Positions 1 through 64,000 of a DNA stretch of 64,000 nt are shown piece after piece. Origin of the DNA: Mauremys mutica (Eukaryota; Chordata; Testudines; Geoemydidae); NCBI RefSeq assembly GCF_020497125.1, contig NC_059094.1:753203-817202 (forward strand), given 5' to 3'. Each line of letters begins with the position of its first letter. Position 1 is the first letter of the stretch. The notes under the pieces are model-generated. The model was given only the letters and a program-made list of their open reading frames with translations, did no database searches and was not told where the DNA came from. Made by a program: the position numbers and the translations under genes.

Positions 1-337
1 AAGTCAGTGTCCAGTCCTGTGGGGCTGTGCTCCTGGCTCATACCTCCAGCACTCAGTGCTGCCCCTCCGTTACCAGCTGCACCGTTCAGTCAGCCTCAGG
101 CCTCAGGGTGGTCACAGCCCCTCTCCCCACCCCAAACCTTCAAACTGGGACATGGTGCACCAGTGCCAGAGTGCACTAGTGTAAATTCTGTCTACACTAA
201 GGGTTTGCACCAGTGCCTAAAACAGCAGTGTGGCAGAGACCTTCAGAAACAGCAGTACGGTGGCACTAGAACCTATTTCTAGCTCGGTCACAGACAGCCT
301 GGGTGACCTTAGACACGTCAATGTTTCTCCTCCCAAC

Positions 338-668
338 TTTAGTCTCTTTATCCAACTGCCCACTCACTGGGGTCTCCTCTCTCTCCAGAGCTGCTCACCA
401 CTAAAATCTGTGTGGGTGTCCCCAGAGCTAAGGCAGTTCAGCTCTGGAACAGTCTTACAAGGGGGCTGGGGAGTCTCTTTCCCTGGAAGTTTTTAAGAAC
501 AAATAGGACAAAGCTCTGTCAGAGATAATCTACATATACTTGGTCCTGCCTCAGCAGAGAAAGCTGGACTTGATGACATATTGAGGTCCTATCTAGCCCT
601 ACATTTCTAGGATGCTATGCAATATATACATATAAAAACACAACATACAGAATAAAACTCACCACAAC
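338..668 (+). mobile_element. CR1 3'-end fragment, present only in copy 1
   Basis: The stretch reads like the last coding bases and 3' UTR of a CR1 LINE: a GGAAGTTTTTAAGAACA-type stretch, then a long 3' UTR with GAGGTCCTATCTAGCCCT and a TTTCTAGGATGCTATG tail. It is missing at the paralogous position 21502. The tetramer CAAC lies at both ends (334-337 and 665-668), so it is either an insertion with a short target duplication or a microhomology-mediated deletion in the other copy. Confidence 0.55.
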
Positions 669-916
669 ATAATGTCAGGCAAATTCAGGGGAAAAAAAAA
701 CACAACCTACACTCCACAGCATAAAATGACAATACAAAGGAAAAGAAAGCAACATGATGCGAACTATGACATCCTAGGACAAAAGTACACAATGGAAAAC
801 AAGCTGAGGCAAAACAATTCACCATAAAACTGCTACACAACATGGTGCGATCACAGTTCCAAATGGCACCATGCAAAACAGCTCAGCGTAGAACATGACG
901 CAGCACAAAAGAGAAT

Positions 917-1078
917 TATTTCAATGTAGGCCTGGAAGGGATCTTGAGAAGTCATCTACTCCAGCCCGCTGTGTTGAGGCAGGACCAAGTATCCCTAGAC
1001 ATTCGCAGACTGGCGTATCTCTAACCTGGTCTTAAAAACCTCCAATGAAGGAAATTCCACAGCCTCCCTTGGAAGCCA
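917..1078 (-). mobile_element. CR1 3'-tail relic
   Basis: The reverse complement matches the CR1 3' region visible at 18800-18888 and 19287-19365 (AGGGAGGTTGTGGAATCTCC-like and CCTGCC...GCAGGACTGG-like stretches). Its paralog is at about 21761-21921. No coding capacity. Confidence 0.65.
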
Positions 1079-1344
1079 ATGCAAGGCAAACACAGACCAA
1101 AACAATGCTGTACACACACACGCTGGGCTTGCGGTTAAGGGGGAGGCAAGAATTGAAACAATCTGGGTTCAGTTCCCAGTTTTGCAAAATTCTCCACGCA
1201 AACTTGTTACACACCGGTGGCTGGCCCGTACCACTGACTTGGGCTCACACGGCTCAGGCTGTGGGGCTGTTTAATTGTCATGTAGAAGTTCCGGCTTTGG
1301 CTGCAGCCCAAGGTCTAGCACACTCCCACCTCGCAGGGTCCTAA

Positions 1345-1605
1345 GGTGAAAAGAGACAAATTCATATTACAATTAAGGCACAAATATTCAACAGCGAGGA
1401 CGATTCACCACAGGAACAAGCTACCAAGGAATGTGGTGGATTCTCCGTCTCGTGACGTCATTTCATGAAGACTAGATGCCTTTCTGGAATGTGTTTACCC
1501 CAAAAGTAGCTAGTGTGTCATACAGGAGGCCTGTGATAAGCAGGGGTCAGATTAGATGCTCTAATGGTCTCTTCTGGCAATAAAGTCAACTAATTTCTTT
1601 AAAAC
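1345..1605 (+). mobile_element. CR1 3'-end relic, partial copy
   Basis: Ends with a CR1-like GGTCAGATTAGATGCTCTAATGG stretch and TTCTGGCAATAAAGT. Longer versions of the same relic occur at 27525-28075 and 32555-33105, and inverted pieces at 7745-7830. In copies 1 and 2 the relic begins abruptly at the shared sequence GGTGAAAAGAGACAAATTC, whereas copies 3 and 4 continue into older CR1 coding sequence, so a recombination junction lies here. Confidence 0.6.
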
Positions 1606-1764
1606 TGCATTGGGAGTTTAGATTGGGAGCAGCGTCCGATGTTTTCCTGTCTAGCCGGCTTGCTTCCTAGAACGAATGCTCCTTGAGTGGGGTGATCCAC
1701 AGGGAGTAGCTCAAACCTTCAAAGTGCCTGGCCAGGGGCAGGACATTAGCACAGCAAGGGAGGG

Positions 1765-2064
1765 GTGTGGCAGTGACATCACAAAGGCCTTTTGCAGGGG
1801 CTCAGACTATTGGCCAAAGGTGGTGGGGAGGTGGTGACCTCACAGAGAGATGCTGACATCAGCCAGGCAGGACAGGGGCGAGGGGCCAGGGAAATCTCAG
1901 AGACCCCTGTGGCTTTGCTTCAGCAAGTCTCCTTCTCCAGGTCTCTCTTTGAGGACTGGGGGAATATTGGGGTTCACGTACCTGAGCGCCAGGAGGAACC
2001 TCTTTCGAGTTTTCTCCTTCCCTTTTAGTGATTTTACTTGAAAACAGCCGACCCTGTTTAGAAG
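1765..2064 (+). promoter_or_regulatory. Promoter-like block with 5' exon and splice donor, copy 1
   Basis: This 300-bp block recurs at 22510-22807, 28241-28539, 33263-33561 and, diverged, at 61470-61766, with nearly constant length. It has a TGACATCA CRE-like site (1774-1781), an inverted CCAAT box (ATTGG, about 1810), TGACCTCA and TGACATCA further down, and ends in GAAG followed by GTAAGAG, a strong splice donor at 2065-2066. I read it as a promoter plus noncoding first exon of a multicopy gene family; that is inference. No conserved ATG frame is visible in the exon, and I cannot name the downstream gene. Confidence 0.45.
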
Positions 2065-2306
2065 GTAAGAGCCTCCTCGAGGTTTGAAACTGTTCAGTCT
2101 GATCCATCTGGTGACAGTTGAATTCATGGAAAACATGATCTTAAGGAGGCAGAATTTTATTCCAAACCTGGGATCTTGTCCATTAGAATCACTGAGGACA
2201 TTAGGGTTTGTCCTTTTTGTTTCATCTTTTCCTCCATCCATCCCTCCTTTCTCTTCCTCTCTTGCTTCTTTTCTCCTTTCTCCTGTTCCCCTCCTAACAC
2301 CAGGAG

Positions 2307-2310
<4 letters not shown>

Positions 2311-2367
<57 letters not shown>
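2311..2367. repeat. (TG)n microsatellite, 57 bp
   Basis: Uninterrupted TG dinucleotides. The same site in the paralogous units is 20 bp (23053-23072), 10 bp (28787-28796), 80 bp (33812-33891) and about 24 bp in each inverted copy (7009-7032 and 35976-35999). Open frames encoding Cys-Val or Thr-His runs here are products of the repeat. Confidence 0.98.
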
Positions 2368-2368
<1 letters not shown>

Positions 2369-3099
2369 GCGGGGGAGTGCTCGGCAGCTCTCACTGTGGG
2401 AGGTCCACCCCAAACTGTGGAGCTGCAGTAGTGCTGGGGCAGTGATCCCTGCCAGTGACCTGGGCCATCCTTTGAGCTCTCTGGTGAGACCCCTCAGCCT
2501 CCCATCCTCAGTCTCTACCCTGATTGTCTGAGCAGGGGGTTAATGACAGGGAGGAGACTCAAGGCCTTTTTGTTCTCTTTTAAGACCAAGTAAATAAGTC
2601 ATAACCACTTATATGTTTGATGGATTTTGCTGCTTCTCTGCATTAATTGTCTCTGAGCAGTTCATGATTCTCTCTAACATTGCAGTTCTCCTAAAATACT
2701 GGCTGAATAATTACTGTGCATACTTGTTGGTCTGGAGCTCATCTGAGAGCACTTTATTGAGGTCATTCAATGTATGTAATTCAAAATCCGATGGTTAATT
2801 TGACAATCAGGGCTCTGGGTCCTATTCCCAATTCTGCCATTGACTGGCTGTGTGACCTAAGACAAGTCAGTTCTCCTTTCTCAGCCTGAGCGTCTCCCTC
2901 TTTCAAGTAGGGATAATAATGATCCGCTCCTACCTACCTCAACACACTCACTCTTCCCCAACACACACACACACTGTCTCTCCCCACACACAAACAGTCT
3001 CCACACTGCAGCTGAAAAGCAGTTGGCAATGTAGTAGGATGACCCTGGAACAATGGAATAGAGAAACCTGCATCACTGAAAGTGGAGCCACAAAGACAC

Positions 3100-3924
3100 C
3101 ACACACCAGCTTCCCCTAGGTGGCAAGTATCACACCTCCACAGAAAGATCCCTATGGTATCGTAGGCCAGCTTCCTAAGGCCTCAGCCTCAACCACTTAA
3201 CATAGGGGCCTTTCTACACTCTGTTTCTGTTCTCACTGAAGGATCATTTCCAATTGTTCGCTCAGACCAGCTTGCCCTGCACCCTCACTGCTGTGCAGCT
3301 CTGGATGTGTGGCCATGGCTGAACAGCAAGAATTCCTGCCCATTTCCCTTCTGGCTGGAGCATGGTTTGTGGTTAATGATGTTGCTGTAGATTGTTTGCT
3401 TCCTGCCTTGGCAATTCAGACAGTCCCTTTTCCCAAAATATCTCTAGCACATCAGTCCCTGGCTGGGTCTCCTGGGCAGTGGAAAACATCCCTTGTATGG
3501 TGTTGCCAAGGGGATCGTGCATAGCTGAGATGTCTCTCGGTTTGGATCAAAGGGGAATGTTGGATGGAATTTATCACAGAACCCTCCCTGCTCCCCAGAG
3601 CCCCATGGGGAGAATGTAGAGAAGGGGGAGTCATTCCTCCCCTGCACTCCCAGAAGAGTTGCTAGGACTCCTTCCTGCCAGCTACTCACCCCTGGATTCA
3701 TGCTTACCTCCTAGGATCTTTCTGCTCCAAAGGCTCCATAGTCCTGGGGTGGGGAGGGTGTCACTGCACAGTCTGAAACACAAGGGAGGTTTCTGGAATG
3801 GAAGGAAGGAGCAGAAAATGGAGAGGAGAGAAACAGAGAGAAAACGCCTCGTCTCTCTCCCCTGCCCCGCCCCCCCCTCAAGAAATGTTACCAGGGACCG
3901 CTTTAGGGGAAATGGTGACCTGGG
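3100..3924 (+). repeat. Duplicated unit, copy 1, distal part
   Basis: Parallels 26022-26870 and 29530-30350 almost base for base. The join 3099/3100 is the empty site of the CR1 found at 23805-26021 in copy 2. No gene is recognised; the several 60-150 residue open frames here are broken differently in the paralogs. Confidence 0.85.
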
Positions 3925-4045
3925 CAAAACTTGTACTTTGGCAAAGTTCTTGGTTCAGGCTTGTAGCAGTGATGGAATAAACTGCAGGTTCAAATCAAGT
4001 CTCTGGAATACATCCACAACTGGGATGGGCCATTCAGTCTTTGTA
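3925..4045 (-). repeat. Fragment of an unclassified interspersed repeat
   Basis: The reverse complement matches about 13620-13735 and the starts of the longer minus-strand copies at 26870-27510 and 31911-32550. Here and at 34360-34480 the repeat stops after TTTGTACAG and jumps into GCAGGGGGTTAATGACAGGG, a second copy of the sequence at 2533-2645, so both share a deletion or recombination junction. Confidence 0.6.
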
Positions 4046-4170
4046 CAGTGCAGGGGGTTAATGACAGGGAGGAGACTCAAGGCCTTTTTGTTCTCTTTTA
4101 AGACCAAGTAAATAAGTCATAACCACTTATATGTTTGATGGATTTTGCTGCTTCTCTGCATTGATGAGGC

Positions 4171-4774
4171 AAGTATGAAGCCTCATTCAAAGACCAGGGG
4201 TCACTATATTACTGCACAGTCAATCAATGCAGTCAATCAATGCAGTTGTAGATAAATCTCTGCATTATGCATTTTTGTATAACTTGTATATGACTTTGTA
4301 TTGAACCTTGGTAATATGTTATAGTGGGCCCCTAAGGTAGTGTAATTAAGGTAAAAGAAAAGTGTCTTTTTGCTAGAAGTAGAATAAGATCTCCCCCCCA
4401 CTTGGTAATCAACTGCCCTGTTGAATGAATGAGGTGTGACTGAGCAAGGCGTGGAGGGCAGTACCTCCAGACAGCTGCAATCCTTGGAGAGGGGCTGGCA
4501 GCCCAACCAAGGACAATCAAGCTTGGCAAGTGGGCTGACTAGAGAAGAGCAGACATACTGATGGCCTCAGGGATAAGAAGCAAACACCTTCCTGTGGGAA
4601 CAACCCCCAGCCCAGAGAAAAGCAGCTAGAAGGACCAACAGACACAGTCACAGATTTTGAATCTGGGAGATTTGCCCCTCTCCATCCACCGACTCGCTGC
4701 TTGCCTCCTCACCCCCCCACCCCAAGTATAAAGCCTCATTCAAAGACCCAAGGAGTCACTATATTACTGCACAG
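4171..4774. repeat. Interspersed repeat bracketed by a 50-bp direct repeat
   Basis: Near-identical stretches of about 50 bp at 4171-4219 and 4724-4774 (AAGTATGAAGCCTCATTCAA-like, then GTCACTATATTACTGCACAG) flank an inner segment. The inner segment is repeated at 34660-35158, and part of it occurs inverted at 8750-8905. It also contains a short tandem of TCAATCAATGCAG. The family is not recognised; it could be an LTR-like or nonautonomous element. Confidence 0.5.
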
Positions 4775-6109
4775 AGCCCTCCCCCCCGATGAACTCTGCC
4801 CCTCACCTGCCTCAGGCTCTGCAAGGGAGTTTGGGTCGGGCGAGGAGGTCTGGGGTGCAGGCCCTGGGTTGGGGCAGGGGTTTGGGGTGTGGGATGGTTG
4901 AGAGGTTGGGCTCTGGAATGGAGTTTGGGTGCTGGGTGCAGGCTCCAGGCTGGGCCACAGGGTGGGGGTGCAGGATGGATGGAGGCAGGGGCGACTCTAG
5001 GCACCAGCAAAGCAAGCAGGTTCTTGGAGCAGCCCATTTGCAGGGGCGGCAGCCAGCAGGGATCCAGCCTGGGAGCTGAGAACCAACAGGGGGCCCTGGG
5101 AGCTGTAGTTCCTTGGTTAGCTCCCTGCCTATAGAGCCAGCTCTGGAGCAGGAAAAAAACTACTTTTTTCAGCATTCCCTTGGCCGCTATCAACAGGAAA
5201 GGGAGCGGGAGGGAGTACGGTAGCTGAAACCTCAAGCTGCAGCTTGCTGTGAATGGAGAGCTCACTGCTAGAGCGGGGTGGCACTGTGAATGGGGAACGA
5301 GTGTGCCCAAGTTGTAGAAGGCTTTGCCCTAGATATCCCCTTCAGAAGACATCCCCAGACTGGATTAGAGATACTGGTGTGACCTCACCTTGCAGCCCCC
5401 AAGGAAGGAATTGGGTGGACTAAATGGACAGTTCCCCTCTTTATCTGAATCCTAGCAAGGGAGGTACGTGGATCCCACTAGAATTTAAGAGTAAGGGAGG
5501 AGAGGCTCTACTGGACCTGGGCAGCTTTAGATACAGTACCAGGCACGTAGAGGATTTCCACTTCTGAGCCATCGAAGCAGAAATTGACTTTTCCTTTCCA
5601 GATTTAGCTAATATTCAGAAAGGGAATCTAGCACCTGCCTTCCAGATTTGAACACCCTCAAAATTCAGGAGTGCTGAAGCTCAATTTGGGCAGCTGTTAC
5701 TTCATTTCTCCCAAATCAAATATACTGATTCACTGTAATTTGCTGTAGAAAAAGTTGGATAAACTTGAGCAAGAAATGCTTCCCAGTTGTTTTTAGGACT
5801 GGAATTGCTATTTTCAACAGCCATTGCCTTTGTTTGTTTGTTTTATAGTTTTAGTTGTTTAAAAGGAAGACAGTGATATTGCATTGGCAAATTGCCCATA
5901 GAAACAAAGAATGGAACATAAGGATAATAAAGGCACCTCAACGTTTCCTCATTTCTGTAGGACAGTCTTATAATATGCATCCAGATATCCTTTAATCACA
6001 CAAGCTGGAAATTGTTCCATGTTACTGCAGTTCTGTAACCATATGGGAACCAATCCTGTCTGTGTTCTGTGCACATCCAAAATTCCTGCTGAATGACCCA
6101 CTCTGGGAG
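4775..6109. other. No gene seen
   Basis: The first 250 bases are G-rich and weakly repetitive (GGGTGCAGG-type words). From 5150 to 6100 it is unremarkable AT-balanced sequence with no convincing open frame, RNA gene or recognisable element. This interval is missing from the parallel block at 35188. Confidence 0.6.
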
Positions 6110-6462
6110 CAAGTTACCAGTGACCCAGGGCTGGGGTGGAAGGAGGGTGCAAGTGGGCGGGGGGAGCCCAGAGCTGGGGCAGCACGGGGTGCATGTGTGG
6201 GGAAGATCCCAAGGCTGGGGTGGCAGAGGGTGCTGGTGTGTGTGGGGGAGAGCCCAGGGCTGGGATGGCATGGGGTGCGGGTGTGTGGGGTGGGAGAGCC
6301 CAGGGCTGGCAGCAGGGGGGTACAGGTTGGGGGGGGGAGTCCCAGAACTGGGGCAGCAGGGGGTGTGGGTGGAGGGGGCAGAGCCCAGGGCTGGGGCAGC
6401 AGGGAGATTCAGGGAGGAGCCCAGGACTGGGGTGGGGGCAGCCAATATTTTTTTTTGCTTGG
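6110..6462. repeat. G-rich degenerate minisatellite, about 40-47 bp period
   Basis: The word CCCAGGGCTGGGG and close variants recur at about 6125, 6168, 6208, 6252, 6299, 6342, 6385 and 6420. A second array with about six copies lies at 35183-35405 in the duplicated block. Long open frames on both strands here follow from the lack of AT-rich stop codons. Confidence 0.8.
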
Positions 6463-6599
6463 GACAGCAAAAAACCTATAGTTGGCCCTATCTCCACCCA
6501 CCATGAGGTAGGTAGGAGTGGATCATTATTATCCCTACTTGAAAGAGGGAGAAAATAAGGCTGAGAAAGGATAATTGACTTGTCTTAGGTCGCATAATC

Positions 6600-7830
6600 A
6601 GTGGCAGAGTTGGGAATAAGACCCAAGAGCCCTGATTTTCAAACTAAGCATCGGATCTTAAATTTCCTACATCGAATGATCTGAGTAAAGTGCTCTCAGA
6701 TGAGCTCCAGACTAGCAACAGTGCACAGTAAGTATTCAGCCAGTATTTTAGGAGAACTGCAATGTTAGAGAGAATCATAAACTGCTCAGAGACAATTAGT
6801 GCAGAGAAGCAGCAAAATTCATCAAACATACAACTGCTTATGACTTATTTACTTGGTCTTAAAAAAGAACAACAAGACCTGAGTCTCCTCTCTGGCAATA
6901 ACCCCCTGCTCAGCCAATCAGGGTAGAAACTGAGGATGGGAGGCTGAGAGTTCTCACCAAAGAGCCCAAAGGATGGCCCAGGTGACTGGTGGGGATCACT
7001 GCCCCGCCACACACACACACACACACACACACCCCTCTCCTGGTTTTGGGAGGGGAACAGAAGAAAGGATAAAAGAAGCAAGAAACGAAGAGAAAGGAGG
7101 GAGGGAGGTATGGACGAAAAGGTGAAACAAAGGACAAACCCCAATGTCCCCAGTGAATCTAAGGGACAAAATCCCAGGTACACAATAAAATTCTGCCTCC
7201 TTAAGCTCGTTATTTCCATGCCTAGAATTCAACTCTCACCAGATGACTGAGACTGAACAGGTTTCAAACCTCGAGGAGGCTCTTGCCTTCTAAACAGAGA
7301 CATCTGTTTTCTAGGAAATCACTAAAAGGAAGGAGAAAACTTGAAAGAGATTCCTCCTGGCGCTCACGTAGGTGAACCCGAATAATCTCAGTCCTCAAAG
7401 AGAGACCTGGAGAAGGAGACTTGCTGAAGCAAAGCCACAGGGTCTCTGAGGTTTCCCTGGCCCCTCGCCCCTGTCCTGCCTGGCTGATGTCAGCATCTCT
7501 CTGTGAGGTCACCACCTCCCCACCACCTTTGACCAATAGTCTGAGGTCCTGCAAAAGGCCTTTGTGATGTCACTGCCACACCCCTCCCTTGCTGGGCTAA
7601 TGTCCTGCCCCTGGCCAGGCACTTTGGAGGTTTGAGCTACTCCCTGTGGATCACCCCACTCAAGGAGCGTTCGTTCTAGGCAGCAAGCCGGCTAGACAGT
7701 AAAACATCAGACGCTGCTCCCAATGCTACACTCAGTTTTTTAGAAATTAGTCGACTTTATGGCTAGAAGAGACCATTAGAGCATCTAATCTGACCCCCTG
7801 CATATTACAGGCCTCCTGTATGACACAATA
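6600..7830 (-). repeat. Inverted copy of the duplicated unit
   Basis: The reverse complement follows 1530-2810, including the microsatellite (as AC, 7009-7032), the promoter-like block (7287-7582) and the CR1 tail (7745-7830). It is more diverged than the direct copies. The splice donor reads GAAG followed by GCAAGAG (7286-7285), so GT is replaced by GC. The same inverted block recurs at 35480-36245. Confidence 0.8.
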
Positions 7831-8749
7831 GCGGGTGGGGGGGGGGCTGAGGAGGTGGGCAGTGGCGGGGGGACAGGTGAGCCAGCGGCTGACCCCAGCT
7901 CACCTCCGCTCCACCTACTCCCCTGAATGTCCCACCCCGCTTCCGTGAATCAGCTGTTCGCGCAGGAAGCCTTGGAGGGAAGAGAAGCGGTGTGGCAGCT
8001 TCGCGCTCAGGCCCAGTAAGGTGGAGACAGAGACAAGGTGAGCTGGGTCAGGGGGGCCGCCCGCACCACAGCAGGTAACCCGGGGGGTGCACAGGGGAAC
8101 CGCTCCCCACCCCAGCTCACCTACCTCCCCTCTGCCACCCTGGGCCTTAGTGTGAAGGCGCCATTTGCTTCTCAGTCCTCCCAGGCGTCCCGCGCGAACC
8201 ATCAGGGGCAGGGGTTCCAGAGGTGGTCAGGGGACAGGGAGAAGGGGTGGTTGAATGGGGCAAGGGTCCCAGGGGGGCCATCAGGAATGAGTAGGGGTTG
8301 GATGGGGTGACAGGGGGCAGTCAGAGGACAGGGAAGGGCAGTGGATGGGGTGGGGTCCAGAGGGGGGGCATAAAAGGAACGCAGGGGGTTGGATAGGCGC
8401 AGGAGTCCCGGGGGGACACAACCCCCTGGGGTGAGGAGGGAACTGGTTGTTAAGATTTTGGTAGCTCATCCCTGGCCAGAGGGGTGGGAGGCTGAGGAGG
8501 AGAGCAGGCAGGCAGTGGCAGGGGATGAGTATGCGAGCCGGGGAGGGGAGAGCTGAGGTGAGCTGGGGGACTGAGGAGGTGAGCGGGCAGGAATTGGTGG
8601 GTGGGCAGGTGAGCTGGCGGTGGGGAAGGGGGTTGAGAAGGTGAGCGGGGGGTGGGAGGCTGAGAAGGCGAGTAGTGAGTCAGTGGCTGACCTGTTCTAC
8701 TGATCTGGTCTGGCTCCCATCCCCTCTCCGAGGGTTGCAGCTGTCTGGG
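7831..8749. repeat. G-rich low-complexity stretch
   Basis: Many GGGGTGGGG, GAGGTGAGC and GTGAGCGGG words without a fixed period; locally skewed to purine plus T. No stable open frame with gene-like composition is visible. Confidence 0.6.
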
Positions 8750-8905
8750 GGTGTTGCCTTCCACATTCACACCTCATTCATTCAATAGCATAATTGACTA
8801 CAAAGTGGGGGGAAGATCTTATTCTACTTCTAGCAAAAAGAGAATTTTCTTTTACCTTCATTATACTACCTTAGGGGCCTGCTATAACTTATTACCAACA
8901 TTCAA
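8750..8905 (-). repeat. Second copy of the 4.2-kb interspersed repeat, inverted
   Basis: The reverse complement matches about 4280-4440 (AGAAGTAGAATAAGATCTYCCCCCC and GGGGCCTAAGGTAGTRTAAT-like stretches). It is truncated at both ends. Confidence 0.6.
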
Positions 8906-10768
8906 TACTGCTGTTTTGGCGGGGTGGTGCTGGGGAAGGAGGGTTTGTTTCCACAGGGCGGACAGTGCTTGGGGGGGGGTGTTTTGTGGGGCTGGGTGGT
9001 ACTGGGGGGTTTCAGTGGAGCCAGGGGGGTTTTGGCCCTCAGCTGTTTTCTTTGGGGTACTATTGCCCTTGCCGCTTTACGAGTTGTGCAGTCCTGGACT
9101 AAACCACAGACTCTGGACTCAGCATTCAAGTATCCTGCAGTCTGAACTTCGAATCCGATACATTCCCTCATTGGCTACCATTGTTTCCCCAGCATGGAAG
9201 TGCTTTTTGTCCAACAAGGCAGCCAGATTGGGATCCATAGGCATGGAATGGCTCTGAAGGAATCAGCTGTTTCTCTCTGTGCTTCATGAAACTTTGGATT
9301 GAAATGGTAAAGGATAGTTGTTCCCAATTTAATCATGGTGTCCTTTAGGAGTGTGACCAAGGCCACTTAACTAGGGAGCGGGGGTCTAAAAAGAGTTTAC
9401 CTGGGCCACAGGTCACCATAGCTTCCATCTCGGGGGTGAAAATCAACCACCAGTACCTGAAATTTCTACCCGAGTTCTTGTCAAATCTGTGACCTTACTT
9501 GGAGTAATTTTATACTTCTCTGGCGTAGAATTCTTCACCAACTGCACAACAGATCAGTAGTGATAGTGAGGTACAACTCCCCCAACTATGCCCTTTTATT
9601 TCTTTAATCTGGAGGCACAGATTTAAATTAGGGACTAAATTCAGGTGCAGCTTAGAATCCCTGTAAGACACCAAATGTCAGGTCTCTATTAAAAACAGGC
9701 ATCTTTCTGCAGCTATATCACATTCAACACACATTCCATTTTCTACACATTTGCAGCACCTCCAGGGGTGAGCTGAAGACAAATGTCATTTCCATTTTTC
9801 CCATCCCTACCTCAATATGGATTGTATTTCCCAAATAATAGGCAATAAGCAGCTGATTAGGAAGGAGATATCTTCAGGAGCGACTCTTGCAGGGCCTGGG
9901 CCACAACGACTTTGGTAGTGAAATCCATGGGTATTTTGCTTCGTTCCAGGTCATTTACTAGGGAATCCTCTTCTCAGCCCTTTAGAAAAAATAGTGACCT
10001 AACCAATTGAACAAATGGGGGATTGGAATGGTGATCGGGAATACGGGAATCCCTCTGACTTACACTAACTTCTTCTGTTGTTACAAAGGGTGAAATGACA
10101 TTTTCCCCTATCCCTGCCCTGTTCCTGCTCTTTGTTATAGTTCAATATATTTTAAGTGAGGAAAATGATAATAAAAATATCTGCTCTCCAGCACAACCTG
10201 AAGCAACATCAGAGCAACTGGGAATGAAACAATTGGTTTCCAAAGGGGGAACTCGATGACTAACACTTGGTTTGAAATGGGGGAACAGTATAACCGTGAT
10301 GCTCAGGGTTTGTTTAGACTAGGAAAAGTGATGGAGTTTAGGTCAGGACAAGGGGAAAGCTAATGCCAACCACTGCACCTGGGCTGCATCTGCACTACAA
10401 CTATAATTGTCTTTTTACACCAAGATCACTAACTTGAGCAGCCAATGCCATGTACAGCCCTAGTGGATGGAAGGCACAGGTAGTTTTTGCCTCAGTGTAG
10501 CTTGTTGGGATCAAACCTCTCTCTCACCTGGAGCTGATGAACATTCCTGGCTGGAGGGACACAAACTCCTACGACTCAAAAGGAAAGGAGTTGATAGAAA
10601 AGATCACAGGACTGACCCCAAAGAAGGGTGAGCTGCAAAATGCAGAAGCAGGTAACTCATGTGTGGGAGCTGAGAGACCACAGTGAAGATGGAGCAAAGA
10701 CCACAATGCAGGAATGAGCAAATGCGATAAAAACAACAAAAAAACTCCCCCTCAACCTTTGGCCAGCC
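8906..10768. other. No gene seen
   Basis: Mixed sequence downstream of the zinc-finger exon on the minus strand. There is a G-rich patch at 8930-9050; otherwise no open frame, repeat or RNA gene that I can support. It may hold the 3' UTR of the zinc-finger gene. Confidence 0.5.
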
Positions 10769-13084
<2,316 letters not shown>

Positions 13085-14215
13085 GGGAGTGTGACGTTAT
13101 TGGTATAAACTGGGACCATATAGAACATGGTTTGCAACCAAGGTCCTGTAGTGGCACCAAATCTTAGGTAAAGGGGGTCATATAAGGTGTCTAAGACCAG
13201 GTTATGGGTGGCTGGTTATGATTATGCTGTCTGTGTGCATGTGTCATTTTTAGTTGAAGTTATGTATACTGGCTCTATACTGTCTGTATTTCAAGTTGGT
13301 GCTGTGCTTCTGGGAAACATCCCAGACAAGTTGGTGTTAGCTCTGCCCAGCTTGCTTGATGGCCCATTAAGGACCATCAGCTACACAATTGACCCATGGA
13401 GAGAAGGCAGACACGCCTTGTGACTCAGCAAAGTATGCAGGGACTGGCCCATGTGACTCCAGACTCCATTTTGCTGTAATTTTCCACAGTAAGGACAAAG
13501 AGGTTCTTACACCTGGAAAAGCCTATCTAAGGCTGATGCCTCATCTCCATCTGGTCTACAATCCTGCTTCTTACCTCTGGAGGGACTTTGCTACAAACTG
13601 AAGCTCTGCACAAAGGACTGATGACCCATCCCAGCGGGGGATGTACTACAGAGACTTGATTTGAACCTGCAGTTTATGCCATCACTGCTTCAAGCCTGAA
13701 CTAAGAACTTTGCCATTGCTGAATGTAATTGATTCCATTTAACCAATTCTAGCTCTCATCTCTACCTTTTTTCCTTTATGAATAAACCTTTAGATTTTAG
13801 ATTCTAAAGGATTGGCAACAGTGTGATTTGTGGGTAAGATCTGATGTGTATATTGACCTGGGTCTGGGGCTTGGTCCTTTGGGATCGAGAGAACCGTTTT
13901 CTTTTATTGGGGTGTTGGTTTTCATAACCATTCATCCCCAGGACGAGTGGCACTGGTGGTGATACTGGGAGACTGGAGTGTCTAAGGGAATTGCTTGTGT
14001 GACTTGTGGTTAGCCAGTGGGGTGAAACCAAAGTCCTCTTTGTCTGGCTGGGTTGGTTTGCCTTAGAGGTGGAAAAACCCCAGCCTAGGGCTGTGACTGC
14101 CCTGTTTGAGCAATTGGTCCTGATTTGGCACTCTCCGTTGGGTCCCGCCAGAACCGCATCGTCACAGGGAGGAATGCAGCAAGGACTCAGGATCAGTGGC
14201 CAGGGTCACTGAGCA
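13085..14215 (+). repeat. Unclassified interspersed repeat, long copy
   Basis: Shares long blocks with the reverse complements of 26870-27510 and 31911-32550 (GATGGCCCATTAAGGACCATCAGC, ACTGATGCCTCATCTCCATCT, TGGAGGGACTTTGCTACAAACTG-like stretches) and more distantly with 16715-17630. This copy extends further, through GAATAAACCTTTAGATTTTAG to about 14215. The family is not identified; it could be an LTR or a DNA-element derivative. Confidence 0.65.
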
Positions 14216-14389
14216 TAGACACGGGGAGGTTATATGGGGAGAGGGGTTATGAGTGGGAGAGGGAGGTCAAATGTTAAAATAATGATATTTGGGGGGGGAA
14301 ATGTAAAAAGAAGTGAAACTGAACAGAAATAAAACTGGAGTGTAGGCTCTAAAGCAACAAGGCTTCAGTAGGGATTGAGGGTTAAAGGT

Positions 14390-14720
14390 CTGGGATCCCC
14401 CACAGCTCTAGATTCCCAGACCTCTCCTCCCTCCCAATGACCCACCCAGCCCACTTCCCGGGTGCCCTTCCTCCACACTCCCCTCCCCTTCTTCCCATTA
14501 CTCTCAGCCGGCACCACTTCCCAGCACCTTGGGAGCTTCTTGTATTTTCTCCTCATCTCTCACTACCTCCTACCTCCCTGCTGCTTCTTAGCTCTAACCC
14601 TGCACACACCCTCCCCATGTCCTGGCACCCCAGAATTATCTACTCCCCCCCCTTCTCCGCCCCTCCCACAGCTCTCTTATCCCTTCACCCATGGAATCCT
14701 GAATGGAAACATTACACGCT
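14390..14720. repeat. Pyrimidine-rich tract
   Basis: Strong C/T bias on the plus strand (CCCTTCCTCCACACTCCCC-like runs) over more than 300 bp. No period is obvious. It sits in the presumed intron of the KRAB-ZNF gene. Confidence 0.6.
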
Positions 14721-15047
14721 CTCCTAAAAGAGCTCATCTCACTGTCACACAAACCATGCATGAGTCATACACATATTTACTCAATTTAGAATTCTACAGG
14801 AGGCATATTTTCCTCTTAAAATGAGGAAAAGGCATGAAAGCTACAGTGATTAATATAGCCAATAAGGATATATTAAATCCAATTTTAAAATGACTGACGG
14901 CACCAAAAAGGCACATGTCCAAAAATGATACTAGCGTGTGGGAGATAAGGCAAAAAAAGGGGGGCAAGAAAACCTGCAAAACTTGTATGATGAATAAAGG
15001 TATACAGTTATTACTACTCAGGTTCTTTAGAGACCCCACAGCTTCTA

Positions 15048-15242
<195 letters not shown>

Positions 15243-15499
15243 TCACAACCCCACTATTCACGGAACAGCAGCACCAGGTAAATGGGAGCTCCAGGAGGCA
15301 CATGTTAACAGAGTCCCACCCCACCTTGCTTAGAGCAGCCAGGAGGCATCAGAGGGTGGAAAGAGAGAACCTTTGTGTCTCCCAGCTGACAGACAGCGGC
15401 AGAGTCATCACATTTATCACATAGCTACTAGCCAGGGCTTGATATAGGAGATGGGGCTGTCTCTGGACCCTGCTGGTGGCTCCCTGGTAGGAATCTCCA

Positions 15500-16545
15500 A
15501 ATAAAATATATGGAAGAAAGGGGAAGTCAACAGTAAAGAATATAAGTTAGAAAGTCAGAATTGTAGAAAATTGGTAAGGGAAGCTATCAGGAATCAATGA
15601 CCACTTAATGAAAATAAGAAGGAAGTTTTAAAAAAGTATATTAAGTACAAAATTAATCCCTAACAATGGTAGTGGTAAATTACTAGATGGAAATGGCAGA
15701 ATTATCAAAAATAATACAGAAGAGGTAAAAGTGTTCAATAAATATTTCACTCCTGGAGTTGGAGAAAAACAGATGATGTAATCATATAAGACGTTGACAA
15801 CGACAGTCTTTCCATCCCAACAATAACTCACGAGGATGTTAAACAGCAGCTATTACAGTTAGACATATTTAAATAAGCAGGTCCAGATAACTTGTATTAA
15901 GAGTTTTGAAAGACCTGGTGGAGGACTGTTGATGTTGATTTTAATTAGGACTTGGAACAATGGGGAAATTCCAGAAGACTGGTAAAAAGCTAATGCTGTG
16001 CCAATATTTAAAAAGTGTAAAAGAGATGACCCAGCTAATTACAAGAGTGTTAGTCCGATACTGGGCAAGATAATAGAGCAGCGAATATGGATTTAATTAA
16101 TAAAGAGGTAAAGGAGGGTAATATAATGAGTACCAATTAACAAAGGTTCAGAGACAACAGATCCAATCAAACTAACTGGATATCCTTATTGGGTGAGATC
16201 AAAAGTTTGGTTGCAGCTAATAGTATTGATGAGCTAAGAGGTGAAAACATTACCTAGACTTCTGTAAGGCATATGACTTGATTCAGCACAATATTTTGAC
16301 TAGAAAACTAGAAAGATACAAAATAAACACAGCATACATTAAACAGATTAAAAACTATGATTGTAAATGGGGAACCATGCTTGAGTAGATTTCTTTCTAG
16401 GGGGTTCCCACAAGGATTGGTTCTTGGCCCTGTGCTATTTAACATTCTTATCAATGACCTGGAAGAGAATATAAAATCATCATTGATAAAGTTTGCAGTT
16501 GCCACAAAGATTGGGGTTCGTGGGAACTAATGAAGTGTCAGAAGA
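15500..16545 (+). mobile_element. Degenerate CR1 LINE, reverse-transcriptase region
   Basis: Recognisable CR1 ORF2 words occur in order but with frameshifts and stops: a linker region, then GAAGACTGGTAAAAAGCTAATG..CCAATATTTAAAAAG (the DWK..NVTPIFKK region), TTCCCACAAGGATTGGTTCTTGGCCC (PQGSVLGP) and ATCAATGACCTGGAAGA (INDLE). It stops near the FADDT motif. It is clearly much older than the CR1 at 23805. Small open frames on either strand are incidental. Confidence 0.8.
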
Positions 16546-16714
16546 TTCAGGCTCCAGCACTGGGAGTCCGGGAAGTTTTCCCAGCCCTGGCTGGAGGGTT
16601 ATTTCCTGTTCCACAAAGAGTGGAAGTTCCATTCCCAACTCCTGTGCCTTGAAATTAGGCCCTGACACTACACCACACATTCAGCATAGTGGTATGATTA
16701 TCAAATGATTAGGA

Positions 16715-17630
16715 CATAATTATGTTGCATTTTGTGCAAGATGCATCATGTTCAGTGTCATTGGAAAAGTTATGATTTGCTGAATATGACTGTCCTATTT
16801 GTGTGCATGTATCATGTTCGTAACTGAAGTTATGGATATTGACTCTGTATCTGTATTTCAAATGTGTTTACTCTGGGTAACACTCACAACAAGCCTTTCA
16901 GGTACAACAAAGAAGCCAGACAGTGTTCATGGCTCATCAAGAAAGACAATGGACCGTGGAAGAGCTTAGCCCTCTTGTGAATTTTTCAGCTAGCCTATGA
17001 GTCATGGCTACTATGACTCAGCAGGGCATGCTAGGGCATGTGAGCAGACCACATGACAACGAACTCCATTTTGGTACCTGTATTTTTCCACAAACTGGAC
17101 TGGGAAACAAGTTTGGAACAAATGGTTCCCGCAATATGGAAAAGCTACATAAGGTGGAGTGTGACATCATTTCTTGGCCTCATTCCCCACACAAGAGAAC
17201 TCCTGGAAACACCTGAGGAAGAAAGACTGAACTGGGGGAACTGCTGGTCCCAGGGTAAAGGGATTTTTAGCTTGTGTATGGAAACTTGGTGGACTGCTTG
17301 TATCATCAGTCAGGGTGAGAAACTGCTAATTCAAATTCTATCCAGATAGTATGTTAAGCTTAGTTTGAGTTTTTGGTTATTTGTTAAGTAATCTGCTTTG
17401 ATCTGTTTGCTACCACTTATGGCTGGGAAATTGGCTTTTGTCTTCTATCTGTCTTTGAGTGGCTTAGGTAAAGCACTCAGGTAGCTTAGTTGGATTCGTG
17501 GTGCCACCTGCTGTCCTGTTGGGTAATAACAGGGCTTGGAGAGACTGGCAGTGTGAGAAGGGCCAACCCAGTTTGAGGGTTAGAGGGACAGTGTTTCCCA
17601 GAAGCCCCCCAGACTGCACCCCCGGGGTGA
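16715..17630 (+). repeat. Interspersed repeat, diverged relative of the 13.1-kb family
   Basis: Shares the opening GTGTGCATGTATCAT, AACTGAAGTTATG, CTGTATTTCAA words and the later CATGTGA..CTCCATTTTG order with 13200-13490, but is diverged and shorter in places. No coding signal. Confidence 0.5.
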
Positions 17631-18115
17631 CAGCCCATCACACCCTAGAGTACACAAGTCTCAGCAGGTGTGTCACATCCTTTCCCCTCCCATTCCACAC
17701 CCTAGACAGTTCCTGCCTCCCACTACCTCTAGCAGCTCCCACCCTCCTATACATTTACTTCTCCTCTCCCTCCAAGCAGAACCCACCACCAGCGTCCTGA
17801 TAATCCCTTACCTGAGCCAGCTCCATTGCAGCCGTTTAATTCCTACTGGGAGGAGGGGATGATTTAGGGTGAAAGGTGGACATTATTCTGTAGCCTGCCA
17901 GGGCAAGAAGGGCAATGTGAGAGAATTCAGACAGGGTTTCTGTCCTTTCCACATGTCAATTCCCCCCAGCATTTTTCCCTGGTAATAGACATTCTAGGTT
18001 CTGCCACACTGTGTAGCACAAAATGACCTTATTCCAGTACAGGCCTAGCCCCCTCCCACAAGGGTGTAACCCTCCTAGACATAGTGAAACCCTCCCAGTA
18101 GCAGAGTCTCTCTGT
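17631..18115. other. No gene seen
   Basis: C-rich around 17640-17830, otherwise undistinguished. Separates two CR1 fragments that need not come from one insertion. Confidence 0.5.
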
Positions 18116-19365
18116 TACACTTATACAGTTTGTAGATGATACCAAGCTGGGGGGGGCTGCAAGTGCTTTGGAGGCTAGAATTACAATTCAAAATGATCTG
18201 GACAAACTGGAGAATATAGGATGAAATTCAATGAGGACAAATCCAAAGTACTCCACTTAGGAAGGAACAATCAGTTGCACACATACAAGACAGGAAATGA
18301 CTGCCTAGGAAGGAGCACAGCAGAAACGGATCTGGGAGTCACAGTGGATCACAAGCTAAATATGAGTCAACAATATTACACTGTTGGAAAAAACCCAAGT
18401 ATAATCCTGAGATGTATTAGCAGGAGTATTGTAAGCAAGACATGAGAAGTAATTTTTCTGCTCTACTCTGCACTGATTAGGCCTCAGCTGGAGTAGTGTG
18501 TCCAGTTCTGGGTGCCACATTTCAGGAAAGATGTGGAAAAATTGGAGAAAGTGCAGAGAAGAGCAATAAAAATGATTAAAGGTCTAGAAAACATCACCTA
18601 TGAGGGAAGACTGAAAAAATTGTGTTTGTTTAGTCAGGAGAAGATATGATCAGCTTTCAAGTACATAAAAGTTCATTTCAAGGAGGAAGGAGAAACATTG
18701 TTCTTAACCTCTGAGGACAGGACAAGAAGCAATGGGCTTAAATTGCAGCAAGGAAGGTTTAGGTTGGACATTAGGAAAAACTCCCTGTCAGGGTGGTTAA
18801 GCACTGGAATAAATTGCCTAGGGAGGTTGTGGAATCTCCATCATTGGGGATTTTTAAGAGCAGGCTGGACAAATACCTCTCAGGGATGGTCTAGATCAGG
18901 GGTGGCCAACATGTGGCTCTTTAGAATTTAATACGCGGCTCCTTGTACAGGCACCAACTCTGGGGCTGGTGCTACAGGCACCAATTTTCCAATGTGCTGG
19001 GTGTATTCACTACTCAGCTACAGGCCCTGCCCCCACTCCACCCCTTCCCACCCCCTTCCCTGAGCCTGCAGTGCCCACGCTCCATCCCCCCCATCCCCGC
19101 CCCCGAGTGTCTTGCATAGCATGAACAGCTGATCGGGAGTGCGAGGAGGGGGGGTGCTGATTAGTGTGGCTTCCCATGGGTGGGAGGCACTGGGAGCAGG
19201 GGGTGGGAGCTGATGATTCTTTAGCAATGTATATTGGTAAATTCTGGCTCTTTCTCAGGCTCAGGTTGGCCACTCCTGGTCTAGATAATACTTCATCCTG
19301 CCTTGAGTGCAGGGGACTGGACTAGCTACCTCTCAAGGTCCCTTCCAGTTCTGTGATTCTATGAA
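18116..19365 (+). mobile_element. CR1 LINE 3' fragment interrupted by a hAT element
   Basis: Starts at the FADDTKLGG-encoding region and runs through the C-terminal RT part (CAGTTCTGGGTGCCACATTTC, AGAGCAATAAAAATGATTAAAGG) to the CR1 3' UTR, which ends with CCAGTTCTGTGATTCTATG at about 19363. Frameshifts and stops are frequent. The 382-bp insertion at 18897-19278 splits the 3' UTR. Confidence 0.85.
18897..19278. mobile_element. Nonautonomous hAT-type element (MITE)
   Basis: The terminal inverted repeats begin CAGGGGTGGCCAAC at the left and end GTTGGCCACTCCTG at the right. A perfect 8-bp target duplication, GTCTAGAT, flanks it at 18889-18896 and 19279-19286; 8 bp is the hAT hallmark. At 382 bp it codes no transposase. 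It interrupts the CR1 3' UTR, so it is younger than that copy. Confidence 0.88.
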
Positions 19366-20331
19366 CCAAAGGCCAGAGATGAGCAGAATCAAAGAAGTCA
19401 CTCTGGGGATTCTCCCTGTCATTGTCCCCAAGGCAGCTCTCTCAGATTAACTAAGTTATTTGATGCTCCAGCCTTTACACAGTCTCTCCTGGGAGTGCCC
19501 CTTTCATGGGCTCGGCCTAGTTTTAGCTTTTGGGAAGCGTGACCCTGGAGGCTCTGAGACTGGGCCTTCTTGCCTCAGCACACCTTGTTTCTTTCTGTGG
19601 CTCCCCAGTGAGTCCAAATGAGTAGATACTCCTCATACAGACTGTGAACATAAGAATGTGTTTTGTGTTTAGACTTTATTGAATGCTTGTAAGTTGCTGC
19701 CTGAGTTAACATCTGACTAGTTGCATTGTGAGCCTCTGTGGCTCTGTAAATCACCAAACAGGTGAGAGACTTTACCTATGTGAAGTGCTGATTGGCAACA
19801 GAATGCATTACACCCTGTCTGGCAGGAAAGGTCCATCAACACCAGAGAGACTATTATGGGATGTTAACAAAGACACAAGACTGTTGTTGTGCTCTTCACT
19901 TCCGATTAGCTGAGTTTCCTGCTCAGAGCATATGGTAGGAAGGGGATGAAAAACCCCATAGAGAAGGAACTGATTGTCTGTATGCTGCCTGGACTCTGGG
20001 GGGGGGGGCAAAGTTTCTAGGCATAAGCAAGAGATCCCCAGCTGCTTAGCCTGGGTTAGTCCTAAAGAATATGTAGAGCTTGCTTATTACAGAAGCTTCT
20101 ATTACCTTTGAAATTTAAGACTGCAGCTCATCTGCATCTATAGGATTACCTGCTTTAACTTTGTTAACAACTCTCGTTTCCTTTTAAATAAGTCTTAATA
20201 CAGGTTATGACAGGACTGGCTACAAGTGTCTTTGTTGGAAGATCTAAGATTTAATTGACCTAAGGAAGTTACGGGTCCTTTGGTACTGGCAGTAACTTGA
20301 ACATTGCTGTGATTCATGCTGTTAGGGAGTG
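19366..20331. other. No gene seen
   Basis: Ordinary sequence with a G run near 20000. No element, RNA gene or coding signal that I can support. Confidence 0.5.
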
Positions 20332-20701
20332 GTTCTCAACCAGGGCCCCCCTGGGGGGCCGTGAGCAGCTTTCAGGGGGCTGCCAAGCAAAGCCGGCATT
20401 AGACTCACTGAGTCCCAGGGCAGAAAGCTGAAGTCCCAGCGCATGGGGCTGAAGTCCAGGGCCCTGAGCCCCATCACCAGGGCTGAAGCCAAAGCTTAAG
20501 CAATGTAGCTTTGCGGGGGCCCCTGTGGCATGGGGCCGCAGGCAGTTGCCCTGCTTGCTACCCCTAATGCCAGCCCTGGATTTTTTATGCAGAAAACCAG
20601 TTATTGTGGCCCACATGGGCAGTGGAGTTTTTATAGCGTGTGTGGGGGTGGGGGGGTAGGGGGTGGGGGGCTCAGAAAGAAAAAGGTTGGGAACCCCTGG
20701 A
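20332..20701. mobile_element. Second nonautonomous hAT-like element
   Basis: Opens with AGTGGTTCTCAACC and closes with GGTTGGGAACCCCTGG, an inverted pair typical of Charlie-like hAT elements. The flanking 8-mers TGTTAGGG and AGTAAGGG agree at six of eight positions, consistent with an aged target duplication. The interior has no transposase frame. Confidence 0.65.
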
Positions 20702-21167
20702 GTAAGGGACCACCTGTCACAAAGGTAAGCTCACCTGCATGGTGGGATATATGGGATCACCCAAGAGGACTGTCTGTGATTCCATGTTAGTGCTGTTACA
20801 GTGCCTGAAGCGTTTACACTGGATACTTGGTTGGTGAAATCTTCATACAGACCTCACACCCAATTTGGGGTTTGTGCCCTGCTTCTCACCAGTCTGCCTG
20901 AGGCTGGTGCTAGTGCTCTCGAGTCACTGAAGACAGTGTTACAGAGAGAGGAGCTGTGACTTCCCCAAGGTCACTAAACAGGTCCATGACAGAGCCAGGA
21001 ACAGATCCTGTTAACTCCCGAGCCCCGTCACTCGCAGCTTGGAAAGGTCCCCAGTGCACACTGTAGGAAGAGCTGTGCAGAGATTGCAAATGAGCTGCTC
21101 TGCCAAGACAGCCTGCACATCCATGGACAAACCACCTCGCTGGGGGTGTGTCCCCTGGGTCAGGAGA
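20702..21167. other. No gene seen; left edge of duplication copy 2
   Basis: Non-repetitive sequence ahead of the point where homology with window position 1 begins. Because the window starts inside copy 1, part of this interval may also belong to the duplicated unit. Confidence 0.4.
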
Positions 21168-23804
21168 AGTCAGTGTCCAGTCCTGTGGGGCTGTGCTCCT
21201 GGCTCATACCTCCAGCACTCAGTGCTGCCCCTCCGTTACCAGCTGCACCGTTCAGTCAGCCTCAGGCCTCAGGGAGGTCACAGCCCCTCTCCCCACCCCA
21301 AACCTTCAAACTGGGACATGGTGCACCAGTGCCAGAGTGCACTAGTGTAAATTCTGTCTACACTAAGGGTTTGCACCAGTGCCTAAAACAGCAGTGTGGC
21401 AGAGACCTTCAGAAACAGCAGTACGGTGGCACTAGAACCTATTTCTAGCTCGGTCACAGACAGCCTGGGTGACCTTAGACACGTCAATGTTTCTCCTCCC
21501 AACATAATGTCAGGCAAATTCAGGGGGAAAAAAACCACAACCTACACTCCACAGCATAAAATGACAATACAAAGGAAAAGAAAGCAACACGATGCGAACT
21601 ATGACATCCTAGGACAAAAGTACACAATGGAAAACAAGCTGAGGCAAAACAATTCACCATAAAACTGCTACACAACATGGTGCGATCACAGTTCCAAATG
21701 GCACCATGCAAAACAGCTCAGCTCAGCGTAGAACATAACGCAGCACAAAAGAGAATTATTTCAATGTAGGCCTGGAAGGGATATTGAGAAGTCATCTACT
21801 CCAGCCCGCTGTGTTGAGGCAGGACCAAGTATCCCTAGACATTTGCAGACTGGCGTATCTCTAACCTGGTCTTAAAAACCTCCAATGAAGGAAATTCCAC
21901 AGCCTCCCTTGGAAGCCAATACAAGGCAAACACAGACCAAAACAATGCTGTACACACACACGCTGGGCTTGCGGTTAAGGGGGGAGGCAAGAATTGAAAC
22001 AATCTGGGTTCAGTTCCCAGTTTTGCAAAATTCTCCACAAAAACTTGTTACACACCGGTGGCTGGCCCGTACCACTGACTTGGGCTCACACGGCTCAGGC
22101 TGTGGGGCTGTTTAATTGTCATGTAGAAGTTCCGGCTTGGGCTGCAGCCCAAGGTCTGGCACACTCCCACCTCGCCGGGTCCTAAGGTGAAAAGAGACAA
22201 ATTCATATTACAATTAAGGCACAAATATTCAACAGCGAGGATGATTCACCACAGGAACAAGCTACCAAGGAAAGTGGTGGATTCTCCATCTCGTGATGTC
22301 ATTTCATGAAGACTAGATGCCTTTCTGGAATGTGTTTACCCCAAAAGTAGCTAGTGTGTAGCATTGGGAGCAGCAGCGTCTGATGTTTTCCTGTCTAGCC
22401 GGCTTGCTTCCTAGAACGAACGCTCCTTGAGTGGGGTGATCCACAGGGAGTAGCTCAAACCTCCAAAGTGCCTGGCCAGCAGCAGGACATTAGCCCAGCA
22501 AGGGAGGGGTGTGGCAGTGACATCACAAAGGCCTTTTGCAGGACCTCAGACTATTGGCCAAAGGTGGTGGGGAGGTGGTGACCTCACAGAGAGATGCTGA
22601 CATCAGCCAGTCAGGACAGGGGCGTGGGGCCAGGGAAACCTCAGAGACCCTGTGGCTTTGCTTCAGCAAGTCTCCTTCTCCAGGTCTCTCTTTGAGGACT
22701 GGGGGAGTATTGGGGTTCACGTACCTGAGCGCCAGGAGGAACCTCTTTCGAGTTTTCTCCTTCCCTTTTAGTGATTTTACTTGAAAACAGCCGACCCTGT
22801 TTAGAAGGTAAGAGCCTCCTCGAGGTTTGAAACTGTTCAGTCTGATCCATCTGGTGACAGTTGAATTCATGGAAAAATTGATCTTAAGGAGGCAGAATTT
22901 TATTCCAAACCTGGGATCTTGTCCCTTAGAATCACTGAGGACATTAGGGTTTGTCCTTTTTGTTTCACCTTTTCCTCCATCCATCCCTCCTTTCTCTTCC
23001 TCTCTTGCTTCTTTTCTCCTTTCTCCTGTTCCCCTCCTAACACCAGGAGAGGGTGTGTGTGTGTGTGTGTGTTGCGGGGGAGTGCTCGGCAGCTCTCACT
23101 GTGGGAGGTCCACCCAAAACTGTGGAGCTGCAGTAGTGCTGGGGCAGTGATCCCCGCCAATGACCTGGGCCATCCTTTGAGCTTTCTGGTGAGACCTCTC
23201 AGCCTCCCATCCTCAGTCTCTACCCTGATTGTCTGAGCAGGGGGTTAATGACAGGGAGGAGACTCAAGGCCTTTTTGTTCTCTTTGAAGACCAAGTAAAT
23301 AAGTCATAACCACTTATATGTTGATGGATTTTGCTGCTTCTCTGCATTAATTGTCTCTGAGCAGTTCATGATTCTCTCTAACATTGCAGTTCTCCTCAAA
23401 TACTGGCTGAATAATTACTGTGCATACTTGTTGGTCTGGAGCTCATCTGAAAGCACTTTATTGAGGTCATTCAGTGTATGAAATTCAAGATCTGATGGTT
23501 AATATGAAAATCAGGGCTCTGGGGTCCTATTCCCAATTCCGCCATTGACTGGCTGTGTGACCTAAGACAAGTCAATTTTCCTTTCTCAGCCTGAGCGTCT
23601 CCCTCTTTCAAGTAGGGATAATAATGATCCGCTCCTACCTACCTCAACACACTCACTCTTCCCCAACACACACACACATTGTCTCTCCCCACACACAAAC
23701 AGTCTCCACACTGCAGCTGAAAAGCAGCTGGCAATCTAGTAGGATGACCCTGGAACAATGGGATAGAGAAACCTGCATCACTGAAAGTGCAGCCACAAAG
23801 ACAC
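21168..23804 (+). repeat. Duplicated unit, copy 2
   Basis: Near-identical to 1-3099 apart from the 331-bp indel and the microsatellite length. It lacks about 240 bp found in copy 1 around 1530-1620 (compare 22354 with 1513-1620). It carries the same CR1 relics, promoter-like block and microsatellite, and is interrupted at 23804 by a CR1 insertion. Confidence 0.9.
22510..22807 (+). promoter_or_regulatory. Promoter-like block with 5' exon and splice donor, copy 2
   Basis: Same motif order as at 1765: TGACATCA, ATTGG, TGACCTCA, TGACATCA, and the donor GAAG followed by GTAAGAG at 22808-22809. Differences from copy 1 are scattered substitutions and a single-base deletion. Confidence 0.45.
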
Positions 23805-25822
23805 TGTGGGCCCTTTTTAAAGACACCATAATAGAGGCCCAACTTCAATGTATACCCCAAATTAAGAAAAACAGTAAAAGAACTAAAAAAGAGCCACCGT
23901 GGCTTAACAACCATGTAAAAGAAGCAGTGAGAGATAAAAAGACTTCCTTTAAAAAGTGGAAGTCAAATCCTAGAGAGGCAAATAGAAAGGAGCAGAAACA
24001 CTGTCAACTTAAGTGCAAGAGTGTAATAAGAAAAGCCAAAGAGGAGTTTGAAGAACGGCTAGCCAAAAACTCCACAGGTAATAACAAAATGTTTTTTAAG
24101 TACATCAGAAGCAGGAAGCCTGCTAAACAACCAGTGGGGCCCCTTGACGATGAAAATAAAAAAGGAGCGCTTAAAGATGATAAAGTCATTGCGGAGAAAC
24201 TAAATGGATTCTTTGCTTCAGTCTTCACGGCTGAGGATGTTGGGGAGATTCCCAAACCTGAGCTGGCTTTTGTAGGTGACAAATCTGAGGAACTGTCACA
24301 GATTGAAGTATCACTAGAGGAGGTTTTGGAATTAATTGATAAACTCAACATTAACAAGTCACCGGGACCAGATGGCATTCACCCAAGAGTTCTGAAAGAA
24401 CTCAAATGTGAACTTGCGGAACTATTAACTAATGTTTGTAACCTGTCCTTTAAATCGGCTTCGGTACCCAATGACTGGAAGTTAGCTAATGTAACGCCAA
24501 TATTTAAAAAGGGCTCTAGGGGTGATCCCGGCAATTACAGACTGGTAAGTCTAACGTCGGTACCGGGCAAATTAGTTGAAACAATAGTAAAGAATAAAAT
24601 TGTCAGACACATAGAAAAACATAAACTCTTGAGCAATAGTCAACATGGTTTCTGTAAAGGGAAATCGTGTCTTACTAATCTATTAGAGTTCTTTGAAGGG
24701 GTCAACAAACATGTGGACAAGGGGGATCCGGTGGACATAGTGTACTTAGATTTCCAGAAAGCCTTTGACAAGGTCCCTCACCAAAGGCTCTTACGTAAAT
24801 TAAGCTGTCATGGGATAAAAGGAAATGTCCTTTCATGGATTGAGAACTGGTTAAAGGACAGGGAACAAAGGGTACGAATTAATGGTAAATTCTCAGAATG
24901 GAGAGGGGTAACTAGTGGTGTTCCCCAAGGGTCAGTCCTGGGACCAATCCTATTCAATTTATTCATAAATGATCTGGAGAAAGGGGTAAACAGTGAGGTG
25001 GCAAAGTTTGCAGATGATACTAAACTACTCAAGATAGTTAAGACCAATGCAGATTGTGAAGAACTTCAAAAAGATCTCACAAAACTAAGTGATTGGGCAA
25101 CAAAATGGCAAATGAAATTTAATGTGGATAAATGTAAAGTAATGCACATTGGAAAAAATAACCCCAACTATACATACAACATGATGCGGGCTAATTTAGC
25201 TACAACGAGTCAGGAAAAAGTTCTTGGAGTTATCGTGGATAGTTCTCTGAAGATGTCCACGCAGTGTGCAGAGGCGGTCAAAAAAGCAAACAGGATGTTA
25301 GGAATCATTTAAAAGGGGATAGAGAATAAGACTGAGAATATATTATTGCCCTTAAATAAATCCATGGTACGCCCACATCTCGAATACTGTGTACAGATGT
25401 GGTCTCCTCACCTCAAAAAAGATATTCTAGCACTAGAAAAGGTTCAGAAAAGAGCAACTAAAATGATTAGGGGTTTAGAGAGGGTCCCATATGAGGAAAG
25501 ATTAAAGAGGCTAGGACTCTTCAGTTTGGAAAAGAGAAGACTAAGGGGGGACATGATAGAGGTATATAAAATCATGAGTGATGTTGAGAAAGTGGATAAG
25601 GAAAAGTTATTTACTTATTCCCATAATACAAGAACTAGGGGTCACCAAATGAAATTAAAAGGCAGCAGGTTTAAAACAAATAAAAGGAAGTTCTTCTTCA
25701 CGCAGCGCACAGTCAACTTGTGGAACTCCTTACCTGAGGAGGTTGTGAAGGCTAGGACTATAACAATGTTTAAAAGGGGACTGGATAAATTCATGGTGGC
25801 TAAGTCCATAAATGGCTATTAG
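23805..25822 (+). pseudogene. CR1 ORF2 fragment: reverse transcriptase with one stop
   Basis: Reverse transcriptase of a non-LTR retrotransposon that primes at nicked target DNA. The frame is open from the insertion edge to 25309, has a TAA at 25310-25312, and continues in the same frame to the natural stop after KSINGY at 25822. RT landmarks in order: KSPGPDGIHP, NYRLVSLTS, QHGFCKGKSC, VYLDFQKAFDKVPH, SGVPQGSVLGP and the catalytic FADDTK, then the C-terminal region with NRMLGII, RPHLEYC and KRATKMIRGLE. The apurinic endonuclease domain is absent by 5' truncation. A single nonsense change is the only lesion I see. The open frame starting at 23624 reads through host sequence first, which is not part of the element. 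Confidence 0.9.
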
Positions 25823-26021
25823 CCAGGATGGGTAAGAATGGTGTCCCTAGCCTCTGTTCGTCAGAGGATGGAGATGGATGGCAGGAGAGAGATCACTTGA
25901 TCATTGCCTGTTAGGTTCACTCCCTCAGGGGCACCTGGCATTGGACACTGTCGGTAGACAGATACTGGGCTAGATGGACCTTTGGTCTGACCCGGTACGG
26001 CCTTTCTTATGTTCTTATGTT
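23805..26021 (+). mobile_element. CR1 LINE, 5'-truncated, recent
   Basis: A 2217-bp insertion defined exactly by comparison with the empty sites at 3099/3100 and 29529/29530. The 3' end is TTCTTATGTTCTTATGTTC, the short tandem tail of one CR1 class. No target duplication is seen; the join is blunt to within one base. The 5' end starts in the linker before the reverse transcriptase, so the endonuclease is missing. Confidence 0.93.
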
Positions 26022-26870
26022 CACACACCAGCTTCCCCTAGGTGGCAAGAATCAAACCTCCACAGAAAGATCCCTATGGTATCGTAGGCCAGCTTTCTAA
26101 GGCCTCAGCCTCAACCACTTAACATAGGGGCCTTTCTACACTCTGGTTCTGTTCTCACTGAAGGATCATTTCCAATTGTTTGCTCAGACCAGCTTGCCCA
26201 GCACCCTCACTGCTGTGCAGCTCTGGATGTGTGGCCATGGCTGAACAGCAAGAATTCCTGCCCATTTCCCTTCTGGCTGGAGCATGGTTAGAGTGTGTTT
26301 GTGGTTAATGATGTTGCTGTAGATTGTTTGCTTCCTGCCTTGGCAGTTCAGACAGTCCCTTTTCCCAACATATCTCCAGCACATCAGTCCCTGGCTGGGT
26401 CTCCTGGGCAGTGGAAAACATCCCTTGTTTGGTGCTGCCAAGGGGATCGTGCATAGCTGAGATGTCTCTCGGTTTGGATCAAAGGGGAATGTTGGATGGA
26501 ATATATCACACAACCCTCCTTGCTCCCCAGAGCCCCATGGGGAGAATGTAGAGAAGGGGGAGTCATTCCTCCCCTGCACTCCCAGAAGAGTTGCTAGGAC
26601 TCCTTCCTGCCAGCTACTCACCCCTGGATTCATGCTTAGCTCCTAGGATCTTTCTGCTCCAAAGGCTCCATAGTCTTGGGGTGGGGAGGGTGTCACTGCA
26701 CAGTCTGAAACACAAGGGAGGTTTCTGGAATGGAAGGAAGGAGCAGAAAACGGAGAGGAAAGAAACAGAGAGAAAACGCCTCATTTCTCGCCCCTCCCCC
26801 TGCCTCCCCCATCAAGAAATGTTACCAAGGACCAGCGTTAGGGGAAATGGTGCCCTGGGCAAAACTTGTA
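26022..26870 (+). repeat. Duplicated unit, copy 2 continued after CR1
   Basis: Resumes the alignment with 3100-3920 directly after the CR1. Small indels (for example AGAGTGTG near 26290) separate it from copies 1 and 3. No gene. Confidence 0.85.
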
Positions 26871-27510
26871 CTTTGGCAAAGTTCTTGGTTCAGGCTTGTA
26901 GCAGTGATGGAATAAACTGCAGGTTCAAATCAAGTCTCTGGAGTACATCCACAACTGGGATGGGCCATTCAGTCCTTTGTACAGAGATTCAGTTTGTAGC
27001 AAAGTCCCTCCAGAGGTAGGAAGCAGGACTGAAGACAAGATGGAGATGAGGCATCAGTCTTTTATAGTCTCTTGCCATGTGGTCTTTGCTTTCTTTGTCC
27101 CAAGGACACTCTATCCAGCACGTGACATCAAAAAACCTTAGATTTCTGTCCATAGGCAGGTCCCTGCACACCTTGCTGAGCCACAAGGCATATCTGCCTT
27201 CTCTCAATGGGTCAATTGTGTAGCTGATGGTCCTTAATGGGCCATCAAGCAGGCTAGGCAGAGCTGACACCAATTTGTCTGGCTGGGGTGTTCCCCAGAA
27301 GCATAGCACAAGTTTGAAATACAGGCAGCATAGAGCCAATATTCATAATGTCAACTACAAAAATGATACATATCTAGAGATAGCATAATTATAATCAGCC
27401 AATCATAACCTCTCCATAGACCCTTTATGTGACCACCATTATACAATATTGGCTGCAAATATAGAACAGTGGTGGCAACGGTGATCTATACAGTTACAGA
27501 TTATGTCAAG
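26871..27510 (-). repeat. Unclassified interspersed repeat, minus copy
   Basis: Reverse complement of the 13.1-kb family, about 640 bp, near-identical to 31911-32550. A 116-residue open frame (27339-26989) is shared with the paralog at 32365-32015 but has no recognisable domain and falls within the repeat, so it is not called as a gene. Confidence 0.7.
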
Positions 27511-27524
27511 AACGTCGCAGGAGG

Positions 27525-30380
27525 TGACATGGTATCAGTCAGACTGATACTGGAATACTGCCTCCAGTTTTGGTGTCCTCATTTGAAAAAGATGGTGTGA
27601 AATTGGAGATGAGGCAGCAAAGAGCCACCAAATGTTCTGAGGGCTGGAGAAAAATGCCTTCTAGTGGGCTATTGAAAGAGCTCAACCTGTTTAGCTTATC
27701 AAAAGAAGATTGAAAGGTGACTTCATTGAAATGTTGAAGTGCCTTACTGGAGAGGAAAGATTGGCTATTAAAGGGCTCTTTAATGTAGCAGAGAAAGGCA
27801 TAAAAAACCCCAATGGCTGGAAGGTGAAAAGAAACAAATTCATATTACAATTAATGCACAAATATTCAACAGAGAGGATGATTCACCACAGGAACAAGCT
27901 ACCAAGGAAAGTGGTGGATTCTCCGTCTCGTGACGTCATTTCATGAAGACTAGATGCCTTTCTGGAATGTGTTTACCCCAAAAGTAGCTAGTGTGTCATA
28001 CAGGAGGCCTGTGATATGCAGGGGTCAGATTAGATGCTCTAATGGTCTCTTCTGGCAATAAAGTGGACTAATTTCTTTAAAACTGAGTGTAGCATTGGGA
28101 GCAGCAGCGTCTGATGTTTTCCTGTCTAGCCGGCTTGCTTCCTAGAACGAATGGTCCTTGAGTGGGGTGATTGGCAGGGAGTAGCTCAAACCTCCAAAGT
28201 GCCTGGCCAGGGGCAGGACATTAGCCCAGCAAGGGAGGGGGTGTGGCAGTGACATCACAAAGGCCTTTTGCAGGACATCAGACTATTGGCCAAAGGTGGT
28301 GGGGAGGTGGTGACCTCACAGAGAGATGCTGACATCAGCCAGGCAGGACAGGGGCGAGGGGCCAGGGAAACCTCAGAGACCCTGTGCCTTTGCTTCAGCA
28401 AGTCTCCTTCTCCAGGTCTCTCTTTGAGGACTGGGGGAGTATTGGGGTTCACGTACCTGAGCGCCAGGAGGAACCTCTTTCGAGTTTTCTCCTTCCCTTT
28501 TAGTGATTTTACTTGAAAACAGCCGACCCTGTTTAGAAGGTAAGAGCCTCCTCGAGGTTTGAAACTGTTCAGTCTGATCCATCTGGTGACAGTTGAATTC
28601 ATGGAAAACATGATCTTAAGGAGGCAGAATTTTATTCCAAACCTGGGATCTTCTCCCTTAGAATCACTGAGGACATTAGGGTTTGTCCTTTTTGTTTCAC
28701 CTTTTCATCCATCCATCCCTCCTTTCTCTTCCTCTCTTGCTTCTTTTCTCCTTTCTCCTGTTCCCCTCCTAACACCAGGAGAGGGGGTGTGTGTGTTGCG
28801 GGGGAGTGCTCGGCAGCTCTCACTGTGGGAGGTCCACCCAAAACTGTGGAGCTGCAGTAGTGCTGGGGCAGTGATCCCCGCCAGTGACCTGGGCCATCCT
28901 TTGAGCTCTCTGGTGAGACCCCTCAGCCTCCCATCCTCAGTCTCTACCCTGATTGTCTGAGCAGGGGGTTAATGACAGGGAGGAGACTCAAGGCCTTTTT
29001 GTTCTCTTTTAAGACCAAGTAAATAAGTCATAACCACTTATATGTTTGATGGATTTTGCTGCTTCTCTGCATTAATTGTCTCTGAGCAGTTCATGATTCT
29101 CTCTAACATTGCAGTTCTCCTAAAACACTGGCTGAATAATTACTGTGCATACTTGTTGGTCTGGAGCTCATCTGAGAGCACTTTATTGAGGTCATTCAAT
29201 GTATGAAATTCAAGATCTGATGGTTAATATGAAAATCAGGGCTCTGGGGTCCTATTCCCAATTCTACCATTGACTGGCTGTGTGACCTAAGACAAGTCAA
29301 TTTTCCTTTCTCAGCCTGAGCGTCTCCCTCTTTCAAGTAGGGATAATTATGATCCGCTCCTACCTACCACAACACACTCACTCTTCCCCAACACACACAC
29401 ACACTGTCTCTCCCCACACACAAACAGTCTCCACACTGCAGCTGAAAAGCAGCTGGCAATCTAGTAGGATGACCGTGGAACAATGGGATAGAGAAACCTG
29501 CATCACTGAAAGTGCAGCCACAAAGACACCACACACCAGCTTCCCCTAGCTGGCAAGAATCAAACCTCCACAGAAAGATCCCTATGGTATTGTAGGCTAG
29601 CTTCCTAAAGCCTCAGCCTCAACCACTTAACACTGGGGCCTGTCTACACTCTGGTTCTGTTCTCACTGAAGGATCATTTCCAATTGTTCGCTCAGACCAG
29701 CTTGCCCAGCACCCTCACTGCTGTGCAGCTCTGGATGTGTGGCCATGGCTGAACAGCAAGAATTCCTGCCCATTTCCCTTCTGGCTGGAGCATGGTTTGT
29801 GGTTAATGATGTTGCTGTAGATTGTTTGCTTCCTGCCTTGGCAATTCAGACAGTCCCTTTTCCCAACATATTTCCAGCACATCAGTCCCTGGCTGGGTCT
29901 CCTGGGCAGTGGGAAACATCCCTTGTTTGGTGCTGCCAAGGGGATCGTGCAGAGCTGAGATGTCTCTCGGCTTGGATCAAAGGGGAATGTTGGATGGAAT
30001 TTATCACACAATCTTACCTGCTCCCTAGAGCCCCATGGGGAGAATGTAGAGAAGGGGGAGTCATTCCTCCCCTGCACTCCCAGAAGAGTTGCTAGGACTC
30101 CTTCCTGCCAGCTACTCACCCCTGGCTTCATCCTTAGCTCCTAGGATCTTTCTGCTCCAAAGGCTCCATAGTCCTGGGCTGGGGAGGGTGTCACTGCACA
30201 GTCTGAAACACAAGGGAGGTTTCTGGAATTGAAGGAAGGAGCAGAAAATGGAGAGGAAAGAAACAGAGAGAAAACGCCTCGTCTCTCTCCCCTTCCCCCC
30301 CGCCCCATCAAGAAATGTTACCAAGGACCAGCGTTAGGGGAAATGGTGCCCTGGGCAAAACTTGTACTTTGGCAAAGTTC
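27525..30380 (+). repeat. Duplicated unit, copy 3
   Basis: Begins with an old CR1 relic (27525-28075, C-terminal RT and 3' UTR), then parallels 1605-3950 of copy 1. It contains the 10-bp TG tract at 28787 and the empty CR1 site at 29529/29530. It is interrupted at 30380 by the second young CR1. Confidence 0.88.
28241..28539 (+). promoter_or_regulatory. Promoter-like block with 5' exon and splice donor, copy 3
   Basis: Same order of TGACATCA, ATTGG, TGACCTCA and TGACATCA; the donor GAAG followed by GTAAGAG is at 28540-28541. Length 299 bp. Confidence 0.45.
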
Positions 30381-31910
30381 ATAGAATCATAGAATCATAG
30401 AATTCAAGATCAGAAGGGACCATTATGATCATCTAGTCTGACCTCCTGCAAGATGCAGGCCACATAAGCCGATCCACCCACTCCTTAAGCAAGCGACCCC
30501 TGCCCCATGCTTCGGAGGAAGGCGAAAAACCTCCAGGGCCACTGCCAATCTACCCTGGAGGAAAATTCCGTCCTGACCCCAAATATGGCGGTCAGCTCAA
30601 CCCCGAGCATGCGGGCAAGACTCTTCAGCCATACCCTCTGGAAAAAGGCTAACAATATCCTATCATTGACCCATTGTACTAATTACCAGTGTGTCACTTA
30701 ATTGACCTATTGACTAAGCCCGTTATCCTATCATACCATCTCCTCCATAAACTTATCTAGCTTAATCTTAAAGTCATGGAGATCCTTCGCCCCCACTGTT
30801 TTCTTCGGCAGGCTGTTCCAGAATTGCACTCCTCTGATGGTTAGAAACCTTCGTCTAATTTCAAGCCTAAATTTCCTGACTGACAATTTATATCCATTTG
30901 TCCTCGTGTCCACATTAGCACTGAGTTGAATTAATTCCTCTCCTTCCCTGGTATTTATCCCTCTGATATATTTAAAGAGTGCAATCATATCTCCTCTTAT
31001 CCTTCTTTTGGTTAAGGAAAATAAACTGAGCTCCTCAAGTCTCCTTTTGTACGACAGGCTTTCCATTCCTCGGATCATTCTAGTGGCCCTTCTTTGTACC
31101 CGTTCCAGTTTGAATTCATCCTTCTTAAACATGGGAGACCAAAACTGCACACAATACTCAAAATGAGGTCTCACCAACGCCTTATATAACGGGACTAGCA
31201 CCTCCTTATCTCTACTAGAAATACCTCGCCTAATGCATCCCAAGACCGCATTAGCTTTTTTAACGGCCACATCACATTGCCTACTCATAGTCATCCTACG
31301 ATCAACCAGGACTCCTAGGTCCTTCTCCTCCTCCGTTACTTCCAACTGGTGCGTCCCCAGCTTATAACTAAAGTTCTTGTTAGTCATCCCTAAATGCATA
31401 ACCTTACACTTCTCACTATTGAATTTCATCCTGTTACTAATACTCCAGTTTACAAGGTCATCCAAATCTCCCTGGAGGATATCCCGATCCTTTTCCGAAT
31501 TGGCAATACCTTCCAACTTTGTGTCATCCGCAAACTTTATCAGCCCACTCCTACTTTTGGTTCCGAGGTCAGCGATAAATAGATTGAATAAAATCTGACC
31601 CAAAACCGAACCTTGAGGAACTCCACTGGTAACCCCCCTCCAACCTGACAGTTCACCCTTCAATACGACCCTCTGCAGTCTCCCCTTTAACCAGCTCCTT
31701 ATCCACCTCTGGATTTTCATTTCGATACCCATCTTTTCCAATTTAACCAGTAATTCCCCATGCGGTACCGTATCAAACGCCTTACTGAAATCAAGATATA
31801 TTAGATCCACCGCATTTCCCTTGTCTAAAAAATCTGTTACTTTCTCAAAGAAGGAGATCAGGTTGGTTTGGCACGATCTACCTTTCGTAAAACCATGCTG
31901 TAATTTGTTC
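30381..31910 (-). mobile_element. CR1 LINE, 5'-truncated, minus orientation
   Basis: The insertion is defined against empty sites near 3950, 26880 and 34385 (GGCAAAGTTC joined to TTGGTTCAGG). The 3' end, at the low coordinate, is an (ATTCTATG)-type tail with three units. GTTC occurs on both sides (30377-30380 and 31907-31910), a possible 4-bp target duplication. Its minus-strand frame is open from the truncation edge (QHGF..KGRSC region) through DLIYLDFSKAFDTVPH, SGVPQGSVLG and FADDTKL to the stop at 30731, without internal stops. The first half of RT and the endonuclease are absent by truncation. Confidence 0.92.
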
Positions 31911-32550
31911 TTGGTTCAGGCTTGTAGCAGTGATGGAATAAACTGCAGGTTCAAATCAAGTCTCTGGAGTACATCCACAACTGGGATGGGCCATTCAGTC
32001 CTTTGTACAGAGATTCAGTTTGTAGCAAAGTCCCTCCAGAGGTAGGAAGCAGGACTGAAGACAAGATGGAGATGAGGCATCAGTCTTTTATAGTCTCTTG
32101 CCATGTGGTCTTTGCTTTCTTTGTCCCAAGGACACTCTATCCAGCACGTGACATCGAAAAACCTTAGATTTCTGTCCATAGCCAGGTCCCTGCACACCTT
32201 GCTGAGCCACAAGGCATATCTGCCTTCTCTCAATGGGTCAATTGTGTAGCTGATGGTCCTTAATGGGCCATCAAGCAGGCTAGGCAGAGCTGACACCAAT
32301 TTGTCTGGCTGGGGTATTCCCCAGAAGCATAGCACAAGTTTGAAATACAGGCAGCATAGAGCCAATATTCATAATGTCAACTACAAAAATGATACATATC
32401 TAGAGATAGCATAATTATAATCAGCCAATCATAACCTCTCCATAGACCCTTTATGTGACCACCTTTATACAATATTGGCTGCAAATATAGAACAGTGGTG
32501 GCAATGGTGATCTATACAGTTACAGATTATGTCAATAACGTCACAGGAGG
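31911..32550 (-). repeat. Unclassified interspersed repeat, minus copy
   Basis: Near-identical to 26871-27510, including the same 116-residue open frame, and follows the CR1 directly because the CR1 landed at the repeat's 3' edge. Confidence 0.7.
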
Positions 32551-33262
32551 TGACATGGTATCAGCGAGACTGATACTGGAATACTGCCTCCAGTTTTGGT
32601 GTCCTCATTTGAAAAAGATGGTGTGAAATTGGAGTTGAGGCAGCAAAGAGCCACCAAATGTTCTGAGGGCTGGAGAAAAATGCCTTCTAGTGAGCTATTG
32701 AAAGAGCTCAACCTGTTTAGCTTCTCAAAAGAACATTGAAAGGTGACTTCATTGAAACGTTGAAGTGCCTTAATGGAGAGAAAAGATTGGCTATTAAAGG
32801 GCTCTTTAATGTAGCAGAGAAAGGCATTAAAAAACCCAATGGCTGGAAGGTGAAAAGAGACAAATTCATATTACAATTAAGGCACAAATAATCAACAGCG
32901 AGGATGATTCACCACAGGAACAAGCTACCAAGGAAGGTGGTGGATTCTCCATCTCGTGACGTCATTTCATGAAGACTAGATGCCTTTCTGGAATGTGTTT
33001 ACCCCAAAAGTAGCTCTTGTGTCATACAGGAGGCCTGTGATATGCAGGGGTCAGATTAGATGCTCTAATGGTCTCTTCTGGCCATAAAGTCAACTAATTT
33101 CTGAAAAACTAAGTGTAGCATTGGGAGCAGCGTCTGACGTTTTCCTGTCTAGACGGCTTGCTTCCTAGAACGAATGCTCCTTGAGTGGGGTGATCCACAG
33201 GGAGTAGCTCAAACCTTCAAAGTGCCTGGCCAGGGGCAGGACATTAGCCCAGCAAGGGAGGG

Positions 33263-33561
33263 GTGTGGCAGTGACATCAGAAAGGCCTTTTGCAGGACCT
33301 CAGACTATTGACCAAAGGTGGTGGGGAGGTGGTGACCTCACAGAGAGATGCTGACATCAGCCAGGCAGGACAGGGGCGAGGGGCCAGGGATACCTCAGAG
33401 ACCCCTGTGGCTTTGCTTCAGCAAGTCTCCTTCTCCAGGTCTCTCTTTGAGGACTGGGGAATATTGGGGTTCACGTACCTGAGCGCCAGGAGGAACCTCT
33501 TTCGAGTTTTCTCCTTCCCTTTTAGTGATTTTACTTGAAAACAGCCGACCCTGTTTAGAAG
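33263..33561 (+). promoter_or_regulatory. Promoter-like block with 5' exon and splice donor, copy 4
   Basis: Same motif order as the other copies and donor GAAG followed by GTAAGAG at 33562-33563; ATTGG is changed to ATTGA in this copy (CTATTGACC), so the CCAAT-like site is lost. Confidence 0.45.
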
Positions 33562-33809
33562 GTAAGAGCCTCCTCGAGGTTTGAAACTGTTCAGTCTGAT
33601 CCATCTGGTGACAGTTGAATTCATGGAAAACATGATCTTAAGGAGGCAGAATTTTATTCCACACCTGGGATTTTGTCCCTTAGAATCACTGGGGACATTA
33701 GGGTTTGTCCTTTTTGTTTCACCTTTTCCTCCATCCCCCACCCCCCCTCCTTTCTCTTCCTCTCTTGCTTCTTTTGTCCTTTCTCCTGTTCCCCTCCCAA
33801 CACCAGGAG

Positions 33810-33811
<2 letters not shown>

Positions 33812-33891
<80 letters not shown>
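33812..33891. repeat. (TG)40 microsatellite
   Basis: Eighty bases of perfect GT/TG, the longest allele of the paralogous microsatellite set in this window. Confidence 0.98.
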
Positions 33892-33892
<1 letters not shown>

Positions 33893-34335
33893 GCGGGGGA
33901 GTGCTCGGCAGCTCTCACTGTGGGAGGTCCACCCAAAACTGTGGAGCTGCAGTAGTGCTGGGGCAGTGATCCCCGCCAGTGACCTGGGCCATCCTTTGAG
34001 CTCTCTGGTGAGACCCCTCAGCCTCCCCTCCTCAGTCTCTACCCTGATTGGCTGAGCAGGGGGTTATTGACAGGGAGGAGACTCAGGTCCTTGTTGTTCT
34101 CTTTTAAGACCAAGTAAATAAGTCATAACCAGTTATATGTTTGACAAATTTTGCTGCTTCTCTGCATTAGTGGTCTCTGAGCAGTTCATGATTCTCTCTA
34201 ACATTGCAGTTCTCCTCAAACACTGGCTGAATAATTACTGTGCATACTTGTTGGTCTGGAGCTCATCTGAGAGCACTTTATTGAGGTCATTCAATGTATG
34301 AAATTCAAGATCTGATGGTTAATATGAAAATCAGC

Positions 34336-36245
34336 ATTAGGGGAAATGGTGCCCTGGGCAAAACTTGTACTTTGGCAAAGTTCTTGGTTCAGGCTTGTAG
34401 CAGTGATTGAATAAACTGCAGGTTCAAATCAAGTCTCTGGAGTACATCCACAACTGGGATGGGCCATTCAGTCTTTGTACAGTGCAGGGGGTTAATGACA
34501 GGGAGGAGACTCAAGGCCTTTTTGTTCTCTTTTAAGACCAAGTAAATAAGTCATAACCACTTATATGTTTGATGGATTTTGCTGCTTCTCTGCATTAATG
34601 AGGCAAGTATGAAGCCTCATTCAAAGACCAGGGGTCACTATATTACTGCACAGTCAATCAATGCAGTCAATCAATGCAGTTGTAGATAAATCTCTGCATT
34701 ATGCATTTTTGTATAACTTGTATATGACTTTGTATTGAACCTTGGTAATATGTTATAGCGGGCCCCTAAGGTAGTGTAATTAAGGTAAAAGAAAAGTGTC
34801 TTTTTGCTAGAAGTAGAATAAGATCTCCCCCCCACTTGGTAATCAACTGCCCTGTTGAATGAATGAGGTGTGACTGAGCAAGGCGTGGAGGGCAGTACCT
34901 CCAGACAGCTGCAATCCTTGGAGAGGGGCTGGCAGCCCAACCAAGGACAATCAAGCTTAGCAAGTGGGCTGACTAGAGAAGAGCAGACATACTGATGGCC
35001 TCAGGGATAAGAAGCAAACACCTTCCTGTGGGAACAACCCCCAGCCCAGAGAAAAGCAGCTAGAAGGACCAACAGACACAGTCACAGATTTTGAATCTGG
35101 GAGATTTGCCCCTCTCCATCCACCGACTCGCTGCTTGCCTCCTCACCCCCCCACCCCAAGTATAAAGCCTCATTCAAAGACCCAAGGCTGGGGTGGCAGA
35201 GGGTGCTGGTGTGTGTGGGGGAGAGCCCAGGGCTGGGATGGCATGGGGTGCGGGTGTGTGGTGGAGAGCCCAGGGCTGGCAGCAGGGGGGTACAGGTTGG
35301 GGGGGAGGCCCAGAACTGGGGCAGCAGGGGGTGTGGGTGGAGGGGGCAGAGCCCAGGGCTGGGGCAGCAGGGAGATTCAGGGAGGAGCCCAGGGCTGGGG
35401 TGGGGGCAGTCAATTTTTTTTTTGCTTGGGACAGCAAAAAACCTATAGTTGGCCCTATCTCCACCCACCGTGAGGTAGGTAGGAGTGGATCATTATTATC
35501 CCTACTTGAAAGAGGGAGAAGATAAGGCTGAGAAAGGATAATTAACTTGTCTTAGGTCGCATAATCAGTGGCAGAGTTGGGAATAAGACCCAAGAGCCCT
35601 GATTTTCAAACTAAGCATCGGATCTTAAATTTCCTACATTGAATGATCTGAGTAAAGTGCTCTCAGATGAGCTCCAGACCAGCAACAGTGCACAGTAAGT
35701 ATTCAGGCAGTATTTTAGGAGAACTGCAATGTTAGAGAGAATCATGAACTGCTCAGAGACAATTAGTGCAGAGAAGCAGCAAAATTCATCAAACATACAA
35801 CTGCTTATGACTTATTTACTTGGTCTTAAAACAGAACAACAAGACCTGAGTCTCTTCTCTAGCAATAACCCCCTGCTCAGCCAATCAGGGTAGAAACTGA
35901 GGATGGGAGGCTGAGAGTTCTCACCAGAGAGCCCAAAGGATGGCCCAGGTCACTGGTGGGGATCACTGCCCCGCAACACACACACACACACACACACACC
36001 CCTCTCCTGGTTTTGGGAGGGGAATAGAAGAAAGGATAAAAGAAGCAAGAGACGAAGAGAAAGGAGGGAGGGAGGGATGGATGAAAAGGTGAAACAAAGG
36101 ACAAACCCCAATGTCCCCAGTGAATCTAAGGGACAAAATCCCAGGTACACAATAAAATTCTGCCTCCTTAAGCTCGTTTTTTCCATGCCTAGAATTCAAC
36201 TCTCACCAGATGACTGAGACTGAACAGGTTTCAAACCTCGAGGGG
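34336..36245. repeat. Mosaic block parallel to 3.9-4.75 kb and 6.2-7.3 kb
   Basis: 34336-35188 follows 3900-4755, and from 35189 it follows 6208-7275. The jump happens within CCCAAGG, which is present at both source positions, so it is a deletion of about 1.45 kb with 7-bp microhomology. It contains the second G-rich minisatellite and the second inverted promoter-unit piece with its AC tract (35976-35999). Confidence 0.85.
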
Positions 36246-36536
36246 GCTTCTGGCTGTGATTTGTCAGTCCTCAAAGGCCAGCCAGGTGACTGTAAATAAC
36301 TTACAATCATTAGGAAAAATTAGTATCAAGATTCCAACTCTAGCAGTCAGACAACATTGGTTCAATTTACAAGAGATTACTTTTTATATTCCTTGGTTCC
36401 CCCCAAATTAGGAAGGGCCTGTGACCACAGGTCCTGCAGGGTACAAAGGGCAGGTCTACATCCCTTTTCTCTTTGTGCATAGTCCTGCCTGCTACCTTTT
36501 CAGTTTCAGTTCTGCTACCACAGTACTGATCAGCAC
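36246..36536 (+). repeat. Left arm of a long-distance inverted repeat
   Basis: About 290 bp whose reverse complement is 54187-54478, nearly identical (one clear substitution, GTGCAT against GCGCAT). The arms are about 17.7 kb apart and bracket the minisatellite palindrome and the provirus. Confidence 0.93.
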
Positions 36537-39500
36537 ATTCTTCAGTAGCATAGGGAAGGGCAGGCACCATCACACAAGGACTATTACACAGAGACCTGCC
36601 AAATGCACACACCAAACAAATGAAAACAAGAGATGAAAATGTTATTTTTTCATTAATCCCTTTCAGTGACAGCAACCTTCGTGGCTAATTGTAACAATAG
36701 TAGATGCAGCATTTTCTGATTGAAATGATTTTCAAGTTGTGGGTGCCCCTTTATGAACAGTAATTGCCTACATCTGTGACTCAAGTACTTTTCAATTCCA
36801 TTAAACCTGGGGTTTTGCTCAATTACACACGATATCTTGGAATTTTTCTGGCATATTCATCATCACATACATCACCTACAAGACTCCTGCCATAACAAGG
36901 GGTTCTTTATAGGGGTTTGAAATTATTAAAGTGACCCAGCACTTTTCAATTGTAACAGCTCAGGACAAAGTAGATCTCCCTGATCCCACTTATGTAGCTA
37001 TTTAAATGTAACCTAATTATAAGGTGGCCTAACTTACTGATATTTTTTGACATGTTTTCAAAAAGTGGCCTCTATTTAAATCCATGCAAATATCTGTATG
37101 CACACTTTCTGAGCACTGCAAGTCTGAATCTATCACCTGTGCATGCATCTGCTGTTACCTGAAACATGCACATGCTGCTATTTGCATGAAAACTTCTACA
37201 CGCCTGAATAGAGGAGGATCCTTTGAAAATGTGGCCTTTTAATTATATTTCATACTCCACAAGAGTAGCCTAAAAACAACAACGGGATATAATAAGGCCC
37301 TGGCATCAAATGAATAAGGAACAATATAAAAAAATCAGCAGCACTTTATAAAGAGGACAGGAACAAAATATACAGTAACCATAAAACCAACGGATAAAAC
37401 AAAACCCAGATTTCCCCAGGTGCAATCTAACAGGACAATTTTGCCTTCATAACTCTAGCAATACTCATCTATTTCAGCATGTAATGATCCTGTTTAAAGT
37501 ATTCAGGAAACAATAAACTCTGGCCCCGGGGCTTGCACATGTTCACTTTGTTGAGTGTGGCTCACATATCTGGACCTCCCAGCTGTTAACAGCTTCACCA
37601 ACCACCCCTCTGTCTTTGCTTCTGTGTATGTCACTTCATTCTGGCTCTGCAAGGTGTCTGAAGTCCCAAATGCCACTTGTCCTTCTGTAAACCTATCCCA
37701 GCGGTATCCCTCCCCCAACTGCCTCCTTTGTGGTTCAATTCTACACCATTGAAATCAATGGAATTTTTTCCATTGACTTCAATTAGAGCAAGATCGGGCC
37801 CTTCAGCAATTTCCACCCAGTTCTTTCTATTATGCTTTGTACCAATCAGGGTTCGGGGCCTCATTGTTCTAGGCACTGTCTAACAAAACAATGGTCCCGT
37901 GCCCCAAATATTCTGCAGCATCATCCAAAAGATGCCAGAAATGCAGTCCAGTGAATTACCTTGATAACCTCTGGTGTAATCTTTCTTAATATCTGTGGTT
38001 TCTAATTCTATCAATTACTAGACAATTAAATTAAGGGGGTTAAGTTACACAGTGGTTTCTGAGAGCAACTGTTTTGAAAATCCAGTTAAAAATGTATTTT
38101 AAAGGTAAATAAATGCCTAATCTTTGCCTGAAACACAAGCAATATGAATTTTTTTTTAAATGTGTGCTACCATCTCCAAGCCTCATCCTCTCTCCAGTGA
38201 AATCCCTCTTCAAATGCCTGCACTTTTTCATTTCCACCCATGCCCTTTCCCTTTTTGCCTTTACAGAGCTATTAAATTTGTTAGTCTCTAAGGTGCCACA
38301 AGTACTCCTCATTCTTTATGCTTAATGATGTACTTCTAATAAAGAATTTAATTCTAATTTTTGCCTAGAGTGACTCTGACTTTCAAATTATATTTAAACA
38401 TAGGAACTTATGGAATGGTTTAGGAATAAAAATAAATTAACATGTACAGAAATATGAAATAGAAAAACAAATAGGACAATTTCACTGCTCTACATGGGAA
38501 AAACCCACACAGAGCTTATTTCATCTTGTGAATTTTTCTGCAGACTAAGCTAAGGGGGGGAAAAGAAAGAGTTTCTCTAATTGTTTTAAACCATGGATGA
38601 AAAGAACCTAACATGATCACCCTTGATTAACATGCTTATTATATAATATATAAACAGGGAAACCAAGGAGACAACCCTGGGCCACGAAAATAAATAAGGA
38701 AGCTTTCACAAGAATCAAAACAAAGCATCATTCAGAATCTGTAAACAACTGAGCCCGCTGATCCTAAAACTCATATTATAGGTAGACATGTACCTCTTTC
38801 TCTCTATTTGAAATATTTAGATAACATCCTTAATGTTTTATTATTCTTCATGTCTCCACATTAATCCTTTTTATATTGATAGTTCCCAATGTATCCTCTG
38901 CCAAGAAATGGACTTTGTGCAGAGAAAAATCCATTTTCTAGTGCCAAAGATATTGATAGTTAACATTTATGTCATGAAACTTGTAATACCAGTTTGCTAA
39001 AATAAAGCTAAGCTTTTCATTATTATTTTAGAGTTTAATTTAGTCATCCAAGGTTACTCAGCTTCATGTTTATAAATTATACAGGGCAGGGACTTAACTC
39101 CTCTTGATCGACCTGTTTTGGAATTATGACTGTACAAGTAAGGAGGTTCATAACCTTGTTTGAATATCTGATCCGGCCTTGAAAGAAGGTGATTTATGGG
39201 ATCGACAAACCCTCATCATTTCAAGAATCGGCATCTGAGAACAAGATTTTCCTCTATAACACAAAGAGCGGAGCAAATCAGTTAAGTCTCTACTAGAAGC
39301 TACAACTTTGTTTATGTAAGAGTCATACAAGGTTACAAGGTCTGAGAATAGTCTGCCAGTAAGAGTATGGATTTTAGAACACATAAATAGCTACATACTG
39401 CATAAAAAATTGGAAGTTTTGAAACTACTTCTCTGATAATTCAGCACTAGCCATGCTACAGCATGTTCTAATTTACCATTTGGTATATGCTTTTTGAAAA

Positions 39501-41035
39501 TACTGAAAGTACATGCCAGTGGTCAACTAAATCATAGAAAATTCAAGCCCTATTTTACATGATGGGTGAGACATTGAAAACTGCATGACTTAGAAATGCC
39601 AGTCCCATTAAAAGTTAATGAGACTTATGTTCCTAAATCACTTACTCTCTTTTGAAAATCTCACCCATTTTCGTTTCCAGGGCTACTGCTGCCAATCACC
39701 AATATTTTTAAGATAGTACATTTTTTGTAATTATCTGGCATAATAAAAGCACCAAAATTGTTTCCTGGAGAAAAACAAATCCAGAAACCCTAAAATACTG
39801 CAGCACTTCTGTTTCACTTTCTGTACCAATGATGAGAGGATTCTGTGAAGACAGACTTTTTTTTACAGGATCTGAAAAATTTCTATAGTAATCAAACATA
39901 TATGCTCATATTAAGCACCATAGACTGCCAAATTCCAGAGAAACAGAAAACACTCTAGACTTGTGCATGGAATCACTTTTATGTGTTATTTCAAATGCCC
40001 TTCCTGAAGTTCTTATGGTGATCTGCGGAGGGAGGGGGGAAGAATTCTGAAGATAAAAGTAAATTCCAGTGCCATTTCTATGATTGTGGAACCATGGGAA
40101 GCCAGGGGCACTGAATTTATCACAGTATTTACATTACTGTTACAAATCCAAATGTTTCACCTATTTTCTAGGAATACTTCACCTTGGTTAAAAAGAACCA
40201 AGCAAAATCACGGTGCAACGGTAATACAATTAGGGCATTACCGATGCACCCAAACTTGTAGATTGTGCAAGGAATATCAGGTTGCAACCTGTATAAGTGC
40301 AGGTAACTGTGCAAAAAGGGGCTAAAACTGTTTTTCTTTAATAATTGTATTCTCTGCCATGCATTGTCAGGGATTGAAGAAAGCACATGCCCAGCTATCA
40401 TTATCTGAAGATAACCTTCCAAATGTAAACCAGTGCAGACCTGTCTTCCTGAGTCTGCAAACTGGCAGTTCCAGAGCTTCTACTCCGCCTCACAATGCTG
40501 CCAAGCACTAGCAGCTTTGGTCAGTTTCACTGCTGTTATTCAGAACCCCAGGGGTGACGGTAAAACTGAGAAAAATGGTGCCTCTTTCAGGAAAAGTAAG
40601 TTCAAGCATTATCAGGCACTGGAGCTATTCATAGAGAAGCTCAATCCCCGCTTCCCTCCTCCCATGGAGTAGGAGGAGGGAGGGGATTTCTCCCTTTGGG
40701 TCTTGAAAAAACAAGAGTGAAAAACAGGGTGCTGGGCTATGGGGGAGATCTGTGTGTGTCAGGGCACTGCGGGTCTGTGTGGGGCATTGTGCAGTTATGG
40801 TGTGGGGCTGTGGGGAAGGGCACTGGGAGGGAGGAAGGAAGGGAGGGGAAATCTGTGTGTATTGGGAAACTAGAGAGTGGGGGTTTCTGTGTGGGGTGCT
40901 GGGCAGCTGTGGTGGGGCTGTGGGCAGGGGTGTGCTGGGCGAGGTGTGTGTGCACAGCACTGTGCATTTGTGGTGGAAGAGTTGTAGGGGGGTGCTGGGC
41001 AGGGGAGCTCTGTGGCACAGCATGGGCGCACCCCA
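36537..41035. other. No gene seen
   Basis: About 4.5 kb of AT-rich, mostly single-copy-looking sequence with no equivalent on the other side of the palindrome. A stretch at 38265-38320 (TTAGTCTCTAAGGTGCCACAAG) looks like a fragment of a common interspersed repeat. From about 40650 it becomes rich in GGGCTGTGG and TGTGTGGGG words. No exon or RNA gene is supported. Confidence 0.55.
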
Positions 41036-41199
41036 ATAGGAAAGGGCACGCTGGTAGCACACGGCCAGGCGGACCAGTGTGCCTCTGGCTCCCAACGGGG
41101 CTGCGCACCTGTGTCTGTCTGTCTCCCCCCCAGCTCCACCAATGTGGCCTGATAGTTCACGCTTGCGATCTGGTCACCCTCCCGCTCCCTCCATCCTTC
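41036..41199 (+). repeat. Left shoulder of the minisatellite palindrome
   Basis: Reads as the reverse complement of 53871-54040 with few changes (AGCACACGGCCAGGCGG, GATAGTTCACGCTTGCGATC). It leads straight into the tandem array. Confidence 0.9.
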
Positions 41200-42102
41200 A
41201 CTCCCTTCCCTGCGTCCCCCCAGCCCTGTCCTCTGTCCCGTCCCCTCTGTCCATCCGTCCCTGCCCCCTTCGTCCCCTCCGCCCCATCCCTGCATCCCCC
41301 CAGCCCTGTCCTCTTTCCCGTCCCCTGTCTCCATCCGTCCCTGCCCCCTTCGTCCCCTCCGTCCCGTCCCTGCATCCCCCCAGCCCTGTCCTCTGTCCCG
41401 TCCCGTCTCCATCCGTCCCTGCCCCCTTCGTCCCCTCCGTCCCGTCCCTGCGTCTCCCCAGCCCTGTCCTCCGTCCCGTCCCGTCTCCATCCGTCCCTGC
41501 CCCCTTCGTCCCCTCCGCCCCATCCCTGCACCCCCCCAGCCCTGTCCTCTGTCCCGTCCCCTGTCTCCATCCGTCCCTGCCCCCTTCGTCCCCTCCGCCC
41601 CATCCCTGCATCCCCCCAGCCCTGTCCTCCGTCCCATCCCCTGTCTCCATCCGTCCCTGCCCCCTTCGTCCCCTCCGTCCCCTCCGTCCCGTCCCTGCAT
41701 CCCCCCAGCCCTGTCCTCTGTCCCGTCCCCTGTCTCCATCCGTCCCTGCCCCCTTCGTCCCCTCCGCTCCATCCCTGCATCCCCCCAGCCCTGTCCTCTG
41801 TCCCGTCCCCTGTCTCCATCCGTCCCTGCCCCCTTCGTCCCCTCCGTCCCATCCCTGCGTCTCCCCAGCCCTGTCCCCCGTCCCGTCCCGTCTCCATCCG
41901 TCCCTGCCCCCTTCGTCCCCTCCGCCCCATCCCTGCACCCCCCCAGCCCTGTCCTCTGTCCCGTCCCGTCTCCATCCGTCCCTGCCCCCTTCGTCCCCTC
42001 CGCCCCATCCCTGCATCCCCCCAGCCCTGTCCTCCATCCCGTCCCCTGTCTCCATCCGTCCCTGCCCCCTTCGTCCCCTCCGTCCCCTCCGTCCCGTCCC
42101 TG
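41200..42102 (+). repeat. GC-rich minisatellite, left array, first part
   Basis: The word CAGCCCTGTCCTC recurs at 41221, 41301, 41381, 41459 and onward, giving units of about 76-88 bp, mostly 78-80. About 11 to 12 units lie before the provirus. Variants differ by one or two dinucleotides (GTCCCGTCTCC against GTCCCCTGTCTCC). Very long open frames on both strands are a by-product of composition. Confidence 0.95.
42099..42102. repeat. Target-site duplication CCTG, left
   Basis: Matches CCTG at 50616-50619 directly outside the other LTR. A 4-bp duplication is usual for gamma-type retroviral integrases. Removing the provirus and one copy restores an unbroken minisatellite unit. Confidence 0.9.
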
Positions 42103-42531
42103 TGTTAGCCAAAAGGGCTCGTTCTCCCTGGAGCTAGTCAATTACCCCAAGGAGGCACAGAGACCGAAGTAGAGTATAAACAGATAGCAGCCCTTTATTA
42201 AGACGATCAGCTGAGCGGGTGCCCCCCTCGGTTCATACCAGAGGAGTGACACCCCGAAACAGAGCAGTGAGTACATATATATACCATTTTTGACGTCATA
42301 TCAGACCATAGTTATACAGCATATTTTCAGGATTTTGCAGACGTGGGGTACATAGGTCTATTTACTTGTACTCTAAACGTTCCACGTTTTTCCCTTTGAT
42401 CCTGGTACTATTCAATATTTGTTATTAGTTATGTAAGCAGGTCATGGATCATTTAGCAATAGCATCATTTCCTAGAACAACCAAGCACATTCCCAAAACA
42501 GACAACTAAGCACAAATCATATTATCTATCA
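42103..42531 (-). repeat. 3' LTR
   Basis: Begins TG and ends CA in either orientation. Read on the minus strand: a CRE palindrome TGACGTCA (42291-42298), a TATATATA box (42275-42283) and an AATAAA signal (42199-42194) about 80 bp further on, which defines a short R region. The provirus transcript would be cleaved just past AATAAA in this LTR. Confidence 0.95.
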
Positions 42532-42544
42532 ATCCCCCCTTTTT
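42532..42544 (-). promoter_or_regulatory. Polypurine tract
   Basis: The minus strand reads AAAAAGGGGGGAT directly before the LTR start TGATAG. This is the expected primer site for plus-strand DNA synthesis. Confidence 0.85.
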
Positions 42545-42564
42545 ATGAAAGCATTTTAAGAGCT

Positions 42565-44268
42565 TCAATATCCCCAGTCCTCAGCTTTTACTGGTTGGAA
42601 TAACACCATAACTCGCTGGTTTATAGTTTGGTTGATCAACCGTCGGATTATTGTCACTAAACAGGGGGTTAAACAAGCTAAAGCTAAGAGGGCCATGATA
42701 ATACATATAACAAAAAGGAAGCTTTGGCGTATCCATTCTTTGTGTGGTAACCAGGAAGTGAGCCAATTTGTGTCCCACCCCTTCCAGGTTTGCACTGGGA
42801 CGTGGGTTAGCTTCCTCATTTCTTTTGTTAAGCGTTTAACTGCCTTTCCATTATCATCTATTTGTAAGCAACAATTTGATTCATTTAATTTTGCACATAA
42901 TCCTCCTTCTTCTGCTAGCAAATAATCAAGGGCTATATGATGCTGATAAATTGCAGTTCTCATTTGAGTAGCTTGATCAGCTAAAAGATCAAGTGCTGTG
43001 GCTGTTTGGTTTGTTACTATTTCCAAAATAGCTTGCAATCTGATTATTCGATTCAGATTATAAATCGGTTCCCTAGCTCCTGTTACGAGCTCATCGGGGT
43101 TCCACGTGGCTGGTCCATAATGTTCTATGATTCTTTCAGGAGGCCACTCCTGTGTACCCCATTTTTGGGAACTTCCAGCTGTTAAAGTGGAATCAATAGA
43201 TCGTTGTTCCCTAATAAGATCATCATATACTTTGACTCCTAGAGTTTTTCCTTGCAAGAGAGGTAGTAGGAAGAATAGAGGCCTAATATATCCTACATAA
43301 CATACCCCGGACCAATTGGGTGGTAGCCGACGGTAAGCGTATTGACCACAAATCCAGTAGTGGCCTTTTAGGGCCCATGTCCCATTAGCAAAGGGTCCAT
43401 CCCAGGGGTCAGGAGTAGTTGTGTTAGGTGACAGGGACCAATTATTAGTTTTATACTTGGGCATTTCAAAATACAAGTGATCGCCAGGTCCTAACGGTCC
43501 TCCCCCCAGAACTGATTCGCCTTTAGAATTACAGTGCTCACATTTCCAGGCTCCTGCTCCCATTTTCCATACACAATTGCAACCCCCTCCTTTAGGCTGA
43601 GTAGTGCTTGACCAAAATTGCCTAAAGTGGGTTGTTCGGGTCCCATTATAGTGTTGCCACGCCCAGCGATAGAGTCGTATTACGTGATCCTTGGCTGTGG
43701 TATTATCTCGTTGGCAACTTAAGAATAGATAATTATCAAAGAATTTATCCTGTTGTATTGTGTTGCAACTGCTGCTACTGGCAAAATCATCACTATCATA
43801 AAGTTGATAGGAGCAGGCTATCCAGCTGCCATTAGTCAGCTGTACATGGGTTTGATTCCATCGCCCCTGATATTTAGAGCAATTGTATGGTAAACAATTA
43901 GGATCCCAGCAATCAAAGCCTGGGGATAAGGTCCATTCACATTGACTTTCCCCTACATATACTCCTTTTGGTTTTGTTCTATTAAGACATAGTATACCCA
44001 TCCCAGAGGAATAGAGTCGCCATGGGCTACTATCCTGGGCCCATAGTTCTGTTCCATTACGGACCATACTTAAATTACTGACCCACCATTTGGGCTGTAC
44101 TGGTTGGGCTACCCATGGCCATTCGTTTAAGTCTCCTGGTCCTCCACATACCCAACAATTACTAAGATTAAAGGACTTCGCTATTGTTTCTCCCAGTTCC
44201 AGGAAGGTATTTTCCCATCCAGTACAATGAAGAAGGTATATACTTAAAATTAACAGTATTATTTGCAT
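42565..44268 (-). CDS. env: Retroviral Env, class I type, intact frame
   Basis: 567-residue envelope precursor without stops. Residues 1-17 form a signal peptide; a CWVC motif (38-41) is the CXXC motif of class I surface subunits; the surface part has many NXS/T sites and Cys pairs. A hydrophobic stretch at about 329-345 could be a fusion segment. The nearest basic cleavage candidate, REQR (353-356), lies after it and is not the usual RXKR. The transmembrane part has a heptad-rich coil (about 400-450), then Cys458 with Cys466-Cys467, a C-X7-CC arrangement where gamma-type Envs normally have C-X6-CC, and a membrane anchor at about 516-540 with a short tail. The ATG shares one base with the pol stop (TAATG). 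Translation would require a spliced mRNA. Confidence 0.94.
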   Translation of the reverse strand: MQIILLILSIYLLHCTGWENTFLELGETIAKSFNLSNCWVCGGPGDLNEWPWVAQPVQPKWWVSNLSMVRNGTELWAQDSSPWRLYSSGMGILCLNRTKPKGVYVGESQCEWTLSPGFDCWDPNCLPYNCSKYQGRWNQTHVQLTNGSWIACSYQLYDSDDFASSSSCNTIQQDKFFDNYLFLSCQRDNTTAKDHVIRLYRWAWQHYNGTRTTHFRQFWSSTTQPKGGGCNCVWKMGAGAWKCEHCNSKGESVLGGGPLGPGDHLYFEMPKYKTNNWSLSPNTTTPDPWDGPFANGTWALKGHYWICGQYAYRRLPPNWSGVCYVGYIRPLFFLLPLLQGKTLGVKVYDDLIREQRSIDSTLTAGSSQKWGTQEWPPERIIEHYGPATWNPDELVTGAREPIYNLNRIIRLQAILEIVTNQTATALDLLADQATQMRTAIYQHHIALDYLLAEEGGLCAKLNESNCCLQIDDNGKAVKRLTKEMRKLTHVPVQTWKGWDTNWLTSWLPHKEWIRQSFLFVICIIMALLALACLTPCLVTIIRRLINQTINQRVMVLFQPVKAEDWGY

Positions 44269-47200
44269 TATGATTTCTTAAACGAACCCTTAAGTCCGTC
44301 CAGGGGCTTGTAGGTCCAGTTTGAAGCTTCTCCCGTGCTCCCTCGGGCTTCCGGTGCCGAGGTAGACAGAGGGCTGTCGTCCTCTTCTGGTGGTTCGACT
44401 CCTTCGTCAGGAGTAAGAAACCGTTTTACTCTTGTGTGATGAGTCCACTTGTTGCTCCCAAGAAGCTTTACTGCGGCGTGGCTGATGAGGGAGATGGTGT
44501 GTGGACCTTCCCACCGTGGTGTAAGGGGATCACGTTTCCACTTCTTGACGAGGACCTGGTCACCAATTTGAAATGGATGGACAGGTCGGTCGAGGGGTAG
44601 GGATTGGAAAGATGCGGCGTATTGATGTAGCTGAGATAAAACAGTCTGTAGGAAAGAAACTTGTTTCCATAAGGTATCTTTTCCCACTTCCCAGGTCACG
44701 TCTTCCCGGAATTCTGCAATAGGAATTCGGGGAGGAAATCCGAATACTAGTTCAAAGGGTGACAGTTTTAATCCTCGTCTTGGGGCCCTTCGCAAGCGAG
44801 TTAGTGCTAGGGGCAAAGCATCAAGCCATTTCAATCCTGATTCCATGCATATTTTAGTAAGAGTTTCTTTTAATGTTCTATTCATTCTTTCCACTTGGCC
44901 TGAACTTTGGGGGCGCCAAGCTGTATGAAAGTTCCACTGGATGCCTAAGGCTTGAGATACTTCTTGTGTCACCTTTGAAATAAAGTGACTACCCTGATCA
45001 GAATTAATAACCTCTGGTACGTGGTATCGGGGGATTATTTCCTGTATCAAGGCCTTAGCAACAGCTCGGGCTTGACAATGTCTGGTGGGGAAACACTCCA
45101 CCCAACCAGTTAGTTGGTCAACAAAGACAAGTAAATACTTGTAGCCCCTGCATGGGGGTACTTCGGCAAAATCAACTTGCCATCTCTGAAACGGATATGT
45201 GGCCCAGGGCTGACCTCCCATCGGGGCTGGAGGTTCTCGGCCCTTCTGATTTGTTTGTTGGCAAATTGGGCAAGTGTTGACAATCCGTTGGGCCTCCATA
45301 TGCATTCTTAATCCTTTAAGGGTTCGAGTAGCTAAGTCGACCATAGCTGCTGATCCCATATGCCCTTCCTTATGTAACAGTTGAAGGGTTTCCTTTAAAA
45401 TTGGCTGAGGCACAAAGATTTCTCCTCCTGGCAATTTCCACCATCCCGAGGGGAGCAAACGGGCCCCTATGCATTGGGCATATTGTGTTTCTTCAATAGT
45501 ATACTGTGGGGTTGGGACTCTACATTCAGTATCTTTTACTATCAAAAGCCACGCAACCCCTTCTTGTGCTGCCTCTCGTGCTGCCTTATCAGCTAATTGA
45601 TTGTATTTTCGCTGCTCCCCTTGAGGGGTTTTGCCGTGAGCACGTACGTGGATTACAGCAACTTGTAGCGGGAGCATTAGAGCCTCTAGTAAGGATTTAA
45701 TAAGGCCTCCATGTGCTATCTTTTGGCCTGAGGCTGTAATGAATCCTCTTTCCTTCCATAAGGTGCCGTGAGCATGCACCACCATATAAGCATAACGACT
45801 GTCTGTATATAAATTAAGAATCTTTCCTGTGCCCATTCGGAGGGCCTCAATGAGAGCCACCAATTCTGCTGCCTGGGCTGACCAATGTGGATTTAATTTA
45901 AATTTATAGATCTGGTCATTCTTAATTACCACTGCTGCCCCTGTGTATCGTTTGCCATTAAGTACGTAGCTAGATCCATCTACGTATCCCTCGATGTCAG
46001 GGTTAGGCCACGGTACGTCAGAGAGGTCTGAGCGTGGTTTAGTTTCTTGCTGCAGAACCTCAATACAATCATGTATGGGTTCGGGCTTACGGGGGTCCCC
46101 ACGGTTAGGCAACAAGGTGGCTGGATTAAGGGAACTGGTGGGTCGAAAGGTCAAGTTAGGAGCTAACAGGAGTTCTACTTCGTAGCGTGAGTGGCGACTG
46201 GGATTTAAATGCCTAGCTCCGGCCCCTGTTCCCAATATTTGGGGTACTCCATGCGGGACTATGACCTCAGTATCTCCACCCAGGGTCAATTTCTCAGCTT
46301 CTTGCACGAGAAGGGCAGTAGCTGCTACAGCACGCAAGCAAGCAGGCCAGCCTCTGGCGACAGGGTCTAAGACCTTTGAATAATAACCAATAGGTTGCCA
46401 GGTTGGTCCTGATCGCTGGCACAGAAGTCCAGCCGCTACTCCCTTTCGCTCATGGACGTATAGGGTAAATGGTTTTCGTGGGTCCGGGAGAGCCAAAACA
46501 GGGGGTTGAATTAGTGCTGTTTTAAGTTCTTGAAATGCTTTCTCCATTTCCCTAGTCCACGTCCAGTGTAGTAACCCGTCCTTAGTCAATGATTCATACA
46601 GGGGCTTAGCCTTCCCTCCGTAGTCAGGGATCCAGAGCCGACAAAATCCGGTTAGGCCTAAGAAGGCCCTCAGTTCACACGGATTTTGTGGTTGGGGGCT
46701 CTCAAGTATAGCTTGGATTCGTTCCTTACCCAAGCTACGACTTCCCTGTGTTATTTGATACCCAAGAAAAGTCACTTGTTGTTTTACTAGTTGGATTTTG
46801 CTTTTTGAGACTTTATACCCCTGTTTGCCAAGATAATTCAGGAGTTCTACAGTTTGCTTTTTACATGCTGTTTTTGTTTCAGTGCTTAATAGCAAATCAT
46901 CACAGTACTGAACTATGGAACATGTGGGATGTTGGACTAGGAATGGGGCCAGGTCTCTTTTTAGCTGGCTGCCAAAAATCTCGGGAGCACAGGTCAGTCC
47001 CTGTGGAATAACAGTCCACAGATACTGAGCTTTATAATGTGTATCTGGATCTTCCCATTCAAAAGCGAACAGTTTCTGGGATTCGGTGTCCAGAGGTATT
47101 GAAAAGAAAGCATCCTTTAGATCTATCACCGAAAACCAGGTATGTTCTTTGGGAATCTGACTGAGGATTGTGTGGGGATTCGGGACAACTGGATAGGGGG

Positions 47201-47948
47201 CCTCTACAAGTTTATTAACTTGTCGCAAATCCTGTACTAAACGGTATTGTCCATCAGGCTTGGGAATCCCCATTATTGGAGTATTGTATGGGGAGGTACC
47301 TTCTTTTAACCATCCACATCGTATGAACTTTAAAATGAGCGGTTTTAGTCCAATTCGTGTGGTTAGTTTCAGGGGGTATTGCCGGACACGGACTGGCCTG
47401 CTGCCCTCTTTTAATTGGATCTGTATCGGGGAAGCATTACAAGCTCGTGCCACGCCTCCTGTTTCTGCCCAGACCTCAGGATTAACCCTTGATGTCAACT
47501 CCCCTTCAGTCTCCTGGTTGTCTGTGTAAAGGATTTTATTACCCATTAGAGCCATTATATAATTGGAAGTTTGCTGTTTAGGCAAGCATACTTCTATCGT
47601 CCCATTATTGAACGAGATCTCCGCTTGCAATTTAGTAAGGATGTCTCGTCCCAACAATGCAATGGGGCAGGAAGGGTGGCAAACAAACTGGTGTACGATA
47701 TGATAGTCACCCACTTTTACTAGAAGGGGAAGGGTCTTTGCTACTATTACATTTCGTCCTTCAAGTCCTTGGACAATAGTATGCCCCGAGGGTCTGCCTG
47801 GCGGTGCTGATTTAAGGGGAAGTACACTCAGAGCAGCCCCAGTGTCAATCAGGGCTTCAATTTGGCAGCCCCCTACCCTAATTTCTACCGTGGGATCCAG
47901 TCTAGCAGGTTGTGCTGCTAAGAGGGGCCGCTGGGTCCCTCGGCCTCT
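44268..47948 (-). CDS. pol: Retroviral Pro-Pol, read through from gag, intact
   Basis: A frame of 1226 residues directly after the gag stop and in the same frame. Protease: active-site DTGA at residues 35-38 after the UGA, with the LLGRD motif later. Numbering from the GTG at 47714: RT has Asp198 and a YCDD catalytic box (270-273); RNase H has Asp579, Glu617, Asp638 and Asp709; integrase has His781/His785/Cys815/Cys818 and Asp848, Asp906, Glu942, i.e. D-X57-D-X35-E, then a PRWEGPHTI stretch of the GPY/F type. All catalytic residues are present and there is no stop or frameshift. The protein should be made only as a Gag-Pol fusion, so a separate start codon is not expected. Confidence 0.95.
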   Translation of the reverse strand, partial: RGRGTQRPLLAAQPARLDPTVEIRVGGCQIEALIDTGAALSVLPLKSAPPGRPSGHTIVQGLEGRNVIVAKTLPLLVKVGDYHIVHQFVCHPSCPIALLGRDILTKLQAEISFNNGTIEVCLPKQQTSNYIMALMGNKILYTDNQETEGELTSRVNPEVWAETGGVARACNASPIQIQLKEGSRPVRVRQYPLKLTTRIGLKPLILKFIRCGWLKEGTSPYNTPIMGIPKPDGQYRLVQDLRQVNKLVEAPYPVVPNPHTILSQIPKEHTWFSVIDLKDAFFSIPLDTESQKLFAFEWEDPDTHYKAQYLWTVIPQGLTCAPEIFGSQLKRDLAPFLVQHPTCSIVQYCDDLLLSTETKTACKKQTVELLNYLGKQGYKVSKSKIQLVKQQVTFLGYQITQGSRSLGKERIQAILESPQPQNPCELRAFLGLTGFCRLWIPDYGGKAKPLYESLTKDGLLHWTWTREMEKAFQELKTALIQPPVLALPDPRKPFTLYVHERKGVAAGLLCQRSGPTWQPIGYYSKVLDPVARGWPACLRAVAATALLVQEAEKLTLGGDTEVIVPHGVPQILGTGAGARHLNPSRHSRYEVELLLAPNLTFRPTSSLNPATLLPNRGDPRKPEPIHDCIEVLQQETKPRSDLSDVPWPNPDIEGYVDGSSYVLNGKRYTGAAVVIKNDQIYKFKLNPHWSAQAAELVALIEALRMGTGKILNLYTDSRYAYMVVHAHGTLWKERGFITASGQKIAHGGLIKSLLEALMLPLQVAVIHVRAHGKTPQGEQRKYNQLADKAAREAAQEGVAWLLIVKDTECRVPTPQYTIEETQYAQCIGARLLPSGWWKLPGGEIFVPQPILKETLQLLHKEGHMGSAAMVDLATRTLKGLRMHMEAQRIVNTCPICQQTNQKGREPPAPMGGQPWATYPFQRWQVDFAEVPPCRGYKYLLVFVDQLTGWVECFPTRHCQARAVAKALIQEIIPRYHVPEVINSDQGSHFISKVTQEVSQALGIQWNFHTAWRPQSSGQVERMNRTLKETLTKICMESGLKWLDALPLALTRLRRAPRRGLKLSPFELVFGFPPRIPIAEFREDVTWEVGKDTLWKQVSFLQTVLSQLHQYAASFQSLPLDRPVHPFQIGDQVLVKKWKRDPLTPRWEGPHTISLISHAAVKLLGSNKWTHHTRVKRFLTPDEGVEPPEEDDSPLSTSAPEARGSTGEASNWTYKPLDGLKGSFKKS

Positions 47949-49529
47949 TCATTGGGGAGGGTCACTATCCGAGCCTCCTGCATTGTAAAGGACTGGGGGT
48001 GGGATTGTTTCAGTCCTGCGTCCCTGTCGTATCAGGTGCCTGTTAGGACACTCATTCTTCCAATGTCCTTCCTGTCTGCACAGAGCACACTGATTTCGTC
48101 CTAAGCGGGGACGTCGGGGCTTTCCTCCATCCCCTATAAAAACATTCTCATTTCTCCTATTTTGTTTTTCGCCCTTGTCCTGTCCTTGCCTCAGAGCCAT
48201 TATGAGAGCCTTTGTTCCTTTCTTCCTTTCCTCCTCGTCCCGTCTATCATACACCTTTAAAGCAATTTCCAACAGTTCCTCTATATTCTTCCCTGATGCT
48301 CCTTCTATCTTTTGTAATTTCTTTCTAATATCCTCATAAGATTGACCAATAAAGAGGGGAGTTAGCACTGCCTTCCCATTCTGATCTCTCGGGTCTAAAT
48401 CTGTGTACCTTCTACAGGTTTCGCATAAGCGCTCATAAAAGGCTGCTGGATTTTCTTTCCGTTCTTGCCTTATATTATACAATTTGGCCCAATTAGGGGT
48501 TTTCCGAATACATTGTTTCATACCCTGTACTATAGCCGTGGCGTATCTCTGATGGGCTTTTATCTCAGTCTCACTATGTGACCATTCGGGGTCCTTCTCG
48601 GGCAGTATATCATCTACAAGTTCGAGAGTCCCCTTGTTTTTTTCTACCCACTCACGGGCCTTTGCTAAGACCATACGCCGTTCGTCCGGTGTTAGCAGAA
48701 CATTTAATACTACTTGCATGTCCCCCCATGTTGGATTATGTGCTGTTATAAGCATTTCAAAAATTGCTGTCAAGGGGGCCGGGTCCTCTGAAAACGGGGG
48801 ATTTTGTAGTTTCCAATTATATAAATCACTCGTGGCAAAGGGGACATATACCATGGCAGGCTTTCCCTCTTTCCCTATTGTTTCACGGAGAGGGAGTGCC
48901 GTATGCACTGTGGTTTCATCTGTGTTGCTCCTGGTGTTTTTATATACACCGTCCGCATTCTCCTGTAAAAACGTATGTGTAATTTCCGTGTCAGTGGGGC
49001 TTGTCTCTTTTACTACAGTGGGAGGGTGCTTAGGGCCCGTACCCGCCATTATTTGTTTATCCAAGGCTTGCAAACTGGGATATAGTGGGGGCGGGAGTAC
49101 ATAATTTGGAGCCGAAGGAATTACAGAGGGTGGACAGGGCTTTAAGGGCGGGTATGGCTTTTTCATCGGTATTCGGGGTTGTCTTTTCATCGGGATCCGA
49201 GCCATTAATATTTGCAAAGTTTTTTGTCTACATTCTTGTAGCCAAGGTGGGGGATCGGATACCAGATCCTGCCAAATGTTAATATACGGGTACTGGTCCC
49301 AATGCCCGTCTCGGGTTACGATATTGTGTACGGCTTGTACTACTTCTAGTTTCAGTGAACCCCCGTCTGGCCAATCTACTCCAAAGGTTGTCCATTCTAT
49401 TGTACAATATTTTATGAGATTGTCTTTACTTAACGGGACACCAAAGTCTGATTGGCGTTTAAACGCTTGCCAATTATTTAGCATACAACCAAGGGGTGTC
49501 CCTGCATAATAACTCTGAGTGGATCCCAT
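47949..49529 (-). CDS. gag: Retroviral Gag, intact frame
   Basis: 526-residue structural polyprotein for matrix, capsid and nucleocapsid. It starts MGSTQS, a good N-myristoylation signal for membrane targeting. A proline-rich middle (about 125-155) contains LYPSL, an ALIX-type late-domain motif. The capsid part includes a major-homology-like region around ENPAAFYERLCETCRRY. A charged coil follows (DRRDEEERKK), and nucleocapsid has one zinc knuckle, Cys481-X2-Cys-X4-His-X4-Cys494; a single knuckle is usual in gamma-like viruses. It ends in TGA at 47951-47949 in frame with pol. The start ATG follows a 657-bp leader. Confidence 0.95.
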   Translation of the reverse strand: MGSTQSYYAGTPLGCMLNNWQAFKRQSDFGVPLSKDNLIKYCTIEWTTFGVDWPDGGSLKLEVVQAVHNIVTRDGHWDQYPYINIWQDLVSDPPPWLQECRQKTLQILMARIPMKRQPRIPMKKPYPPLKPCPPSVIPSAPNYVLPPPLYPSLQALDKQIMAGTGPKHPPTVVKETSPTDTEITHTFLQENADGVYKNTRSNTDETTVHTALPLRETIGKEGKPAMVYVPFATSDLYNWKLQNPPFSEDPAPLTAIFEMLITAHNPTWGDMQVVLNVLLTPDERRMVLAKAREWVEKNKGTLELVDDILPEKDPEWSHSETEIKAHQRYATAIVQGMKQCIRKTPNWAKLYNIRQERKENPAAFYERLCETCRRYTDLDPRDQNGKAVLTPLFIGQSYEDIRKKLQKIEGASGKNIEELLEIALKVYDRRDEEERKKGTKALIMALRQGQDKGEKQNRRNENVFIGDGGKPRRPRLGRNQCALCRQEGHWKNECPNRHLIRQGRRTETIPPPVLYNAGGSDSDPPQ

Positions 49530-50186
49530 CTTCTTATATGGTCGTAATCAAACACTATATACACTTACAGGGAAGAGACCTTCAGACAGTCGGCCGACCC
49601 CCATTGCAATCAAGATATCCTGGTCATTGAGTTTCCTCTAGCAGGAGTCTTGGGGCGGCTGAGGTCAGCGTAAGTCTTACCGGTCCCTATAAGACTGACA
49701 ACTCCCTAACATACATTCATTCTCTGATACAAGGTAAAAAGAAAAAGCACTAATATACTAAACAACAGTACTAGGCCCAAAACATGGATAACCCACAAAC
49801 TAGTTGAATCCCACTGTGCAGGCATGTTAACACAGAAGGTTAAAACAACATACTTACAATATACCTTCCTGTATACAGGCAGCCTCTTAAGTTCCCCTGA
49901 GTCCTCCCGCACTTCGGGGGCGTCACTCCTCAAACCTAGAGGCAAACGCACTTACCACCCGGAGTGGCCGCGTCCGGCTCTGGAGACTCGGAACAGGGCA
50001 AATTTAGGATCTCTGTGTCCTTGTGGACCCTCTCTAGAGAGGACACCGCCGCCCCGGTCGGCCGAGGTGATCCGAGAGCACGAGCCGCACAATCAGCTCG
50101 AGGTGGCCACTTCTCTCGGTACCAGCTCACTAGCCCCCGGTGCGATAGCGCCCTCTACAGGGAGGCTCCTGCCTGGCTCGCCAAAT
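49530..50186 (-). promoter_or_regulatory. Proviral leader with PBS and splice donor
   Basis: Between the 5' LTR and gag. The primer-binding site (50183-50166) reads TGGCGAGCCAGGCAGGAG on the minus strand, 3 bases after the LTR; from memory of tRNA sequence this matches a tRNA-Arg 3' end at 17 of 18 positions. A strong splice donor, GGTAAGTG, lies at 49956-49949 and could serve env mRNA. The rest should hold the packaging signal. Short open frames here are not supported as genes. Confidence 0.8.
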
Positions 50187-50615
50187 TGTTAGCCAAAAGG
50201 GCTCGTTCTCCCTGGAGCTAGTCAATTACCCCAAGGAGGCACAGAGACCGAAGTAGAGTATAAACAGATAGCAGCCCTTTATTAAGACGATCAGCTGAGC
50301 GGGTGCCCCCCTCGGTTCATACCAGAGGAGTGACACCCCGAAACAGAGCAGTGAGTACATATATATACCATTTTTGACGTCATATCAGACCATAGTTATA
50401 CAGCATATTTTCAGGATTTTGCAGACGTGGGGTACATAGGTCTATTTACTTGTACTCTAAACGTTCCACGTTTTTCCCTTTGATCCTGGTACTATTCAAT
50501 ATTTGTTATTAGTTATGTAAGCAGGTCATGGATCATTTAGCAATAGCATCATTTCCTAGAACAACCAAGCACATTCCCAAAACAGACAACTAAGCACAAA
50601 TCATATTATCTATCA
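50187..50615 (-). promoter_or_regulatory. 5' LTR (proviral promoter)
   Basis: Identical to the 3' LTR by eye over 429 bp. Here the U3 signals act as promoter: CRE TGACGTCA at 50375-50382 immediately upstream of TATATATA at 50359-50367, with transcription expected to start about 25 bp beyond, near 50335. AATAAA lies at 50283-50278. Confidence 0.95.
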
Positions 50616-51299
50616 CCTGCATCCCCCCAGCCCTGTCCTCCGTCCCGTCCTGTCTCCATCCGTCCCTGCCCCCTTCGTCCCCTCCGTCCCGTCCCTGCAT
50701 CCCCCCAGCCCTGTCCTCCGTCCTGTCCCCTGTCTGCATCCGTCCCTGCCCCCTTCGTCCCCTCCGTCCCGTCCCTGCATCCCCCCAGCCCTGTCCTCCG
50801 TCCCGTCCTGTCTCCATCTGTCCCTGCCCCCTTCGTCCCCTCCGCCCCATCCCTGCACCCCCCAGCCCTGTCCTCCGTCCCGTCCTGTCTCCATCCGTCC
50901 CTGCCCCCTTCGTCCCCTCCGTCCCATCCCTGCATCCCCCCAGCCCTGTCCTCCGTCTTGTCCCCTGTCTGCATCCGTCCCTGCCCCCTTCGTCCCCTCC
51001 GTCCCGTCCCTGCATCCCCCCAGCCCTGTCCTCCGTCCCGTCCTGTCTCCATCCGTCCCTGCCCCCTTCATCCCCTCCGTCCCGTCCCTGCATCCCCCCA
51101 GCCCTGTCCTCCGTCCTGTCCCGTCTGCATCCGTCCCTGCCCCCTTCGTCCCCTCCGTCCCGTCCCTGCATCCCCCCAGCCCTGTCCTCCGTCCCGTCCC
51201 GTCTCCATCCGTCCCTGCCCCCTTCGTCCCCTCCGTCCCGTCCCTGCGTCCCCCCAGCCCTGTCCTCTGTCCCGTCCCCTGTCTCCATCCGTCCCCTCC
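50616..51299 (+). repeat. GC-rich minisatellite, left array, second part
   Basis: Continues the array after the provirus. CAGCCCTGTCC recurs at 50628, 50706, 50786, 50863, 50941, 51021, 51099, 51177 and 51255, so the units are 77-80 bp. The first four bases are the right target duplication CCTG. Units here favour CCTCCGTCC and TCTGCATCCG variants, more like the inverted array than like the units left of the provirus. Confidence 0.95.
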
Positions 51300-52367
51300 A
51301 GTTCATTTGCAGCCCAGCTCAGCCCCGGTCACTTTCGCCAGGTGGGGCCGGGCAGCTCCCCTGCGCTGCGATCCAGCACCGGGCACCGTCTTGCTCCCAG
51401 CCGCGGAGCACAGGGCAGGCTGTGCAGGGTGGGGAGGGATACTCGCATTGCTGACACCTGCCTGCCTCAGGGTTTTCTCCCTGCCCGCCGCGAGGATCGC
51501 GAGGGAGGGGAGCAGCGTGCCGCTGAGAGCCGTGTCAAATTGGCCGGGTGGCTGCCTGCAGACAACACGGGGGAGAGAACCAGACAGCCCTGTAACGCAG
51601 CCGCTGCTCGGTACCCGGATCCACGCTGCTGTGCCACCGAGATCCATCAAGTGCCACGGGAGCGGGGGACACACCACCCACCCCATGGAAGTGTCAGGGG
51701 CTGCTCGGGCTGGGAGCCCGACGGAGAGTCCAGCTGGGGAGAGGCTCAAAGCGGGGGGTAAAAACGTTGCACCAAAAATATGAAAAAGTTGCAAGACAAA
51801 AACCCTTTAATTACAGCTCGGACGGGCCCCTCCGGAGCAGGGGGGGCTGGGGGCCAGCCGCGGTCCCGCCGCCGGGCAGCAGCAGCAGCAGCGAGGCAGC
51901 AGGAGGGGGCGGCGCGAGACGGTTCCCGGGGATTCCTTGCTCGCGCCGCTGCCAGGGGGAGCCGCTGCTGCTGCGAGCTGGTGCGCGGGCGGTGGAGTGG
52001 GGGGTGTCCTCGCGGGCGGGGCTCGCGCCCAGAGCGCTGACACTGTCCGTTCGGAACTGGGACGCCGCGCGGCCGGGCCGCCCCACTTATGACGTCACCG
52101 CCCTCTGCCCCCGCCCAACCACCGTGGTCACCCGGGCTCCGCCACTGTCGCCGCGGCAACCACCAAAACAAACGTTCTCGGAACACGTGGGGCAGGGAGG
52201 GGGGTAAGGAAGGGCCGTGACGCAAACAAAGCAGCTGCTGGCAGCGCGCGGCAATGACGTCCCCGAGGAGGAGTCCGCGACGCAGGGACGGCTCCTCCCC
52301 CCGCCCCCCCGCTCGCGGGCAGCGCCCCAGCGCCTCGCGCACCTGTGCTGGAGGGGAGGCGGCGGCG
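51300..52367. promoter_or_regulatory. CpG-rich island at the palindrome centre
   Basis: About 1.07 kb dense in CpG, with GGGCGGGG-type boxes. Specific sites: TGACGTCA at 52090-52097, TGACGTCC at 52254-52261, and GTCGCCGCGGCAAC at 52147-52160, a full match to the RFX X-box consensus GTNRCC-N2-RGYAAC. It resembles a housekeeping or cilia-type promoter, but no first exon with a convincing coding frame was found on either strand. The CAGCAGCAGCAGCAG run at 51878 is a short triplet repeat. Confidence 0.6.
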
Positions 52368-53870
52368 GATGCAGGGACGGGACGGAGGGGACGAAGGGGG
52401 CAGGGACGGATGGAGACAGGACGGGAGGGAGGACAGGGCTGGGGGGTGCAGGGACGGGACGGAGGGGACGAAGGGGGCAGGGACGGATGCAGACAGGGGA
52501 CGGGACGGAGGACAGGGCTGGGGGGATGCAGGGACGGGACGGAGGGGACGAAGGGGGCAGGGATGCAGGGACGGGACGGAGGGGACGAAGGGGGCAGGGA
52601 CGGATGCAGACAGGGGACGGGACGGAGGACAGGGCTGGGGGGATGCAGGGACGGGACGGAGGGGGCAGGGACGGATGGAGACAGGACGGGACAGAGGACA
52701 GGGCTGGGGTGATGCAGGGACGGGACGAAGGGGGCAGGGACGGATGGAGACAGGGGACGGGACGGAGGACAGGGCTGGGGGGATGCAGGGACGGGACGGA
52801 GGGGACGAAGGGGGCAGGGACGGATGGAGACGGGACGGGACGGAGGACAGGGCTGGGGGGATGCAGGGACGGGACGGAGGGGACAAAGGGGGCAGGGATG
52901 GATGGAGACGGGACGGGACAGAGGACAGGGCTGGGGGGTGCAGGGACGGGACGGAGGGGACGGACGAAGGGGGCAGGGACGGATGGAGACAGGGGACGGG
53001 ACGGAGGACAGGGCTGGGGGGATGCAGGGACGGGACGGAGGGGACGAAGGGGGCAGGGACGGATGGAGACGGGACGGGACGGAGGACAGGGCTGGGGGGA
53101 TGCAGGGACGGGACGGAGGGGACAAAGGGGGCAGGGATGGATGGAGACGGGACGGGACAGAGGACAGGGCTGGGGGGTGCAGGGACGGGACGGAGGGGAC
53201 GGAGGGGGCAGGGACGGATGCAGACGGGACGGGACGGAGGACAGGGCTGGGGGGACGCAGGGAGGGGACGGAGGGGACGAAGGGGGCAGGGACGGATGCA
53301 GACAGGACGGGACAGAGGACAGGGCTGGGGGGATGCAGGGACGGGACGGAGGGGACGAAGGGGGCAGGGACGGATGGAGACAGGGGACGGGACGGAGGAC
53401 AGGGCTGGGGGGATGCAGGGACGGGACGGAGGGGACGAATGGGCAGGGACGGACGGAGGACAGGGCTGGGGGGATGCAGGGATGGGACGGAGGGGACGAA
53501 GGGGGCAGGGACGGATTGAGACGGGACGGAGGACAGGGCTGGGCGGATGCAGGGACGGGACGGAGGGAACGGAGGGGGCAGGGACGGATGGAGACAGGAC
53601 GGGACAGAGGACAGGGCTGGGGGGATGCAGGGACGGGACGGAGGGGACGAAGGGGGCAGGGACGGATGCAGACAGGGGACGGGACAGAGGACAGGGCTGG
53701 GGGGATGCAGGGACGGGACGGAGGGGACGAAGGGGGCAGAGACGGATGGAGACAGGGGACGGGACAGAGGACAGGGCTGGGGGGATGCAGGGATGGGACG
53801 GAGGGGACGAAGGGGATAGGGACGGATGGACAGAGGGGACGGGACAGAGGACAAGGATGGAGAGACGCAG
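52368..53870 (-). repeat. GC-rich minisatellite, right array, inverted
   Basis: The same repeat in reverse complement (GGATGCAGGGACGGGACGG, GACAGGGCTGGGG), about 19 units of about 75-82 bp, some partial. Total length is close to that of the left array without the provirus. Long open frames on both strands are compositional. Confidence 0.95.
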
Positions 53871-54040
53871 GGAAGGGAGTGAAGGATGGACGGAGTGGGA
53901 GGGTGACCAGATCGCAAGCGTGAACTATCAGGCCACGTTGGTGGAGCTGGGGGGGAGACAGACAGACACAGGTGCGCAGCCCCGTTGGGAGCCAGAGGCA
54001 CACTGGTCCGCCTGGCCGTGTGCTACCAGCGTGCTCTTTC
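53871..54040 (-). repeat. Right shoulder of the minisatellite palindrome
   Basis: Reverse complement of 41036-41199. Homology ends within CTTTCCTAT at about 54034. Confidence 0.9.
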
Positions 54041-54186
54041 CTATGTGCCCTAAGGCATTCCTATGTTATTCCATAACATTCCTATGTGCCATAACATTCT
54101 TATGTGCTGAATAAGAGCACATAACATTCCTATGTTCCCCTCCCAACATCAGGAGGGGTGTGTGTGTGTGCCCTTTCCTATTCTTA
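54041..54186. other. Filler junction made of short copied pieces
   Basis: Contains four imperfect repeats of CATAACATTCCTATGT, then CCCCTCCCAACATCAGGAGG followed by a GTGTGTGTGTG tract. The latter matches the start of the microsatellite in copy 4 (33792-33822). It lies exactly where the palindrome arm meets the outer inverted repeat. Confidence 0.7.
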
Positions 54187-54478
54187 TGTGCTGATCAGTA
54201 CTGTGGTAGCAGAACTGAAACTGAAAAGGTAGCAGGCAGGACTATGCGCAAAGAGAAAAGGGATGTAGACCTGCCCTTTGTACCCTGCAGGACCTGTGGT
54301 CACAGGCCCTTCCTAATTTGGGGGGAACCAAGGAATATAAAAAGTAATCTCTTGTAAATTGAACCAATGTTGTCTGACTGCTAGAGTTGGAATCTTGATA
54401 CTAATTTTTCCTAATGATTGTAAGTTATTTACAGTCACCTGGCTGGCCTTTGAGGACTGACAAATCACAGCCAGAAGC
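54187..54478 (-). repeat. Right arm of the long-distance inverted repeat
   Basis: Reverse complement of 36246-36536 with about one visible substitution. Confidence 0.93.
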
Positions 54479-55464
54479 TCTTTGATTTTTGGGAAGGCCC
54501 CAGATCATTTTGCAGCTGGAGTGGGCAGCACCACTCAGGCTACCGTTGATACACTAGGGCCATCACAAGTTCTTCTGCTGAGCATCCAGCATGACGTTTG
54601 ACCACAAAAAGGGGCAGACAAATAGAAGAGGCAATATAGTATGTAGTGGGCTCAGGGATGAGAACAAAGGACTAATCCTAGCGTTGACACTGGCTCCCAC
54701 TGTGGCCCTGGTCAAGTCACATAGGCCAAAATTTCCATACTTGAGTGCCTATAGTTATGTGCCTAAATCATTGACTTTAATAGGGTATTAGAGCAGTGGA
54801 AGCTACTCCAGCCATTGATCTTTTCCCATTTTGCATACTGAGGAGGGAGTGCTTCCTTGTGTCCCCCCTTGCAAGGATTCCCAGCACCCACGAGTTACTC
54901 ATGTGGGTATTGAACATAAAATTTTCCCCATGCAAAAATACATTTTGTTTTCAAACAATCCAAGGACTTAGTTGACACGGAGAATTTTTTTAGAAAAAGG
55001 GCAAAATAGCTTGACATTTCAAAAGAAATCACTGTTTAATTTTCTTTATAGTTCAAACATTATTTTAAAGGAGTTGAACTCAGATGTTCCTGAGGTTTAA
55101 CAATGACTTGTATACATAGCTCCCAGAATGGAACCTGTGCAAACAAAAAATAAACAATAATAGTGTCTTTTAAATTCACTGTATTTTTAAAGACACACAG
55201 AGGAGAATCAGCCAGGCTGATTCATTGTATTTTCCCTGTGCTGATGAAGGAATTAGAGACAATAACAGAGCTTGACAAAACCAGCTAAAGCCACCAAACC
55301 AACTGGAGGGTTAAATCTATCAATCAGCAGTAAATATGCCATACCAACTCTAACAAGATTAATCAATTAAGGTGGGATATTATCAGCAGGAGAAAAAAAA
55401 ACTTTTTGTAGTGATAATCAGGATAGCAAACAGTTGACAAGAAGGTGTGAGTAACACTAGGGGA
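54479..55464. other. No gene seen
   Basis: AT-rich, no recognisable element or coding signal. Confidence 0.5.
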
Positions 55465-56060
55465 AAAATTAGCATGGGGAAATTTTTTTGGAAAAGTTAT
55501 TTTGTTGAAGAATTGCGACTTTTAGGTCTGTAATCAAGCGTCCAGGGAGGTTGAAGTGTTCTCCGACTGGTTTTTGAATGTTATAATTCTTGACATCTGA
55601 TTTGTGTCCTTTTATTCTTTTATGTAGAGACTGTCTGGGTTGGCCAATGTATATGGCAGAGGGGCATTGCTGGCACATGATGGCATATATCACGTTGGTA
55701 GATGTGCAGGTGAAGGAGCCCCTGATGGTGGGGCTGATGTGATTAGGTCCTATGATGGTGTCCCCTGAATAGATATGTGGACTGAGTTGGCAACTGGCTT
55801 TGTTGCAAGGATAGGTTCCTTGGTTATTATTGTTGTTGTGTGGTGTGTGCTTGCTTCAGGTTGGGGGGCTGTCTGTAAGCGAGGACTGTCCTGTCTCCCA
55901 AGGTCTGTGAGAGTGAGGGATCATCCTTCAGGATAGGTTGTAGATCCTTGATGATGCGCTGGAGAGGTTTTAGTTGGGGGCTGAAGGTGACGGCTAGTGG
56001 CGTTCTGTTATTTTCTTTGTTGGGCCTGTCCTGTGGTAGGTCACTTCAGGGTACTCTTCT
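55465..56060 (-). mobile_element. Penelope-like retroelement fragment (GIY-YIG region)
   Basis: The minus-strand frame 55693-55469 codes IYAIMCQQC..AIYIGQ followed by SLHKRIKGHKSD and KPVGEHFN, the pattern of the GIY-YIG endonuclease region of Penelope-like elements. The preceding sequence, up to about 56060, gives the matching upstream region (TPLAVTFSPQLKPLQRIIKD), but a frameshift and stops near 55825 separate the two parts. The reverse transcriptase is missing. It is a broken 3' remnant. Confidence 0.75.
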
Positions 56061-56074
56061 GGCTCTGGAGCACC

Positions 56075-56160
56075 TGGTATTGGCCACTGTCGGTAGACAG
56101 ATACTGGGCTAGATGGACCTTTGGTCTGAGCCGGTACGGCCGTTCTTATGTTCTTATACT
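56075..56160 (+). mobile_element. CR1 3' tail
   Basis: Nearly matches 25928-26017: CACTGTCGGTAGACAGATAC, GGGCTAGATGGACCTTTGG and a TTCTTATGTTCTTAT tail. Only about 85 bp of the 3' UTR is present. Confidence 0.85.
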
Positions 56161-57344
56161 GGGGGAAAATGACTAGCAACCTGGCTACCATGGCAAGAGC
56201 TACCTTTGACAACTGATTGCCTCCTTATTACCAGAACATCATTACAGAAAGGAAGCTTGTAATGAAACAGGGCCAGATGTGGATAGCCGGGATAGCCTCC
56301 TGCTGTGCTCATTTGGGTTTGTACTGTAGTACGGTGCAGTGTTTCTTTACAAAGGGCAATTGTTTGCTACTTTCCTTAGTAGGGACTAGGTGAAAATAAG
56401 ATGAAAAATTCCAGCTCTTTTTCTTGGATATTGTTTATCTGCTCCTTGCACATTCAGGGTAATAGCTTAGAACTTTAGCGGAAACTGAAGTTGCATAAAA
56501 TGAGTTTTGTTTTAATACAGTTTAATTTAATTACTTTCAATTCTCTGATAAACACAGGATTGAGTGGTGAAAAAGGGACCTTCACAAAGATAAGAATGGC
56601 AATAAAATATATATTGAAAAGAACAGATGAGTAAGAGCTTCATTGTTTAAACAGTACATAGAAAGAAAAAACTATTATATATTAAGAAAAAAATAAAGAA
56701 AGTAACAAACCAAAAACCCCTTCATTTAACGTTACTTAAGTTTGCTTTCATTAATAAAATAAACCATAAAATAATTAGGAAAAGAAAGTCAGGATTTTCA
56801 AAAACGATTAAAAGGTTACGAAATTTTTACGCCTCAGCTGACAGCCATTGGTTCTTGTTGTGCCATTTTTGGCTAGATCGAATTAGCCCTGCCCCGTGAA
56901 ATCCGATCTCCCTGTCCTGCTGGACCCCCCAGCCAGGAGAACCCAGTAGGGGCCTCCTAGCTGTTTCTCTGCCCGGCTGGGGACAGGACTTCCTCTCCGT
57001 GGGGATATCAGACGCACTTGCAGAGGCAATGCAGAAGTGAGTGTGCTGCATCAGCCCGGTGTTGGGCTCAGGGCTTTGGCCTTGGCAGCTTCTGCTCCAG
57101 TCACATCTCTGGGTGCCCGGACTCAGAGCTTCTGGCCCCCTGTGGCTGCAGCCAGTGCTGGGGCACTGGGCTCAGGACTTTCATGCCCTTCCCAACTCCT
57201 GACGGCACTCTGGGTACCTGGGCTCAGGGCTTCTGCCTGGCATCTGAAGTGAGAGCTCTGGGCTTCCCTTGCAGTTCCTTCTGGGGCTCAGGGGTCCATT
57301 TCTCTGAATGCCCCGAAAATGGTAGGAGCCAAGCTGTTCCCAAG
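56161..57344. other. No gene seen
   Basis: AT-rich to 56820 with A-rich runs, then GC-richer. Frames of 70-110 residues at 57018-57347 show no domain. Confidence 0.5.
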
Positions 57345-57495
57345 TAATAGGTAGGAGCTGAGGTGCTACAACATGAAACCTCTCTGAGGCTCTTATCTGC
57401 TCCACAGGGACGTCTGTCTTCTCACTCAATTAGCAGTGGGAAAGGGGAAAACCCCAAGGAGGCTCCTCCTCGCGCTCACAGGCTGTCGGGGGCAG
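57345..57495 (-). pseudogene. Decayed inverted copy of the promoter/first-exon block
   Basis: The minus strand reads GAGCGCGAGGAGGAGCCTC, GGTTTTCCCCTTTCCC and ends GCAG followed by ATAAGAGCCTC, parallel to 1985-2075. The donor GT is AT at 57396-57395. Only the last 150 bp is recognisable. Confidence 0.5.
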
Positions 57496-58390
57496 AGAAT
57501 TCACCCCAAGGCCACGCTTGTGAGTCTGTATCATAACACGCATGCACAACAGCACTGCACAAAGTTTATAAACGTCACCTTAACTCTGATGGTTCCTAAC
57601 GTTTAAAGGCCCCCAGGGGTGCAACTTGGAGCTGGGGTACCGCTGAGCTCTCTGTCTCCCCAGCCTGGGCTCCCTCTCACACTGCTGCTGGGAGAAGATG
57701 CAGCTCGCTCCCGTCCCTGCACTCACACAAACCTTTGCACAGGCAGGGACACACCCAGCTCCAGGGACCAGGAAGCTTCTCCCCAGCTCCCCAGCCTAGG
57801 TCCCCAGTGCTGCAGCGTCTTGCCCTGGCCAAAAGCCTGACGGGATCACTTTATTACCCAGTCTGCTCCTCCCTCCAAGTGGAGAGGATCATGCACCAGT
57901 CTCTGGTCCTGAGCAGGTGCCCCAACCACATCTAGCAAAACGAAGAGTTTTAGGGGGAAATAGAACACACATTGATTAACTATGCAAAGATAGGCTTGAA
58001 GGGATTGTAAGCAATGAGCGCACAGATCAATGCAGGTTACCCAAGAACTGAACCAAAAGAACCCTCTGCTTTGGCCTCAGCAGCAGATCTGGGGCGGTGA
58101 GAGCTGAATTCCAGACTCACTTTCCTGCTCAGCCGCAGCTCTTTCCCCCAGGTCTCTCTCCTTGCCGGCAGGCTCCGGCTCATGGCTCCAGCCACCGCAA
58201 AGAGTCCGAACCCTCCCTGCCCCCCAGAGCTGGGCACAAAGGGGGCTAATGCAGATCTCTCCCCCATACAGACCCGGCTGCGGCAGAAGCCCAGGCACCC
58301 ACCGGACCCCCAGCAGCCCCCACACTCCAAATGCCCTGCACCGCACACACCCGCTGGCCTCACAGCTCCTCCCCACCCTCCCATGGTCTC
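57496..58390. other. No gene seen
   Basis: C-rich moderate-GC sequence with several frames under 120 residues, none with recognisable domains or paired splice signals. Confidence 0.5.
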
Positions 58391-58990
58391 ATGGGCTCAT
58401 AGACTCATAGACTCGAAGGTCAGAAGGGACCATAATGATCATCTAGTCCCACCTCCTTCACAACGCAGGCCACACAATCTCACCCATCCACTTCCATAGC
58501 AAACCCCTAACCTATGTCTGACTTACTGAACTCCTCAAATTGTGCTTTGAAGACCTCAAGCTGCAGAGAATCCTCTAGCAAGTGACCAGTGCCCCATGCT
58601 GCAGAGGAAGGCGAGAAACCTCCAGGGCCTCTGCCAATCTGCCCTGGAGGAAAATTCCTTCCCGACCACAAAGATGCTGATCACTTAAACCCTTAGCATG
58701 TGGGCAAGACTCACCAGACAGCACCCACGAGAGAATTCTCTGCAGTAACTCACATCCCAACCCATCTAACATCCCATCCAGACCACTGGGCATACTTACC
58801 TGCTGAGAATCAAAGATCAATTGCCAAATTCATTGCCAAAATTAGGCTAGCCCATCATACCATCCCCTCCATAAACGTATTAAGCGTAGTCTTGAAGCCA
58901 GATATGTCTTTTGCCCCCAATACTCCCCTTGGAAGGCAAGTCTAAACTCCCTAGTGTCCACTTGATAGCCACTGGTTCTTCTTCTTCTGC
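58391..58990 (-). mobile_element. CR1 3' fragment
   Basis: Opens with a CATAGACTCATAGACTCGAAGGTCAGAAGGGACCATAATGATCATCTAG-type CR1 3' end in reverse orientation, close to 30381-30540, and continues through the CATACCATCCCCTCCATAAAC stretch into the last CR1 codons. Frameshifted; no intact frame. Confidence 0.85.
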
Positions 58991-59248
58991 ACAGCATCGC
59001 TCGTGGAGAACAAGGACCTGCACGTCTACAGTCGTACTCTATCTTTGTTTCAAGAATGAAAACAAACTAGCGCCTCAGAGGACCGGAACGGATTTCAGCT
59101 GATGGACAGCTTTGCTCAGTGTTTGTACATTTTAACAGGAATATATTGAATGATTAAATTCATTTCACGTCCCCGTTCAGCGGAACTCCTGAACATACAG
59201 GAGATGGATATGAAAATATAGATCAATTAAAAAAGAGGACATGTAAAA

Positions 59249-59322
59249 GAGCAGCTGGACTTGAACCAGAAACCTCTCGATCCGCCCTCAAATGCACCAC
59301 CACTGAGTTCCCTGAGGCAGCT
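59249..59322 (-). pseudogene. tRNA-Cys-like relic
   Basis: The minus strand shows ACTCAGTGGT..GCATTTGA (D-arm and start of the anticodon arm), GGGCGGA in the anticodon loop position, GAGAGGTTTCTGGTTCAAGTCCAG (variable region and T-arm). The order and spacing fit tRNA-Cys, but the anticodon reads GCG rather than GCA and the acceptor strands do not pair. It is a tRNA pseudogene or a tRNA-derived SINE head. Confidence 0.5.
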
Positions 59323-61429
59323 GAGTGTTGGAGCCAGTGATCTTGAAGAGTATGAAGGGGACACTTATTTCAAAGAGCTTCTCTTCCATTCCCAGACATG
59401 AGTGGTTTTAAAAATGGAGTTTCATTACATTTTCTATGTGCATGTAAACACCAGAGCTTGCACAATCCCCACAACTGCTCAGTCTCACCAGAGCACAATA
59501 ACTTTGGAGGCCCCACACCCAGCTACCCAGCTCTGCGGCCTTTAACCTCTTCAGCAGTTCTCCAATGCCTTAAAGCCACAGGGCACAGCATGGAATTTCA
59601 CCCCATTAATCCTAAATCAATTTGGATGAAAAATCTTTGCAAAAATATTTCGTTTTCCAAACCAAAAGCATCTCCCGTTTGTGGCGTCCCCTTAAACTGT
59701 CTCTTCACACACAAAGAGGAGACACTTCAATTTGGAAATGAGATAAGATGCTTCAGTCAGGGTAAGCAGTTCCTCCCCTTCATGATTGAAAGATCATAAA
59801 ATGCCAGTAAAATTGACTTTCAGTCCTTACACAGCAGACCCCACTGACGGCATCTCCCCGGGGCCGGGTGGGGCCAGGTCACCTTCTGAAACCTTCCCAT
59901 ACCCGGGGGAACGGGAAAGTGCGAGGCTGCAGCGCCACCTAGCGGCCACAGGACAAATCGCCGGCTGCTGCACCTGTGGACACTGGGAGTTCGCTTAACA
60001 TGGAAAGCTGCCTAATGCAAGTTGGCAAAATGGGGGTCTGCTGCACTACATCATCATCTGCAATGACTCAACCCGATAGGACACCTCCAGTGCTACGCTG
60101 CTACTAGTGACCCTCTCAAACAGGTCCCCACAGCTCCCCAGCCTCCCCCCACCAGGAGGCAGCTAGGAGAGGCTTGTTACATTGCTCTACAGCCAAAATG
60201 CTTCTGAAATAAATGGAGTCCAACTTTACTAATTCTGGGTCACTGAGAACGAAAATGATGCTTAAAATTCTTGATTAGCTCTAGTTTTCAAGATATGCTA
60301 TTGAGTCAGTATTTATGACCCTTGACTTGGGAATGGCGGAGGATAAGTGAGTTATAAAGGGACGGGATCTCAATTTAAACCAGTAATGGCTATAATACAT
60401 CTTTGACTGGATCTATGAATAAATCTATGAATGGCTTTGGACAGTACTTGCTTTTTAGGCAAAACAATGAAGGATACAATCTGAAGCTGGTATTGCCTCA
60501 GACATGATATGAATTGCATCATGTTATTCCTAGAAGTCATGGATGATGCAATCATAATGAAGCTGAACCAATTGCCCTATATCAGCTCTAGAAATCATAC
60601 AGTGTCTTGCTCTCTTATTTGTCAGTGTTTGATTTTGCAAAGGGCCCCATTTCTCTTTAGCCAAAGTGAGCAGAGATGCCTCGTACTTGTGTGAACAGTG
60701 CAGATAACTTGTGCTATGTTTGTGGTGAAGTGACTTTTGCATCACAAAAGTGCAGTATAAACACTATGGTTAAGAAAGCCTATCACTTTTCTTTTGGCTG
60801 CAAAATTGGAGATCAGGTGTGTGTTGGAAGCAATGAGTGTGGCAATCTCAGTGAACCGACGGAGGGTGACGGTGGTCAGAGAGAGACAACGGAAGGTTAA
60901 AGGGGCAACGATGGGCATAACGATGATGATTGTGTTGTATTTCATTCCTTAGATCTGGTGCCAGCGCCCGTCCCTTTAGCCTTTTAGTTTACCAAGAGTA
61001 AAACTAAATATCTGTTGAGATACAAGGGAGAGTCTGTGTCCATTCCTGCTAGCTGCACAGGGGTTTGACGTTGCTGCTTTCAATCCTCCGGCTCTGCCGA
61101 GACAAGGAACAATTCAGGCGGTCACTGAACTGAAGGAGGGAGATGATTTTCTGACAGGGAGGGACGGCTCCTTTTAAAGGTGTTTGGCAGGCAGCCTCCT
61201 TCCCAGGTCTGTCCCGACAACACCCAGTTGAAAAGGGACTCTCCTCAGCCCTCCTCAGCCCGGTGAAAATGAGCGAGTGAGTGTGCGTGGGGGAGAGCGA
61301 GTGACGGAGGGAGATGGATTGAGCGGGCCGGGACCTCGGTGAAGGGGCGGGATGAGGGTGTTCAGTTTTGTTGGGTCAGAAAGTTGGCAACCCCAGATCC
61401 AGGGGAAACAACTCAAACGCCCAACGAGT
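59323..61429. other. No gene seen
   Basis: No recognisable coding exon, RNA gene or classifiable element. GC rises near 61050-61330 ahead of the next promoter-like block. Confidence 0.5.
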
Positions 61430-62460
61430 CTGGCCAGGGGCAGGACATCAGCTTTGAGGGGAGGGGTGGGTGTGGCAGTGACATCACAAAGGCCTTTTGC
61501 AGGAATTCGGCCTATTGGGCAAAGGTGGTGGGGAGGGGGTGACCTCACAGAGAGATCCCGACATCAGCCGGGGAGGACAGAGGTGCAGGGTCAGGCCAGT
61601 CTCTGAGACCTCCCGGCTTTGCTGCCGCAAGTCACCTTCGCGAGGTCTGTCCTCGAGGGCTGAGAGAGAATTAGGATTCAGAGTTGTGAGCATGAGGAGG
61701 AACCTCTGTGGAGTTTTCTCCTTTCCTACCACTGATTGTGCCGAAAACAAACTTCCCTTTGAGAAGGTAAGAGGCTCAGAGAGGTTTGGAACCTGTTCCA
61801 TCTGATCCACCTGGCGCAGGCAGCATTCTAGGCACAGACAACACTGGCTTCAGGTGGCAGAATTTGATTTCCTCCCTAGGTTTTGATGGTTGGAATCCCT
61901 GGGGACATTGGGGTGTATCCTTTTTGGTTTATCTTTTCCTCTTTCCTCCCTCCTTTCCCCTCTTCTCTTGCTTCTTTTTTCCCTTTTCCAGCTTCCCTCC
62001 CTCTACCTAGGAGGGACGGGTCTGGAGTGCGGGCAGGGGAGGGGTATTGCTCTCATTGCGGGAGGTCCTCACCAAGAGGTGGGTCTGGGTCTGAGAGTGA
62101 TCCCCTCTGATGGTGTCCTGGGCCGTCCTTTGGGACATCTGGTGAGACCCCTCAGCCTCCTGCCCCTCAGAGTCTCAGTGCTGATTGGCTGAGCAGGGGA
62201 CTATCGACACCAAGGAGACTCAGGTCAGTTTGGTCTCTTTTCAAATCAGGCAAATAAGTCACAACCAATCCAATGTATGGAATTAATCTTGCTGCTTCTC
62301 TCCATTAATTGTCTCTTGGCAGGTCATGATTTTCAATAATGTCCTAGGTCTTCTAAAATACTTGCTGAATAATTACTATGAACCACTGTTGGTCTCTAGC
62401 TCACTTGAGGGCACTTTATTCTGATCACTCAATGTGTGAAATTCAAGATGTGAGAGAGAG
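61430..62460 (+). repeat. Most diverged copy of the duplicated unit
   Basis: Follows 1735-2810 in order: promoter-like block, splice donor, CTTTTTTCCC-type pyrimidine tract, GATTGGCTGAGCAGGGG and the ATTAATTGTCTCT stretch, at clearly lower identity. The TG microsatellite is absent; the site reads GGGACGGGTCTGGAGTGCGG. Confidence 0.8.
61470..61766 (+). promoter_or_regulatory. Promoter-like block with 5' exon and splice donor, diverged copy
   Basis: 297 bp with TGACATCA at about 61480, ATTGG at 61513 (CCTATTGGGC), TGACCTCA at 61540 and the donor GAAG followed by GTAAGAG at 61767-61768. The motifs and the donor are kept although surrounding sequence has changed a lot, which argues for past or present function. 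CpG content is higher than in the other copies. Confidence 0.5.
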
Positions 62461-63170
62461 GCTGAAAGTCAGGAGCAGTGTTTCCTCTAATTTGTTATGT
62501 CCATGTGTGGAATGAATTTTGTTTTGGGCACAAATATGGAGGTGAGGTGTAACACATCACCTGCATATTGCGCTCCTTACAAAATTCATTCTGCACATGG
62601 ATTGTGTGTGGCAGGGGTGAGGCTGAAAGGTTTGGAGTGTGGGAGAGGCTCGGGGGGGGGGTTGCGGCGCAGTGATGTGAGGGCTCCGGCTGGGGGTGCA
62701 GGCTCTGGAGTGGGGCTAGCGATGAGGGTCTCAGCATTGGAGCAGAGGGTAGGAGTGCAGGGGGTGAGGGCTCTGGGGTGGGGCTGGGAATGAGGAGATT
62801 GGGGAGCAGGTTGCCCCAGGGAGAAAGAACTGCCCCCTCCAGCCCTCTCTCCCCACAGCAGCTCAGGGCCAGATGAGAGGGCACCTGTCTCCAAGCCGCA
62901 GCAGCGCCGGTGGGGCTGGGTTGGGGCTGAGGGAGGAGACAGGATTTATTTTTCCGAAGTCAAAAGGAGGAAGGGATGGAGTTATGCTTCAGTTTTTACC
63001 TCATAAACTTATTCCTGTCTAACCTACAGGACACTATGGGAATAAGACACTATGTCATGTGGTGACATCACAAGAGCAGAGGATGTGAGAACTACAGCAA
63101 CTGAGAGGGTGGGGGATTTAGAGTCGGATTGTTTCAAATGCTGCATTTGTCGGCTGACATTTAACAGCAA
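62461..63170. other. G-rich stretch, no gene seen
   Basis: 62620-62960 is rich in GGGGTG and GGCTCTGG words; the rest is ordinary. No exon is supported. Confidence 0.5.
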
Positions 63171-63449
63171 CGCTTAGCTAACACAATGGAGAAAGGAATT
63201 CTCTGCTAAAGATTCAACTTGCCCCTTTGGCCAACTCTGCCCCTTCCCTGACCGGAGTGTGCTCAGAACAGCCCCACCTCCCCCCGCACACACACACACA
63301 CACACAAGCCCACAGCTGGGCACCCAGCACAAAGCCAGGGAAGTGGTTGCTTGGCTTGTTTTACTTTTTGCTTTGCAGAAGGTTTTTTCAAAAGCATTTT
63401 CTGCTCTTGTTCCCCATGGTGAGGAAGCAGATGGTTGTGGGGAAGGGAA
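63171..63449. repeat. Short (CA)n and flanking sequence
   Basis: A (CA) tract of about 18 bp at 63288-63305; otherwise nothing recognisable. Confidence 0.6.
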
Positions 63450-63800
63450 CCTGAGAGCGGTGGAGCCGGGGCAGTGGGGGGGGGAGTTGGGGGAGGCTGA
63501 AGAGGGCAACGGGAGGCTGGAGGTGACTGGGGCGATGGGGGAAAGGGAACAGTTTGGAGGAGGCTGAAGGGGGAGATGGGGGAACGGGACATTTGGGGGG
63601 GCTAAAGGGGGCAATTGGGGCAGCTGTGGGAGGCTGAAGAGGCTGATGGGGGAAGTTGGGGGAGGCTAAAGGGAGCAATGGGGGAAGTTGGGGGAGGCTG
63701 AAGAGGGTGATGGGGGAAGTTGGGGGAGGCTGAAGAGGGCAACGGGAGGCTGGAGGTGACTGGGGCGATGGGGGGAAGGCAGTTGGGGGGCTGCTCGTCC
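63450..63800. repeat. Purine-rich tandem repeat, about 30-50 bp units
   Basis: GGGGGAAGTTGGGGGAGGCTGAAG and GGGCAACGGGAGGCTGGAGG-type words recur from 63480 to 63780, with the block at 63490-63545 repeated at 63730-63780. Strong G strand bias; open frames on the complementary strand are compositional. Confidence 0.8.
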
Positions 63801-63924
63801 CCACGGGAGGGGAGGAGGAAGAGGAGCTGCCCTTCTTTCTGAAGCTGTTTCCTGTTAGAACTTGCAACTTCTCTGTTCCTGAGCAGGGTCCTGTGATGAA
63901 AAGGAAACTAGAGAGATTCGTGGT

Positions 63925-64000
63925 CCTGCTTTCAGCAGGGGGTTAGGCTGGATGACCTCCTGAGGTCTCTTCCAACCCTAATTGTCTATGATTCTGTGTT
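63925..64000 (+). mobile_element. CR1 3' tail at the window edge
   Basis: GGGGGTTAGGCTGGATGACC, GAGGTCTCTTCCAACCCTAA and GATTCTGTG are the standard CR1 3' end in sauropsids. Cut by the window end. Confidence 0.85.

What the first reader, a model, noticed from the sequence alone, without database searches (positions are those of the whole stretch)
42103..50615. Complete provirus with identical LTRs and all genes open
Both 429-bp LTRs read as identical, gag, pro-pol and env have no stops, all catalytic residues of PR, RT, RNase H and IN are present, and the 4-bp target duplication is intact. This means a very recent germline insertion, possibly polymorphic in the species, in a reptile lineage.
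Basis: partly seen in the sequence, partly recalled or inferred. Interest (0 to 1): 0.85.

Follow-up and report, generated by a model that had tools for sequence, protein, structure and literature searches.

The report
Young intact turtle retrovirus with micro-gene
A pond-turtle genome carries a recently inserted, coding-complete retrovirus from a young family, and that family appears to carry a tiny membrane-protein gene in front of its usual genes that selection has kept, together with two uncommon molecular habits.

Summary
42103-50615 is a minus-strand provirus with identical 429-bp LTRs, a 4-bp duplication and open gag, pol and env. The host is taken to be the pond turtle Mauremys mutica (matching contig length). 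"Very recent, possibly polymorphic" is only partly supported: zero differences in 858 LTR bases allow about 3.5 My at 1e-9 per site per year, and polymorphism could not be tested. It is one of 13 two-LTR proviruses (11 independent insertions) whose LTR pairs differ by 0-7 bases. Selection on env (dN/dS 0.11-0.14) and mosaic gag and env point to spread by infection.

The parts
50187..50615 (-). 5' LTR (429 bp), with TGACGTCA, a TATA-like run and AATAAA
42103..42531 (-). 3' LTR, identical to the 5' LTR
42099..42102 (.). target-site duplication CCTG, copy at the 3' end of the element
50616..50619 (.). target-site duplication CCTG, copy at the 5' end of the element
50166..50183 (-). primer binding site; exact complement of the 3' end (with CCA) of three tRNA-Arg(ACG) genes of this genome
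   Evidence: 11 of 13 proviruses have another site, which I recall as the tRNA-Arg(TCT) type
49954..49955 (-). splice donor GT (hexamer GGTAAG, kept in 13 of 13 copies)
   Evidence: not tested with RNA
49706..49825 (-). 39-codon leader ORF (plus stop) for a single membrane helix, in its own frame upstream of gag
47949..49529 (-). gag (MGxxxS N-terminus, MA, CA p30, one CCHC knuckle), ending in TGA
47866..47951 (-). UGA readthrough site: stop, 8-nt spacer, 60-nt invariant stretch (47881-47940), proposed pseudoknot
44268..47948 (-). pro-pol (PR, RT with YCDD, RNase H, IN with MLV-type C-terminus)
42565..44268 (-). env (CWVC in SU, minimal R-X-X-R site, CX7CC in TM); its ATG overlaps the pol stop by 1 nt
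42534..42544 (-). polypurine tract AAAAAGGGGGG
44646..44659 (-). candidate env splice acceptor (TTTCTTTCCTACAG); one of two pattern matches, not tested

Best explanation
This is a germline provirus of a gammaretrovirus-like (class I) turtle retrovirus lineage in Mauremys mutica. Shown: structure, open frames, a small family of recent insertions, and protein-level constraint on gag, pol and env and on a 39-codon ORF in the leader. Inferred mechanism: the LTR drives one unspliced RNA; reverse transcription is primed by tRNA-Arg(ACG); unspliced RNA gives a 39-residue single-pass membrane protein and Gag, and ribosomes that read through UGA at a conserved element give Gag-Pol; splicing from the donor at 49955 gives Env. 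The family seeded the germline repeatedly by env-dependent infection from a recombining virus pool. The small protein most likely sits in the producer-cell or virion membrane and assists infectivity or blocks a membrane-borne restriction factor, the place that glycoGag fills in murine leukaemia virus.
For: LTR identity and TSD. Domains and motifs. 13 two-LTR proviruses, LTR pair differences 0,1,1,1,1,1,2,3,3,3,3,5,7, 4-bp duplications in 13 of 13. Own-versus-copy dN/dS: pol 0.10-0.15 (9 copies), env 0.11-0.14 (6), gag 0.20-0.26 (8). Mosaic gag and SU. Leader ORF: 16 of 16 leaders found have the ATG, 14 of 16 are open to the same stop; internal branches 19.5 synonymous against 17.4 other changes where 8.8 and 28.2 are expected, terminal branches neutral; the 19 top windows of 542 are in its frame and overlap it. 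UGA in 12 of 13; 60-nt invariant run 8 nt after it.
Against: No RNA, protein or population data. The leader ORF has no relative in the protein collection and none in this genome outside the family. Close pairs show no constraint on it (C13-C501, C10-C501 and C498-C522 have dN above dS, on one synonymous change each; own-C542 has one missense and no synonymous change). The test statistic is over-dispersed: off-frame control windows reach z 3.53 and 3.16 over all branches, and the window sd is 1.68. The RNA fold after UGA is not unusual (z -0.76); 14 of 300 shuffles reach the pseudoknot score. Recency rests on short LTRs.
Confidence: 0.8

Rival explanations
1. The leader ORF is only a regulatory upstream ORF that tunes gag translation; its peptide does nothing.
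For: Short, in the leader, AUG with A at -3, out of frame with gag.
Against: A plain uORF needs no amino-acid constraint, yet internal branches show about twice the expected number of synonymous changes, and 23 of 39 residues are invariant in the 10 copies aligned (10 of 16 found).
Confidence: 0.2
2. The leader ORF signal is chance: a fast leader with uneven mutation, chosen after looking at it.
For: Overall variability is the same inside and outside the ORF (35 variable columns of 117 inside, 34 and 35 on either side); off-frame control windows reach z 3.53 and 3.79.
Against: It is the frame with conserved ATG and stop, open in 14 of 16; the windows ranked above it of 542 overlap it in the same frame; no off-frame window reached p <= 1e-3 in 4 of 4 pairwise scans.
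Confidence: 0.1
3. The copies arose by retrotransposition inside germ cells from one master provirus; env is a passenger.
For: Several copies are nearly as young as this one by LTR.
Against: env keeps dN/dS 0.11-0.14 in the 6 copies compared; between-copy dS of 0.06-0.38 far exceeds within-pair LTR change; SU and gag are mosaics of distinct lineages.
Confidence: 0.1
4. LTR identity is due to gene conversion or assembly collapse, and the insertion is old.
For: Not excluded by one assembly.
Against: All frames open, and other family members with other flanks show similarly low LTR divergence.
Confidence: 0.05

Closest known systems
Invading ERVs (ERVi) of vertebrates, PMC10435555 (passages read)
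   Same: Identical LTRs and intact gag, pro, pol, env; turtles are among the hosts of the 412 elements in 123 species.
   Different: Insertional polymorphism, their third criterion, is untested here; the main text holds no 'Mauremys'; its supplements could not be read, so this very element may be in their list.
Env of Mauremys reevesii LOC120399180 (P0004)
   Same: 561 of 567 residues identical.
   Different: On a 287.9-Mb contig. If that corresponds to our contig 2, the only family LTR hits there belong to a provirus with an interrupted env and 84-85% LTRs, so it would be another insertion; the correspondence is assumed from length.
MLV glycoGag (PMC7764263 passages; PMC5120145 start of abstract)
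   Same: Membrane protein encoded from the leader upstream of gag.
   Different: GlycoGag is an N-terminal extension of Gag; this ORF has its own stop and another frame.
sORF2/FAST-like proteins of insect MDG1 retrotransposons, PMC11952523 (preprint, passages)
   Same: Small transmembrane ORF upstream of gag; low non-synonymous/synonymous rates are cited for it there.
   Different: 39 residues instead of 63-107, no N-myristoylation motif, no polybasic run; and this virus has its own env.
HERV-T and HERV-W pre-gag regions (PMC5388530, PMC5775608 passages)
   Same: Class I ERVs with a pre-gag region, an ORF in HERV-T.
   Different: No membrane micro-protein or selection test is given in the passages read.
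Bat betaretrovirus ERVs with ORFs upstream of gag (PMC3621094 passages)
   Same: Extra ORF upstream of gag in an ERV; PBS switches between tRNA-Lys types.
   Different: Betaretroviruses; those ORFs begin in the 5' LTR.
XtERV-S of Xenopus (PMC8278194 passages)
   Same: TGA between gag and pol in one frame; class I envelope; intact and recent.
   Different: Class III element, 158-bp leader, 5-bp duplication.

Membership tests
Class I (gamma-like) ERV | Gag p30 and MLV-type MA domains | tested here: met
   PF02093 155.4 bits, PF01140 57.3 bits, both over cut-off
Class I (gamma-like) ERV | gag and pol in one frame, separated by a suppressible stop | tested here: met
   TGA at 47949-47951, same frame; suppression itself not tested
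Class I (gamma-like) ERV | MLV-type integrase C-terminus | tested here: met
   PF18697 38.3 bits, cut-off 29.2
Class I (gamma-like) ERV | 4-bp target duplication (recalled as typical) | tested here: met
Class I (gamma-like) ERV | CCHC zinc knuckle in Gag | tested here: inconclusive
   PF00098 20.0 bits against a cut-off of 20.8; CX2CX4HX4C readable
Genus Gammaretrovirus (mammalian clade) | RT groups with mammalian gammaretrovirus rows | tested here: not met
   RT tree of 33 rows, root at the midpoint: own in a turtle clade (100/99) with Pelodiscus, apart from the 9-row mammal clade that holds 'Gammaretrovirus sp.' (100/99)
Genus Gammaretrovirus (mammalian clade) | CX6CC in TM (recalled) | tested here: not met
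   CX7CC at residue 461 of the frame
ERVi of PMC10435555 | identical LTRs | tested here: met
ERVi of PMC10435555 | intact gag, pro, pol, env | tested here: met
ERVi of PMC10435555 | insertional polymorphism | not testable with these tools
   one assembly only
GlycoGag | leader start codon in frame with gag | tested here: not met
   leader frames differ and the ORF has its own stop
FAST/sORF2-like | N-myristoylation motif MGxxxS/T | tested here: not met
   residue 2 is P, S, Y or H in the 10 copies aligned; some sORF2 also lack it
FAST/sORF2-like | polybasic run after the membrane helix | tested here: not met
   one R or K there in the 10 copies aligned
FAST/sORF2-like | single membrane helix | tested here: met
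   hydropathy 2.97 over 19 residues; model helix 4-38, mean pLDDT 85.5, pTM 0.48; prediction only

The most novel reading that the evidence does not exclude
A turtle retrovirus lineage carries a dedicated accessory gene of only 39 codons ahead of gag, in its own frame, for a membrane micro-protein kept by selection while the virus was infectious: a small stand-alone counterpart to glycoGag, in a virus that also decodes Pol through UGA and uses a YCDD polymerase.
Probability: 0.55. Interest if true: 0.65.

Novelty: new variant of a known kind. Interest (0 to 1): 0.5.

Why it matters
It documents a retrovirus lineage that seeded the germline of a Mauremys pond turtle repeatedly and recently, with a near-identical envelope in a sister species. 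If the leader gene is real, it adds a very small membrane accessory protein to class I retroviruses, which are usually called simple, and gives a ready comparison for asking why retroviruses and retrotransposons of separate lineages place membrane proteins upstream of gag. The YCDD clade is a natural experiment on the variable residue of the RT active-site motif.

Tried and rejected
GlycoGag-like extension of Gag: rejected, other frame and own stop. FAST-like protein: rejected as membership. A mutated PBS: rejected, the PBS matches three tRNA-Arg(ACG) gene ends of this genome exactly. A longer leader protein from the 81-codon stop-to-stop frame of this copy: rejected, 12 of 13 copies have a stop and 8 of 13 an indel in that frame upstream of the ATG. 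Relatives in IMG/VR and phage records: no match. Literature (listings seen unless said otherwise): 'YCDD' with 'reverse transcriptase' 3 papers, no retrovirus in the titles; 'pre-gag' with endogenous retrovirus and open reading frame 7 papers, passages of two read; 'upstream of gag' with small open reading frame and transmembrane 1 paper, passages read; UGA readthrough of gag-pol in endogenous retroviruses 4 papers, passages of one read; upstream open reading frame with leader and primer binding site 0 papers; accessory gene upstream of gag 5 papers, passages of two read; Mauremys with endogenous retrovirus 1 paper, Mauremys mutica with genome and retrovir 1 paper, neither about this element by title.

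The RT tree holds 33 rows, 32 relatives picked by host from the 120 listed of 409 hits. The env tree holds 27 rows: 30 relatives picked from 118 hits, 4 dropped for coverage. In the env tree the turtle clade (100/100) lies among bird rows with forks of 93/94, 82/76 and 93/90; a bird-turtle exchange of env is suggested, not shown.
Full report
What is there. The window lies in a 2.48-Gb, 595-contig genome at C23:753203-817202. Contig 1 of that genome has 375,114,972 bases, the same length as the contig named for Mauremys mutica LOC123363738, so I take the host to be M. mutica, a geoemydid turtle. The element runs on the minus strand from 50615 to 42103. Its two 429-bp LTRs are identical and it is flanked by CCTG on both sides. 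Removing the element and one CCTG gives 30 bases that occur uninterrupted 7 times in the minisatellite around it, so it is a clean insertion into a minisatellite unit.

Coding anatomy. Gag carries an MGxxxS start, MLV-type matrix and p30 capsid domains and a zinc knuckle just under Pfam's cut-off. Pol carries protease, RT, RNase H and integrase with an MLV-type C-terminus; by sequence its best solved relatives are RT/RNase H p80 chains (594 bits) and MLV RT, against 158 bits for Pr125Pol (XMRV and foamy virus, respectively, by recall). The expected catalytic residues are in place, with 35 residues between the second D and the E of integrase. Env has a CWVC motif near the start of SU, a minimal R-X-X-R site, CX7CC in TM and 16 possible N-glycosylation sites; its one Pfam match is the C-terminal part of TLV_coat.

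The family. The LTR finds 42 places in the genome (40 of 620 candidates were scored, so this is a lower bound). From these I recognise 13 proviruses with two LTRs, all 13 with 4-bp duplications; three on C6 share flanks and are one insertion copied by segmental duplication, leaving 11 independent insertions. LTR pair differences are 0 (this one), 1 (C542, C10, C501 with one gap, C498, C7), 2 (C522), 3 (C13, C2 with one gap, C1, C6b), 5 (C6a) and 7 (C6c, two gaps). The nearest sibling by LTR is C542, 97%. Three of 13, this one included, have gag, pol and env free of stops and frameshifts in the matches; the other ten have a stop or a frameshift in one or more genes.

How it spread. Between this provirus and other copies dN/dS is 0.10-0.15 in pol (9 copies), 0.11-0.14 in env (6 copies) and 0.20-0.26 in gag (8 copies); the remaining copies of each gene were left out because their matches were split or their frames broken, and stop codons in those kept were skipped. 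Divergence between copies (dS 0.06-0.38) is far larger than within LTR pairs, so most of it arose before integration. Identity along the genes is mosaic (10 of 12 other copies scanned for gag and env, 9 for pol): in the gag windows at 801 and 901 this copy is 83.5-86% identical to C542, its nearest sibling elsewhere, but 94.5-96.5% to C13; in the env windows at 401 to 701 (SU) C542, C13, C2 and C501 are 90-99% identical to it and the remaining six 79.5-90.6%. Repeated infection from a recombining pool explains this better than copying inside one cell lineage. A sister species, M. reevesii, has an env with 6 of 567 residues different.

Age. At 1e-9 substitutions per site per year, zero differences in 858 bases give an expected wait of about 1.2 My for the first difference and a 95% upper bound of about 3.5 My; at 0.5e-9, 7 My (rates recalled; arithmetic mine). 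Turtles evolve at about one third of the human rate (PMC4054807, passages). Recent is likely; polymorphic is untested.

The leader gene. Between the splice donor GT at 49955 (hexamer kept in 13 of 13) and gag lies an ORF of 39 codons, 49825 to 49709, stop at 49706-49708, in a frame other than gag. It encodes a hydrophobic helix (mean hydropathy 2.97 over 19 residues; AlphaFold2 helix 4-38, mean pLDDT 85.5) with a C-terminal Cys. A six-frame search of the whole genome found 16 copies among 17 candidates, all 16 in this family. The ATG is present in 16 of 16; 14 of 16 are open to the common stop, C6a having a nonsense codon and C2 a one-base deletion. On a tree made from leader columns outside the ORF, all branches together give 25 synonymous changes where random placement gives 13.7 (sd 3.0; 0 of 200 reach 25). 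Split by branch, internal ones (mostly before integration) have 19.5 synonymous, 17.4 missense and 0 nonsense changes, where random placement gives 8.8, 25.2 and 3.0 (z 4.4); terminal ones have 5.5, 11.6 and 1.0 against 4.9, 11.6 and 1.5, that is neutral. Control windows are over-dispersed: of 40 over all branches, z runs from -2.83 to 3.58, the top being in the ORF frame at 329 but off-frame windows at 225 and 82 reaching 3.53 and 3.16. In a scan of all 542 windows on internal branches, this ORF ranks 8; the 7 above it overlap it in the same frame, and the best off-frame window, in a frame closed in every copy, scores 3.79. Over the 10 between-subfamily pairs computed dN/dS is 0.06-0.23; among the 4 close pairs there are 0 or 1 synonymous changes and 1 to 7 missense ones, so no constraint shows there. 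The number of variable columns is no lower in the ORF (35 of 117) than on either side (34 and 35): the ORF is not conserved as DNA, only as protein. No relative turned up in the protein collection.

Recoding. The gag stop is TGA in 12 of 13 copies and GGA in one. The longest invariant run in the alignment of gag and the start of pol (13 copies, 1770 positions, 377 variable) is 60 nt at 47881-47940, starting 8 nt after the stop; in the rest of pol (10 copies, 3583 positions) the longest run is 38 nt. MLV also starts its readthrough pseudoknot 8 nt after the stop (recalled). A pseudoknot can be drawn: 47931-47939 with 47892-47900 (8 of 9 pairs) and 47924-47930 with 47866-47872 (7 pairs), 100% of cells paired in 9 distinct rows, with one G-C/G-U change; there is no covariation to prove it. 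A simple pseudoknot score is reached by 14 of 300 shuffles and 2 of 259 gag-pol windows, one of which is this site; the best-scoring fold uses an alternative first stem. The ordinary fold is not unusual (z -0.76). UGA in this role has a precedent in XtERV-S (PMC8278194, passages).

YCDD. The 12 other proviruses have YCDD too. Of 120 listed RT relatives (of 409), 5 have YCDD, four from Chelydra, Gopherus, M. mutica and M. reevesii and one unnamed, all at 85-86% identity; 107 have YVDD and 8 other letters. The RT tree puts these five and this copy together (100/99), Pelodiscus (YVDD) next, and the mammalian gammaretrovirus rows elsewhere.

Primer. Eleven of 13 proviruses have TGGCGACTCCGCCGGGA (9 exactly, C13 and C1 with one change); this one and C542 have a different site. 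The site here is the exact complement of three gene ends in this genome that ARAGORN reads as tRNA-Arg(ACG); C542 differs from it at two positions.

Verdict. A real, young, coding-complete turtle provirus: a new member of a known kind in outline, and a variant by its leader gene, UGA, YCDD and primer. Turtles have been called hubs of retrovirus transmission (PMC6001957, passages) and intact recent ERVs are known in turtles (PMC10435555, passages), so the provirus alone is not surprising; the leader gene is what deserves follow-up.

Noticed in passing
window 10792-11206: Tandem 84-bp repeats that look like a C2H2 zinc-finger exon by recall; not searched.
   Followed up: no
window 41203-42102, 50616-51295 and 52367-53878: About 80-bp GC-rich minisatellite; a third array nearby has a unit that reads as the opposite orientation.
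   Followed up: partly
G000 C6:123.7, 124.1, 133.3, 133.6 Mb and C508:124 kb: One insertion of the family was multiplied with its flanks by segmental duplication, including a solo LTR. C501:525915 likewise shares the 3' flank of C542.
   Followed up: partly
G000 C23:495266-508054: Fragments of further family members about 290-310 kb from this provirus on the same contig.
   Followed up: partly
window 50375-50382 (5' LTR): A palindromic TGACGTCA just upstream of the TATA-like run, a CREB-type site by recall.
   Followed up: no
env tree: Turtle env rows nest among bird env rows (identity over residues 301-540 up to 73% at full coverage), while RT identity to bird rows in the listing is at most 54%; env may have moved between bird and turtle viruses.
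   Followed up: partly
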